Positions 1-64,000 of a stretch of DNA of 64,000 nt are shown piece by piece. A program made the translations under genes and the position numbers. How positions within the stretch are numbered: position 1 is the first letter of the stretch; each line of letters begins with the position of its first letter. This DNA is from Omphalotus guepiniiformis (taxonomy: Eukaryota; Basidiomycota; Agaricomycetes; Agaricales; Omphalotaceae). The notes beneath the pieces were generated by a model. It saw nothing but the letters and a program-made list of their open reading frames with translations. It was not told where the DNA came from and made no database searches. The DNA is taken from NCBI GenBank assembly GCA_028554645.1, contig JAQOOI010000079.1, positions 1,674,001-1,738,000 on the forward strand, given 5' to 3'.

Positions 1-446
1 AATCAGGGAGTGCCTTGAATAATTGAATCCTCGTAAGAACGTTTAAGGACTCACAGTGACGCTTTACAACGATAGATTCGAGGATGGACTTGAAAAGAAG
101 AGATATACCAGGCCTGCAGGAAAGATGGTGGTCGAAGGAAGATGATGGTCGCAGCAAAGAGGGCTCCTAAACTTTCTACGCAAGCGACTCAAGCCGGTCG
201 TCTGCGTTCCTCATGCTGACTAATCCGGGCCTTGGTCGGTCCGGGGAGATATGAATGTTCCTACTGACAGTCACGACCCGGTCACGACAGACTGCTCCGA
301 CTCCTGGAGGGAAGGTACATACAAGCAATCAAATTAGTCGTCGGTCGAGTGATTATGAGGATTGCGATTCATTGATTCTAACCGAATGGGCACAAAAGAA
401 GAAAGATATACAGGCGAGACAGCAGAAGGCAGGAAGTTTTGGTTAG
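1..446 (+). other. possible 3' exons of a gene entering from the left
   Basis: Several short stretches look protein-coding on the plus strand. An AG acceptor near 56 is followed by an open stretch ending with a TGA near 145, and 340-446 reads as a charged, Gln/Lys-rich segment ending in TAG. No single splice model joins them and no family is recognised. They could be the last exons of a gene that begins before the window, or chance. Confidence 0.2.
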
Positions 447-648
447 CAGAGCATATTCCGTTTGGATGGTGAAGAAGTTTTTTCAAACATAAAATGCTAG
501 CATCCCCGTGGATGTTTTTGATTTGTTATAGAATTGTTTTTATCCTTCGAAGGTGAATTTTCGAAGGTGAACGCGTCCTGGTCAAGCTGACGTAATAATC
601 ACAGTCCCAAGTCGTGCACACGGACCACGGCCTTTCATTCCTGCCTCC

Positions 649-1108
649 ATGTCAAGCCTGCAAGGCTACGTCGACAGTACGTATTTCTCCTTGCTTTCAC
701 CTTGAACGACCCTTTGAATATTCGTAATACCGTCTAGGGCGCGTCCTCCTCATTTTACAAGATGGACGAGCAATTGTGGTAAGATTGAGAAGCATAATCC
801 ATGCACCCTGTTGACCTGTCCGTTTTAGGGCGTAATGGCAGGTTTTGATCAAAAATCGAATGTTGTACTCTCGGATTCGAAGGAGAGGGTCTATAGTATT
901 GACGAAGGTGTCGAGGAGATTCCGCTGGGATTGTATTTAGTCAAAGGGGATATGATGTACGTCCTCCAATTACTCTTCTTTTGTTGCGCCGAACTTGACT
1001 CATTTTGGCGTGAATAGCATTCTGATAGGGGAGCTTGATGAAGCTATTGACCAGGCAGTGGATCTTTCCTCGATACGCGCAGAGCCATTACCACCGATCC
1101 GATATTAG
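649..1108 (+). CDS. LSM8: LSm8, U6 snRNA-associated Sm-like protein
   Basis: LSm8 is the subunit that defines the nuclear LSm2-8 ring, which binds the 3' oligo-U tail of U6 snRNA and supports U6 snRNP assembly and splicing. Four exons (649-676, 738-778, 829-956, 1018-1108) joined by GT-AG introns of 50-61 nt give 95 residues; the human protein has 96. The Sm1 motif (VLLILQDGRAIVGVMAGFDQ) and the Sm2 region (GLYLVKGDMIILIGELDE) are both present, and the C-terminus ends in the family-typical IRAEPL followed by a few residues. The 28-nt first exon carries the start codon, which fits the family length. It stands alone on the plus strand. The assignment is firm because the exons join in frame at full family length. 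Confidence 0.95.
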
Positions 1109-2224
1109 ACCAAGGCAATCCGCGAGTTACCCGTTGCGATGGCGTTCTGCACGCGCACAGAGCTGGCCATGGCTCATTAGTCCTCAGTAATCCCAAAGAA
1201 GAGGTCTTTTTGGTTCACTGTAGTTCAGCTCAGATAGATTGGATATGGCTTGGCATGGACTAAAACAAAGAGGGCGTCGAATGACACAGAGCAGGAAGAG
1301 ATATGCACACCTCGATGCTGCATGTCTCTATGGTTTTATCCTTTCATTTGGCTTGGAACCTCGTGCGGTACGCCTACCACCTTGCAAATGTATGTATGAC
1401 ACATGCAGTAAAAAAGCAGCTCGTAGCTGATTCTTGTCTTTTTCAATCGAGTTTTATTTCCCTGTCTTGTTATGGAAAGCCTGCGCATGTTCTTGTTTTG
1501 GATGGCCTTAGCGAGAGTTGGCGGCGAGGATGTGTTCTGTGCCCCTTGAACGAAGTCTTGAGTAACACGGTGCAATCAAAGCTCCTATGCAGTCGACTTG
1601 CAGCTCTGTTGAATTTAAACTTTCGGCCCGTGAAAACGAATACCCTTCCCCGGGCCCATTCCTCAATTCTACGCGGCGTATACGAATCTCGAGGCCTCGG
1701 AGGTACAGGCTATGCGTATTTACGTGCAACGGTCCTCGAAGTTCGAGCGCTTGCTTTCGCGCGTTTCTACCTGTTGTTTCCACTGGTGACGGAGACAATA
1801 ATCAGTCAACGGACCGAGAGACGGAGAACAGGTTATTTGAAACAGGTTATACTGTACTTCTCCTCATGGCTTGTTTAGCGGTCCCGACGGGGAGGAATAT
1901 TGCAATTTGCGAGTCATGATTGGATTAATTGAAGGTGTAATGGTTAGGCGCCTCTTCAGCCCTACCTCACCAGCGGCCTGGTTTTACTCGTCGCACGTCA
2001 AGTCAGAGTCGGAGCGCTTTGAGTGTGCCAACACCTATGGGATCTCAGTTTGCTGAAGCCAATCACTACTCTATCACCGTGCTTGTTCTGCGTACCGCCG
2101 CTAGAACGTTCTCTCATGTCTTTTCGCGAAGAGATATTCACTTGTACAGTCAATGTCGCTCTATCCGCCTGCGGCCATGTCAAGCGGGATGTTTCGTACT
2201 GTACTAAAAGTTTAGCGACTATAG
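1109..2224. other. no gene recognised
   Basis: Open frames of up to 191 codons occur on both strands, but they overlap each other in three frames, show no family resemblance and have no clear splice structure. I see no repeat or RNA gene here. Confidence 0.5.
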
Positions 2225-3022
2225 ATGCCGACTCCTTCAGGAAACCCAACCGAGTCCTTTGGAATAGGTTCCGCGGCGCGACAGAGACCATCAGAGGACC
2301 GCGGTTGGAATATAAACAGGTTGGAGTGCGAAGAGGTCAAGCGAACGACACTAGAGAAGGGTCGCTGGGCTCAACGCACGACGAACGTAAGTGATACAGA
2401 TTTCTTGATGACAATGTTCCTCGCTATGAATCAAAACGGTCACCATGCATGCCACGTAGGATCTCACGGACGAAATGCAAGGCCGTAGGCATCTAAGATC
2501 TTTCTTTATTTCCTGTCCTAGCTACGCTTGAGAGCTGGGGATGATCCCCTCGTTCGAATTTGCGAAAATCGCGAACGTCAGGCTGATGCTTTCTCTCACA
2601 GAGCGACCGGCACTGAGCCACAAGGGCGGACGGATGAAAGCGGGTTCTCAAATCATGGGACAAAGCCTAGCGGACCTTATAGTGAAGAAAAATATAGGCT
2701 GAAACAAGGGAACACCTGCAAGATTAGACTTCAATATCACTCGTACCAGGCCCGCACCATGTCTGCTCTTGTCTGCTCCGAAACGATTTGCATATTAATT
2801 AACATATTGATTCGTGGTTGTAGAGTGAATGGGGATTCCAAGAAAGGCCTCAGCTCTCATTTTTTGAGATATGTCGTCCACCACTCCTCGAATAACGAAA
2901 GACCCAAGCCCCCTTCGACGCCGAGATTCTCCGTTTCCTTGGTGTACAGTTGGCAATCTTTCGGCCGGGTAGTAGCGCTTTCGCCTTTGGGTGCCTCAGC
3001 GTCAGGGACGATATGGCCGTGA
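2225..3022 (+). CDS. possible two-exon hypothetical protein
   Basis: A 54-codon frame starting at ATG 2225 is polar and coding-like and stops exactly at a strong donor (GTAAGTG at 2387). An acceptor at 2520-2521 opens a second frame, in phase 0, rich in Arg, Glu, Gln and Gly, that continues without a stop to 3022. The last 165 bases overlap the 3' end of the opposite-strand MAT2B-like gene, so the true stop may come earlier after another splice. I do not recognise a family. It could be a lineage-specific gene or chance; only the good donor and acceptor raise it above noise. Confidence 0.35.
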
Positions 3023-4159
3023 GGAACGCCGAGGATTTTGGAAAAAATGAGGCACATCTCGTACTTGGTGAAAGGCTCAGCAGCGGAGTAGTGTAAGATA
3101 GGTGGGATAGCTTTGGTGTAATCTAAGAAATATCCTCATTAACATCTGGATCCAAGTGGGACTCTCAAGAGACCTAATCTGTGAGTCGGACAAGGAAGCC
3201 TGCGATGTCCACAACATTGGTGGGGTAACGGGTCGCGTAATGGTCCATCTTATACTGTTTACCTGATTGATCTTGAACAACATCAAGGAGAATGTTGACA
3301 GCGCTATCAGAATTCTTTGGAGCTGGCCCGTACCTAAGGCATTATTAGAGATCAGATTCAACCTGAAAATCAATAGATTGGGCGGCATTGTGACACACAG
3401 AACGGGAACCCGCAAGACGATGACTTCAGCAGCATCAACCGATAAGACACCTTCTTCACCGTCTCGTTTTGTCTGGCCATAGAGGTTGAGTGGGTTGGTT
3501 TTGGCCGAAGGAGTGTATGGCGGTGATGTACCATCGAAAACGTAGTCTAACACGACCAATTCAAAACTTCCCCATGGAACTCTGTGGAAGTCTTACATAC
3601 CAGTGGAGATGTAGACAAGCCTGGAGTTCAGAGATTTGCACAAGGACGCAAGGTGCGCTGGGACTTCAGCGTTCAACTAGTGAACGATCTCAGTTCAGCA
3701 GTTCTTTGCCTGTTAAGCAGTGACCATCCCACCCGTCTGGTACCTTCGGGATCCTAAAGACAGATGAAGCAAGGTAGTCGCCGTAAGAAGCCTTTGATCT
3801 GACCTTTTCCGCAACATCGGGTCGTCTCTCAGCAGCGCAATGTATCACCCCTTCCAATACGAAGTAGATTTCATGACCATTAGATGCATATATGCGCAGA
3901 TAAAGCAGGGCGTACAATCAGGCTTGAAGTCTCTGAATGCTTTATCAACTTCGTCCCTGTTTCTCAAATCCAGAGGAACGAGTCCGTCGCCAGTACGACT
4001 ATTGGACAAGGAAAGAATCTCGCAGCCGCCGGGTTTCGCCTTGAATGCTTCACGAATCGCAGAACCGAGCACACCAGAAGCTCCTATAGTATAGCTTCAG
4101 TTTGGGTACGTAGATGACCTTTCAGAGAGGTGGAACTTTCCGGTAATGATGACTTTCAT
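2857..4159 (-). CDS. NAD(P)-binding RmlD/MAT2B-like protein
   Basis: This is an atypical short-chain dehydrogenase of the RmlD group. Relatives are dTDP-4-dehydrorhamnose reductase and the regulatory beta subunit of methionine adenosyltransferase. It begins MKVIITG and continues with the glycine-rich nucleotide loop GASGVLGSAIR, then a VIHCAAERRPDVAEK segment, a 21-nt exon encoding DPEGTRR, a stretch with LVYIST followed by DYVFDGTSPPY, and the YGQTK (YxxxK) catalytic motif. Further exons run to a C-terminus ending in WWTTYLKK. All later introns are short GT-AG introns. The first exon is odd: frame continuity would need the first intron to start GAAAGT directly after ACCG, which is not a normal donor. 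The gene may use a non-canonical site, have a different first exon, or be damaged there. The family call is good; rhamnose reductase versus MAT2B role is open. Confidence 0.8.
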
Positions 4160-5726
4160 CGTTGTCGTCAATAGAGAAGCAATGGGAAGTCCTGGGGAAG
4201 TCGCGATCGTAATCGTAATCTTATCTTATCTCTGATCTCCGCGGGCACCAGATGCACAGCCACAGTCGCCTCCCTTGAACCTTATCCTTCATGTCCTTCG
4301 CACTCCTTCACTCCAGATGATGGGCTCCCTTACTTGAAGCCTCATGATATCTGCTAATGTCACTCACAAGTAAGGTCATCATAAATTTCATGGTTTAGTA
4401 CTCGGAACTGACTGCGAAAATTCTCTCAGCATAGCCAAAGCGCGTTCTTTCTGCGTAGAACAAATTTTGTCACCTGTCTATGATAGACTAGGAAATTCGA
4501 TAACCCAACCCCAAAGCTCTTGAAATGCATGACAAATGTACACGAAAAAACTAAGTTCACATACATTTTCAATGTTCGACGCCATTCATTCATTTGCGGG
4601 ATTCCGTGACATACGCGTATTTTGTATCTCCTGCAAGCATTCTGAGGAGAAGAATTGAACTGGCGCTTACAGTTCATCGATATCCATCCAATCGCCGTAT
4701 CTTCGTCCGAGGCGTGGCGCACACTTTTCCCTGCGTCAGAAGGTTTGCCTCTCACACTGCGGCCAGCTTAGCCTTCTTCCAAGTCAGGAGATCAGACATC
4801 TGGTTCTTTGTCTCCACAGAAACCGGAAAGGCAAAGTTCAGGATTGACATGAGTACGAAGGGACTTGAAGCAGGCAGTTTCCGAGTAGGTTGGGATCTCG
4901 TTATTCAGTCGCTCAATTAAACCACTCAAAATTGCTCAGGCTTTGGCTTCTTGACTTCTCCCAACTCGTCTCGTGTTGATTCTTATGGGAGTTTAAACCT
5001 CTTCGTCTGCGTATTGTCTATCTCCACTGGATGAAGGTACGCATCTGCATCTCAATCCCTATCACATGTATACTCACGGAGAAATAACTCGGTACCCCAG
5101 ACGTAGATTTTTCAGATCAAGACATCGGGATTTGGGAACATTTTTTGTGTTCTGCATCCTCCCTCGACGAATAGGGTTGGTTTCGTGCTTAATTGGCAGC
5201 CGTTAATCCTCCTCGGTGGACTCATATGCAATCTTTATGCGATCAATATACTACGGGAACGCAGGGGAACGCCCACGCTCGCGTTGTGCACCACAACCTT
5301 AGTCGTCTAATCTATCTCGGACCAATTACAACGGAGTTCCAATCCTTTCCGTCAATGAAGTTTTAATGTTCTCATATTCATGAGAATCATGGATCACGCA
5401 GGGTGGTCCGCTGATGTGTCTTCCGTGCCATCGTGTTCGATATTCAGAGTGAGGCGTACGTTCCGAGTCCGACTGATAATTGAGATGAGGACAGATTAGG
5501 ACCAAGCAATGAACAAGAACGTTGAATCGTTCTCATCCAATCTATGTCTAGCTGTCGCAAGAATATACTGTCTTTATTCTGGCCCAGGAACATACGCAGG
5601 ATACACGGACATGGAACCAGTGCAATTTTTAGTGGTTGCTCAGTGTGATATCGGCGCGGAACACTTGCCAGTGGGTCATTGCGAAACCTTGGATGCAAGT
5701 AACTCGTCTCTAACTTATCAATAATT
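4160..5726. other. no gene recognised
   Basis: This spacer holds only short open frames. On the minus strand a segment at 4388-4799 has a coding-like first and last exon but no credible middle. No repeat, RNA gene or promoter was identified. Confidence 0.45.
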
Positions 5727-5980
5727 ATGATTCCTTCCATCAGAAACTTCAAGGTCATTCACCCCGTCGCTGCCGTCCTTGCCTTCGCTATGTCGTCATC
5801 TCTGTCGAATGCGGAGCTGGGAGTCTTGATTCGCTTTCAAGCAGCATTTGTTCGCCTCTATTCGAGTGATCAAGTATGCAAGTAAGTAGGTGATTGAATA
5901 TCATTGGATCAACACTAACCACATGGGTTGTCAAGGTACCCGAGTTCATAGGCCTGCCGCCTGAAGGCCTGATCAGGTAG
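5727..5980 (+). CDS. possible small two-exon protein
   Basis: An ATG at 5727 opens a frame ending at a GTATGC donor after GATCAA. A 54-nt intron to 5935 joins in phase to a short exon reading VPEFIGLPPEGLIR and a TAG at 5978-5980, giving about 63 residues. The composition is mildly hydrophobic and coding-like, but no family is recognised. The ATG itself could lie inside an upstream intron, because GTAACT at 5699 and an AG near 5743 bracket it. It may be a gene relic. Confidence 0.22.
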
Positions 5981-6630
5981 TTCCCCCTAGTTCCCCCCTA
6001 GTATAATCCCGTAGATGCTGATAGCAAAGACGCAGCCCTGCACAGAGCTCCAACTTGCTCACTCTTGCTCACCGTGTACAAGGTTTCTGCGGTTCCTGCC
6101 GGTTTCAGGGCTTATACGGTTATGCAGAGAGCAATATATGGTCGTTAACTATGGGACCCTCATATTGTCATTGATCTCTGTTCTGGTACCTAACCTTTTA
6201 AGAGGTTGGCGACCTTCCTCATCGAGCACTTTCTTTAACACTGCACTCATTGCCCCAATGGGCCATGGCCACTGGTAGCCGCCGGCCGGTGTGACATTGC
6301 TTCAGAAGGCTGCAGATCAACGGTCACCGGTCACCAGCGAATCGTAAGTGACGGCAGACCCAGCACTCTGGATTTGGGCAGAAAAATGAGCGGGTTTCGC
6401 TTGATTTAAGCTCCGCGATCTGGATATGTCATCTTCTGTTCTTTCCGATGATATTTCACTAATATACATAGATATGATTTTGTCTGTGAAAGAATCCGAT
6501 GCGTGGAAGAAAATAACAAGGTCGGTGGTATATAGTTCTCGCCTATTATCTGTATAACGTTTTCTTTCTTAGCCTGCCTCCGTTGTCCTGTTTCGACTCC
6601 CTCGACCAACGTTAAATACCCCAATATTTC
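5981..6630. other. no gene recognised
   Basis: The upstream region of the arrestin-like gene. I see no confident coding frame, RNA gene or repeat. Confidence 0.5.
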
Positions 6631-8352
6631 ATGGTCCTTCGTCGTCGCACAGAGTCGTTGAACGGCAATGACGCTCGCCCACCTTCTAGCTTCATACCCA
6701 CGACATCACAGTATGCCCATGTTTCTAGCCATCGGTACGTTCTTTATATAGTTTGACGCGAGAAATAACTGACCGAGCTTTATCAGTTCCTTACTTATGG
6801 AAGTTAGAATAAACAGTCCGTCCGTGAAGGTTGTGGGTACAGAGAAAAAACAACTCGTACCTGTCTTTGGAGACGGCGATCAAGTCGGAGGCACCGTCAC
6901 TCTCGACTCTACGTCCGCCGCGTCAGGACGCTTGCTGTTTACCGTATGTCTCTGCATGATTGTCAGGATCTACGTCCAACTCAACGATGAAGTTCTAGAT
7001 TGAAGGTGCTTTCTTCTTCAATTCCTCCGATGTTGAGGCGGAGGGTTCCCACATCAAACCCGAACGGCGAAAACATGTATTCTATTCCTCTACATCCACC
7101 ACCCCGGTATCTCCCTCCTTAGATTCTTTCTTGAGCTTTTCGAACACGCGCTCATCCTTTCGGGACGCTTTCACGTCTACCGTGAGGCCCAGACTAAAGC
7201 GAAGACCTAGTGGTTCGAGTCTCAACGCGCCTGCGTCGCCGCCAGGGTTTAATCGTACATATCCTTTCTCTTTCGATCTTCCGCGAGGGTACCGGTCTGG
7301 AGAAGAGCTTCCTCCTACATTTACCTCAAATAGTCGTGCACCTGGCTCCTCGTGTTCCTCACGAAAGATTGGCGTCTCGTGTCCGGGGAGTTTTGGCGTG
7401 GAATATAAAGTATCTGTCACCTGGGAGCCAGCGGATGCTTCAGACTACCCGTCTTTGTGAGTGGTCACGGTTTTTTCCAATGGCCTTTTTCCAACGGTCT
7501 ATTGTTTTAGCCTTGATATTCCCATACTCTACCACCCAGACGCAGATTTTCAGTCACAAGACATTTCTCCCGCCCCAGATTCAAGTTCGTGGTTGGAAAT
7601 GCCTTTACGATCTGATAGACCAATGCCTTTTCGTTGCGCAGTAAGTGTCCTTGACCATTCTTGAGTGCGTTCCCCATATTCAATCCTTCTGTTAGATTAC
7701 TCTACCGACTACAGTCACTTTCTCGCGGACGTCCTCAATACCTTACTATGTCGTGTTCACAACTACACCTCGGTCTCCAGCACTAGCACGGGAGATAGCC
7801 ACGGATGCTACTATATCTGTCACACTCCTTCGAAAGGTCACCGTCACAGAGCAGTCAATGCTCCCCCCGACGCCACCAGAGACCCCTTCAACTGGCAGCG
7901 AAGAATCCGAAGGTGGCTCACGCGGCATATTACGGCTGAAGCGTGTCGTACCGAGTGCATGGTCACCTCGGAATTCAGACGAAACCCTTGATCGGGAGAA
8001 GCCCCTTCCCCGTTTGCCTATGCACACTGTATTTGATGAATCCTGCATGCTTCACACCAGTATCTGTATTGGCTTCCCGAAACGCCCTCGGCAACACACG
8101 GCGGGGCCAGAAAAACATCCCTCTCTAGGGGATCAAACTGCTCTTCCTGATGGGCTGCATAAATCCAAATTCACTCTCAGTAAAGACATGCTTCCGTCCA
8201 TAGACTGGTCGGGAGTAAGTGTTAAGGTATTTACTTAGAACTGTCTTGGTCCACTCCTTAGCTGACAAGTCTTTCCTTAGTACTATGTAGACATTTCTGT
8301 TCTTGTAGGGCAAGATGATGTCCGCGCTCGAATACCAATTCGAATCGTGTAA
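6631..8352 (+). CDS. arrestin-like (alpha-arrestin fold) protein
   Basis: A multi-exon protein of roughly 480 residues with the two-lobed arrestin arrangement. Exon 1 (from ATG 6631) is a polar leader. Exon 2 begins the beta-rich N-lobe (MEVRINSPSVKVV), continuing with GGTVTLDS and an IEGAFFFNSSD strand. The centre has a Ser/Pro/Arg-rich insert followed by a YPFSFDLP strand and GVEYKVSVTWE, both typical of the arrestin core. The C-lobe holds FSRTSSIPYYVVFTTTPRSP and ISVTLLRKVTV, then a Pro/Ser-rich linker and a closing strand VRARIPIRIV before TAA. Introns are about 50 nt. Fungal alpha-arrestins act as adaptors linking membrane proteins to ubiquitin ligases, but no clear PPxY motif was seen, so an endocytic adaptor role is inference. 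The start was chosen because exon 1 ends in a GTACGT donor that joins in frame. Confidence 0.8.
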
Positions 8353-8715
8353 CAGGTCAACTGGCTTTGGCATCGTTGCATTCTTCCACCTTCGTTCACC
8401 TTTCAAGTTCATATTCGTTACCTTATCATCTCATGCAAGAACTCTTACACTGCAAGTTATCATTAACTGTAATCTTTATTAGCATTGGTCGCAAAGTACT
8501 GTATATGAAGCTGGAACAAATGGCATACATACTCTTTACCTACACAAATTGACGTATATACGTTATTATCCCTTTACATGGGATTTCCTTTTTTGGTGGC
8601 AGCATGCGCGGTTGTCAGTTTACCACTGTCGAAGTACTTTCGAAACTTGCAGCAACTTGATTTGTTCTTGCTCTCGTTGGATTCACTCCTTCAACATCAA
8701 CTTTGAGTACTAGCA

Positions 8716-11700
8716 ATGCCAGACCATCCGACAGTGTCATGGCAGGCAATGCAGGGGGGTAACGTATTCTACAGGCGGCAACAGCTCTACTCATTATCTG
8801 GCAAGCTGCCCGACCTGGGCGACTATATCATTGCAGGATGTCGGTATGGCGGTCCACTGGCTATCATGAATGCCGAGTTTATTCAAATTGACGCTGTTAA
8901 TCCAGCTATCATGAGGGATAACACCAAGCTCGTGGCACTAGGCCGTTCGACGCCATCTTTCGCTAAGGCTCAGATACAAATCTACTCTTCTGCTGGCGAA
9001 GGGCTTTTGCTATTCAGTTGGATACTTTGCGGTATTCTATCAGTATCTTGTACTGACACGCTTCATAGTGGGACCAAGGCAAAATCATCAAGTCTGGATG
9101 GACTTTCAATGAGCAATTGGTCGTCTTGAACGAGGAGGGTGTATATCGCGTATATGACTTGCAAGGAGACTACCAGCAATATTCATTGGGGAGCGAGGCT
9201 TCTGAGATGGGCGTCATTGACGCGCGAATACACGACAACGGGATGGTAGCGCTGACAGGCTCTTTGTCACTACTTGAAGTCAAGGGATGGGAAGGAGCTC
9301 GTCCGATGACTCTAGCAAACCCTGGTGTGTTTTACTCATCAAGAGCTTTTACTTTGCTTATACGGAAACACTAGGGCTGTCAAACCCCCCCAATTCGTGG
9401 GCTGTAATTCCTCCCGATTTGAACATCTCGAGGCACGTCGAAGTCCTCCTTTCCGTCGAGAACACAATATACACCGTTGACACGCTAGAGAGCGTCGATC
9501 AACGTCTTTCACAAGGGCCATTTACACACATATCTCCCTCGCCAAATGGCAAATCATTGGCTCTTCTCACATTCTCGGGCGCACTTCTCGTCGTGTCTGC
9601 GGACTTTCAGCGACGAATGGCTGAATTCGATACTAAGAGCATACCCGCAGCTCAGGGAGGTGTGCAGCAAGTAGAGTGGTGTGGAAACGATGCACTGCTT
9701 GTTACCTGGGATTCGTTGGCAGTGCTGGTCGGGCCTTTCTCTGACACGCTAGAGTATTTCTACACTGGAAACACTTTTGCTATCACTGAGCCCGACGGTG
9801 CGCGAGTGTTTAGTGCAGACGTTTGTGATCTCATTCAGAAAGTCCCCGCCTCGACTCTGTCCATCTTTCGGCCAGGATCAGCATCGCCTGCTGCGATTCT
9901 CTATGATGCTTGGGAGAGCTTCTCTCAACGATCTCCGAAAGCCGACGAGAGTATCCGGAATATTCGGCCTGACTTGGCAGCCGCTGTTGACGGCTGCATT
10001 GATGCGGCGGGTCAAGAATGGGAACCGTACTGGCAACGTCGATTACTGAGCGCAGCTAAGTTGCACACGCTACAATACTATGTGTATTTCTCATATCTGT
10101 CCACAGGCAGCTAAGTTCGGGCAAGGCTTTCTGGACTTCTATAATCCAGCCGATTTCATCCACATGGGTCAGACTTTGAAGGTTCTCAACGCGGTACGAT
10201 ACTACGAGATCGGCATACCCTTGACCTACTCTGAATATTCCTACACATCCCCCACTCACCTAATATCACGCTTGACGTCACGCAATATGCATCTTCTAGC
10301 TCTACGAATATCGACTTACCTCTCGCTGAAACCAGATGTTGTGTTGAAACATTGGGCTAGCGCCAAGATCTTACGCTCACGGCCAACTGCCACTGGCGCT
10401 GGTCAGGATGTGGAATTAGGCGGTGACGAAGAGGTTTGTCGGCTCATCGTTGACAAATTCAAACAGCTCGGAGGTACGGATGTGAGCTATGCTGAAATTG
10501 CCAAACGTGCATGGGAGGTTGGGCGAACAGGATTAGCTACCAAGGTTAGTAGAATGACCTTCTTGGGTAGTTTGTTTGCTAATGCCCGTTCCAGTTACTG
10601 GACTATGAACCACGAGCGTCGGATCAGGTTCCACTTCTGTTGTCAATGAAGGAGGACCACCTTGCTTTACAGAAGGCTGTGGATAGTGGTGACACGGATC
10701 TAGGTATGCTATTGAGTTTCATCAATTGATATTTTGCTTAGTGATATCTGGCATCTAGTCTATCAAGTTCTTTTGCACCTCCATAAACATCTCACTCTGG
10801 GTTCGTTTTTCCGATTGATCGAGGATGGAGGGGACCGTCTGGCACCGGCCAGTCGATTATTGCAGGTCTATGCACGAGAGCAAGACAGGGACATGCTCAG
10901 AGACTTTTACTATTCCGATGACCGGCGGGTAGAAAGTGCTGCTCTTGCGTTGGACGAAGCAACCCGTATGACCGTCAGTGTCCAACAACTTCACGTCATG
11001 GCGAAGCAAAGATCACTGATGTTCTTCGTTAGGATCCATCTGCGCGTATCACCGCCGTGAAATCAGCTCAGAAGTTTTTCTCTGAAGATAAGGATCGTGC
11101 ATTCGAAGCCAGAGTGAGCTATTTCTCCGCTTCTCCCATGCGTCATGGTGCTCAACTGTTGCTTTGATCAGATGATGGAGGAGAGTGCTCGCTTACTAGC
11201 TCTGCAGCAACAACTGGAGGCAGAAGCAGATGGGAAGATATCTTTTTTCGGCCTGAGTGTCAACGAAACAATGCGGACATGCCTAGTGAACGGAATGCTA
11301 AAACGGGCAGATAAAATAAAATCAGACTTTAAAGTGCCCGACAAAAGGTGATCAATGATCCTCTATCAGAAGGCTAAGGCTAAATTCTCTACCTATATCA
11401 GGTTTTGGTATGTGAAACTATATGCATTGACTGAAATACGGGACTTTGAAGGATTGGACGCCTTTTCTAAATCGAAACGAAGTCCGATTGGATATGAGCC
11501 TTTCGTTCATCACCTTGTAGAGAAGGGCCATGCGAAAGAGGCCGTTGCGTATGTCGCTCGTTGCGATTCACCTAAGCGTGCAGATCTCTATGCCCTGTGC
11601 GACGAGTGGCGTATGGCAGGCAAAGAATGCAAGGATCGAGGGGATAAGAGCAAACTCGAGTACGCTCAATTCCTCGCTGAAGTCTCTCAATTAATCAAAT

Positions 11701-11793
11701 TAATCGTGTACTCTACACAGGGAACTTCGCAAAAGGTGTCCGAACTCGTTGATAGCACGCGAACTCGAGCAGATAGCATCGACGATGAAGTAA
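8716..11793 (+). CDS. VPS16: VPS16, HOPS/CORVET core subunit
   Basis: VPS16 is a class C core subunit of the HOPS and CORVET tethering complexes, which drive endosome and vacuole fusion. The N-terminal half is a beta-propeller (openings near [51 protein letters not shown]). The second half is an alpha-solenoid containing [35 protein letters not shown] and [21 protein letters not shown]. The protein is about 840 residues, as expected. The true 3' end needs two late introns: one of 52 nt after DKR near 11348, and one of about 60 nt starting GTACGC near 11660. The latter restores the family C-terminus [20 protein letters not shown] and a TAA at 11791-11793. Reading through that intron gives a false frame to about 11846. 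The plus-strand start at ATG 8716 gives the normal N-terminus. Confidence 0.95.
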
Positions 11794-12137
11794 AGCTGGT
11801 CGTGATTGCTACGGTCCTTTTTTGTGAGGGGTTTGTGCGCGCCTGAACCTTTAACCACTTGCAATGTGCAATGTACACTTCAAATGGTTACTACCCCTCA
11901 TTTTTCTACCTTGGCAGAAGTCAAAAACGTTGGAATTGATGGTAGTCTTTCTGTGTGTCGTGAGCAGACAAATAACGGTAGTCGGCCCAGTCCGAGGCGA
12001 TTAGACTACCCGGCGATTAGATGAGAATATATACTACTATAGATACTTATGTATGTACGATGATTCGGAAGCCGGGGAAGGTTCCGAACCAATGCAACGA
12101 AATCATGGCGAAAAATCCAGTTAGTCACTGGCACATA
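11794..12137. other. convergent spacer between VPS16 and the SYG1-like gene
   Basis: The 3' ends of two convergent genes meet here. It holds their terminators in general terms, but I cannot point to a specific polyadenylation signal. No gene was seen. Confidence 0.5.
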
Positions 12138-15100
12138 TCATGAATGCCCGTCCTGTTCATCACTATCGTCAACGTCGTGAATAGTTTCGTCAAATGAGTA
12201 TGGCAGAGGAACTTCTCGAGTGACTCGATACTGATCCATGTTACCCAGATGTTCATTTTCCAGACGGACTGAGGTAAGAAGACTTTGAGTTTCGTAAGAA
12301 GTGTGGGGGCGAATAGAAGACGACATACAAAAATTCCACTGGCATCTTCGTAGCATCTCCAGGAATCCCACAATGAACAAACGTACGTACATGTCGGGCC
12401 CATTGACTGGAATGTAGATAACCCAAATAAATCTTATTAAAAGATTAGTGATCTGTGGCAAAAATGAATCAACGTTCTTCGCCATGTGCACGACAATGCG
12501 TAACTCACAATCGCGAAATAGTATGACTACCAACGCAAAAAAAAAAATTCAGATCCAGACTCTCAGCTCAACAAAACAACTCACGTATATGTAGTTACTA
12601 TAAATCAACTCTGCTCTAAGCAAGGGATATTTCACGTGTGGTCGCAATAGGGACCAATCCATCCAGAAGTCCTGTACCGGTACCATTGAGACCATAGCCA
12701 AGAGTCAAGAATAGGAAGGAGATACAAACCCATGCAGCAGCATATGCGGAATATATTGTACCGAAAAGACACCAAGCAGCGAAACTCGCGGTATGAGTGC
12801 TACTACCTACAAAACCGTTTTTCCGATAAGAACCAACGCAAACTGAATGGCGGAAACGAAGAAAAATTACATACCTTGGTGTCTCCAGATGTAGTAACAG
12901 AGATAGTAGATGATTCCAGAACCGTACTTTCCTCCCTACATAAGTAGGACCATCATCAAGAAGAAATGTCTCCGTAGTCATGGCGAGAGAGAACGCACAT
13001 TGATCAAGTGTGTAATAAGCTTCGAATCAGCGTAACGTTTAATACTTTGGACCACGCGCGCAAGAAGAGGAAGTATTGCAAGAACAAAAGCCGCTGGCCA
13101 TGCATTACTGGTCGACCCGCATTTGCGCCAATTTTCGAAATCGCGAGCGTAGACACACGCGAAGATGTACAGATCGGAAAGAGTGAAGGTGAGACTGCAT
13201 ATTTGATCGCTACTCGCAGCGTTAGAATTGCGGGGGTCCGATGACACGGAATGAGTGAATTGACAAAGAACCCAAGCAAGTGAACAACTTACCCCATCCA
13301 GAAATCGGTGAACTGTAAGGCGAAGGAGAAGTAGCCGTGAATCAGAAACGTCAATCAACGATTCAGTTTGATCACACACCTCGACTCTGCGGGTACCCGA
13401 AAGGAACAACTTCGCCAAATTCTTGATAAGCCAGAAACGCGACGATTTGAAAGAGACGTTGAAGGGGTCGAACATCGTCACCGCGGCGAACCCGAGCCAA
13501 ACCAGTGGCCATATGTGAGGTGATGCCCCAGGAGCACCAACCCGCGTGAAGGATAGCCAGAACGCATAACAAAGTGTTGCGAGTAGCAAGCTCGGTATCT
13601 GTGTTGTGGTAACGGTACAATCGATTGAAGCCGTCAGAGAATGAAACACACTATAAACGGAACAAAGGTACTTCGAAGTACTCGCGGTGATCAAGGCGGG
13701 TCCGTGTGTCCAATTCTAAATGAAAACGATCAGTCTAGGATTTTAATCGAACGGAGATTCTGGTTCTACCGACCGAAGATGAAGACATAGTTGATGCGTG
13801 CACGGGACCACACCAATAGGTTGAGTCCAACTAACAAAGAAAACAACACAGGTATCAACAGAACGCCGTAAAGAAACAGAAGTGCATCCCATCCAGGGAT
13901 GCTCGCTCGAGTCTCAGGCTGAAAACCTATGTACACGGAGAATCGTGTACGAATGGAAAGTTCACCGTTATTTCGTAAATCCTGAAGGAGAACAGCCAAA
14001 GAACTTACTTTGTACGAGACCAGATACGAGAGCTGGTACGGCCAACCCTAGAAGAAGGCCCGTCCTGAAGGTGCTGAAATGGTGACTTTTGTACATCGAA
14101 CTTGCACGTAGACGTGTCATTGCCCTCTTCTTGTCACCGCGAGCTGTCGCAAAGCATAACAACCAAAGTGTTAGACAAGGGGGAACATTGAGTGCAAGAG
14201 GGGTACCCAAATACGCACCAAAACGGCTGGCGAAGAGCTCCTCCATCTCTGCCATCATCACCCGGAGAGCCTTGTCCGAGGCGAACCCACTAGTTTCCAC
14301 CTGAGGTACATGAATCACATTTCATTCAGAACAGTCCAGCGAGCGGGCTTTCGTACCCTTTCAGTCATGTAGGCATGTTGAGCCGGAATCTATAACAAGG
14401 AAGAACATCTTTTCTTCAATGCCAGCGTCAAACCTGAGAACATTTGATACTGACTGACCTTCGTAACTTTTTCAAACTTCTTCAGCGCCTTACGAAAACC
14501 AGTTATATTGAGAACCTGTATAGATCCACCGTGAGTTCCTTCGTGTTTTAGATTAAAAATATCCAGGGCAAACCCTATAATTGTGCAGCATCTCCAGGCC
14601 CCTGTGATAGGGTCAAAGAATCAGTATATGCATGCTGGCAACATTAGACGGGGCCTCACCGATAGTGTTCCAGAACCGCCTTCTTCAGCTTTTTCCTCGC
14701 GTTTTGGTACTCATCCGGATCGAAAGCTCTGCGGCTGCGAAATGCTCTCGCACGCTCTGCACGATTGCTTGAAGTTCTTCTTGAATTTGAAGGTCTGTCC
14801 TCGATGTCGCTTGTGTGACCTTCGCTAGATGACTTTTCTTCATTCCGAGTTTCTGCAAGGTCTGTGTCTGTGTGTCGTTTTGACGTGTCACCTTTGAGCT
14901 TGGACACAAGATTGAAGTTAAGGCCCACAGACCATCGGCTGCTCTGGGTGTCGTGAGCCGCCTGACTTGAGAGTCAGATAGTATACCACAAAGAAAGATT
15001 TCTCGAGCTTACATGAAACTGTTGTCTGTGGTAGTTAAGTTCATTCAGCTGCTCCTCTAGCAGTTTCGTCCGAGCCTGCATTGCCTTCTCCCTATCAAAG

Positions 15101-15962
15101 TAGAATTTCTCAATCTTCTCGAGCTCCGCATCGAGGGTATTGAAAAAGGTAGCCTCTACAGGGGAGAGAAGTGGAAGTAAAGCGTGCATGGGTATCGAAT
15201 CGGCGAAAGGACGTGTAGATTGTCGAAAAGTCGAGTTTGCTATGCGGGATGAAATGCGGGATGAAAAGGTATCAATGACAATGATCACTCAGGGACTCAG
15301 ATTAAGCCTGACATACCTCCTCGAGACAAGAATCCTCTACTGCTCTGACTCTTTGGCTTCCGCGGGGTGACACTGCTATTTGTTCGCGGACGAGTTAATT
15401 GGTTCGCAGTTGCAGGCTGCTTTCGCTGACCCGTCTGAGATAGACGAGTCGAAGACGTCTTTCGTGAGACTTGCTCTGTCCGTTCACTTAGCTCCCACAT
15501 ACCCATCCCAGCATCGTGATGCATGCGAGAGGACGAAGGCTCTTCAATGATGCGTTCATTAACGTCTTCTTCAGGCTCTGGTGTGCCAGGTAGATGCGTC
15601 TGAGAGTCAGAAGGTGACGCCACGAGATTCCGGGACTCATGCCATTTTCGAATGGCTGTTATACGTTTCTTCAGTCCACGGTAATCGCTATAGACAATAT
15701 ACAGTCTCTTTGCTCAGTGATTGAATGATACGATTCGGGGGATTCTCTGACACATAGGCCCGTTTCCATTCTGGAGTCTGGAGTAGAGATTTTTCGTCAG
15801 AGGGAACTAAATCCTTTTTTTTTTTCATCGTGACAATGACAAATTTACGCGTACCTGGGTGTCCTGAAGATATCTTCATTGATTCCGAAATAAGGGACAA
15901 ATTGATTGAATCACTTTGCTGAACGACAAGATGTAAAGTACTACTCACCGAGCAAATTTCAT
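12138..15962 (-). CDS. SYG1/XPR1-type SPX-EXS phosphate exporter
   Basis: The minus-strand gene encodes an N-terminal SPX domain, which senses inositol pyrophosphates, and a C-terminal EXS membrane domain; the family includes yeast Syg1 and human phosphate exporter XPR1. The start reads MKFAR and, through a 19-nt exon (YLQDTQ), TPEWKRAYVDYRGLKKRI, the SPX signature. A Ser/Arg-rich insert follows, then LSPVEATFFNTLDAELEKIEKFYFDRE and, after a second polar insert, the SPX end (LHNYRVLNITGFRKALKKFEK). The EXS part has several hydrophobic helices and closes with IYIPVNGPDMYVRLFIVGFLEMLRR and RLENEHLGNMDQYRVTREVPLPY. The C-terminus is acidic. It is convergent with VPS16 and divergent from the aryl-alcohol dehydrogenase. 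Phosphate export is inferred from the family. Confidence 0.92.
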
Positions 15963-16861
15963 GGTTTTCCTCGCCAGCAAGACGGAAAGTAGAAGGAGAA
16001 ACGAAATGAGGAACACTTCAATTTTTGGTATGGTCAAAGCATCCGGACTACCGGTACGAAAGGCCGGATCTCCCAATCGGTTACCTACTTAGACGCCGAC
16101 ACGGCCACGTGCGTGGGCGCTAACGCTTCGTTCCTCGCTCTCACTCAGACCCGACTCAGACTGTAAGTTTTCTGGACGGCTCAGAACTGAGAAGATTTCT
16201 GAGAACTTACAGGGAGGAATCGTACTCGAACGGATTATTCTGACTTGCTTGAATCATTCCTACTCTGCCTCTCGTCTGCTGTGGCGCAGGAAGTTATCTC
16301 GAAATGCTATTACCAACAAACCGTCGACGGTACACTTGCACATACTAAACATTTCAGATACGGAAGAATGGAGTATCTGGGACAGCCTCTTGGTGCTGAA
16401 GAACAGTATTTTCACCCGTGTCGATCACGACTCGATTCCGATGTGGACGGTACTCGAGAAATCGCTACTGGCTTTTATCTTCAGATTGCGGTCTAACTCG
16501 TACGTGTTTAGTCCATCTCAAAACACCTCATGACGAATAACCTCGGCTTGCGCGCGCTTCTTTTCTCAAAGGAATATAGTAACCACGCAATATTCTCAGC
16601 CGCAACTGCTGTAGCCTATAGGCTGATGTCAACAGAAGTACGAAAATTGAGAATAGCACCGAATGAAACCAACGTGATTGAATACCGGCAATATTTATCT
16701 GATACCGATACAAAAAGCGAGGCGGACGAGGTGCTTGCCATTGGGACGCGCAACTCACCGGCTGGGGCGTTTAGATGATGGCATTATACAACATCTCCAG
16801 CAGGATCTCGGATAGCTTCCGAGCAATTTGCTAGGTGTGTTTGGTGGCTGAGACATTCCAG
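15963..16861. other. divergent promoter spacer, no gene recognised
   Basis: This lies between the 5' ends of the SYG1-like gene (minus) and the aryl-alcohol dehydrogenase (plus). Frames up to 94 codons occur but overlap one another and have no family resemblance. Confidence 0.5.
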
Positions 16862-16867
16862 TATAAA
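16862..16867 (+). promoter_or_regulatory. TATA box of the aryl-alcohol dehydrogenase gene
   Basis: TATAAA lies 76 nt before the start codon at 16938, a normal fungal core-promoter distance. Confidence 0.55.
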
Positions 16868-16937
16868 GGCGTCGAATTTCATATTCTACTTCCTCAGTTC
16901 CTACGATCCTATTATCAGCATCTCTCAAGAATCTACA

Positions 16938-18434
16938 ATGTCATTTCTTCAACCTGCACCCGAACCCGCTACAAAGCTCGGTTTATACCGAATTCTGTCA
17001 CCGAATGCTAGCGTGCGGGTATCACCCATCTGCCTAGGCGGAATGAGCATCGGAGACAAGTGGACTGGTTATATGGGCTCTATGGACAAGGAAGGTAGTT
17101 TCAAGCTTCTCGATGCTTACTACGAGATGGGTGGCAATTTCATCGATACTGCCAACATCTAGTAAGTCATTCTACGACACTTTCCCAGAACCTCTGCTGG
17201 TATGCTGAATACCGGCGTTTTAGTCAATTTGAAAGCTCAGAAGAGTTCCTTGGTGAATGGATGGAGACACGCGGAATTCGCGACCAGATCATTCTTGCAA
17301 CCAAGGTAAGCTTTGTCGCTGACCCGGCGGCGATTTAACTAAATCATTGTCAATGTTTAGTACACGAATAATTACAAGCTCTCCCAACTGAATGTCCCTC
17401 AGCAAGTCAACTACATGGGTAACGGCGCGAAATCGCTTTATCTCAGTGTCGAAGCCAGCTTGAAGAAATTGCGAACTTCTTACATCGACATCCTCTACGT
17501 TCACTGGTGGGATTTCGAGACCTCCGTCAAGGAGGTGATGGACAATCTCCATAATCTCGTTGTCCAAAGAAAAGTCCTCTACCTGGTTCGTATTCGAAAT
17601 TCTTATTCCACTGCTTCCTATTGTCGAGACTGAATATCTGACTTTCATAGGGTATCTCAGACGCACCTGCCTGGGTCGTTGCACGGGCGAATCAATACGC
17701 AGACGACCACGGCAAGACCCCATTCGTGATATACCAAGGAAAATGGAGCATAATGGATCGTTCATTCGAGCGCGACATCATTCCTATGGCTCGCAATATG
17801 GGTTTGTATTACGACTCGTTTTTCAACGGCCACTCGTAAATTCCTAACGCCTTTCTCAGGTCTGGCACTCGCTCCTTGGGGTGTCCTTGAATCAGGTCTG
17901 CTACGCACGGACGCGGAGGAGCAGAAACGCCGGGAGACAGGCGAGAAAGGACGGGCGTTGATGCGGGAGAGCTGGGAGCGCACGGAAGACGAAGTGAAGA
18001 TGTGTCGGGCACTGGAGAAGGTTGCTCAGGAGGTTGGCGCAAAGAGCATTACCTCGGGTACGTAGTGGTCCTCAAAGCAAGGTGTTCATTTCTCATTCAT
18101 ATCAATATAGTCGCCATCGCTTATGTGATGCAGAAGACACCCTACGTCTTCCCAATCATTGGAGGCCGGAAGGTAGAGCACCTCCGAGACAACGTCGAGG
18201 CTCTGAGTATCAGCCTGAGCGACGAGCAGATCAAATACCTCGAGAGTATACTTCCGTTCGACCCTGGGTTCCCGACTTCTATTATTGTGAGTTGTTCATG
18301 AATACGCTTGACTTGCTGCAAGAGGTCTGACGTCTGACTACTCCTAGGGTGACGGCTCGCAACCCATGCTCTTGGCCAAAGCCACTGCGCAGACACAAAG
18401 GATGCCTTTCCCCAGTGCTCTCCGCCCTGCGTAG
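16938..18434 (+). CDS. aryl-alcohol dehydrogenase, aldo-keto reductase family
   Basis: An NADP-dependent aldo-keto reductase of the fungal AAD group, which interconverts aryl aldehydes and alcohols such as veratraldehyde and is associated with lignin-derived aromatics. The barrel opens with [17 protein letters not shown]. The catalytic Asp and Tyr fall in [21 protein letters not shown], the Lys in IILATKY, and the His position in [17 protein letters not shown]. The C-terminal cofactor-binding part contains [34 protein letters not shown] and [13 protein letters not shown]. Length is about 385 residues, normal for the group. Introns are about 50-65 nt, the last just before [13 protein letters not shown] box precedes the start. 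No secondary-metabolite cluster is visible around it. Substrate is inferred. Confidence 0.92.
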
Positions 18435-18879
18435 ATATGTTCTGACATGATTGTATTTTCTGTAATGATAAAGATATCCCGCGACATGATGTTTTCTGGA
18501 AAACTTGCTGCTATACTAACTAGCTCGACTGAGAGTTGGCAACCAGGATGAAAAATGAGGAATTGAGGTCACCGAGAAAAGCAAGCAGCATTATCACAAG
18601 GGGATATATGCAACGTCAATCCCTGAGGCCTGAGTAAGCGTAGTACTTCGCCGCGGCGCTCAGCGTTGCCAAAAGCGCGTATGTCACAGGACATGTGATG
18701 TTACTGTCACGTTTCTTACACTGCGTTTTTTCAACTCAATCTCGATATTCCCTAGCGCCAACCTAGAGCTCTGAACAAGCCAATGCCAGCTTTCACGCTT
18801 GTGCTACATACGTGCAAAACTTCTTGACAATCGCATAAGTTTCTATGGCTTCACGGCGTCCTCTATTCCAGATGTGACG
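18435..18879. other. no gene recognised
   Basis: The spacer after the aryl-alcohol dehydrogenase, leading into the left edge of the duplicated F-box unit at about 18880. Confidence 0.5.
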
Positions 18880-19011
18880 ATGTCTAATTCGTTATCTACC
18901 CCCAACGAGAAACTGAAAATGGTTTCAATACGGGATGAGGAACACGCGTTGGACGAAGAATATCGGAACGTCATGCGGCTTGTGGACGGGATTGACTTAT
19001 CCAGGTGTTAG
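18880..19011 (+). CDS. short uncharacterised frame upstream of F-box copy 1
   Basis: A charged frame of about 43 codons (MSNSLSTPNEKLKM then acidic) precedes a likely continuation near 19010-19105, which contains TVQDWIRIQKEG and ends in TGA. The corresponding sequence at 25262 has an early stop and frameshifts, so only copy 1 could encode a protein. No family is recognised. It may be a relic of a gene that travelled with the F-box unit. Confidence 0.25.
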   Translation: MSNSLSTPNEKLKMVSIRDEEHALDEEYRNVMRLVDGIDLSRC

Positions 19012-19483
19012 ACAGACTGTCCAGGACTGGATCAGGATACAGAAGGAGGGACTGAGGAATGTAGGAGAGATTTACGACGTTTGGGATGAACCAGGGACTG
19101 ACTGAGTCGTTGGTACTTCAAACTGGTGTCATAGCTCTCGCAGTTTCATTAGGTGAGTCAGGGAAGAAGGAGACCAAGGGATGAGACTCGCTGACCCCTC
19201 TCTCTCTCTAGGGGCTAAAATCTTCAAATTCCCCACTAGAGACAACAGGGAATCGACCGGAAACGTGCATACACGCGCTCAGACGTGCAAAACTGCATGC
19301 CGTTGTGATTATATATATATCGTTACGGTATATGGATCAACTCGATATCTTTTCCTCGCTGTTCCTATCTGTCTACCACCCTACCCCTCCTTTTGTGGCG
19401 CTTGTGGGTCAACGACTCAAAAGCACTGCCACGCTCGAAACTGAAACTGACCCTCCGAATCTGTGCCTTGCCACTGTCGATAG

Positions 19484-19490
19484 TATATAA
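19484..19490 (+). promoter_or_regulatory. TATA box of F-box copy 1
   Basis: TATATAA lies 41 nt before the start codon at 19525. The same motif at the same distance precedes copy 2 (25884, start 25925). Confidence 0.6.
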
Positions 19491-19524
19491 CAGCAAGCAT
19501 TCGGGGGTAGAAACTCCAGTTAAA

Positions 19525-20568
19525 ATGTCTACTTCACTACCAGTCGAACTTGTCGAACACATTATCAGTGACCTTTGGTCTCAAGACCTCTCTACTCATG
19601 ATCGCGCCACGTTCATGAAATCATCCGTCCTCGTTAACACTACTTGGGCTAACATCTTCCTGGGTGTATCCTGTAAAGACGTGCACATCCCCAGTGCAGG
19701 CTACGCGCTTTACTTTCTCTCCATCCTCCGTGGCGAATCTCCTTTTTATAACCACTTTGCCCAAGGAACAGAATTCCTGGACAGTCATTGCCGTTCAATC
19801 TCATTCCAACGCGACAATAACTCACTCTACCCGGAACCTCATAGTTCAAAGGAGCATCCAATGTCGCTAGCCATCTATGCAGTCTTCCAAGCGTTGTTTC
19901 ACTCGCCATTCACACTCTCCGAACTTCGTCGGGTTTCTATCCAATACAACAACTGCTTGCAGGAAGATTTATTCACACGGAATAAATTCATCGGGTTTCC
20001 ACCTCAGATTACAGACCTCGAGCTCGAGTTCAACTATCACCAGAACACGCCTCCGCATGTAGTGGAAGCGATCTTGTCGAGCCAAAAGTCGGTGGGATTA
20101 GTACCCGGAACCATGAAGAGTGTTCGTCGGCTGCAAGTAATTGGGGTTAGTGAGGGCGTTATCAGCGAATTGGCGATGGCGTGCCCGAATGTGGAAGATT
20201 TTGAAGTGATAGAGGAAGATTGGATATTTGACGATGATTGTGATTCGGAGACAGATGAAGGATATGAGGAGGTTGATTATGATTCGGAGACGGACGAAAC
20301 AAACGAGGGCGGTGATTATGATATGGAGATGGACGAATCAATTGTGGGCGGCGATTACCACTCGGAGACAGACGAAGTAAGAGTGGATGTGATCGAGAGT
20401 ACGGACTCGGAGGTTCTCTCCTCCTTCATGGAAATTTGTTGCCCAGAAACATCATCAGTGTTTCCTATCAAATCTTTCTCTTTTTACTTTATCTTTGGCT
20501 GTTTGTTTTTCTTCAATTTGTCGATATCTTTATATTTGATAGCTATTTTGTATACATACAGATTTTGA
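19525..20568 (+). CDS. F-box-like protein with acidic repeats, copy 1
   Basis: A single-exon protein of 347 residues. The N-terminus MSTSLPVELVEHIISDLW matches the F-box start (LPxELxxxI) of fungal F-box proteins, which recruit substrates to SCF ubiquitin ligases. A middle region with PQITDLELEFNYH and SVRRLQVIGVSEGVISELAM resembles degenerate leucine-rich repeats. Residues of about 230-290 form an acidic tandem repeat based on DSETDE, with a period near 15 residues. The C-terminus is a strongly hydrophobic Phe/Ile-rich segment that could span a membrane. The start was chosen at ATG 19525 because the paralogue aligns from that Met. Two further copies exist (25925-26941, and the window end). 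The SCF role is inferred only from the F-box. Confidence 0.75.
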   Translation: MSTSLPVELVEHIISDLWSQDLSTHDRATFMKSSVLVNTTWANIFLGVSCKDVHIPSAGYALYFLSILRGESPFYNHFAQGTEFLDSHCRSISFQRDNNSLYPEPHSSKEHPMSLAIYAVFQALFHSPFTLSELRRVSIQYNNCLQEDLFTRNKFIGFPPQITDLELEFNYHQNTPPHVVEAILSSQKSVGLVPGTMKSVRRLQVIGVSEGVISELAMACPNVEDFEVIEEDWIFDDDCDSETDEGYEEVDYDSETDETNEGGDYDMEMDESIVGGDYHSETDEVRVDVIESTDSEVLSSFMEICCPETSSVFPIKSFSFYFIFGCLFFFNLSISLYLIAILYTYRF

Positions 20569-20844
20569 ATGTTTCATGGACATTTTTGTTGTCAATCTCC
20601 ATTTAGTATTTGCGTTCAAAGTAAAGAAAAAACCAACAAGTGTCCGTGTTGTATGATATGTACAGTAGCCAAAATAGAAAGGGCATACATCAGCTAAAAG
20701 CCGTCGACGTGCTCACGATTTTCAGCCATTTTACAAGCGTAACCGTAGGTCAGTCAATGCATGCATATTGATAAGTGCGCCACAGAACATTTTGGCCAAT
20801 GCTTTGGAAAAATCAACCCTGGTAGTTAACCAGTTTTTCGGGAA

Positions 20845-21075
20845 CTACATCATTAACGATCGCACTAAGCCTGCTTTCTGCTTGTTCGTTGTTAGAGTGT
20901 CCAAGACCGACGCGCTTCCGGGCTTCATATTGACATCGATGTCTTTGTAGACAAGTTTCTCGGCCTCAGCTTGAAATAATCGATGTACTCGGGCCAGGAC
21001 TGTAGCTCATTAGGTAGACATAGCGACACGATATGGCGTATTGGTTCTGGTGGTAGAGACTGAATAATGTTCAGA
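20845..21075 (-). pseudogene. F-box protein relic with a frameshift
   Basis: On the minus strand one frame reads LPPEPIRHIVSLCLPNELQ, an F-box N-terminus. After a shift of reading frame near 21000 it continues as VLARVHRLFQAEAEKLVYKD and further coding-like sequence with LDTLTTNKQKAGLVRSL, ending in TAG at 20845-20847. This matches the common Agaricomycete F-box layout in which VLARVxRxFQxEAExLxY follows the F-box. It differs from the duplicated F-box genes nearby. A small intron cannot be excluded as the cause of the shift, but the short remaining length argues for a relic. Confidence 0.55.
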
Positions 21076-21280
21076 ATGAAAACTGAAGAGTGTCAAGTGG
21101 ATACGTACGATCTGGCTGTCGCCCCGTCAGTAACTGCAATGACTAAGCACTTGATGAGGCCTTGCAAGCGGCGGGCGCCGATGCCGCTACGCAGTCTGCA
21201 TCTCTCAAGCATTTTCCCCAGTCTCTCTCCCTTAGGGCCCCTTAGCAGACTCCTGGAGCTCAGCTGGCCTCCCACATAAC

Positions 21281-21295
21281 GGCACTACCCAGATC
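21281..21295. repeat. target-site duplication, left copy
   Basis: GGCACTACCCAGATC lies immediately before the T19 tract and is repeated exactly at 21727-21741, which marks the boundaries of the retroposon between them. Confidence 0.75.
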
Positions 21296-21726
21296 TTTTT
21301 TTTTTTTTTTTTTTAAATTCTTCATTTAACCACTAGCAGGCAAGTCTTAGTGCCAAGGCGTGGGGGACATGTTACATACTACAAGAGAATGCCTATCCCA
21401 ATCAGACGTATTTTTTTGTTATTTTTCCCCTCTTTTCCTTCCCTATAGATTGTGTGTGGAGCTAATATCGATCATTGATAGCAGCGGGTGTGAGTCAACG
21501 GTTGTGGGTCATCGGTTTCGGCCAAAGCCAGGTGTGGTATTCGTGGGGGAATCAGGATTCGATCCTGTGACCATGTCTGCAACTTTGTCAGGCATTGGTC
21601 ACGTGGAAGAGCTGACGTGGTGCTACCACAACACGTTTCCAGCTGAACCCTTGAGGTTCGACGCACATTGCGGAGCTGTGTATCTATCTATCTATCTATC
21701 TATCTATCAACACCACCAGGTCCCCC
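21296..21726 (-). mobile_element. SINE-like poly(A) retroposon (431 bp)
   Basis: Read on the minus strand, a 431-bp segment ends in a 19-nt poly(A) tract (T19 at 21296-21314 on plus) and is bounded by perfect 15-bp direct repeats. These are the marks of target-primed retrotransposition. Its 5' part contains seven GATA units (21681-21708). The sequence GGATCGAATCC, about 200 nt in, resembles a Pol III B box, and the flanking CAGG/CCTG could form a T-arm. There is no open frame of note. A tRNA-derived SINE is the best fit; a 5'-truncated LINE or a processed transcript is possible. Confidence 0.65.
21681..21708. repeat. (TATC)7 microsatellite
   Basis: Seven perfect tandem TATC units near the 5' end of the retroposon. 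Confidence 0.9.
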
Positions 21727-21741
21727 GGCACTACCCAGATC
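21727..21741. repeat. target-site duplication, right copy
   Basis: Exact copy of the 15-bp sequence at 21281-21295. Confidence 0.75.
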
Positions 21742-22151
21742 ATCTTCCCGAGTTTGAGGCCAGGCCAGGTACATCAGTTGCATCTGGGTACGTCGTCCTG
21801 TGGAAGCATCCTTGGCGCAAAGTTTGCTCTGGTGGCACCAGAAGGGCTTTGAGTGAAGGCGTGATTTGGTAGGTGGCCGCCTGTGGCCGCATGCTTACTT
21901 TGCTTTCTCTGAGAATCGATATTCATACTTAGAGCACATAGAGTTTTAAAGGAACTCGTCCGAAGGCCGAGCTTGAAGAACGCTGGAGAAGAGCAAACAC
22001 CGGCTGGAATTAGAAATTTGTTCCCGCTGTTTTCAATCAAGCGCCCAAACAGCTCTTCTTAGAATCTTCACCTGATCTTCACTAACTTCACGCCGCCAGT
22101 TACCTGAACTTTATGACGATCTATTGACCTCTGCTTGTTACTCGTTTTTCT

Positions 22152-22157
22152 TATAAA
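22152..22157 (+). promoter_or_regulatory. TATA box of the nitrilase gene
   Basis: TATAAA lies 50 nt before the start codon at 22202. Confidence 0.5.
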
Positions 22158-22201
22158 GTCAATCTCCACAGATGGACTGACCCAAAACACCTTGTTCAAC
22201 C

Positions 22202-23561
22202 ATGTCCATCACGAAAGTCGCCGCTGTACAAGCTGAACCTGCATGGTTTGATCTCGAGGCTGGTGTATCAAAAGTCATAGCTCTTGTTCAAGAAGCAGCT
22301 TCGAACGGTGCTCAGCTCATTGGATTCCCCGAGTCCTTTATTCCTGGATATCCAGCGAGCATCTGGGCCAAAGGCTTTGATCCCGTGTTTCTTACCAAGT
22401 TCCAAAAGAATTGCCTTAGCGTAACGTCTCCGCAGTACAGCAAGATTCGCAAGGCCATTCGCGATATTGGCACCATCTGGTGAGTAGGGTGCCCTAGATG
22501 TAACCAAATATTATTGACGACTTTTGAATCCTTCAGGGTTGTGTTGGCCTTCACCGAACGGGACGGTCAGAGTATGTATGAAGCTCAGAGTATCATCGAT
22601 CCTCAAGGTAAAGTGCTACTTCATCGACGTAAGTTGAAAGCCACGGGCCAGGAGCGTACAATCTGGGGCGATGCACCTGGTAGGTCTCCAGCCTCAGCAG
22701 GTCTAAAGATTGGTATCTCATGCAACTGGCAGCTGACTCCCTCACGAGCGCTGTCCCTGCTTCAAAAGAAGGTCCTATAATCGGATGCTTGAATTGCTGG
22801 TGAACTTCCACTTACTCCTGACTCTCTACACATGACCGTCGGAGAGTGGCTTACACTTTTGATATATTTTAGGGAACATCTCCAGCCGTTGCTCAAATAT
22901 CATCATATTACCCTTGGAACGCAAATTCATGTTGCTAGTTGGCCCTACATGCATTCACTCGCTCAGGGTACCCCATCACAGTTTTCCTCTGAAGTGCAAG
23001 ATACACTGTCGAGGTCGCTGGCGATTGAAGGTCAGATGTTTGTTATACAGAGCACGCAAATGATTCGTCTTGAGAATGCGGCTGCAGCTGGGTATGTTTT
23101 ACTAAAATGACCAATGTACCATGCATACTTATTTGAATGTCTAGAGTCGAAGGCACCTCCTGGGCCAAGGTATTTCAGATTGTTCTGATTTCAATGGTCC
23201 ACTGTATTCTGACATGTTATGAATATTCAGCCCGGAGGCGGATTCACTGCCATCTACGGTCCTTCAGGAAACAAGATGGCTGAATGTACTAATTCCGAAG
23301 AAGAAACTATCATCTATGCTGACATCGATATGGATGACATTGTCACTGCTAAACTTATGGGTGACACGACTGGACACTAGTACGTCGTTCTCAACTGTGA
23401 CACGCCGAATGACTTAGCACTTTCACAGTTCACGACCTGATCTCCTCTCGCTGATGGTATGTCCCCCATCTACACCGGAGTCTCCAACCAAGGTTGTGAA
23501 GACGGGTAACGACTCTTCCGGTTACAAATTGTTGTCGAAGATACCGGATCTTGAAGATTGA
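22202..23561 (+). CDS. nitrilase (carbon-nitrogen hydrolase)
   Basis: A member of the nitrilase branch of the C-N hydrolase superfamily, which hydrolyses organic nitriles to acids and ammonia. All three catalytic residues are visible: Glu in GFPESFIPGYP, Lys in LLHRRKLKAT, and Cys in CLNCWEHLQPLLKY. The Cys segment appears only after removing an intron of about 50 nt (GTAGGT at 22681) and a second intron before GGAACATCTC. Other family blocks are TERDGQSMYEAQSIIDPQG, SWPYMHSLAQ, SLAIEGQMFVIQSTQ and PGGGFTAIYGPSGNKMAEC. The C-terminus ends SKIPDLED. The family is common in fungi, often for cyanide or aromatic nitrile detoxification; the substrate here is unknown. It sits between F-box copy 1 and a truncated MFS gene, where the related segment at 61-64 kb instead has the MFS 3' half. 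Confidence 0.92.
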
Positions 23562-23727
23562 ATTTTGAAGGCTCTCATTTCACCTTTGCGCTAATAAAGG
23601 ACATGGTACAAGAAACTAAGTTACATAGTTAGTACAGAATGGTTGTATGTTCCAATGATCAATGACATCTTCACTGCTTTCAGACTGAGATGAAGTAAAC
23701 AATGAAAGAAGTTTCGCTCGTTCACTT

Positions 23728-24655
23728 GTTTCGGCATTATCTTTCAATGCTGCGACGAAGCCATTAGATTGTGCGTCTTGTGATTTACGGTAACGTCAAG
23801 AACACAAGTTGGGTTGGAAGCTCAGAGTTACATACTTGTAACGCCATTCCTATTCCGTTGATCGTAAACGACAAAACAAAAACGGGAAAAGGTAGTTGCG
23901 GAGCTTGTAGTATATAGGCAATTTGCTGACAGACCGACCCTAACGAAAGAGAGGGTTGCTAAAACAAATGAACGAGACACGAGAAAACGGTCATTTACCG
24001 CAAACAATAACCTGTACATGTCGAATAAAGTCAGACACCGTCTCGAATACATTCAAGAAACCGACGAACGATTCCGAACCCGTATTTCTCCGTGAGTGGG
24101 ACATTGAGGCAAGCACCTGATACGCAACCCTTTTAAAAAGTTCTCATCACAAAGAACGAGTTGCGAGTTTCGAGATAGGTGCATACCACGCAAGCAAGCA
24201 CAAAGATCAAAGAAACGATCATGAATCCAACCTATGTAGATGAATTAGATGCTGATTAGCTCTTTCGTTCATATCAGGGACTGTTACTGAGAAATGTTAC
24301 TCGAGTACATGTTACACACATGATACACTTCCTGAATTCGAGGAAGCAAAGGACCAGTAGATCCATCATTCCATCCAGCCAAAAATAAACACCAATACAG
24401 AGAAGCAAGTTGCAGACGAGCTCTCATTAGCATTGCGTGTCGTCGTTTTTTATCCATCGACTCGGAATCGTCATCATCGCGGTCGTTCAGAGCTCCTGCT
24501 CTCGGAATACTGGGCTCAGTAGCCTCCGAAGCATTCATTGATTCCTCAGGTATCGTTCCATTAGCTTTAGGGTCAGCGAGAATGATCTCATCTTGATCTA
24601 TGTTGAGTCTATTCTGTGTGTGATGCAAATTGAACAGAAGAGCGAGGAAGGAGAT
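23728..24655 (-). pseudogene. 5' fragment of an MFS transporter gene
   Basis: This is a damaged copy of the intact transporter at 61349-63555. Recognisable blocks are TQNRLNIDQD, MDKKRRHAMLMRARLQLAS, LYWCLFLAGWNDGSTGPLLP and, further on, the exons up to the LKDNAET region, where homology ends near 23728. Compared with the intact gene it lacks about 38 nt that include the start codon, and two bases are missing shortly after. The second half of the transporter is absent. It therefore cannot make the full transporter. Confidence 0.85.
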
Positions 24656-24812
24656 CTAAAGTCGGGATATCCAGAGTAATATATAAGATACCAGAGATTG
24701 GGGATAAGTCAAAACAGGCATACGAATTTATATTCATTATATTCAAGAACTACTCACCTTTGTATTCTATGACACATTTTTTGTGGTTTTCCGATGAAGG
24801 CCGCAGAAATTG

Positions 24813-24965
24813 TCATGTTGCATAATCGTATGGATAGCTGCGAAATACAACGAAGCCTTCGCCTTCGCCTTGGTCATGCTCATGCTTTGCGCATCTAGCT
24901 CTCCCAGTGGATTTGAATGACTGTCTAGTGTAGGTAGCCATGAACTTGCTGGTCACCAATGCCAT
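24813..24965 (-). other. short frame shared with two other sites
   Basis: A 50-codon frame beginning MALVTSKFMATYTRQSFKS, upstream of the MFS fragment. The equivalent at about 61017 begins the same way but stops after 14 codons, and a diverged version (MALVTRNFINGYL) lies on the minus strand near 28785-28825. It may be a leader of a lost gene or a small repeat. No function is assigned. Confidence 0.3.
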
Positions 24966-25261
24966 CGTTTGAGGCAACTCTCGTCGGCATAGAAAGTGAA
25001 CACTGGAAAGGAAGGAAGGAAGCAAGTGCATTACGGTACGGTTTCTAGTAGACCTAGTCACTGACAGAGGACTCGTATGGAAATGTCACGGAGTCACATT
25101 GCTACGTATTGGCACGTGCACGGTCACATGGTCCAAGCGTCGACGCGACCCTGTTCAAGTTGGCGGTAAAGTGTACCACCATCGAGCCATCTCTCGTCAA
25201 GCAAGCTCTCCCTCGCTAAGTCTCTCTACGGTCCACGTCGTTCTCCATTCCAAATGCGACG

Positions 25262-26860
25262 ATGTCTAATGCGTTGTCTACCGCCTACTGGAGAAACTGA
25301 AAGACGAAGAAAACAATTTACGGGGCGAGGAACGCGCGTAGGACGTACGGCTTGAACATTATTGGAAGCTCATGCAACTTGTGGACGGGATTCACTTATC
25401 CAGGTGTTAGACAGATTGTCCAGGACTGGATCAGGGTGCAGGAGGAGACTGAGGAGTGTAGGAGAGATTTACGACATTTAGGATGGCCTAGGGACTGACT
25501 GTGTAGTTGGTACCTCAAACTGGTATCATAGCTCTCGCAGTTTCATTAGGTGAGTCATCGAAGAAGGAGACCATGGGATGAGACTCGCTGACCCCTTTCT
25601 CTCTCTCTCTAGGGGCTAAAATCTCCAAATTCCCTACTAGAGATGATAGGGAATCGACAGATAACGTGCATACACGCGCTCAGATGTGCAGAATCGGCAT
25701 GCCGTTGTGATTATCTATATATCGTTCCGGTATATGGATTAACTCGATATCTTTTCCTCGCTGTTCCTATCTGTCTACCACCCTACCTCCTTTTGTGGCG
25801 CTTGTGGGTCAACGACTAAAGAGCACTGCCACGCTCGAAACTGAAACTGACCCTCCGAATCTGTGCATTGCCACTGTCGATAGTATATAACAGCAAGCGT
25901 TCGACAGTATTTTTTCCAATACAAATGCCTGCATCACTACCAGTCGAACTTGTCGAACACATTATTGGTGACCTTTGGTCTCAAGATCTCTCTACTCATG
26001 ATCGCGCCACGTTCATGAAATCTTCCGTCCTCGTTAACACTACTTGGGCGAACATCTTCCTGGGTGTATCCTGTAAAGACGTGCACATCCCCAGTGCAGG
26101 CTATGCGCTTTACTTTCTCTCCATCCTCCGTGGCGAATCTCCTTTTTATAACCACTTTGCCCAAGGAACAGAATTCCTGGATAGTCATTGCCGTTCAATC
26201 TCATTCCAACGCGACAATAACTCACTCTACCCGGAACCTCATAACTCAAAGGAGCATCCAATGTCGCTAGCCATCTATGCAGTTTTCCAAGCGTTGTTTC
26301 ACTCACCATTCACCCTCCCCGAACTTCGTCGGGTTTCTATCCAATACAACAACTGCTTGCAGGAAGACTTGTTCACGCGGAATAAATTCATCGGGTTCCC
26401 GCCTCAGATCACAGACCTCGAGCTCGATTTCAAGTACCACCAGAACACACCTCCGCATGTATTAGATGCGATCATGTCGAGTCAGAAGTCGGTGGGTTTG
26501 GTACCCGGAACTATGAAGAATGTTCGTCGGCTGCAAGTAACTGGAGTTAGCGAGGGTGTTATCAGCGAATTGGCGATGGCGTGCCCGAATGTGGAAGATT
26601 TTGAAGTGATAGAGGAAGATTGGATGTTTGACAATGATTGCGATTCGGAGACAGATGAAGGAGAGGAGGAGGAAGATTCGGATTCGGAGACAGACAAATC
26701 AAATGAGGGTGGTCAATATGATTCGGAGACAGACGAATCAACTGTGGGTGGTGATTGTGGTTCGGAGACAGACGAAGTAAGAGTGGATGCGATCGAGAGC
26801 ATGGACTCGGAGGTTCTTTCTTCCTTCATGGACATTTGCGGTCCAGAAGCATCAGCAGTA
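25262..26860 (+). repeat. direct repeat, copy 2 (F-box unit)
   Basis: Second copy of the unit at 18880-20460. The upstream short frame has an early stop and frameshifts, whereas the TATA box and F-box coding frame are intact. Confidence 0.9.
25884..25890 (+). promoter_or_regulatory. TATA box of F-box copy 2
   Basis: TATATAA lies 41 nt before ATG 25925, the same motif and spacing as copy 1. Confidence 0.6.
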
Positions 26861-26941
26861 TTTCCCGTCAATGCTTTCTATTGCTTGATAGCTTTGGCCA
26901 TTTACTTTCCTGTGCTTTGTCGATATCTATATGTTCGATAG
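25925..26941 (+). CDS. F-box-like protein with acidic repeats, copy 2
   Basis: A 338-residue paralogue of the protein at 19525-20568, nearly identical through the F-box (LPVELVEHIIGDLW) and the middle region. The acidic DSETDE repeats are present with substitutions, for example DSDSETDKSNEGG in place of the copy 1 sequence. The C-terminal hydrophobic tail has diverged completely and ends in a short basic segment (CRYLYVR). The frame is fully open, so both copies could be functional. The difference in the tail is the main distinction, and it may change membrane association if the tail serves that purpose. Confidence 0.75.
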   Translation: MPASLPVELVEHIIGDLWSQDLSTHDRATFMKSSVLVNTTWANIFLGVSCKDVHIPSAGYALYFLSILRGESPFYNHFAQGTEFLDSHCRSISFQRDNNSLYPEPHNSKEHPMSLAIYAVFQALFHSPFTLPELRRVSIQYNNCLQEDLFTRNKFIGFPPQITDLELDFKYHQNTPPHVLDAIMSSQKSVGLVPGTMKNVRRLQVTGVSEGVISELAMACPNVEDFEVIEEDWMFDNDCDSETDEGEEEEDSDSETDKSNEGGQYDSETDESTVGGDCGSETDEVRVDAIESMDSEVLSSFMDICGPEASAVFPVNAFYCLIALAIYFPVLCRYLYVR

Positions 26942-28024
26942 TTATTCATAGTTTATTTCTGCATGGACATTTGTTATCCAAATTATCCAAACTTCTCAAA
27001 ATTGTAGCTTGAATCTAGATTTTTCGATATTTTTTGTGTATTTGATAGTCATCTCATTCCATCTTGTATCTTTACCCAAAAAACAATGCATGTTATCCAT
27101 ATGTGACCAAAATCATTGTAGCTGCAAAAACATGGTTCAGACATCACTCTCAATGTGAAAACACTAACAGAATGAAATTGCTCTCAATTTTTACCACATC
27201 TCGAGTAGATACATACATTGGCCCACGCATGAATCGATGAAACAACAAACATGCCTTAGCTTTTGATTTTTTGACAATCGGTGATGTACCACCCGTGCAA
27301 CACGAAGGAAAAATAACTGAACGACTTCTTCCGAACCCGAATTGAAGCTTGGAGCTTGAGATGTATTCCAGTCATCCCTACGAACGCTTCCAAAAAGTCA
27401 AATAAGTTGATGGTCCGTCTCCTGACCCGAAGGGGGTCTTGCTGGACTTAACCAACGGGCTTGAGAAGGGCGTTCCTCGGGATCCAAAGACGATTTTCAC
27501 AACACTGAACGTTGATTATCTGTCAAGGAGGAGGAAGTCTGCCTGCTTCGACGTTGACTCGTTGAATTCATCCTCGGTCAGATGATCATCATTGTCCGAG
27601 TCCAAGATGATTCTGATTGCACCATAGGGTTAGTGCCAGTGCCACCACCCGCTGCCAGGGTTGTCACATCATTTGGTACGCTACGAATTTGGAATGAAGA
27701 TGGAGTGTAGTCGCAGATAAACGATTTATCCTCTGCTTTGGGGCAGTAATTCTGCTCGAGAAGGAATGGTTGGTCGTCCGATCAAACAGAGGAGGAAGGT
27801 GATTGTTTTGTTTATCAGAGGGCCTTGAACGGACTCATGCCAAGCATCTGGGGTGGTTCGATGCATGTCCACCTGTGATTCAGGGCTCAAGCACCGTCGT
27901 CGACATCCAGCATTTTGATCGTCAGTCGGTCAGTCGGGAAGAAACTTTGCGGGATACAGGACTAAAAAACTGCCAACTGTAAGTCGACATTATGAACATC
28001 CAAGCTGCACTGCTGACCAGATCA
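26942..28024. other. no intact gene; possible decayed coding sequence
   Basis: On the minus strand near 27260-27330 a stretch resembles the coding block at 28498-28550 (SFSDPSLVVHQRLP region) but has diverged. No open gene was found. Confidence 0.35.
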
Positions 28025-28678
28025 TCAGAACCCAACAATGAACTGACCCCTACGTCCAACTTTCAAGTCCGCCTGCCAGTGCTGCCACTCTTCCATCCCA
28101 GTCCTCGTTATCATTTTTGAGCTGATCGTTTGAGGCTTTGATGCGTTTGATGCCTGGGAAGCAACAATATGATGATGAGGCTGGCCGCTGTAGACATCTA
28201 GCGCGGAATGCTCCTGGGCAGTCACTAGTCACTGCCGAATAGTTAGCAAAGAAAGTGATGGGACAGAACAGGGTGCGTACGCCAGGACATCATTTTGTTG
28301 AGCGAGAATCCCGTTGAGAATCCTTCGACTCCTCCCTGGAATACATCAGAATACATCTCGGTATTTTTTCCTGTACAGTGGATAATATTAATAGACCATT
28401 AGTCTGGCAAGAAACCACATCTCAAATAGGCACTTACATCGTATGTTCAGCGATGCTTGCGGTGCCGTCTCAGAAGCACGAAACTTGATGTAACAATTGG
28501 CGTGCCTTGGCAATCGCTGATGCACCACCAAGGAAGGATCACTGAACGATGTTCCTTTTGCTAGACGTATCTCCTGCTCGCTCGTTTGTCGCACTGGTTT
28601 CGTTTCTGGGTCAAGCCTCGGGCCTCCATTCAGATGCGGGTCGAAAGGGGAAACAACGTAGAGCTCGAGAGAAATCAT
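28025..28678 (-). CDS. possible hypothetical gene or relic
   Basis: A 5' exon from ATG 28678 reads MISLELYVVSPFDPHLNGG and continues with coding-like composition (LVVHQRLPRHANCYIKFRAS) up to a GTAAGTG donor near 28437. Further exon-like blocks follow, including one containing GGVEGFSTGFSLNK, and one near 28050-28210 open in two frames (LDVYSGQPHHHIVASQASN in one). The blocks cannot be joined with certainty and the last exon's frame is ambiguous. I do not recognise the family. It may be a lineage-specific gene or a decayed one. Confidence 0.35.
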
Positions 28679-28888
28679 AACGTGGCGCTCGAGATGTTGA
28701 ATCCCTCACTTTGTGGGATTATTAGGGTCGTTGGGAATCTGCTGGCCCCAGAGTAGCAAGTAGTCTACTAGGTGAATGACAGGTAGCCATTGATGAAGTT
28801 CCTGGTCACCAATGCCATCGTTTTGACGCGACTCTCGTTGGCAATTGGCATACAGTAGAGTCCAGCTTCCGGGCCGGCCGCGGACCAC

Positions 28889-31800
28889 TGAGTGTTCAGC
28901 GTGTGGTCACGTTATCGTCTCTGTTTCGGAACTCAATCATTACTTTAACAGTATCTTCTCAAAAACCGAGCATTAGACTCGGACTGCAGCAGGAGGAGGC
29001 GAACTCTCATATACTCCGAGTGTGACTATCTAAAGTATGTACTTGCTTCTATGTTCGTCACGGTGTGCGTATCCTGTACTCTGATAACTATGAAAGAAAC
29101 TTGCTAACAATCAAGCAAATCTGACTAGCTTTAGTAATAAGTACTATGTACTGAGATCCCGCCAAAAAACCCCGCAGTATCGATCCGCCACAAGTTCCAA
29201 ACCTTCACAGAAACTGAAACTGAAACTTGTAGCACGGTTCATTCATTCATTCATCTGTTATCTGTTCGTGGCGTTCCGTATATCATTCCACCTCAACTCG
29301 TGCTCAATTCCACACATCGTACATCATTACATCCCTTTCTTGGCTTCACTTTGATTGTCGATACCCCAGGTCTGTCTTCAAACTCGACAGCATTTACGCC
29401 ATGTTCGAGGCTGAAATTCATCTAGATGACCGTAGGACGCGAGCCCGGCACAGCAAGTGTTCCCCCAGTGGCCCCCGTGTCCCCCCCTACCGGACTACGA
29501 AGTCTAAACTCGAAAGGTAAAAATTACACTTTTTTCGGGAATACTAAATTTACTCAGTTCACTCGGGGTCCATACTCGATTACTCTTATTCGATTAGCTC
29601 GGAGAAGATTGATGCGCCGCTGAAGAGACAGGTTGGAGGGACCGAGCGGAGAACCAACGTGCAACCCCCGGCTATGGCCGATGCTTGTGTAGTGTTTGGC
29701 AATGTACTAAAAGAATTACAACGAAAAATAGCTGGTATTTTTTGTCACACTGGCTGGCTGCAGCGCTGAGTACCTCGTGTTACGACGACCACAGCAATGA
29801 TACGGTAACGCTGCACAATTTCTTCCTCCATTCCATCGACAATACCGATGTTTCAAGTTTCAATAAGAAACCATCTTGAATAGCAGTGAATGAAGAAACT
29901 CCGAGGACATCTGAAACATTTCAATCAGTATGAGTTGCTGAAGACTGAAGTCTGGCTAGTAGTAGAAGTACTGGCAGCGATTTCAAAGACTTTGTGAGCT
30001 ATCCACAGCATGGATTGCGGCAACCACAAGCCAGGAGCTTCTTGCTACCCTAACTTAAAGACGATCACAAAGTGATACATGACTGAGTGTAGTGGACTTG
30101 GAGCAACATAAGAAGCAGTTTGATGCACCGTGGGCGACACCTACTTTCGACAGGGAATCAGGGAAGTATAGTATTGTCGAGGTATGTTTGTCTTATTATT
30201 TGGACTAGACCAATTACTTAGAATATTCATTACAGACCAATGGACAATGAAGCTTCAAGTTATAACAGCCATCACAGTTCCTACAGTACTTTGAACTCGT
30301 TACTTACAAGTACTCATTTCTGACAGGTATTGTCAGTTGATTCCCACATCTGTGTATTGTCCAAGTCATTGAAACTCGTTACTTACAAGTATTCATTTCT
30401 GACTTCTGATGTAGAACCTCAGAAGGAATTTGGCTTCCATGAAAAGCTGACCCTCATCCAGCCTCAATATCACAGCTCAGCGGTAATCGAGCTGGTCGCA
30501 CTTGCTCATTCATTGACTCCGGACCTAGGGTCAACAGAATTCAAGAGAAATGACAACATTCGCTGTTCACCTGTGCCATGTTCTTCAGTGCTCCGTGACA
30601 AACTCATCAGTGTTGGCTTTAAGCGGTGGCAAGGTATTATGTGTGCTCAATTGATCCATTGACATACTGTACATGTGGTGATGTATACTACTTGTGACCC
30701 TCTAATCAATTGAGAAGTCAATGGGAAATTTCAAGCTGGTGGTGGGATCATATCAAGCAAGATATCACCAAGACAATACCTCAGCCTGAAAACGGCGGAC
30801 ATATCCCTCGGCCATCCCTAAGCTACAACCAGGACCTCAGCATTTTGAGCCTGAAGTGACACGGAACTTGAAGCCAAGATTCAGGTGCATCAAAGGCTAG
30901 ATAGAAAATAGACACGGGGAACTTTAAATTGGTGGTTAGGGTATGTCGAGCAATGCAGAGGAAACACCCTTGAAGAAGTATCGCTTGCCTGTCCCTCTAC
31001 TTGTGTGAAAAAGTTGCTACAATGCGAAAAGTGGTAGGCCGTTCAGCGATGCTGAGCCTTGCCAATTCTCGAAGACACCGCGTCGTCAAGGTACATGTTG
31101 ACCTAGTGGCGGTCACACTACAAGTGTTATACGAAGCAATATATGCAGTTGTTTACCAGAGGCATGTTTCCTCTATTTCTCCTCTCGCCGGACAGGGCCC
31201 GAGCAACACCAGCAGTGACATAATTTTCTGTGCGGAAAGTATCTTTGAATGTTCCTGTGCTTCTCCGAGCTAATCGAATAAGAGTAATCGACTCTGACCC
31301 CGTTCACTCGGAATTTACACTCGGAACCGCTGGATGGATGGTATTCAATGCCGGTCGGTTCACCTTAGTCGGACTTGCATCGCCGTTTTTTTCGACAGAG
31401 ATGCGTTCATCCTATCTTCCTCCTCGAGGATTTTCCGCCGGTACAGCAATTGGGACAAGTCCGGGAAGTAAAAGGCATGTATATTTGCTGGAGTAGCACA
31501 CTTCTCAAGAGGTGTTCAGCGACTGGAGGTGACTTTCCATGAGCTACGTACGCCCTTTGAGTGGTCATGAATGAATGAATGTACGAACGTGCTCACTTCT
31601 ATCATTTCGGCCTCTTCTTGGCATTTTACATTTACATTCCAGCAGTACTCCGCCTGCTCACTCAATGCATATATTGAGCATATACGGACTGCTCAACTCT
31701 CGGTGTAAACCGGTCTCTGGCTCAATCAAAAATTCGTTAGGTCGGGTCGGTCTCACAAGGATAATACCTCGGGAGCTCGGAAACTTCATCTTGTCCCGAC

Positions 31801-33204
31801 CAAGGATATAACACCAATTCTAGGTATGTAAGGTGTCGTAGCGCTATCTGCTATCTGTAAGTAAAAGGCTGTCCTCCCATCCTTCCTTTGCATACTTACA
31901 TCCTAACTTGTGAATCATGCATGCTATGTATCTTTCGCTAAAGTACTTTTTTTCAATATGTACTGAGTAAGTAAGTACGATGTATGTATGCTGCAGCCGC
32001 CAGCTGGAAATCCATGCGGGTCATTTTTTCGACGAATCAGAAATTGTTAACCCACTCATTTGCCGGCCCAAGCCAGTGGTACCAACCAACTGGTACCCAA
32101 CTGCACGGGCACGGGACACCCCAATCCAATCCAATTTCCCACCGTGTCAGGCCCATAATGATATTGGAGGAAATCTCGTTCAGAACATTTTTATTCTCAA
32201 CGATGGGTATGTACTTATATAGGTCCGCTAGCCGACGTTGTTGCTCTGACAATGACGGTTATTATATACCGTTTCCAGGGCGTCCTTCCAGTAGAGATGT
32301 CATTGTCACCATGAAATTCGGAAGATATACCGCCCCCACTCTTGCTTGAGGCGTTTAGTACGTTGAGTACTTGCACCCCATGGGCCCCATGCGTCAAATT
32401 TGCGTCGGTGATGGGATAGCTTTCGACGTGACGGTTGAGATCTCCATCATCCAGTCATATCACATCAATCCTCCAATACAGACCCCGGACATGAAGATTG
32501 TAGTTTCAGCTTTCAATATCGAGATTCAAATTGTTCAGTTCTTTAGCACGCACTGATTCACATGCCCTTTCAGACCGCTGAATACTCAACAAAGTAGTAT
32601 CTGAAGCCAAGCAAGAAGGGTAAGCAGGTGAATTTGGGGATAGGACGGGATTGCAAATGGACGTACCAAGATGGTATACAGTACCCTGGTATGTATACCG
32701 ATTTGAGGCGGGATACCTATGGCCCCCTATAATCTTTCCAGAAAGTCACTGGCCCGCACGGTCACCAGTGGACGATCGTGCCTATCGCCCCCATATTATG
32801 CCGGTTGTCCTGTCGTTGTTCACTCTCGAAAAGTGCATAGCCGCTATAGATTTACCTCTTCATTTTCCGAAAATCGGCATTGCGGGCAGACGCGCGCCGC
32901 GCGCTTTGCTATAGATCGTCGGAATGGGTTTCGTCCATACTTCGTCTTCACGCCCATTCTGAACGACCTTCGGAGGCAGGCCTCAGGAATACGATGTGCC
33001 TCTTCGAGCGCTTAGCTCCCGATTACACTATGACCGGAACTGTCTACACTGCTCAGCATAGGACTAAAAGTCTGAACCATGCTAAACGTGTACCGAAACG
33101 ATAGGACTATTGTTGATATCAGAACGTTTCGCCATCAACGAGAAGAGCTATGTAGACTCACAGCTCTAGGGTGTGACGTCTGATCCTTTGGTGTCTGAAC
33201 GGAG
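28889..33204. other. long gene-poor interval
   Basis: About 4.3 kb without a supportable gene. A 32-bp sequence near 30293-30324 is repeated with one or two changes at 30371-30403. Segments around 30713 and 30910 share short similar phrases. A short frame from 29401 (MFEAEIHLDDRRTR) could be coding. No LTR, terminal repeat or RNA gene was identified. Confidence 0.45.
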
Positions 33205-33312
33205 ATGATGCCTTTGAAGAGACCACGGGTTGGTAGTGACAATCAAGATGATTCGGCAGCAGATCGTCTCATTGAGACTGAGAAATCGGAGTCTGAGGAG
33301 TTCAATTGCTGA
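33205..33312 (+). other. short polar open frame
   Basis: A 35-codon frame (MMPLKRPRVGSDNQDDSAAD then acidic to TGA) has a composition typical of a protein terminus. Upstream exons could not be found, so it may be a last exon of a lost gene. Confidence 0.2.
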
Positions 33313-33763
33313 GATTTAGAGAACCGAGGGTTTACGCGTTACGCGTTGACGTTGAACACTGCCCACTGTCCACTAGTGGCAGCAGGTAGATGAGAGAGAG
33401 CGATAGAATCAGATATTGGATTCACGTGTGTGTAATGATTGTTAATGAAAGATATGCGCAGTAAAGAAATAGCGTTCTCGAGGCAGTTGAAGTTGGAATT
33501 TTTTTTGTAGATCAATCATTCTGTGCCGGGGCTATGATGAAATGGGATTCAACTGACGACGAGATGGGAATAAACGTATCAAAATCAGCTTGCCAACGAC
33601 ATGAGAAGTATCGATTGCCATGACAAAAGAATATTTTTTTACTCACAAATGATTCTGAATATTATGTGTATTGCTGACTCTAATACCCGACTTCCTAAAG
33701 AAGAATCCTTGTTGTAATTGTTGTTGTTCAATTGTTCAATAACCCCGTCCCGAAACAGGCCTT

Positions 33764-33770
33764 TATATAA
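33764..33770 (+). promoter_or_regulatory. TATA box of the MAP kinase gene
   Basis: TATATAA lies 70 nt before ATG 33834, followed by a CT-rich leader typical of fungal promoters. Confidence 0.55.
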
Positions 33771-33833
33771 TTGTTCTTGTCTTCTTCTACTCTCTCCTTC
33801 ATCTTCTCTCTTCCCCATCCCTCGTCGTCTGCA

Positions 33834-35413
<1,580 letters not shown>

Positions 35414-38400
35414 CCAAATGCTATAGTTTTCATGATACCCGGGTAAGTTGATATCTACCGGCTGTTCTCTACCTAGGAGACTGACTATTGATCTCGTTCC
35501 GCAACTCTATTGATATAAACGATGTATTCACTACCTTTAGTTCGAGCGATGGGTACATTATTTCTTTCGTGTGTCCCGCAATTCCCTTCACCCCCACAAT
35601 ATCAACACATTACACTCTCTAATCACGAGAACCCGATGTATATTACATTCCTGCACCATCCGCATTCATTCGAACCAACTACTTGTGCGCATTTTTTCCG
35701 CGTTCGTTCCGGAGGCTGAACTTTGGAGTGAGATCGAATGGGGTTCTATCTCTCCCCATTCGTTACCCTTCTTGTTCCGGCACGCTCAGCCTCCTGCCTG
35801 TGATTAGTTTGCATTTCATTAAGTCAGACTCGGATATGCAGAAGGAGAAGGAAAAAAAAGCTGTATTGCGCGCGATGCACATGGCTCTATCCCTTCTGTC
35901 GTTTGGCATCTTGGTTAAATTTTGGAAGCGCTGGTGCTTCCTTGATATACAATCAATTACGGGGGTTCTTGGTTGCCTTGTATTTCCTTTCTTTTGGGTC
36001 TTTTCAGGCCGTCGGGATGAACGAGATATCGCGAGGACGCCATTTTTTCTGGCATTTGATTGATTCAGGGCGCGCATATGTTTTTCCCTTCTTCTTCTTT
36101 CACCCCTCAGTGTCTCTGGCAGACTAAGCATCTGAGCACGTTTGTTGTTGCCCTCCGGCTTGACGCCGTCTGTATTCATGTTCCCCTTCTCCATCTTTCC
36201 CCCCTCCTTTTAGAATCTTCCATTATACATATCAACGTTCAATGTGGTTCTGTTCATTACATGCCTCATTCAATCTTTCTGTTTTTGTCCACGTCTCGTC
36301 TGTTACCTAACTCTTCTTCCTTGTGCCTTTGAGCAGAATCGTCTTATGTACCCCATCCGACCATTCTATCCCATCATGATCGTCACCGTCGACACTGTTC
36401 ATATATACATACATACATTCATCTCACGTCCTCACGTCAACCGTTATCTCGCTGTGTTATAAAAGGTTTTTCTTGTACCTACTATCTACTACTCTGATTT
36501 TGAACGAACGATTCGTTTCTTACTGCATATATCTGAATTTATCATCTACGTGTAACGTCCTTTGGCCTGGCCTAACTCACATCCATACGGTATGGCTATA
36601 TCTTTTATAAATGACCCCCCCCCCTCCCCCCCCCCTCGCCTTCAATGTCCCGGTTTTCTTCGATTCTTGGTTCATGACAGTGTTCATGCGTGTACATAAG
36701 TCCCCTTTTTGTATAGGATATGCGCATATATGATACACATGGGTGGACGCCTTGAGTAACGTCTTTTCATCGAGTTTTGCGCAATTGTGTTCGAAGGTGA
36801 ATGGCGTTTTGGTTAGTTTCTGAGCGCTGAGCGCTGAGCCCGTACGTTAATTGGCCTTTGATTGACCCTGACAATGGCATAGGGGCCGGACTTCCGTCGA
36901 GGAATAGAAAGTACTAGTAACTTTAAGTATGTGTACTTACTACTCTTGGCATATCAGTGACTGGCCCGGGATCAGCATGATGGACCGACCACCATCTGTC
37001 GATGGTCATAGCCATCATGCGTTGTTTGGATGATTTCTTTGATGTACAGACTCACTCAGTGATGTATTTGTATCTGTACTATCTGTATCTACCGTTAGTC
37101 CCTTACGTGGGCCCTCTGCATAAGTAAGTAACTTAGTAAGTAACTCGAAGACGGACGGGAGTAGCTACAAACTGTAAACTTGACCACTTGATTCTGATCT
37201 ATCATCTGGGTTTCTGCCTTTGAAATTTGGAAATTGGTGCGGTGGCTTTGATGATCTTCAGACGATCATTCGAGTCTGTACTAGTGGGGGATTGTCACTG
37301 TACTGTACTGCCTTGTACTGTGTCACAGTATGTACGAAGTTCTGATTTCTGATTTCAAAAACCAAAGCTGTTGTGGTTTTGAATTCAAGCCTGAGTTATG
37401 TACTTACTTAGTTACTTATTGGGGTTTTCTCAGACTCAGACCGGGGGATTTCGATTTGCCATAAAATCGATGAATGATGAATGATGAATGATGATCTATC
37501 CTGAGCGCTCACTTTCTCCGGAGGATAGTAGAGGATAGTGGGGACTCGGAAGGATAACTTGAGAGGGGCCAGCGGGATTCGGAAAGGCTGAGCGCTGAGG
37601 AATCCGAGTCGCCGTAGTGTGTACCATTTACTGTAGTACACGTAGGATCGCTAACGCTGCTCCGACCCAAGTCGTATTCGCACTGCCCCCCGCGGAACGT
37701 TTGAACACTTCAACTTCAAGTTTTTCCCCGCCCTACTCGAACTTGAAGCTTCGTGATTCGTGATACCGTACCGATCCCCGAGTCCTAACACTGACACGAA
37801 CAATCGAAACGTCTGATTGTATCCTGTATCCTGAGGTACCTCCATAGCTCATTTAAAACCCCCACATTCTATCTATTCATCTATCTGTCTATCTGTATGA
37901 TGCAGGGGGTCTGTTATCGAAGAACTTGAAGCAAGTTCTACTAGTAGTAGTTGATGCTTACTAGGCCGCCCAGTCTGATTCACCTACCGTAGTACGTACG
38001 CTCTGTACCGTGACTAACAGTAGATAGGCATATGTATCTGTACCTAGGTGTACCTGTACCTCAGGTAACTTGAAGTAATCGCGATGAAGCTCAGACGCTC
38101 AGTCAGGCTGCTTAAAATCGCCGAATGATGATTAACATGATTCAATTGGCCCAAATGTGGTACGGCCTTAGCATACTTGAGGGGTATGTACAGTAGCGGT
38201 TGAATATGTATCATGATCAGAATACAATAAATGACCACGATTCACGATGAATTGAATGGAAATTAGATATTGAATCGAACGATCATGATGGAGCAACATA
38301 CTTACGCATGGCTACAGAATCAACAGACTCTACCCTACCCATCCCTCCTGTCACGCACCCCCGCACGGCGGCGGTGGGGAGCGGATTTACTTTGTTTTGT

Positions 38401-39729
38401 CAATGTAAGATGCTTGTTGGGTATTGGACCGCGTATGCATTGCATCGGCGCTAACCAATCGTAGGCGTTGAATGAGCGTCAGAGTCGGAATTGAATCATA
38501 CTTACCTGTAGTTACTAGTACTCTTAGTTACTACAATCAAAAGATTATCAGTCTATCAAACATGAAATATCTATATACTTTTTCAACGCCCGCGGCTACG
38601 ACGTAGGACTCCGACTAAAGACTCGGAGTGACTCGCTGAACATCATGATCACCAAATTGAAATATTGTCAGAGTTCATCATCTTTGTCTTGTTCTTCTCG
38701 CTTTCCTTCCCTTGCAAGTTGACTTCCCGAGGTAACGCTCGTCGTCGCTGAGAGCGGCGTTGATCTGGCGAGTATGTATGTATTCAAAATCACTGAGCTG
38801 TCGGTCATTTCTCCGGCTTCTCCCGATAGTGAGTAGGCGCTGAGTGACTAGTATGAAGAATTGATATCGATGAAGATAGCCGATGAACAGAAGGAATGCA
38901 GGTAAGTATTGCCTGGGTATTGCTCCATTTACGCGCCGGTTCCGAGTCCGAGGATGATATATCGACATTTATGGGAATCATGTCTGGGATGGTGTTTCCA
39001 GTGGGGTTTGCAAGATATATCAAAGACTTGTGGGAGTGAAACACGGTGAGCGAAGATGAGCGAAGGTTGGTTCGTTTGAGCCGCTACAGTTCTCACGAGA
39101 CATGGATTCTGCATCGCGTTGGTTCTGTAGGGCCTGAACATGAAATAGCAGAGTAAAGTCAGTTCCGATGAACTAAAATGCGCGATATCTTGTTGGCCTA
39201 CGACTCACTTGATAGTTTCAAGTCATACAGAACAAGCGCCAACCAAGGAGAAACTATTGTAAATGTATGTCAGCTATTGCATGTCAAACAGACCGACAAT
39301 ACCCCAACGTACATGTCGGTAGAGAACAGTAAAATTACACAGAGGTTTGGTGTCAAGAATGATGACATCCCCTTGGTGAGTAATCCATTACTCACCCATC
39401 CCATCCACGGACCACCATTTCGTCATTCGTCATCTTACTTAGGACAATATTTTCCCATCCCTTACGGGCGACTTACGGGTGATATTTCCGGTTTATCCGG
39501 TTTAAGTTTCTACTTTACTGAATTCCTGAATCCTATTTCTAAAATTCATTTTGATAAATCTAGTGAACACTCATCATACTCTCGTAGATGACTACGATGG
39601 TGAGCTGAGCTGAGTTTCGTGATGGGATGGGATGTTGGGTATGTTGTGATGGAAGGCAGTGTGTCCAAGGTGGGTCTGACCAACGAACCTGAGCTCGACT
39701 CGGATAGTTAGATCGAACGTGAAATAACA
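35414..39729. other. gene-poor interval after the MAP kinase
   Basis: About 4.3 kb of 3' flank and intergenic DNA. It includes a poly-C run near 36616-36637, CT-rich tracts and many short repeats of GTA/ACT words such as ACTTACTTAGTTACTT. Frames up to 143 codons overlap each other and lack family resemblance. Nothing else was identified. Confidence 0.5.
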
Positions 39730-39734
39730 GGAAG
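39730..39734. repeat. LTR-element target-site duplication, left
   Basis: GGAAG directly precedes the 5' LTR and recurs directly after the 3' LTR at 52768-52772. Five bases is the usual size for Copia-type integration. Confidence 0.85.
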
Positions 39735-39959
39735 TGTTGGAATGTCAATGACAAGTCGAAGTGCTTGATACCCGAGCCTTAGACCTACTGCTTTATTTCC
39801 ATTTCCGCTTCATTCTTGCTTTATCCTTGCTTTATTCTTTACTTGCTTTGTCTGTAGTTATTATATATGTAGTTAGAATTGCGAATGAAATACCCTGCGC
39901 GTTTGCCAGGGTCTCGTGCTTAAATCCCGAGTAGCGCTGTTGAAACCGCTATTCTAACA
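39735..39959 (+). repeat. 5' LTR (225 bp)
   Basis: Begins TGTTGGAATG and ends TTCTAACA. Base-by-base reading finds no difference from the 3' LTR. It contains a TATATATG stretch that could serve as a core promoter. Confidence 0.93.
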
Positions 39960-40172
39960 CAAACGCGCTAGCAACCCCTGATCTCTGCTTTTCTTTTGCA
40001 TCGCTGCCATTCTCGTTTTCGAGTCTTACGTGTCGAAAAGCCCTCACGACGACGAGGCAAGAAGAAAAAGTCCTTGTTTACATAAGGCAGTTGAGCTTGC
40101 TGACCCCACGACGACGAGGTGCAAGTACTTACATCATTTTCCAATATCTACATACCTCTGCTGGTGTCCACC

Positions 40173-40313
40173 ATGTCCTCTGATACCGTGTCCTCTGTGT
40201 CTTTCTCTCGGCTTAATAATTCAAATTATCCATCTTGGGCACTACGGATGGAAGCTATACTGGTTCGGAAAGGACTTTGGGCCGAAATTGTGGAGATTTT
40301 GATAAGCGAGAAG
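40173..40313 (+). pseudogene. Gag, N-terminal part (split by the KDZ insertion)
   Basis: The first 47 codons of a Copia-type Gag. The frame has the family opening FSRLNNSNYPSWALRMEAIL (compare the LNGxNYxxWKxRMEALL pattern) and VRKGLWAEIV. It runs into the target duplication and, two codons into the inserted transposon, meets a TAG. The frame resumes at 51727 in the same phase. The downstream half is listed separately. Upstream ATGs exist, but this one gives the family-like start. Confidence 0.85.
40306..40313. repeat. KDZ target-site duplication, left (GCGAGAAG)
   Basis: An 8-bp sequence inside gag, repeated at 51719-51726. Eight bases is the duplication size known for Zisupton/KDZ elements. 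Deleting one copy plus the element leaves the gag frame continuous. Confidence 0.9.
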
Positions 40314-40331
40314 GAGCCGTAGCCGTAACTA

Positions 40332-40415
40332 TGATATATCAATAGAACTGTAAAAGCAAAGTAGGGCGTGATATATCAGCTACTGTCCTCTGAGGCATGG
40401 TCAGGTTATATATCA
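40332..40415 (+). repeat. left subterminal palindrome triplet of the KDZ element
   Basis: TGATATATCA at 40332-40341 and 40369-40378, and the one-base variant TTATATATCA at 40406-40415. The spacing is exactly 37 bp both times. The outermost copy starts 18 nt from the element end. The right end mirrors this layout. Likely transposase-binding sites (inference). Confidence 0.85.
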
Positions 40416-40438
40416 CGGCTCACCAGTCGGGGTTCGGT

Positions 40439-40477
40439 TAGGATAGCTCAGCTAGGATAGCTCACTAGGATAGCTCA
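40439..40477 (+). repeat. three short repeats TAGGATAGCTCA
   Basis: TAGGATAGCTCA occurs at 40439, 40453 and 40466, just inside the left palindromes. No counterpart with the same sequence was found at the right end. Confidence 0.8.
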
Positions 40478-40676
40478 GCATGCACGGGTTCAGTTTAGCA
40501 TTTAGCGTTCACGGGGATACCCCATCAATCATCTGCTGCTTCTTTTTCCGTTTGTTCCCAGACCTTGCGCAAATGATCGATTGTTTGTTCCTTCCTTCTT
40601 CCGGGCTTCTATTCTGGACCCTGGTTCTCGGAATTGGCTTGTTTTCCACATCATCGGCTCATGTTTTCATATGTCA

Positions 40677-40818
40677 TCACCATCCGGTCTGCCCACCTTA
40701 CCACCGCCCGCCGTCTGCGTCACCCTTTCCTCATCCACTCCGGTCCGCTTACCCGAAACCCTCTTCTGTACTCACCATCTGGTCCGCGATACCACCCTTC
40801 ACTCACCATCCGGTCCGC
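40677..40818 (+). repeat. four copies of a CACCATCCGGTCCGC-like motif
   Basis: Copies with one to three changes lie at about 40677, 40734, 40772 and 40803 in the CT-rich left region of the KDZ element. A role is unknown. Confidence 0.7.
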
Positions 40819-41065
40819 AACCACCTCCATTCATTTTCCCTCCCCAAGTCTCGTCCTAGTTGTCTTCACCCCATGTACAGATTTCTTTCTCCTATGTACC
40901 CGTTTTTTTTTCTTCCTTTTTTTTCTTCTTTTTTTAAAGAGCTTCACGCTGAGTCAAATTTACCAAGACACTACATTAAATTGAACTGTACGGTATGAAT
41001 GTAACAAGATATATCAAAATACAGATGCAACAAAAAATGTGTTTCTAATACATGAGCGACACATA

Positions 41066-43165
41066 CTAAATCTTGGCACGTTTGGCCTTAGACGTCTCAC
41101 CATTTTCACCAGCTCCATCTCGCCCACGCTTTCCTGCGGCCTTCTTTGATTGTCCTTCAGAGCTCTCACCGACTTTATCCATTTCCCTGCGCTCAGCAAT
41201 GGTCATAGGTTCTCTTACTGTGGGTCTAACACGGCGTCGTCCCATTGATTGAGTAGAATTGGGATGGACATTCTCCTTTTCAGTGGGAGGGGCAAGTTTT
41301 TGGGTGACGGCAGAAGACTTTTTGGTAACAAGAGCTGGGGTCAACACGTCAACGTCCGGCACGTCGGAGGTAACAGAAGCCGAAGCAGTAGAAGGAAGGA
41401 CTGGAGTGTCAACAGGATTACGGAGCAACGGATCAATGTTGCTTTCGTCGAACGTGACGCTAGCACAAGAATCGGTAGCAGTAGCATCCGATGCAGGAGA
41501 GGGGTTGGGTGTAACAGCAGTCTGAAAAGGTTCAGCAGAAGGAGTCAGGCTGGCGCCTGGAGTTGACGCGGTATCGGAAGTCACTACCGAGGTCAGAGTA
41601 GTATTAGGAGTCACCACGAGAGGAGTCAACGCGGGCTCAGGAGTTACCGGGGTCAACGAGGGAGCGGGAGTTGTGGTGACAGACGAAGTGAGCTCAAGGT
41701 CAGGAGTAGAAGTCGGCACAGGAGGAGCGTCTAGATCAGAAATGGGATGCAGTTGATTGAGAGCAGGTGAGTTTAGCACAGGCTCGGACACCGGAGCAAG
41801 GGATTCACAGAGAGTAGAAGGGGGGACGAGAGATAGTGCATCGTTTGAATCCGATGGCTCATTGACGCTCATGCTCATTAACAAATCTTCTTCTCGAAGC
41901 GCGCGCAGCCTCTGTATTTCCGGAGCTATTACATCACGTTTAGATTTAGTTCCGCAGGAATAGTCCTTTCACGTACGATAGACCTTTGCCAAAAAATCCT
42001 TGAATGGCTTGACATGCGCTGCCTTGAAATCAGAAGTCGCTTTGCCATAATTCTTGCCATTGAATGTCTTGCCAGCATGCCAGCTACGAGAGAGAGTTCA
42101 TATGCAGTACAAATAATACATGAGACAAAAGGGCTTACGAGATAGTTCCGAGACGGCCTTTATTTGCAGGATCTGGGCCTCCGCCAATCAGTGTGAAATT
42201 CCAGCCTGTTTGAGCAGTGACCTCGTCAAAAAAGGCCTTGAGAACCGCAGGTAGCTGCTCGATGGCCCTTATGATGAGATATGAATGTTAATATAAGTAG
42301 ACCGTGATGATAAATGAACAAAGCCACATACTCAAGATATTGGGCAGACGTTGGGCCCTGTGCAAGGTCGACTTCCTCCGACTTCATTTGCTTCCGTCCC
42401 TTCACTTCTTCCTTCGCTTTCTCGATAGCGTCCTCCACCTCCTTCTTGATCTCATCGGTCTCCTGAGTGTACATCTCGCGAGTACACGCAAGGATAATCT
42501 TGAGAGTCTCAGCATGTGAGAGCTTCACCGGACCAGGCAGCTCCCTTGTAGTAGCTACTTCCAGACTCGATCTGTCTAGACCCAGCGCCTCAAGGCCAGC
42601 TTCACCAGGCATGGCTTGATCACCCTCGGAAGAAGTGTCCATAGCCTCCCGAGAACCCTTTCTGTGTATCTCAGCCTTCCGGGCAGCAATCTGAGCTTCT
42701 ACTACAGGCTTCACCCGAGTCTCATAGTATCGAGTCGAATATTCCTCATGGGGTTGTCGGACACGCGTTGGTTTCGCCTGCATCATGATCGACTTGAAGA
42801 TAGGAGCAGCTCGCGCCATCGAAGTTGGTGTTTGCCGTGATTTCTTATCAACATGAGATCGAAACCACGTTTTCAGCTGCTGTACCATAAGGTTAGCATC
42901 TATTAGCATACGTTCCAGCTTGCGGACTACTCACTGCTGTGCGATTCGTAATCTTATCGTCCAAGACTTGACGTACAGCGTCCTCGGTGGAATGTGTAGA
43001 GCGTTGAGCATCAGAAAGCGACTCAGGCCACTTCTCAAAGAATTTGCCCATGACTCTTGGCCAAAACTGATCAAGTCGAGAGTTGCCTTTTGCCTGAATG
43101 TAGCCCGCTGTCCAAGTGTGAAGGAAAGCCTTCTGTTCAGGCGAAGTCCAACCGGCCGGAGCCAT
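41066..43165 (-). CDS. KDZ companion gene A, hypothetical
   Basis: A multi-exon minus-strand gene starting at ATG 43165. The N-terminal block (GWTSPEQKAFLHTWTAGYIQ, FWPRVMGKFFEKWPE) is of a kind I recall from Agaricomycete hypothetical proteins. It is followed by LKTWFRSHVDKKSRQTPTS, a charged coiled-coil-like stretch (DEIKKEVEDAIEKAKEEVKG), a block with GWNFTLIGGGPDPANKGRLG and KPFKDFLAKVY, a long Thr/Pro/Ser-rich low-complexity tract, and a basic C-terminus with KKAAGKRGRDG and KAKRAKI, probably a nuclear-localisation signal. Introns are GT-AG; the one near 41930-41980 joins in frame with an AG acceptor two bases after the first AG. Function unknown; DNA-binding is a guess from the Trp-spaced N-terminus. 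Confidence 0.75.
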
Positions 43166-43325
43166 CTGAAAAGATTTTAGACTTTACATCAGTGGCCGTA
43201 CACTGAGTCACATACCACTACAGCGAGAAAAGTCAAAAGTCTAATAGTAAAACGGCAGGTAAACGGAACGGGACATCGACTGCGAAATGTGCCGAAATGC
43301 CGACACGAGAAACTGTACAGTACGC

Positions 43326-43332
43326 TATAAAA
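43326..43332 (+). promoter_or_regulatory. TATA box of companion gene B
   Basis: TATAAAA lies 55 nt before ATG 43381. Confidence 0.65.
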
Positions 43333-43380
43333 GCCCCGCAATCAATTTTCTAAAATCAGTTCATTATCCCCGTTTTCGTC

Positions 43381-43987
43381 ATGTCCCAGCAGCTTCAACT
43401 GACACTCACTCCGGAGCAGGCTGCTTTCATCCAGCAGTATATTCGTACATCTGGTACGTTTGTTCTTCCTGATATCTCGACCAACACTTAAATAAGTCAC
43501 TACAGCGAGTACTAGCCAAACCACCCCCTCTCTGAATGCGACCCCTCCACCCGGGCTGACGGCCCCGAACTTCAACAACACCACTAGCTCCAGTGCTCCC
43601 GTGGACAGTATTGTTGTTTGCAGTGCATGCCACCAGCCTGTATCTAAACGCAATGCGGAGACTATGGATGGTGAGGAACTACCCCCTGCGGAGATGCGCT
43701 GGTATACGGTGTGGGTAGGTCTTCGAGTAGGTTGGGTCAGAGGAAAGTAGGTATTTTCTTGCATCGTCCATCCTTACATTGTATTTTAACATTTTTCTTG
43801 CAGAACGAATGCTCTTCGACTCGTTGAGGGCATCCCGAACAACCGCTGGCGATACTATCCCACTGAGGCCGAGGCTCGTCAGGCGTATCTTGACCACCAC
43901 GCTCGTAACGAGACGCTGGTGGTCAATTTCGACCCCATGGGTCACTATCCAGCCTTAGGACCTGGTCTCGGCTGGCTGCGCCCTTAA
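43381..43987 (+). CDS. KDZ companion gene B, RNase H1 N-terminal/viroplasmin-like
   Basis: Three exons joined in frame encode about 165 residues. The N-terminus (MSQQLQLTLTPEQAAFIQQY) is followed by a Thr/Pro/Asn-rich linker and a CSAC-H segment. The C-terminal block WYTVWVGLRVGWVRGKTNAL, LVEGIPNNRWRYYPTEAEAR matches the pattern of the RNase H1 N-terminal domain (YxVxxGxxxGxxxxW...V.G.x.A.xKxFxxxxEA), a small fold that binds RNA-DNA hybrids and double-stranded RNA and also occurs in caulimovirus viroplasmin. There is no RNase H catalytic domain. A TATA box lies 55 nt upstream. The domain match is by pattern only. A role in handling nucleic acid during transposition is inference. Confidence 0.72.
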
Positions 43988-44037
43988 GATGTATGTTTGT
44001 TGGTGTACACTGCCTCCTTTCCCATTCGTGGTACAAT

Positions 44038-44157
44038 CGTTACTTCTCCCTCTTTTCATGTCGTGCTCGCTGTCTCGCTGTCTCCCCCACATCCTCGATC
44101 GTTACTTTAACCTCTTTTCATGTCGTGCTCGCTGTCTCGCTGTCTCCCCCACATCAT
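44038..44157 (+). repeat. tandem duplication, 62-bp period
   Basis: Two head-to-tail units beginning CGTTACTT at 44038 and 44100 and containing TCGTGCTCGCTGTCTCGCTG lie in the 3' flank of gene B. Confidence 0.85.
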
Positions 44158-44325
44158 TGTTGTATCGTAATCATGTTCTTGTCCGGTTGTTACACCAGAA
44201 CATTCTCTTGCTATCATTGTCGCTATCATGTTGTTATGTTGCGTCTTAAAATGTATCTACGAATTGATTTTAGTGCATTGTTTCAAATAAATGTGTGTTC
44301 ACAGATGCATAGATTTCAATTACAA

Positions 44326-45066
44326 CTACGACAACGATAAGGACAGCTCTTGGAAAGAATATCGACGAGCTTCGAAGTTCTTCTTAACATGAGACCATCC
44401 GCCTAAAAGTTCATCGCACACCACCTCCTCGAACCAACCGATGACACGCGAGATGGAGCTTGAGATAGACCGTACTCGATCGTATTCAGGACCGGCTCCA
44501 AAATGCTGAAGCACCTCACCACCATATCGTGTGCTACGACCTCGAAGTTTATCGAGTCGGTCTACAATGTCTTCCAAATCTGTCGTTGTTCGTTTGGGGC
44601 CCCTTTCAAGCTTGAGAAAATTTACGACGGTCGTTTCAAGATATTTGTGAGGAGAAGTGCTGACGAAGTTGTCAAAGTAAATTTTGAGATGTTCTGCGCG
44701 TTCCACATAGTAGAAACGACTATTCTTCCTCTTCTTTTCCCTGTAATATATTCAATGTTTATTCTCATGAAGCTTGGATAAGAATGAAAACCTACTGATC
44801 GCTTCCAGCTTGAGGGGCAAGTGAAAGTGGGCCCAATGGATCAGGACATCGAACAGTGTTCACCGGATGGCTCTTGCGATATTCTTTCCGTCGGCGTTCC
44901 CGAATGCCATCTAGACCATCTTTGTTTCTATATGTTGTACAAAGTCAGCCGACGGTTTGTAAGTTGTGCTCATATGACATTTGTACCTGTTATAGTAACG
45001 TCTGTCCTTTGCTCTCTTTGCTTCCAGCCTCTCCTCTGGTGTGCTATACAGTCGTGGACGCCCCAT
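44326..45066 (-). CDS. KDZ companion gene C, hypothetical basic protein
   Basis: Three exons on the minus strand. Exon 1 from ATG 45066 reads MGRPRLYSTPEERLEAKRAK and DRRYYNR, exon 2 continues DGIRERRRKEYRKSHPVNT, and exon 3 begins EKKRKNSRFYYVERAEHLKI and ends in a long alpha-helical region with an LSLSLS terminus. The N-terminus is strongly basic, with a GRPR core resembling an AT-hook. The last 126 codons form a mainly helical domain with a Leu-heptad-like LEDIVDRLDKLRGRSTRYG. I do not know the family. Its location inside the element and intact splice sites suggest a conserved cargo gene, possibly DNA-binding. Confidence 0.65.
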
Positions 45067-45477
45067 AGAGCCTCAATAGACTTGAGAGAAAGAGACGGAA
45101 CAAATAGTGCAAGTAAAGGTCGGAAGGAAGTAGTCGGGCAAAGGTATGTAGTTCAAGGTACTTGGGAAACCGTTAAGCAACTTCTGGCTGATACAGTGAT
45201 TTCGTCCGACTTTTACTCAACTCATTATTTCCTGATTGTATTAGTCCCTTTTGCCTTCAAGAAACTCCTATATCTTGTATTTCTATTTGGTCGACCGTCT
45301 GTAGTATGCAAAATGTGGATCGCACATCCAGGTAATGTCCCCTCACATCGTACTGAGACATGTTCGACACTTATATTGTTCATATTACATCTCAGCTTCG
45401 TATTTCTATCTCTTCTCGCATCTGTCCCATCTACTATTGCCTCAATCCAAGTATTTCCTAAGTGTGAAGCTCGCAAC

Positions 45478-45652
45478 TGTTGTAACTCTGTCACAGATCT
45501 AAGTGGAAATTCCCGTTACTTAGTCTATAACACATGCCGTAACCCTATGGACAGATAGCTCAGTGGTAGAGCATGTCTCCGGGTTAGACTATGTCCCGGG
45601 TTCAATCCCCGGTCCGTCCCTTTTCCTACTCCGAGGTCACAGTGGCTTAACA
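45478..45652 (+). repeat. tandem 175-bp repeat, unit 1
   Basis: Matches 45772-45946 base for base as far as I can read; the unit carries the tRNA-like sequence. The units are 294 bp apart. Confidence 0.9.
45549..45620 (+). tRNA. tRNA-like sequence, unit 1
   Basis: A 72-nt cloverleaf-like sequence. The acceptor strands are GGACAGA and TCCGTCC (one A-C mismatch), the D-arm is GCTC...GAGC, and the T-arm is CCGGG TTCAATC CCCGG. Box A (TAGCTCAGTGG) and box B (GGTTCAATCCC) are good. The anticodon arm is poor: TGTCT/AGACT with a loop CCGGGTT lacking U33, so no anticodon can be named with confidence (GGG by position). It is more likely a Pol III-type tRNA-derived sequence than a working tRNA. Confidence 0.55.
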
Positions 45653-45771
45653 TGGTAGCAGCAAACATGTGCCAACATAACCGGTATTCAACCCGAGTTG
45701 GCGGAGATTCAGGAGCATAAAGCGTGACATTCATGGACCAAAGTGGTCACGGGTATCCACTTATGGGGGTG

Positions 45772-45946
45772 TGTTGTAACTCTGTCACAGATCTAAGTGG
45801 AAATTCCCGTTACTTAGTCTATAACACATGCCGTAACCCTATGGACAGATAGCTCAGTGGTAGAGCATGTCTCCGGGTTAGACTATGTCCCGGGTTCAAT
45901 CCCCGGTCCGTCCCTTTTCCTACTCCGAGGTCACAGTGGCTTAACA
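45772..45946 (+). repeat. tandem 175-bp repeat, unit 2
   Basis: Second unit; see 45478-45652. It ends just before the upstream region of gene D. Confidence 0.9.
45843..45914 (+). tRNA. tRNA-like sequence, unit 2
   Basis: Same sequence as 45549-45620, including the weak anticodon arm. Confidence 0.55.
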
Positions 45947-46116
45947 GCAACCATGCCTGAAGTACAAACTGTGCACTGTGCCATGCTCATTATAGGTGAG
46001 TACTACTTATTGCATAGGCAAGAAATTACTAATTGATTGATCATCGTGTCCCAGCTAGAAGCCTCTTCCAGTTTTTGCCCTGCCTTCTTTTCGACCGTCA
46101 TCTAGTCCCCACCTTG

Positions 46117-47175
46117 ATGTCCCGGAAACGCTCTCCAACATCCACCACATCCATGGTAAGACCCGTTTACGAAACTCCCCAAAGACTCTTTCTTATCTTT
46201 TCTGTCTAGATACGTCGCAGTAAGCGTATACAGAGTCTACATGCGCAAGTAGCTCAGCACGCCGTACGTGTACCTGCCTTTTTTTTACTTCATCTATGCA
46301 CACACCTTTTTTTGTGTCCAGCTTCGTCGTAGCTCCCAGGTCCAATTTTTACGCAACCCTTCCCCTCAAGAGCCTATTGTTCAGACAAGGGCACGATTCA
46401 ATACCCATTCTCGACGTTCTCGTATCACACACTTCAACACTGCTTGCAAGAAGCACACCACGCCACCACCTTCAGCGCCCCCCAACTCACCAAATAGGCT
46501 TTCTTCCGACACCTCACCCCCACCCAACCCCCAATCGTCCTGCTCCTCGACGCTCGAACGTCTTTGCTTCCAGTCATGTGTTGCGCAGGGCCCTTCCCAA
46601 GTGAGCGCGTCCCCAGCGACACTGGTTCACCGACGTCTTCCTCCTCAGCCGCGTGTTGTGGCAGCATATCATGTTGATTGGGTAGACTTCAAATTTCCCC
46701 AAAAGTTCGAACTTGCTGTCCGTCACGGCGGGCTCTCGTCGCTCATTCCTGAAATCTATGATTCCTTCATACAGCAGTTCCCCAAAGAAGCCGTGATACC
46801 CACCGGAGACGAAGAAATCGATAAACGTTTAGTCTATCTACATAAGGAGGTATCTATTTTTTTGGACTCTCTAGCTTTTCTTGGCTAACAGATATCCAGA
46901 TGCTCCGTCGTGCGCTCTACAAACGCTATCTCCCTCGCATGCAGACGTATGGCTGGGATATTAATTACATCCACGATGCCTCCCTCCCTATACCACAGTT
47001 GGAATACGAAACTTCTGTCTACGAAATGCTTATCAAGCCTCGTCAAGAATGGCCCTCACCTGCCCCTTCTGACACGCCCCCCACGGAGCTCGTTCTTTTT
47101 GACGACAAGGCATTCAAAGAGAACGAGGACGGTTACATACAGAGTCTTAGAGAAGGTTACATGCAGAGTCCTTGA
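46117..47175 (+). CDS. KDZ companion gene D, hypothetical
   Basis: Four exons, all with GT-AG introns and in-frame joins: MSRKRSPTSTTSM, then IRRSKRIQSLHAQVAQHA, then a large exon and a last exon from MLRRALYKRYLPRMQTYGWD. After a Ser/Pro-rich, basic N-terminal part the folded-looking region contains VDWVDFKFPQKFELAVRHGG, GDEEIDKRLVYLHKE and YGWDINYIHDASLPIPQLEY. It ends in an acidic, Pro-rich tail. About 300 residues. The family is not recognised. It is codirectional with the transposase and ends about 135 nt before its start, so it may share its regulation. It could be a second transposition factor. Confidence 0.72.
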
Positions 47176-47254
47176 TCTCGTTGGTAATTAGGCCCACAAT
47201 TTTGTAAATGCAGCATCTATATACCTCATCTCATGAAGCTATTATTTTTCCTGC

Positions 47255-47262
47255 TATATAAA
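47255..47262 (+). promoter_or_regulatory. TATA box of the KDZ transposase gene
   Basis: TATATAAA lies 55 nt before ATG 47310, the same distance as the TATA box of companion gene B. Confidence 0.6.
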
Positions 47263-47309
47263 TCACTGGTTAGAGGACAGAACCTTCAATCCCCTTGACT
47301 CTGTGTACA

Positions 47310-50300
47310 ATGCCTCTTAGGTCTAAGAAACTGAAGTACTCTGAAATGGACATGTATTCGTCAGACTCCGAGGAAGAGACGGTCTTTTCCTCCCAAATGG
47401 AGATACATCGCCACACGGAGTTTTCGAGCGCAGACACGCGATCAACAGTTTCCTTTCTCCAGGCTGAAGTGCCCATCGACATCTCTCAACCCTCTACCAG
47501 CTCTGGCTGGCTCTTACCATCAGACCCTCCGACAGCATACTTGAACGAGACCTCAATGGATTCTGAAACCTACAATGATGACAGCGACAGCGACGACGGC
47601 GATTTGATTCAGGCACAATCTGACAGGTTTCTGGACCCGAACTACGTACAGAGGACGGACCTCATTGACGAAGAATGTGAGACTCATATTGTGCAGATTG
47701 AGCCACCACGATCTCGATATCAAGCGGTATGTGTGTACTGTTTTGTCCCAGAACTCAAATCTCAGCAGCATTCATTCAAGGATGATCCTTTGAGAATGTG
47801 GATGGACAATAAAGACTCATTTCTTGCTGAACTTCTTTGCCTTGAGGGACCCGGGCGGGAGGCGACACATTGTTCTGCATGCCAGCTTCTATTTCCGAAT
47901 CCAATCGAACTGGAGACCATTGACGTTGTCCAATGCATTTCGTGTCTAGACAACTCGTTACTATGCCGAGAATGCATCGTTCAGCGTCACACTACTAGTC
48001 CGTTTCATCGGTTTCGGGTACGCTCAATTTTTCTGACCTATGATCTACTTTCACCTAAAACATCACAGAGTTGGAACGGGAAGTTTTTCAGCAATATTAC
48101 TTTGAATGATCTCGGATATCGGTTGCAATTGGGGCACTCACCTCACCAGAGATGCCTTAGTCCTTCTAGCGCTGCAAACTTCGTAATAGTCGACGTCAAT
48201 GGAATTTACGAAACATCTTTGGACTTCTGTGGTTGCCGTGGTATTCCTGATCGAGTCACTCAGCTCCTACGATTTAGATTGTTTCCGGCTACAGTGGTGA
48301 ATCCGCAAACGGCAGTGACATTTCGCTTCCTCGAAACTTTTCAGATGCTTAATTTCATGTCAAAGATATCTGTATTCGAGTTTTATCAGACCGTTGTCCG
48401 ACTTACTGACAATACTGGCACGGTGACTGTTCCTGTAAGTCGTTTTATCTGTTCTCGGGGCAGACTACTAACTTGCAATTTTAGGATCGCTACAAGGAGG
48501 CTAGGCGGACCGTTCGGGAGTGGCGTCATCTTCGAATGCTCAAGCGCGCTGGTCGTGGACATGCTGATGGTGGTCCTGCGGCAACTAGGCCGGGAGAGTG
48601 TGCCGTCTTGTGCCCGGCGTGTCCATACCCCAAGATCAATCTCCCAGAGAATTATTGTTTGCAGCCTGATAGGTTTGTTTGACATTTCACTGAGCCGTGC
48701 ACATGGATCTCAAATCAGTTCATAGTTGGAAATACGCCATGTTTCTTGGCATCGATGCAAACTTTCAACTGAAGCGGGCTGATGTTTCGAGTGAACAGAA
48801 GGATCCTGGTCTCAATCAAGGCTACGCATACTACGTGAATCCTACCCAGTTCAAGGACTATCTCAACGAGTTTGGAGTCAAGGTGGCCGATGACAAGAGT
48901 TCGTGCAATGATCATAATGCCATTAAACAAGCGTCGATGAGAGGTGGAAAAGGGACTGCGTCTACAGGGATTGGTGCAGTCGATTGCGCACGTCACGATA
49001 TGAAAAGGCCGCTGTCAGTTGGTGATCTGCAAAAGGGTGAGAGGTAAGTACAAGTGTCAAGAATTTCCAGGATGATCGGAGTTGACGTACATGCGAACGG
49101 TCAAACGTTCATTAACATTCACAGATATGTCAACATGGATTATTTTTTCTTGTCTAGTGTCGGTCAGAACACCCCAATGTCGCTGGTTGTGTCATATGAT
49201 ATAGGCTGCCAGTGGTCTCGTAATTTGTTCAAGCGTATTGAAGAATATCCTCCATTGCTTCGTCCTCATGAAAATCAAAAATTGCGATTTCTTGTACCGA
49301 AATTTCATCTTGCTGCTCATATTCCACGTTGTCAAGCCTATTACTCTTTCAATTACACTCAGCATGTGGGGAGAACAGATGGAGAAGCTCCGGAACGAGG
49401 CTGGGCTGCCGCCAATGCCATGTGTACCAGTATCCGTGAGATGGGTCCAGGTTCGTATCGCGACACCCTGGATGACATCTTCGGTGATTACAATTACCGA
49501 AAGCGATTGTTACTCCGTAGGTTTGGTTCCGCTGCCCATTGTGAATCCATAACTCACTGAAATTTCTATACACCTCAGCAACTCAAATGCTGAGGAGACT
49601 CGAGGATGCTATAGAGGACAAACTCACGCACGCACACGTTCTTGAGCTCCTCAATCACGCCTTGCCATCAGAGAATATTGCAACCTGGGAGGCAGCTGTC
49701 AGTGCCTGGGAAGCAGATCCAAGCAAGCCGAATCCATTCTTTTCCACATCAGCATGTAAGTTCTAATCCGGCTAAGCTAATGAGAATTCGAATTGATACC
49801 ATAGATACAGCCGCGTCTTTCAATACTGTTCGCCTCGAGCTGGCAGAGGAGGATGCTAAGAGACATCAGGAGGAGGAGAAACTACATACAGTAACTCCGA
49901 GTAGTATGATCTTGAAGGGTCTCGCTTTGGAGGAGGAGCAGTAAGAAAATTGAATGTTTTATCCCACCGTATTCCGCTCATATTTTATTTAGAGCTGAAC
50001 TTGAGCAAGAGGAGAAGAACATAGCAAAGAAGCTACATGCGACTCCGCTTCAGAAGTCGAAGGTAATCGAGACAGGGACCCGCCTGCAGCGAAAAATTGA
50101 CGCATGGACTGCTATACAAGAAGTATACATGCCTCGTGTGGGATATCTCCGGTCTCAGGCTGATGCAGAAGGCGCAAAACAGGTTCCCGCCTCATCATTC
50201 TCGCTCATGCTTCCCTCCTCCTGCAATTCAACTATCAAAGTCAACCGCAATCTCTTGCGATACGAGTTTCGATTGCGACTTGCTCGTGCTAATGATATTC

Positions 50301-51116
50301 TCGCAGAACTAAGGCGACATCTTTTGTTGAGAAACTCCCTATGGCAATACAAAATGCGATTCATTCGGGGACAGGATCAGTTGACAAGGTCTCAAACTGT
50401 CATTAATGGCGTAATTGATAAGGTGACGACAGATACAGCCCGGTATCGACGGAATTACTCGGCTCTCGAGAAGTTGGCAACCGTTCTTGGGGAAGCTGCA
50501 TGGAAAAGCCACCTGAAGGTGCTTGCAGATGAGGATGTAGTTGCATTCAAGGATGCACCAGAGTCAGAAGGAAAGCGTGTATTGTCTTGGATTTGGTTGG
50601 TTGAAGGGGTCAGCAACGATGAGAATGCAGTGAACGAAGGTATGCTTTTTAATTCATTGTTGTATTGTCACTTAGTTGACAAGGGATGTCAATGATTTCC
50701 GAACAGTGCTGTCCATCGAATGGTGCAAGGCACGCGCTCGGGCTTCTCGCTACGCAGAGGAAGTCACACTACTGGAAGAAGAGATGCGGCGCGTGAAAGC
50801 ATTCTATCAATGGCAAATCCAAGTCTGGCAGGCTCGTGCCAAATATCATACTGTCCCTAACAACCATTTCCCACTTGACATGCAGTCGGAATCTTTCCGG
50901 CATGGGGCAATCGCTTATGCTCTGCGCCAGGAAAACATCACATATCGCATGCTGAATCATTGCAAGAATATCTGGAAGGATGTTGGATTGCTCATAGCGG
51001 ACCCTTTGATGTATTTCACGGGGCTTAGCTCTAGGAGAAAGAAGCCAGGGGCGCGAGAGAAAAGGGCTGCTGTTGTGGTGTCAAACATCCTGAAACGTGC
51101 TCACGCAGTCGAGTAG
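47310..51116 (+). CDS. KDZ transposase with CxC2 zinc cluster
   Basis: Ten exons joined by GT-AG introns sum to 3,288 nt, an exact multiple of three, giving 1,095 residues. After an acidic leader (SSDSEEETVFSS) comes the CxC2-type cysteine cluster found with KDZ transposases: HCSACQ, QCISC, CRECIVQRH and PFHRFR, near residues 170-215. The RNase H-fold transposase core has its acidic residues in GIDANFQLKRAD (Asp near residue 413), SYDIGCQWSRN (near 532) and DGEAPERGWAAANA (Glu near 595). The C-terminal 400 residues are mostly helical and charged. No stop or frameshift is present, so it may be active. The alternative in-frame Met 15 nt upstream lacks support. KDZ transposons move by cut and paste and are abundant in mushroom genomes. 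Confidence 0.93.
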
Positions 51117-51492
51117 AAATTGAGTAGAATGTTTTGGTATGCATGGACAGTAGCACGGGTATATTTTGTCTGTATTATAGTATAATATACACAGAGACGC
51201 GAAAGCAAAAGTGTGGAGGACGAAGGGGGCATACGGGCCGTGCATCCGGGCCAAAACATGATGTCATAAAAAGACAAACATATGTACCAAATATCTGCCA
51301 AGGGAAGGAGCTTGGGCGCTCAGCGCTCAGGCCTCAGGCCCAGGGCTAAACGCAAAGAAAAACGGAACACTATACTGTAGATGAAAGTCAAGAAAATGGA
51401 AGCGACGTCAAGACTACACAGATCCGTGCCTGATTCGTCAAACCCCGTCAACTCGCATTCGCATTCCCTCTGAATTGAACCAGCTACTCATG

Positions 51493-51563
51493 CAGACCAA
51501 CCGCTACATACATACAGACCAACCGCTACAGTATACGCACCAACCATTCACCCCAACCGCTAT
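51493..51563 (+). repeat. repeats of an ACCAACCGCTA motif near the right KDZ end
   Basis: GACCAACCGCTACA appears twice, with shorter variants (ACCAACC, CCAACCGCTAT) following, just inside the right subterminal palindromes. Confidence 0.75.
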
Positions 51564-51623
51564 GAACTCGTCTGCCCACCCCCCTTCTAGATGACTGTAA
51601 TCCTCAGTAACTTTGGCCCAGCG

Positions 51624-51701
51624 TGATATATAACCTTTCATGCTAACCAGTGTGGCTGATATATCAGCCTTCGCTTGGTGGATGCAGCTGGTGATATATC
51701 A
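51624..51701 (-). repeat. right subterminal palindrome triplet of the KDZ element
   Basis: TGATATATAA at 51624-51633, TGATATATCA at 51657-51666 and 51692-51701, spaced 33 and 35 bp. Read from the element end inward, the order (two perfect, then the variant TTATATATCA preceded by AGG) mirrors the left end. The outermost copy ends 17 nt from the element end. Confidence 0.85.
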
Positions 51702-51718
51702 TTCCCACAGCCTCTGTT

Positions 51719-51726
51719 GCGAGAAG
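51719..51726. repeat. KDZ target-site duplication, right (GCGAGAAG)
   Basis: Exact copy of 40306-40313. Confidence 0.9.
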
Positions 51727-52449
51727 AATGCTGATGGAAGTCTGAAGGATCAGGTGAAGATTGATGCCGAGATGACATCAAAGATGGCTGCACGAGATGC
51801 GACGAAGATGGCTGAGGCTAGAGCTGAGATGATTTTGAGGGTTGATGATGGGCAGTTGGCTCATATGACTTCGAAGGACCCATTGATGATATGGAGAGAC
51901 TTGGAGAGGGTTCACCGGGCTGCAGGTTTTGCAACCAGTCTTGCTTTGCGCCGACAACTATTGACTGCAAAGAAGTTGGATGAGGAGAGCATGGAGGCTT
52001 ACATTGGGCGGATTCAGGCATTGTCATTGAGGTTGAAGCATGCTGATGTTGATGTTACGGACCAGGACAAGATCCTTGCACTTACGATGGGTCTTCCTTT
52101 CACTTACAATGCTGTCATTGTTAATTTTGACGCAACCCCTCCCGAGCAACTTACACTCGATCGTGTCATCACTCGCCTTCTCAATGAGGAAACCCGACAA
52201 AACTCTTGTTCCGAAAATTTCCCGTCCCCTAAATCAGACACCGCTGATGAGGCACTAGTTGCTGCATTGGTCTCACGCTCTCCTAGCGACATCACCTGCT
52301 ATTTTTGTGACAAGAAAGGTCACTACAAATCTGAGTGCCCTGCTAGACTTGCGTGGGAAAAGTCACTGAAGAAGAAAAAGGACGCCGTGGCCGCTGCAGT
52401 CACTATGGAGGATTCAGATTCAGACTGGGAGGCTGGAGGTGCCTTTTAG
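51727..52449 (+). pseudogene. Gag, C-terminal part with zinc knuckle
   Basis: Continues the frame of 40173-40313 without loss or gain of bases once the KDZ element and one duplication copy are removed, giving a 287-residue Gag. It has the Copia/UBN2-type Gag core (ARAEMILRVDDGQL, IWRDLERVHRAAGFATSLAL, MEAYIGRIQALSLRLK, ILALTMGLPFTYNAVIVNFD) and a CCHC knuckle CYFCDKKGHYKSEC, followed by an acidic C-terminus and TAG. The frame upstream of 51719 belongs to the inserted element. No pol follows; only about 90 nt remain before the 3' LTR. Confidence 0.88.
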
Positions 52450-52542
52450 GTTTGCAGGGGTGCATTTTTATTTTTTCATAAATTTCTTGTTTTATATTTC
52501 TGTTTTTCCAGCTGTAGATCTGCACTACGACTTGCAGGGGTG

Positions 52543-52767
52543 TGTTGGAATGTCAATGACAAGTCGAAGTGCTTGATACCCGAGCCTTAGACCTACTGCT
52601 TTATTTCCATTTCCGCTTCATTCTTGCTTTATCCTTGCTTTATTCTTTACTTGCTTTGTCTGTAGTTATTATATATGTAGTTAGAATTGCGAATGAAATA
52701 CCCTGCGCGTTTGCCAGGGTCTCGTGCTTAAATCCCGAGTAGCGCTGTTGAAACCGCTATTCTAACA
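52543..52767 (+). repeat. 3' LTR (225 bp)
   Basis: No difference from 39735-39959 seen by eye. It lies about 560 bp upstream of the G3BP-like start codon, in that gene's upstream region. Confidence 0.93.
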
Positions 52768-52772
52768 GGAAG
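52768..52772. repeat. LTR-element target-site duplication, right
   Basis: GGAAG, matching 39730-39734. Confidence 0.85.
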
Positions 52773-53325
52773 TTCGGGTGAACATATGTAAGAGCTATCA
52801 CACTACATATATTTCTATAATACCCTCAAAGAGCCTCAAAACATCGTCGAAGACCCCAAAGGCCATTAAAAAGGCGGCGTGAGAAACCATTGACGCGTAA
52901 CACATAATTTTTTCTTTGCTTGAATTTGTTTTGCTGTTCCCTTTAACTGGGCCCGTCTGACTCTCTTGTGGCAATTCCATTCAACGCTACCCTCTCTAGC
53001 TCTTAGATTTTCCTCTCTCTCTCCTTCGTCATTCGCACTCTAACGGGGCTTCAACGTTCGACTTTCACTTCGCTTCGTTGTCTTGAACTTGTTGTAATTT
53101 CTGTGAGTACGCCCAAAAGAAACTAGAGGCGAAAATTCTACAAAAAATGGGATTCAAAGAAAGTGAAACTGACTGACTGATTTGATTTTTGTTATATTTC
53201 TCTACACCCTCCTCGGCTTGCTGCTGCTGCTGCTTTTTTGGGTTTTACCCTTCACTTTCAATTGGTGGCGAATACGAATACGAATTACACAAAAAAAAAC
53301 CCAAACGGACTCGGGGGTGTTTAGG

Positions 53326-53525
53326 ATGGCTTCTTCTACTACAAACGGTACCTCTCACCAACACCGGAAAGTCGTTCCCTCTGAAGTGGGCTGGCAATTC
53401 GTACCTCAGTACTACAATTTCGTGAACAAGGAACCTGAGAGGTTGCATTGTTTTTATAACAAGTCTTCGACGTTTGTTCATGGGACCGAAGGTGAAGATG
53501 GGGAGATTTGTCATGGTCAACAGGT

Positions 53526-53556
<31 letters not shown>

Positions 53557-55196
53557 TCCCCCTTCTTGACCTCTTGACATGAAACTAAAACGTTTTTTTA
53601 ACACAGGAAATTCACGCACGAATAACCTCTCTTGGGTTTCACGACTGTAAAATTTTCATACACTCCGTCGACGCTCAATCTTCCGCCGACGGAGGGATCA
53701 TTATCCAAGTCATAGGCGAAATGTCCAACGATTCAGGTCCATGGAGGAAATTCGTTCAAACGTTCTTCTTGGCTGAACAACCGAATGGGTATTTTGTTCT
53801 TAATGATATTTTTAGGTTTTTGAAGGAAGATACGGTGGAGAGTGATGTTGGTGAGGGTGAAACTGTTGATGAGGTCGTTGTGGACTCGGACATTGGGGTT
53901 GAGGGGCAGCAGCAACAGCAACAGGTGGAAATTCAACAACAACAACAACATCAGAGAGAATCAACGCCTTCTCCTGATACACCCCCACCTGCAGAGCTAG
54001 CTGTTGTCGTTGATCCTACTGCTGCCCCAGTACCTGAACCACCAACGACAGTATCTGATATCTCAGAACCTACCCCTCCAATCACTGCCGCTGCGGTCGT
54101 GGAACCTGAAGAACCTGCGCCTGCTACTGCTCCCGCAGTTGTTGTTGTTGATGTTGCCCCACAGCAAAATGGTATTCATCTAGGTGAAGCGGGTGCTGTT
54201 GCGGTAGATAAACCAGCTACACCTGTCCCCGCTGCTGAACCAGTAGCGCCTACTCCTCCACCTGTAGCTGCACCTCCACTTCCTTCTGCCCCTCCCGTCA
54301 TCACACCTGCTCCCGCTCCCGCTGCTGCACCTTCCACTCCAGCCCCGGCCCCAGCAGCAGCAGCCCCAGCTCCTGCACCCGCTGCCGCCGCTCCAGCACC
54401 CGCTGTTGCTGCAGCAGCGTCTACACCAAAAACATGGGCGAACCTCGCCGCTACGAATTCTAAAAAATGGGGGAGCGCAGTCGCTCAGGAATCAAGAGGG
54501 TCTTCTGAGAATGTACCTAGTTCGCCTATTCATGCTCATGCTAGTGGGAGTGGAGCTCAGACACCTGTTAAAGGTGGTCCTGGTTCTGGTGGTGTTGGTG
54601 GTGTTGGTTCGGGTGGTAATGCTACTCCTGGTAGGAGAACGCCTCATCCTGCGTATGTTGCTGCTATGAGTGTTACGACTCCTCAGTGTTTTATCAAGAG
54701 TGGGTTTTCGTTTGTGTTTATTGTTTGGTTGGTTGGTGAAAAGGGTTACTGATGATTTTGTGTAATGAAAAAACAGAGTGTAACAGAAAACGTAACCCAA
54801 CAAGCTCTCCAAACCGCGTTATCTAAATTCGGACAAGTAAAAAGTTTGGAGATTGTTAGGTTTAAAGCGTGTGCGTTTGCAGAGTTTAGTATGATTGAAT
54901 CTGCGAAGAGAGCGATTGTTGCTTCGCTTTCTGTGCAAGCTGGAGGTGAGGGTGGGTTGAAGGTTGATTTGGGGAATGGGGATAGTGCGAGGATTGTTGT
55001 TGAGACTAAGAAGGAGAGGGGGGAGAGGGGTGAGAGGGGGGAGAGGAATGTTGGGAGGAGTAGAGGTGGAGGTGGAGGTGGTGGGGGGGCTGGAGGGGAA
55101 GGTGGGAGAGGTGGGTCGAGTAGTGGGTCGGTTGATGGACGTGGGTCTGGGTTTAGAGGTGGGAGAGGTGGGGGGAGGGGAAGAGGTGGGAAGTAA
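53326..55196 (+). CDS. G3BP-like NTF2-RRM-RGG RNA-binding protein
   Basis: The domain order is that of G3BP/Rasputin and yeast Bre5: NTF2-like domain, low-complexity middle, RRM, RGG tail. The NTF2-like part runs VGWQFVPQYYNFVNKEPERL, RLHCFYNKSSTFVHG, then after an intron EIHARITSLGFHDCKIFIHS, VDAQSSADGGIIIQVIGEM, WRKFVQTFFLAEQPNGYFVL and NDIFRFL. The middle has poly-Gln and a long Pro/Ala-rich tract. The RRM has CFIK (RNP2-like), VTQQALQTALSKFGQVKSLE and CAFAEFSM (RNP1-like). The C-terminus is glycine-rich with RGG repeats. Relatives act in stress granules and deubiquitinase regulation. A 5' UTR intron ending TTTAG just before ATG 53326 is likely. The exact donor of the last intron (near 54700-54773) is uncertain. 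Confidence 0.88.
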
Positions 55197-56727
55197 AAAT
55201 AAAATAGTTGGTTGGGGATGGGGATGGGGATTGTCGTCGGTTTTTTTTTTGAGAGTCGTCGGTCGTCTGTCTTTTTGCTGTGTTTTCCGATTTTTGCTTT
55301 GTTGAAATTTTTTTCTCGTTCATTCATTTCTTTCTTTCTTTCCTTTCTTTCTTTCGACTCTTGTTCCCCCCTTTTTCTTTTTCTTTTACTATCGTTCTTC
55401 TTCTGTTGGGGATGTGGGATGTTTTGTTTGTCTGTCTGCTTCAAGGCTGGGTTGCACGCACAAAAAAAGGAAACATAACGGAGGGGATGCAATTTTTTGT
55501 GTTTTGTAATATGCGAGTACTAAAAGGACATACATACAAGCATACTCCCCCCCACGGTTGAGGTTGAACGTTGCAACGTTGACAACGTTGAGGAAGGGAA
55601 GGGAAGGGTTAAAGGGTACGGGTACGAGAGGGGGCTTTTATGACTACATATATGACTTATGAAGAGACCAAAACCAAAAGCTTTCGAAATCTTCCCTAAA
55701 GCATGCGTATGTCTTTCCTATGAGGGTGCTCGATTTTGAATTGAAAAAGTCACTTCGTACTCGAGTGGAGCGGTTCAATAGTTCAAACTCAAAGTCAAAC
55801 AGTTCATAAGCGCGAGCCGTGGGTTGGCTCGACAAAGCTTGGGCTCGGGCGCACACGTCAGCTGACATGGACATACTGTGAAACGCGTCTCAGTTCTGAG
55901 TTTTCGTTGTCAACGCGTCGCGTCCTCCGAAAGTTGTCACAGGTTGTCACTTACCGGTACCTCCAACTCTCTCACTTGCTAGACGAATGGCTAGTGATAT
56001 TGTCTCGAGATGTCTGTGTAAACCCTATTTGAAAGGAACATCGATAATTATACAGCCCGTAGATGACTCTGTAGAGGAATCCTGCCCCTATATGTTGATT
56101 CTGGTGACCCTTTTAAGAATCTGAGATGCTGGGGCATGTTTGTGTTGTTTTTCCCCCTTCACTGGACACTGGACGTTGTCTATGAGCGCACGCTGCTATC
56201 CCTACTCAAAGTTCCTACAATGCTCGCTGGTTGGTTGGTTATTATCCCATGGCAGGACTCGTGGTACTCGAGGCTCGAGCGCTCTCGTTGGAACCCACCC
56301 ATGGAGTCTGGACAGGCCATCCGATTCAGTAGTCCTTAGCCAAAACTCGATTTCTCGTCTGGGCCTCTTGTCACTAGGTTTCCTCGGATTCTAATTCTAC
56401 AGCATTTACTTTCGAAGCTTGTACTCCTCCATTGGCAGCAATTAAGCTGGAAGGTCGGTCGGCTAACTTGGCGGACAGTTATCTTTATCTGTAGGTTACG
56501 GTAATCGCGTGGAGTCAATTGATGAACTGTTTGAACTTCTGAACCGCTTCTCGCTTGAACCGTTTAATAGAACTAAGCAGCCAGCCGAGATTGTTATGAA
56601 GTAACCATCTTTACATCGAGATATCTGTTACTCGTCGTCTGTGATTCGTGAAGCGTCGGCGACGGTCAAAATTCCCCTTCTTCTCATTCTCATTCTCAGA
56701 ATCCTTCTTCTCATTCCTCATTCCTCA
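55197..56727. other. no gene recognised
   Basis: Contains the CT/T-rich 3' flank of the G3BP-like gene and intergenic DNA. Open frames up to about 93 codons are low-complexity or lack support. Confidence 0.5.
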
Positions 56728-58577
56728 ATGATTACAATACGCAGCAGACGAACACCCCTCGTTATCCTCATTCTCTTCGTTTTTCTCTCGTTACACTACT
56801 GGCATTCTTCAACCACTACCGAGCGGGTCGAAGAAGAAGTCGAGGTTCAAGACGACGACTTTGATCCTTTCGAGCAGCTTTTTCGTCAGACAAAGACAAA
56901 GCCTGCTTCTCCATATCATCATCACCGTCCAAAACCCAAAAAACCTCCCACTCCTCCTCCTCCTTCGCCTTGGTCTTCACTTTCAGAGTACTATGTCGGT
57001 AATTGGCTACCCCGAGAACCTCAATATACCTCATGGGAAGACTTTAAACTCGTAAACGCACATAAAGGAGGTTGGATATGGCCAGGTTGTCGTATATTCA
57101 ACGATACCTTAATCCCCGATTCTCCCGAAAAAGATTCTTTACGTCGTTCACGTCTCATAGACCTAATGAACTGGACATGGCATCCCACCCGCGGTTCACT
57201 AATACCGTTCGACCCAATAGACTTCGTAGTAAGGCTTCTACAAAGCCCAGGAGGTCTCATCATGTTCGGAGACTCAATAACACGCCAACACCACGATTCA
57301 CTCATTGTTTTCCTAGCTAAAGAAGAAGTGTATCATGATCACGTTGTTGAGAATTATACCACCAGGTATTACTTGAGGCGGAATGCACCCAAATTTGGGT
57401 TGATTAGGGATTTGGCGGGGGTGGGGGAGGAGAGGTTGGGGAAGCCGTTTGTGACGATTGTTGAGGATCATATGATTTTACCTGAGGAGGATATTAGGAA
57501 GATTGCGGATGCGCCGAAGGAGTGGGTTTGGCCGATTAGACATCATCCTCATGTTGAGGATTTGATGGGGATTTTGAGGGATGCGACGAAGCCTGTTGAG
57601 GGTGAGGGTGCGAAGGGGGTTGATAAGGATTCGATTTTGTTGTTTAGTACGGGTCCTCATTGGGTTTTTTCTGTGATATTTTATATTGAAAGAAAGAACT
57701 GATGAGTATTTAGTGGTCAAGAAGTCGTTTACCGATACCTCAAACTGGATACAAAGAAGAAAGAGCTACAATGCTCGATATCTATAACAAAATGGTTCGC
57801 CACATCCCTCCCCACTTACCCTCCCAAAAACCCCTCACTAACTAACTAACCAACCCCCCGTAGATCCAAATCGTAACAACACGTTTCACAACTCTCCCCC
57901 GCACAACCATAATCTACCGATCATCCGCCTCCCCACACCCCCAATGCGAAACACACATAAAACCCTACGAATCATACTCCGTCGCTCTCGCAGCCGACGA
58001 AAAAATGCTACAACTACACACGTCGAATCCTCCTGCTGATTCTATACCGAAAGAACTTCAGGGTGTTGGGTTTGGACTTGGACTTGACTTGCGGGAGGGG
58101 AAGGGGACACTGGCACTCGGTATCATGGGTGAAACTGAGAGGAGGAATCATGCGAGGTGGGATTGGGATTTATGGAGGGTTTATAATTCTTTGTGGGAGG
58201 GGAAGATTGGTGAGTTGATGAGGGAGAGGGAGGTTAAGGCGGAGGGAGCAAAGTGGTTTTATTTGGATATTAGTCAGATGAGTATGCAGAGACCTGATGC
58301 GCATGCTGAACCTGGGAGTGATTGTTTGCATTGTGAGTTGTGGAGTTTCTCCCCTCTTTTTTTCTTTCTCTCCTCTCTCTCTCCTTTTCCTCTCTCTTGC
58401 CGGTTTACGACCCCCCGACTGACGTGATCCCCCCCCCCCCGGTGTTTGATAGATTGCACACCGTCGATATATGAAGTATGGACGGATATGTTGTTTCATA
58501 GACTTTTTTTGCTTGGAGAGGTTCCTGAGCCAAAACCGACGCATGTTTCGGGTTTGGGTGAGAAGGAGAGAGTGTAG
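56728..58577 (+). CDS. PC-esterase (TBL-like), type II membrane protein
   Basis: A PC-esterase/trichome-birefringence-like protein, a family that O-acetylates or deacetylates cell-surface polysaccharides in the Golgi. Start at ATG 56728: residues of about 10-23 (PLVILILFVFLSLHYWH) are a signal anchor, followed by a Pro-rich stalk (KPKKPPTPPPPSP). The SGNH-like GDS motif is MFGDSITRQHHDSL near residue 180. The partner D-x-x-H motif is SDCLHYCTPSIYEVWTDML near the C-terminus, visible only after removing an intron at about 58338-58452. A 50-nt intron at 57664-57713 follows GPHW. All catalytic motifs are intact. An in-frame GTG 87 nt upstream is not a eukaryotic start. The polysaccharide substrate is unknown. 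Confidence 0.87.
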
Positions 58578-59303
58578 AGCGTACTGTGTAGCGTAGCGTC
58601 AAGTTCGGTTTGGGAGTCGAAATGAACGGACAGATAGTATTATAATTCAGTATGCTTGCTTGCCTTGCCTCCTCGTAGTGCCTCTAAATAGATGCGTAGA
58701 TAGATATTCTTTATTTATAGTTGGCGGAAGAGTAAAAGTAGTATCTTCTTTCGTAATTGATATTGAACCTTGGAGGCTTCGGAGCTTCGGAGGCTTCGGA
58801 GGCGTTGCAAGGTGGCGTAAGGACGTGCGTCTGGGAATACGAATCTTTGTGATTTTATTTATTTCTTTCTTCAAGTTCTTTCGTTGGGGACGTTTGAGTT
58901 TGGGGCACTGGCACATTCTAGTGCTAGTGCTAGTTCTTGTTGAGAGCATACATCCAGGTAGTATGTAAGCGCATCTCGCCGATAGCTGAGCTGACTTTTC
59001 AAGTGTCCATAACACTCGCTTTGACTTCCGAGTCTATTCAATTTAGTCTCTTTCCGATGCCGGTGCTGCACTGAACTCCACGTACTTGATCGATGTCTTG
59101 TCGAGATTCGGATGGGTTCTGAACGTTCTGAACCTCAATATTGAACACGTCCCAATGACAAGCCTATCAAGTTCATAAGATTACCCCCCCAGATTACATA
59201 CACCCCCACTCCAAGTCAACACCAGGTTCTCATTCCATCGTCAGCCCCACCCCCACATCGCTTGTAGCTTGTATTGAAGTGACTCTGGCTCTGAGTAATA
59301 TGA
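58578..59303. other. no gene recognised
   Basis: The spacer between convergent genes. Contains GGAGGCTTCGGAG-type short repeats near 58770-58800 and no supportable coding frame. Confidence 0.5.
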
Positions 59304-59892
59304 TCAAGCGCTCGTTCGAGGGCAATTGTACAAGCAGCTACAAGGCAAGGAAAAGTTAACATCGATTTCATAGAAGCTGGGTAAGTTGTTGGCGAAAGCA
59401 CTCACATTCCATTATCTGGATTGATGTAGCAGCATTTCAATGTGCCTGCGCCTATGTATCATATATGTACGATTTGAGTTTGAAAATTCATGTATGTATG
59501 CAGTTGAAGGATTTCGGGACTGGGGATTACTTACAAGGTACCTGTGAGTTCGGAACGACATTAGTAGGTATTGAATTCACGGGTATATCATATACACCGG
59601 CCATAATGTGATCAGAAGCTCACCGTTCCGATAATCGTTCCACCTAAGTACACCAGAAGGAAAAACAAAAATAGAAGCAGAAAGGATGATCAGTCGTCCG
59701 TCGACTCAATACACAATACACAAAACATGGCACAAAGGGAGGGAGGGAGGGAGGAAGGGAAGACAAACGAAACATACACGTCTCGCCGAACCCAGGCGCA
59801 CCGGTACCGGTGTCTTGAGATGAAACTAGTTGAGAAGATGCGAGGAAGAAGAGGAGGATGGATGTTATTTGGAGTTTGAGGATGTACATCAT
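59304..59892 (-). CDS. small cysteine-rich secreted protein
   Basis: Five exons on the minus strand join in frame to a protein of about 71 residues. The N-terminus MMYILKLQITSILLFFLASS is a strong signal peptide, probably cleaved near VSSQ. The mature part is rich in Gly/Thr (DTGTGAPGFGE) and has six cysteines, in the contexts GETCGTI, TVPCTLKCCYINPDNG and ICLYNCPRTSA. One exon is only 7 nt (GTACCTT); it completes the VPC motif. No family is recognised; the CC pair is hydrophobin-like, but spacing and cysteine number (eight in hydrophobins) do not fit. It may be a small secreted effector-like or surface protein. A TATA box lies 56 nt upstream. Short exons make this model tentative, but the clean phase and conserved-looking Cys pattern support it. 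Confidence 0.6.
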
Positions 59893-60981
59893 TGGATACT
59901 GAGCTTAGACGAATGAGTGTAGGTAGTCCCGTAAAAAGGAGATGTTGTTTTTATACCCCCAGCGGCGGCTCAAGCGCTCAAGCTCTGAGCTATACCCCGT
60001 TGACCTGATGAACTTTCAGGGCAGCCTCTTCTGTTACTTACAGGACTCCGGCGCCAAGCCCTTCAACGATGAAGTTGGAACGGAACTTGAACTTGGAAGT
60101 CAATGTCAAAGTCAATCCAATACACTAGTAAGTAATACACTTACGGACAATATACCCCATGAAATGCCAAGCATACATACAGCGTCCCGCTCTTTTTGAA
60201 CCTCTGACCCTCTGACCCTCTGACACACTCGAGTCTCAAGTCTTAAGTACCTCTGGATCCGTTAACATCGAACGTCTGTGAGGCCGTGAATATGAATAGA
60301 GCGTCGTCGCCGTCGTACTAGTAAATATGAGGACGAAACCTCATCTATGTAAGTAGATATCAACCTCCTTGGCGAGCGAGCTCCGAGCTCAGGTGTGTGT
60401 AGAGATGAATGAATACAATTTGTTACTTACCCTGTTCTGTCCTGGACAAACTTGACGCCACCGCTGGCGACGGGAACTTGGAACTTGAAGTCGAGTCTTG
60501 GCTCGGCAGGTACAGTACATATGCCATTGCCAGTCTGGTCTGTTCAAGTTGCGCCTAGGGTAGTTCTGCAGTGCTCGCCACCGGAATCCTGCGGTTTTAC
60601 GTTTTTATGTCAGTCACTGTCGATATATTGTATGTTTCATGACCTCCAGGGTGGTGGACTCGGATTCGGGGGGCTGACTGACATTGAGTTTTCCGTTAAA
60701 CTCGGAAAGGTGTTAGAATGACGAGCTATAAGTGAAGATACGTACCTATGGGATTCAAGGATTCAGTAAGGACTTCGGAGCTTGAGACCCATACAATTCG
60801 GAATTTTTGAAAGTCTCCTGCTCTTGCTGTCCGAATCTGATGTGATGCTACATAGCAGGATCCACCTGCGTGGTTCATTGTTTCAGGTATATATCATCTT
60901 CGAAGGCGTTATGAGAGAGGATATAGATAATTTGATGATTGCGTTGAAGTAGACGCTGTCAGGTGACCGCGCTCAGCACAC
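59893..60981. other. no gene recognised
   Basis: Upstream region of the small secreted protein gene and, to the right, the left edge of the MFS inverted-repeat arm. No coding frame with support. Confidence 0.5.
59948..59955 (-). promoter_or_regulatory. TATA box of the small secreted protein gene
   Basis: TATAAAAA on the minus strand, 56 nt before the start codon at 59892. Confidence 0.5.
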
Positions 60982-62290
60982 TTTTCACTTTCTATGACGA
61001 GAGTCAGCTCAACACAATGGCATTGGTGACCAACAACTTCATTAAAGGCTACCTACACTAGACGGCCATTCAAATCCACTGGGAGAGTTAAATGCGCAAA
61101 GCATGACCAAGGCGAAGGCTTCGTTGTAATTCGCAGCAATTCATACGATTATGCAATATGAGAATTTCTGCGGCCTTCAGCGGAAAACCACAAAAATTGT
61201 GTCATAGAATACAAAGGTGAGTGGTTCTTGAATATGAATATATGAATTCTCATGCCTGTTTTGACATATCCCTAATCTATCTCTCGTATCTTATATATTA
61301 CTCTAGATATCCCGACTTTAGATCGATGGCAATTTGTACTCGTACTCAATGGAACTCCATCCCCTTCCTCGCTCTTCTGTTCAATCTCTGCATCACACAC
61401 AGAACAGACTCAACATAGATCAAGATAGGATTAAGGATATCATCCTCGATGGCCCCAAAGCTAGTGGAACGATACCTGAGGATTCAATGAATGCTTTGGA
61501 GGCTACTGGCCCCAGTACCCCAAGAGCAGGAGACTCGACTCGGACTCGGAACGACCACGATGATGACGATTCGATGGATAAAAAACGACGACACGCAATG
61601 TTAATGAGAGCTCGTCTGCAACTTGCTTCTCTGTATTGGTGTTTGTTTTTGGCTGGATGGAATGATGGATCTACTGGGCCTTTGCTTCCTCGGATTCAGG
61701 AAGTGTATCATGTGCGTAGTCCTAACAATTCATAACACGAACGAATGAGCTGAATCATTATCTAATTCATCTACTTAGGTTGGATTCATAATCGTTTCTT
61801 TGATCTTTGTGCTTGCTTGCGTGGTATGCACCTATCCCGAAACTCGCAACTCGTTCTTTGTGATGAGAACATTTTCAAAAGGGTTTCGTATCAGGTGCTT
61901 GCCTCAATGTTCCACTGACGGAGAAATACGGATTTGGCATCGTTCGTCGGTCTCTTGAATGGATTCAGGACGGTGTCTGACTTTATTCGACATGTACAGG
62001 TTATTGTTTGCGGTAAATGACCGTTTTCTCGTTTCTCGTTTCTCGTTCATTAGTTTCAATAACCTCTCTTTCGTTAGGGTCGGTCTGTCAGCAAATTGCC
62101 TATATACTACAGGCACCACAACTACCTTTTCCCGTTTTTGTTTTGTCGTTTACGATCAACGGGATAGGAATGGCGTTACAGGTATGTAACTAAGCTTTTC
62201 AACCTGACTTGTGTTCTTGACGTTACCGTAAATCACAGGACGCACAATCTAATGGTTTCGTCGCAGCATTGAAAGATAATGCCGAAACGA
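60982..62290 (+). repeat. inverted repeat arm 2 (MFS 5' region)
   Basis: Homologous, in reverse orientation, to 23728-25003. Here it is continuous with the rest of an intact MFS gene, so this is the more ancestral arrangement of the two. Confidence 0.88.
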
Positions 62291-63555
62291 AGATGGGGTT
62301 ACTTCACGCGGCTTATGGTGAGTTGAGGAATATATATATCTGTGTTATACCGGGTGTACAGTAGATTCATACGATACAGGTGCTGGCGCTCTTTGTGCTC
62401 CACTAGTGGCTACACAGTTCTCTCAACTCAGACACTGGTCGTATTACTATATCGTTTCTGTTGGCGTGGCCACGATAAACACGATAGGGCTCATCCTAGT
62501 TTTTCGATTCAAGACTCAAGACGGTAGGCTGTATCAAGTGTGCACCCGTCCCTAGCAGCCTTTTCTCATATCATTGTCGTTTGACAGAGTGTCTTGCTCA
62601 GATAGGTCAAGGTCCGGGAGAGAAAGGCGCCAGTGAACATAGCCAGTTTCGACAGATACTCTCACAGAAGACGCTGCACTTGTTGGCTCTGTTTATTCTC
62701 ATTCTTGTTGGTGTCGAAGTAACGATAGGAGGTGAGTTTTTCAGGGTGTTTTTTTTTGTGTCTGCCTTGAACCTTGATTAATACTTTCTGTTTGAAAGGA
62801 TGGATTGTGACGTATATCATTCAAGTTAGAAAGGGTGGTACGTCTTCTGGGTATATCTCAGCGGGATTCTTTGGAGGTTGTTATTCATTTCGTTGATGTA
62901 TGACTGGGCATATACTAATTCATATTCATCGCCGTAGGACTAATGGTCGGTCGGGTCGCACTGCTCTGGGTCAACTCAAAAGTACGTCCGAATCAACCCA
63001 TGCCCTCGTCGTAGCTGTATAACCGAACAATCGACCCTACAGGTCGGCGAACGACGAGTTCTCTACATTTACGCTCTCCTAGCCATAGGGTAACCACCCA
63101 ATCTCCTCTCCTTTCCCCAACTCTTCTCTTCTGACCTCACACCCCCCTCTCTCTCCCAGCCTCGAACTAATAATCTGGCTCGTCCCATCCCTCATAGGCG
63201 ACGGCGTAGCAATATCCATAATCGGAATCCTCCTCGGTCCAATGTACCCAATCACAATGAACCACACAAGTCGCGTATTACCCCGATGGCTACTCACTGG
63301 ATCTATAGGTTGGATTGCTGGGTTCGGACAAGCAGGAAGTGCTGTGTTTCCGTTTTTGACGGGAGCTTTGGCGTCGGAGTTTGGTATTAGGAGTTTACAG
63401 CCGCTGTGAGTTTCTTTTTTGGGTTCGTTGGGTGTTCTTGATAGAGCTAAGATGATTTGGTTTGTGTGGGTGGGTGGTTAGGTTGGTGGCTATGATAGGG
63501 TCTATGACTGTGTTGTGGGCTTTTGTGCCTGGTGCACCGAGGAGGCATGATTAAT
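61349..63555 (+). CDS. MFS transporter
   Basis: A twelve-helix major facilitator superfamily transporter of the fucose-permease-like fungal group. A polar cytoplasmic N-terminus (MELHPLPRSSVQSLHH, DDDDSMDKKRRHAMLM) leads to the first helix LYWCLFLAGWNDGSTGPLLP, the family signature. Later helices include VGFIIVSLIFVLACV, LPFPVFVLSFTINGIGMALQ (then DAQSNGFVAALKD), YYYIVSVGVATINTIGLILV, LHLLALFILILVGVEVTIGG, ELIIWLVPSLIGDG and GWIAGFGQAGSAVFPFLTG. About 460 residues from around ten exons, and the C-terminus ends APRRHD. Start at ATG 61349 opens the frame that continues into helix 1; the truncated copy at 24 kb lacks exactly this region. Substrate unknown. Confidence 0.88.
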
Positions 63556-63892
63556 TGACGAAGAGCGTAGGAACTAGTTTGTCGGGTCTAGTACCGGCCT
63601 GGTGTGCACTAAACGTTGGTGGTATGGATGAAGTTACACTCCCGGCCTGCAAAATATCACGTCACGCAACACACAGAGAATACAATTTGGGTTCCGATTT
63701 GTATGCACACGATATCTCGCTTTTGCTGTGCATTATTTTTCTTCAGCTTATGATAAAAGGATGATGAATACAAAATGGCTGAGATAACGTGAATATTTCG
63801 AAAGCTTTTAGCTGATTTATTGCCTTTCTATTACGGAATTTTGGTTAATGAGCACAACATAGAAGTTGACAACAAAAATGTCCATGAAAATT
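63556..63892. other. spacer between MFS and F-box copy 3
   Basis: A 3' to 3' spacer of about 340 bp. Part of it (from about 63854) matches the 3' flank of F-box copy 1 in reverse orientation. No gene seen. Confidence 0.6.
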
Positions 63893-64000
63893 TCAATATC
63901 TGTATGTATACAAAATGACTAACAAATAGATAGATATCGATAAATTGAAGAAGAATAAACAGCCAAAGATAAAGTAGAAAGAAAAAGCTTTTTTGATGGG
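63893..64000 (-). CDS. F-box-like protein copy 3, C-terminal end only
   Basis: The last 36 codons of a third F-box paralogue on the minus strand; the 5' part lies beyond the window. The tail AFSFYFIFGCLFFFNLSISI, ending in ILYTYRY before TGA, matches the hydrophobic C-terminus of copy 1 (19525-20568) almost residue for residue, including the 3' flank. Copy 2 has a different tail. Thus copies 1 and 3 are closest at the C-terminus. The F-box and acidic repeats cannot be seen here. Confidence 0.75.
   Translation of the reverse strand, partial: PIKKAFSFYFIFGCLFFFNLSISIYLLVILYTYRY

Follow-up and report, generated by a model that had tools for sequence, protein, structure and literature searches.

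The window, by which we mean the whole 64-kb stretch of DNA analysed, carries a gag-only LTR retroelement whose gag reading frame is split by an 11,406-bp element assigned to the KDZ DNA transposons, within which a TRIM is nested. The features of this nest are given below in coordinates of the window, with gene models that are computational.

39735-52767, plus strand: outer gag-only LTR retroelement, about 1.62 kb without its insert, with identical 225-bp LTRs; matches uninterrupted copies
39730-39734: left copy of GGAAG, the 5-bp target duplication (TSD) of the gag-only LTR element
52768-52772: right copy of GGAAG
39735-39959, plus strand: 5' LTR of the gag-only element
52543-52767, plus strand: 3' LTR of the gag-only element, 225/225 identical to the 5' LTR
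40173-40313, plus strand: gag, first part, 47 codons
51727-52449, plus strand: remainder of gag, with Retrotran_gag_2 (Pfam PF14223, 8.4e-22) and a CCHC knuckle (PF00098, 1.4e-4)
40314-51719, plus strand: KDZ DNA transposon, 11,406 bp, with ends defined from empty sites and from other copies
40307-40313: left copy of CGAGAAG, the 7-bp target duplication of the KDZ transposon
51720-51726: right copy of CGAGAAG
40314-40341, plus strand: left 28-bp imperfect TIR, matching the right end at 18 of 28 bases
51692-51719, minus strand: right 28-bp imperfect TIR
40332-40415, plus strand: left array of three palindromes (element positions 19-28, 56-65 and 93-102)
51624-51701, minus strand: right array of three palindromes (positions 19-28, 54-63 and 87-96 from the right end)
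41066-43165, minus strand: predicted gene A, encoding 624 aa in 5 exons; matches no Pfam family above cut-off and is recurrent upstream of KDZ genes
43381-43987, plus strand: predicted gene B, encoding 165 aa in 3 exons; a weak match resembling Cauli_VI falls below cut-off
44326-45066, minus strand: predicted gene C, encoding 208 aa in 3 exons; its N-terminus is basic and it matches no Pfam family
46640-47177, plus strand: probable gene E, a partial model from reading frames; 46898-47039 is conserved in the C17 copy
47310-51116, plus strand: predicted gene D, encoding a KDZ transposase of 1,100 aa in 10 exons without an internal stop; contains CxC2 and the complete KDZ domain
45478-45946, plus strand: nested TRIM, 469 bp, with two identical 175-bp LTRs, a tRNA-like sequence in each, and the 5-bp TSD GCAAC

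The outer element is a non-autonomous gag-only LTR element, with LTRs, gag and a 5-bp TSD and without pol. In the TR-GAG elements of plants, gag likewise lies between LTRs and pol is absent. The outer element differs from these in its copia-type gag, and its host genome, which we take for that of a mushroom-type fungus, abounds in KDZ and CxC2. A gene whose NTF2 domain is spread over two frames (PF02136; window 52767-54752) has the outer element about 0.5 kb upstream, and its promoter may be affected by the 13-kb nest.

When the flanks were joined in silico without the insert, they formed a 1,620-bp LTR-gag-LTR element. We then compared this with the genome assembly (G000; 42.5 Mb in 80 contigs), where all counts are lower bounds. 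A query across the left junction found at least six places, the window included, and the other five matches all end exactly at base 40313. The insertion site is unoccupied in each of the five other gag copies returned by the search. One of these, L004, aligns gap-free to the joined flanks at 99.75% identity over 1,620 bp, and for L003 the identity is 99.3% over 1,625 columns, with one gap; the most distant of the five (L006) still shares 86% identity. Own 5-bp TSDs were read at three of the uninterrupted copies. Including the LTRs, the window copy minus its insert and L002-L004 measure 1.60-1.62 kb, and five further single LTR matches to the element were found.

These results uphold the central proposal of the preliminary description, a clean KDZ insertion with exact ends into a recently inserted gag-only LTR element, through both the empty sites, whose search it had suggested, and the recurrence of the ends in other copies. 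Its arithmetic for the gag frame after excision, 287 continuous codons, was correct, and the same length is found in three of the five empty copies (L002-L004; 286 codons in L005 and 285 in L006). The LTRs that it had judged alike by eye are identical at every position. As both the gag family and the KDZ families are multicopy, an assembly chimera or ectopic recombination might be invoked in place of transposition. However, precise empty sites, a target duplication and identical ends at unrelated loci are not expected from a misjoin, and we consider this explanation extremely improbable.

At the left and right junctions of the transposon, GCGAGAAG is found at 40306-40313 and again at 51719-51726. 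Viewed alone, the window therefore shows eight identical bases and had been described as carrying an 8-bp duplication, a length with precedent in the 8-bp TSDs of Zisupton and Dileera (PMC12730594). The coordinates of the repeated bases were correct; their division between target and transposon was not. The right end CTCTGTTG is present in all three copies having a right end (the window, C76 and C17), with G after CTCTGTT in each, and the left end GAG in all four copies having a left end (the window, C15, C17 and C18). Other copies, checked for differing end points, thus have common ends (right in two further copies, left in three). The C17 copy has GCTGGTA on both flanks, where 7 of 7 bases match and the eighth differs. 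The C76 copy is inserted in a Gypsy element (by our own reading, a chromodomain-Gypsy coding region). Its target, ATCCCAC, is preceded by A, not G, in 8 of 8 uninterrupted Gypsy copies read; for this right-flank search 40 of 283 candidates were scored, C76 itself among them, and 60 bases were read in 8 of the 39 others.

As G is absent before the C76 target in the empty Gypsy copies, the G at 51719 is the last base of the transposon, which gives a TSD of 7 bp and an element spanning 40314-51719. The eighth-base mismatch at C17 and the A in all eight empty Gypsy targets led us to reject the 8-bp duplication, and a true duplication of GCGAGAAG by the same insertion is very unlikely; we read the repeat as the 7-bp TSD CGAGAAG plus a coincidental G. 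The 7-bp length is supported by three junctions, of which that of C76 is visible on one side only, its left end being missing. Neither this correction nor the nested element at 45478-45946 affects the base count between the gag halves or the gag frame. For C15 and C18, in 20 kb each, the flanking bases were not repeated beside an element-like right end (the C15 flank had one chance-like recurrence within this distance, the C18 flank none). An 8-bp repeat at a single locus can thus equal a 7-bp TSD plus a chance base.

Of the 18 matching bases in the 28-bp TIRs, 10 fall in a palindrome, and once the G at 51719 is counted in, the first palindrome occupies positions 19-28 from both ends. The sequence TGATATATCA occurs four times in the 64-kb window, always in the two transposon ends, versus 0.06 occurrences expected. 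Allowing one mismatch reveals three TGATATATCA-type palindromes per end, spaced 33-37 bp apart, and the third is TTATATATCA at both ends. At this stringency (≤1 mismatch) the whole window contains 14 such sites, 6 of them inside the end arrays.

The same architecture was sought across the genome. In its 42.5 Mb, 8 sites carry two TGATRYATCA motifs separated by 20-40 bp, and the reversed control gave 0. Seven of these sites are at ends of the window's KDZ family. The eighth, at C61, has similar palindromes, with an end that could not be aligned. The first two palindromes are recognisable in 4/4 left ends. A left-end pattern with up to 2 mismatches matched the four known left ends and nothing else, with 0 in the control. 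The corresponding right-end pattern returned 12 rows, comprising the 3 known ends as exact matches and 9 weaker ones (control 6). These palindromes are probably binding sites for the transposase. In a search of literature other than the founding KDZ paper and supplementary files, we met neither the palindrome triplets nor gene A in the role of a KDZ partner, and we make no claim of priority.

The predicted transposase, gene D, combines a KDZ domain (PF18758; 2.5e-65) covering profile positions 1-217 of 217 with a cysteine cluster for which CxC2 gave the best match (1.8e-38). On the basis of this domain and cluster, the window element is a member of the KDZ superfamily. All predicted introns of gene D are GT-AG, and predicted genes A (minus strand), B (plus strand) and C (minus strand) are likewise open. 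Comparison with C17, a diverged relative that is about 73% identical and has both ends, revealed more synonymous than non-synonymous differences in gene A (about 70% and 29%, respectively), gene B (77% and 27%), gene C (74% and 23%) and gene D (76% and 17%). Some of these alignments span introns and two stops were counted in gene D, such that the non-synonymous values may be overestimates. As synonymous sites are saturated in genes B and D, no ratio is given for these two. The excess of synonymous differences points to purifying selection on genes A-D.

Gene A appears to be a recurrent companion of KDZ genes. It matched 9 loci (18 rows of the genome search). At 8 of these the nearest KDZ gene lies on the opposite strand no more than 25 kb away, with A upstream, and at 6 of the 9 it is within 7 kb. 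At the ninth locus, C43, the nearest KDZ gene is 65 kb off and A is not upstream. When the window and C17 are set aside, the upstream and opposite arrangement holds in 6 of 7 loci, for which the probability by chance is roughly 5e-7 on the assumption of independent loci; this figure overstates the significance, because the gene A loci at C63, C79 and C78 have identical match scores and are apparently copies of one another. By comparison, matches to gene C were confined to the window (C78), C76 and C17, apart from a short one at C20. A single-sequence model of the first exon of gene A (77 aa, pLDDT 74.6) has three helices. Against the PDB it gave nothing at E ≤ 0.001 and nine matches at E ≤ 10 (best 5.3), so that a Myb/SANT-like role for gene A remains a guess. 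Within the element, a 62-bp unit is also present in almost two tandem copies (window 44036-44155).

The TRIM at 45478-45946 is missing from the C76 sister copy and has since inserted into the KDZ element. ARAGORN (bacterial code) predicted tRNA-Pro(GGG) in each of its LTRs, and Rfam scored 47.8 bits in both. Nine LTR matches in the genome are accounted for by four full copies, the window element among them, and a solo LTR. 5-bp TSDs were also read at the three other full copies and the solo LTR. Helenus TRIMs, known from Agaricomycetes, are described in PMC10886601 as having a tRNA-like sequence in their LTRs and, in fungi, 5-bp TSDs. The nested TRIM shares both features and fits a Helenus-type assignment by that description.

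The closest relative of the window element is a sister copy at C76:707832-715193 (L013, L014), with 99.6% identity over 5,773 bp and 99.4% over 1,595 bp more. At C15 and C18 only left ends were found, and the two end searches returned no other full-length close copy. Over 7,361 aligned bases, C76 and the window differ at 29, plus three one-base indels and the TRIM. All 29 differences are transitions, 26 of them at CpG. In 22, T/A is the state in C76 (21 at a CpG of the window copy), and in the other 7 it is the state in the window (5 at a CpG of C76). Deamination of methylated CpG would be expected to leave such a pattern, and would have been heavier in C76. The sister copy is also damaged in other ways: its left third is absent, gene C contains a stop, and gene D, compared with the window, has a one-base gap.

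The LTR element that hosts the KDZ insertion predates it and itself has 0 LTR differences in 225 bp. Nesting in an element with identical LTRs, together with the near-identity of C76, makes recent movement of the KDZ element well supported, although LTR identity could also reflect gene conversion instead of youth. The preliminary description had gone further and suggested an active transposase. This recency and the open 1,100-aa frame make the suggestion reasonable, and damage to the nearest sister weighs against it; present-day activity is likely but unproven.

A related reading, compatible with the demonstrated insertion, is that the element is now dead or is moved by the transposase of another KDZ family. 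In its favour are the 98 KDZ domain matches of the genome, grouped into 55 loci, several nearly identical, and the damaged C76 sister. Set against these are the openness of the transposase model over 1,100 aa, the conservation of genes A-D versus C17, and the restriction of the paired palindrome motif to 8 genome sites, 7 of them in the window's KDZ family. We regard this reading as unlikely, with some chance of being right. Among 30 KDZ loci compared with one another, several groups are mutually >99% identical, suggesting other recent KDZ bursts in the genome; the same comparison of 30 loci yielded no clear ends for the other KDZ families.

Among published KDZ systems, Kyakuja-1_LB and Kyakuja-2_LB of Laccaria bicolor have 7-bp TSDs, carry a TET/JBP gene and end in CA..TG with no TIRs (PMC12730594). 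Of Kojima's subgroup marks in that paper, the window element shares the 7-bp TSD and the 3' TG, but it starts with GA (GA..TG), and it may carry imperfect TIRs, as 18 of 28 terminal bases match, 10 of them in the palindrome. Its scanned proteins, which include gene E in part, contain no TET/JBP domain. From Zisupton and Dileera it differs by a TSD of 7 bp, not 8. KDZ1-KDZ3 of Cryptococcus neoformans are of a similar size class (9-11 kb) and also of KDZ type; according to PMC12810828 their mobility was shown, their TIRs are 139-241 bp, they carry CxC1, and their TSDs are 8 bp in KDZ1 and 4-8 bp in KDZ2 and KDZ3. In contrast, the window element has a 28-bp imperfect TIR, CxC2 as its best cluster and a 7-bp TSD, and its mobility is inferred from sequence. 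Pleurotus ostreatus KDZ transposons have intact KDZ genes behind a CxC2 region (PMC7641404, in excerpts that give neither KDZ ends nor a TSD), the order also predicted for gene D, and TIR motifs of Marasmius oreades KDZ elements are reported in a supplementary figure (cited in PMC8290104). The earlier remark that KDZ ends are rarely certain was overstated, since ends with TSDs have already been published for Cryptococcus (PMC12810828) and for TET-bearing Kyakuja and Dileera (PMC12730594).

Altogether, we are highly confident that the locus represents a single insertion of a multi-gene KDZ transposon into gag of a young gag-only LTR element. This confidence extends to the insertion and its ends, to the TSD and the palindromes, and to the openness of the transposase model and the conservation of genes A-D. 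The transposon inserted once in the gag frame and duplicated CGAGAAG. The gene D protein, with its KDZ core behind a CxC2 zinc cluster, would probably recognise the triple TGATATATCA-type palindromes at each end and make cuts, staggered by 7 bp, at the 28-bp imperfect terminal repeats. Movement would be by cut-and-paste, and genes A-C may have accessory roles in transposition.

KDZ transposition is already known, and KDZ transposons are abundant in some mushrooms and seldom defined to the base. The ends and gene set of the window element are unusually well defined: a single locus yields its ends to the base, the corrected TSD, a set of conserved genes and candidate sites for transposase binding, so that an excision assay could be designed directly. 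More tentatively, and at rather less than even chances, KDZ elements like this one could work as multi-protein systems that retain at least one obligate partner of the transposase, gene A, transcribed divergently from a position upstream of it, and probably two or three more. The complex would assemble at each end on three evenly spaced TGATATATCA-type palindromes and make cuts staggered by 7 bp. If true, this would set such elements apart as a KDZ subgroup with an end architecture of its own.
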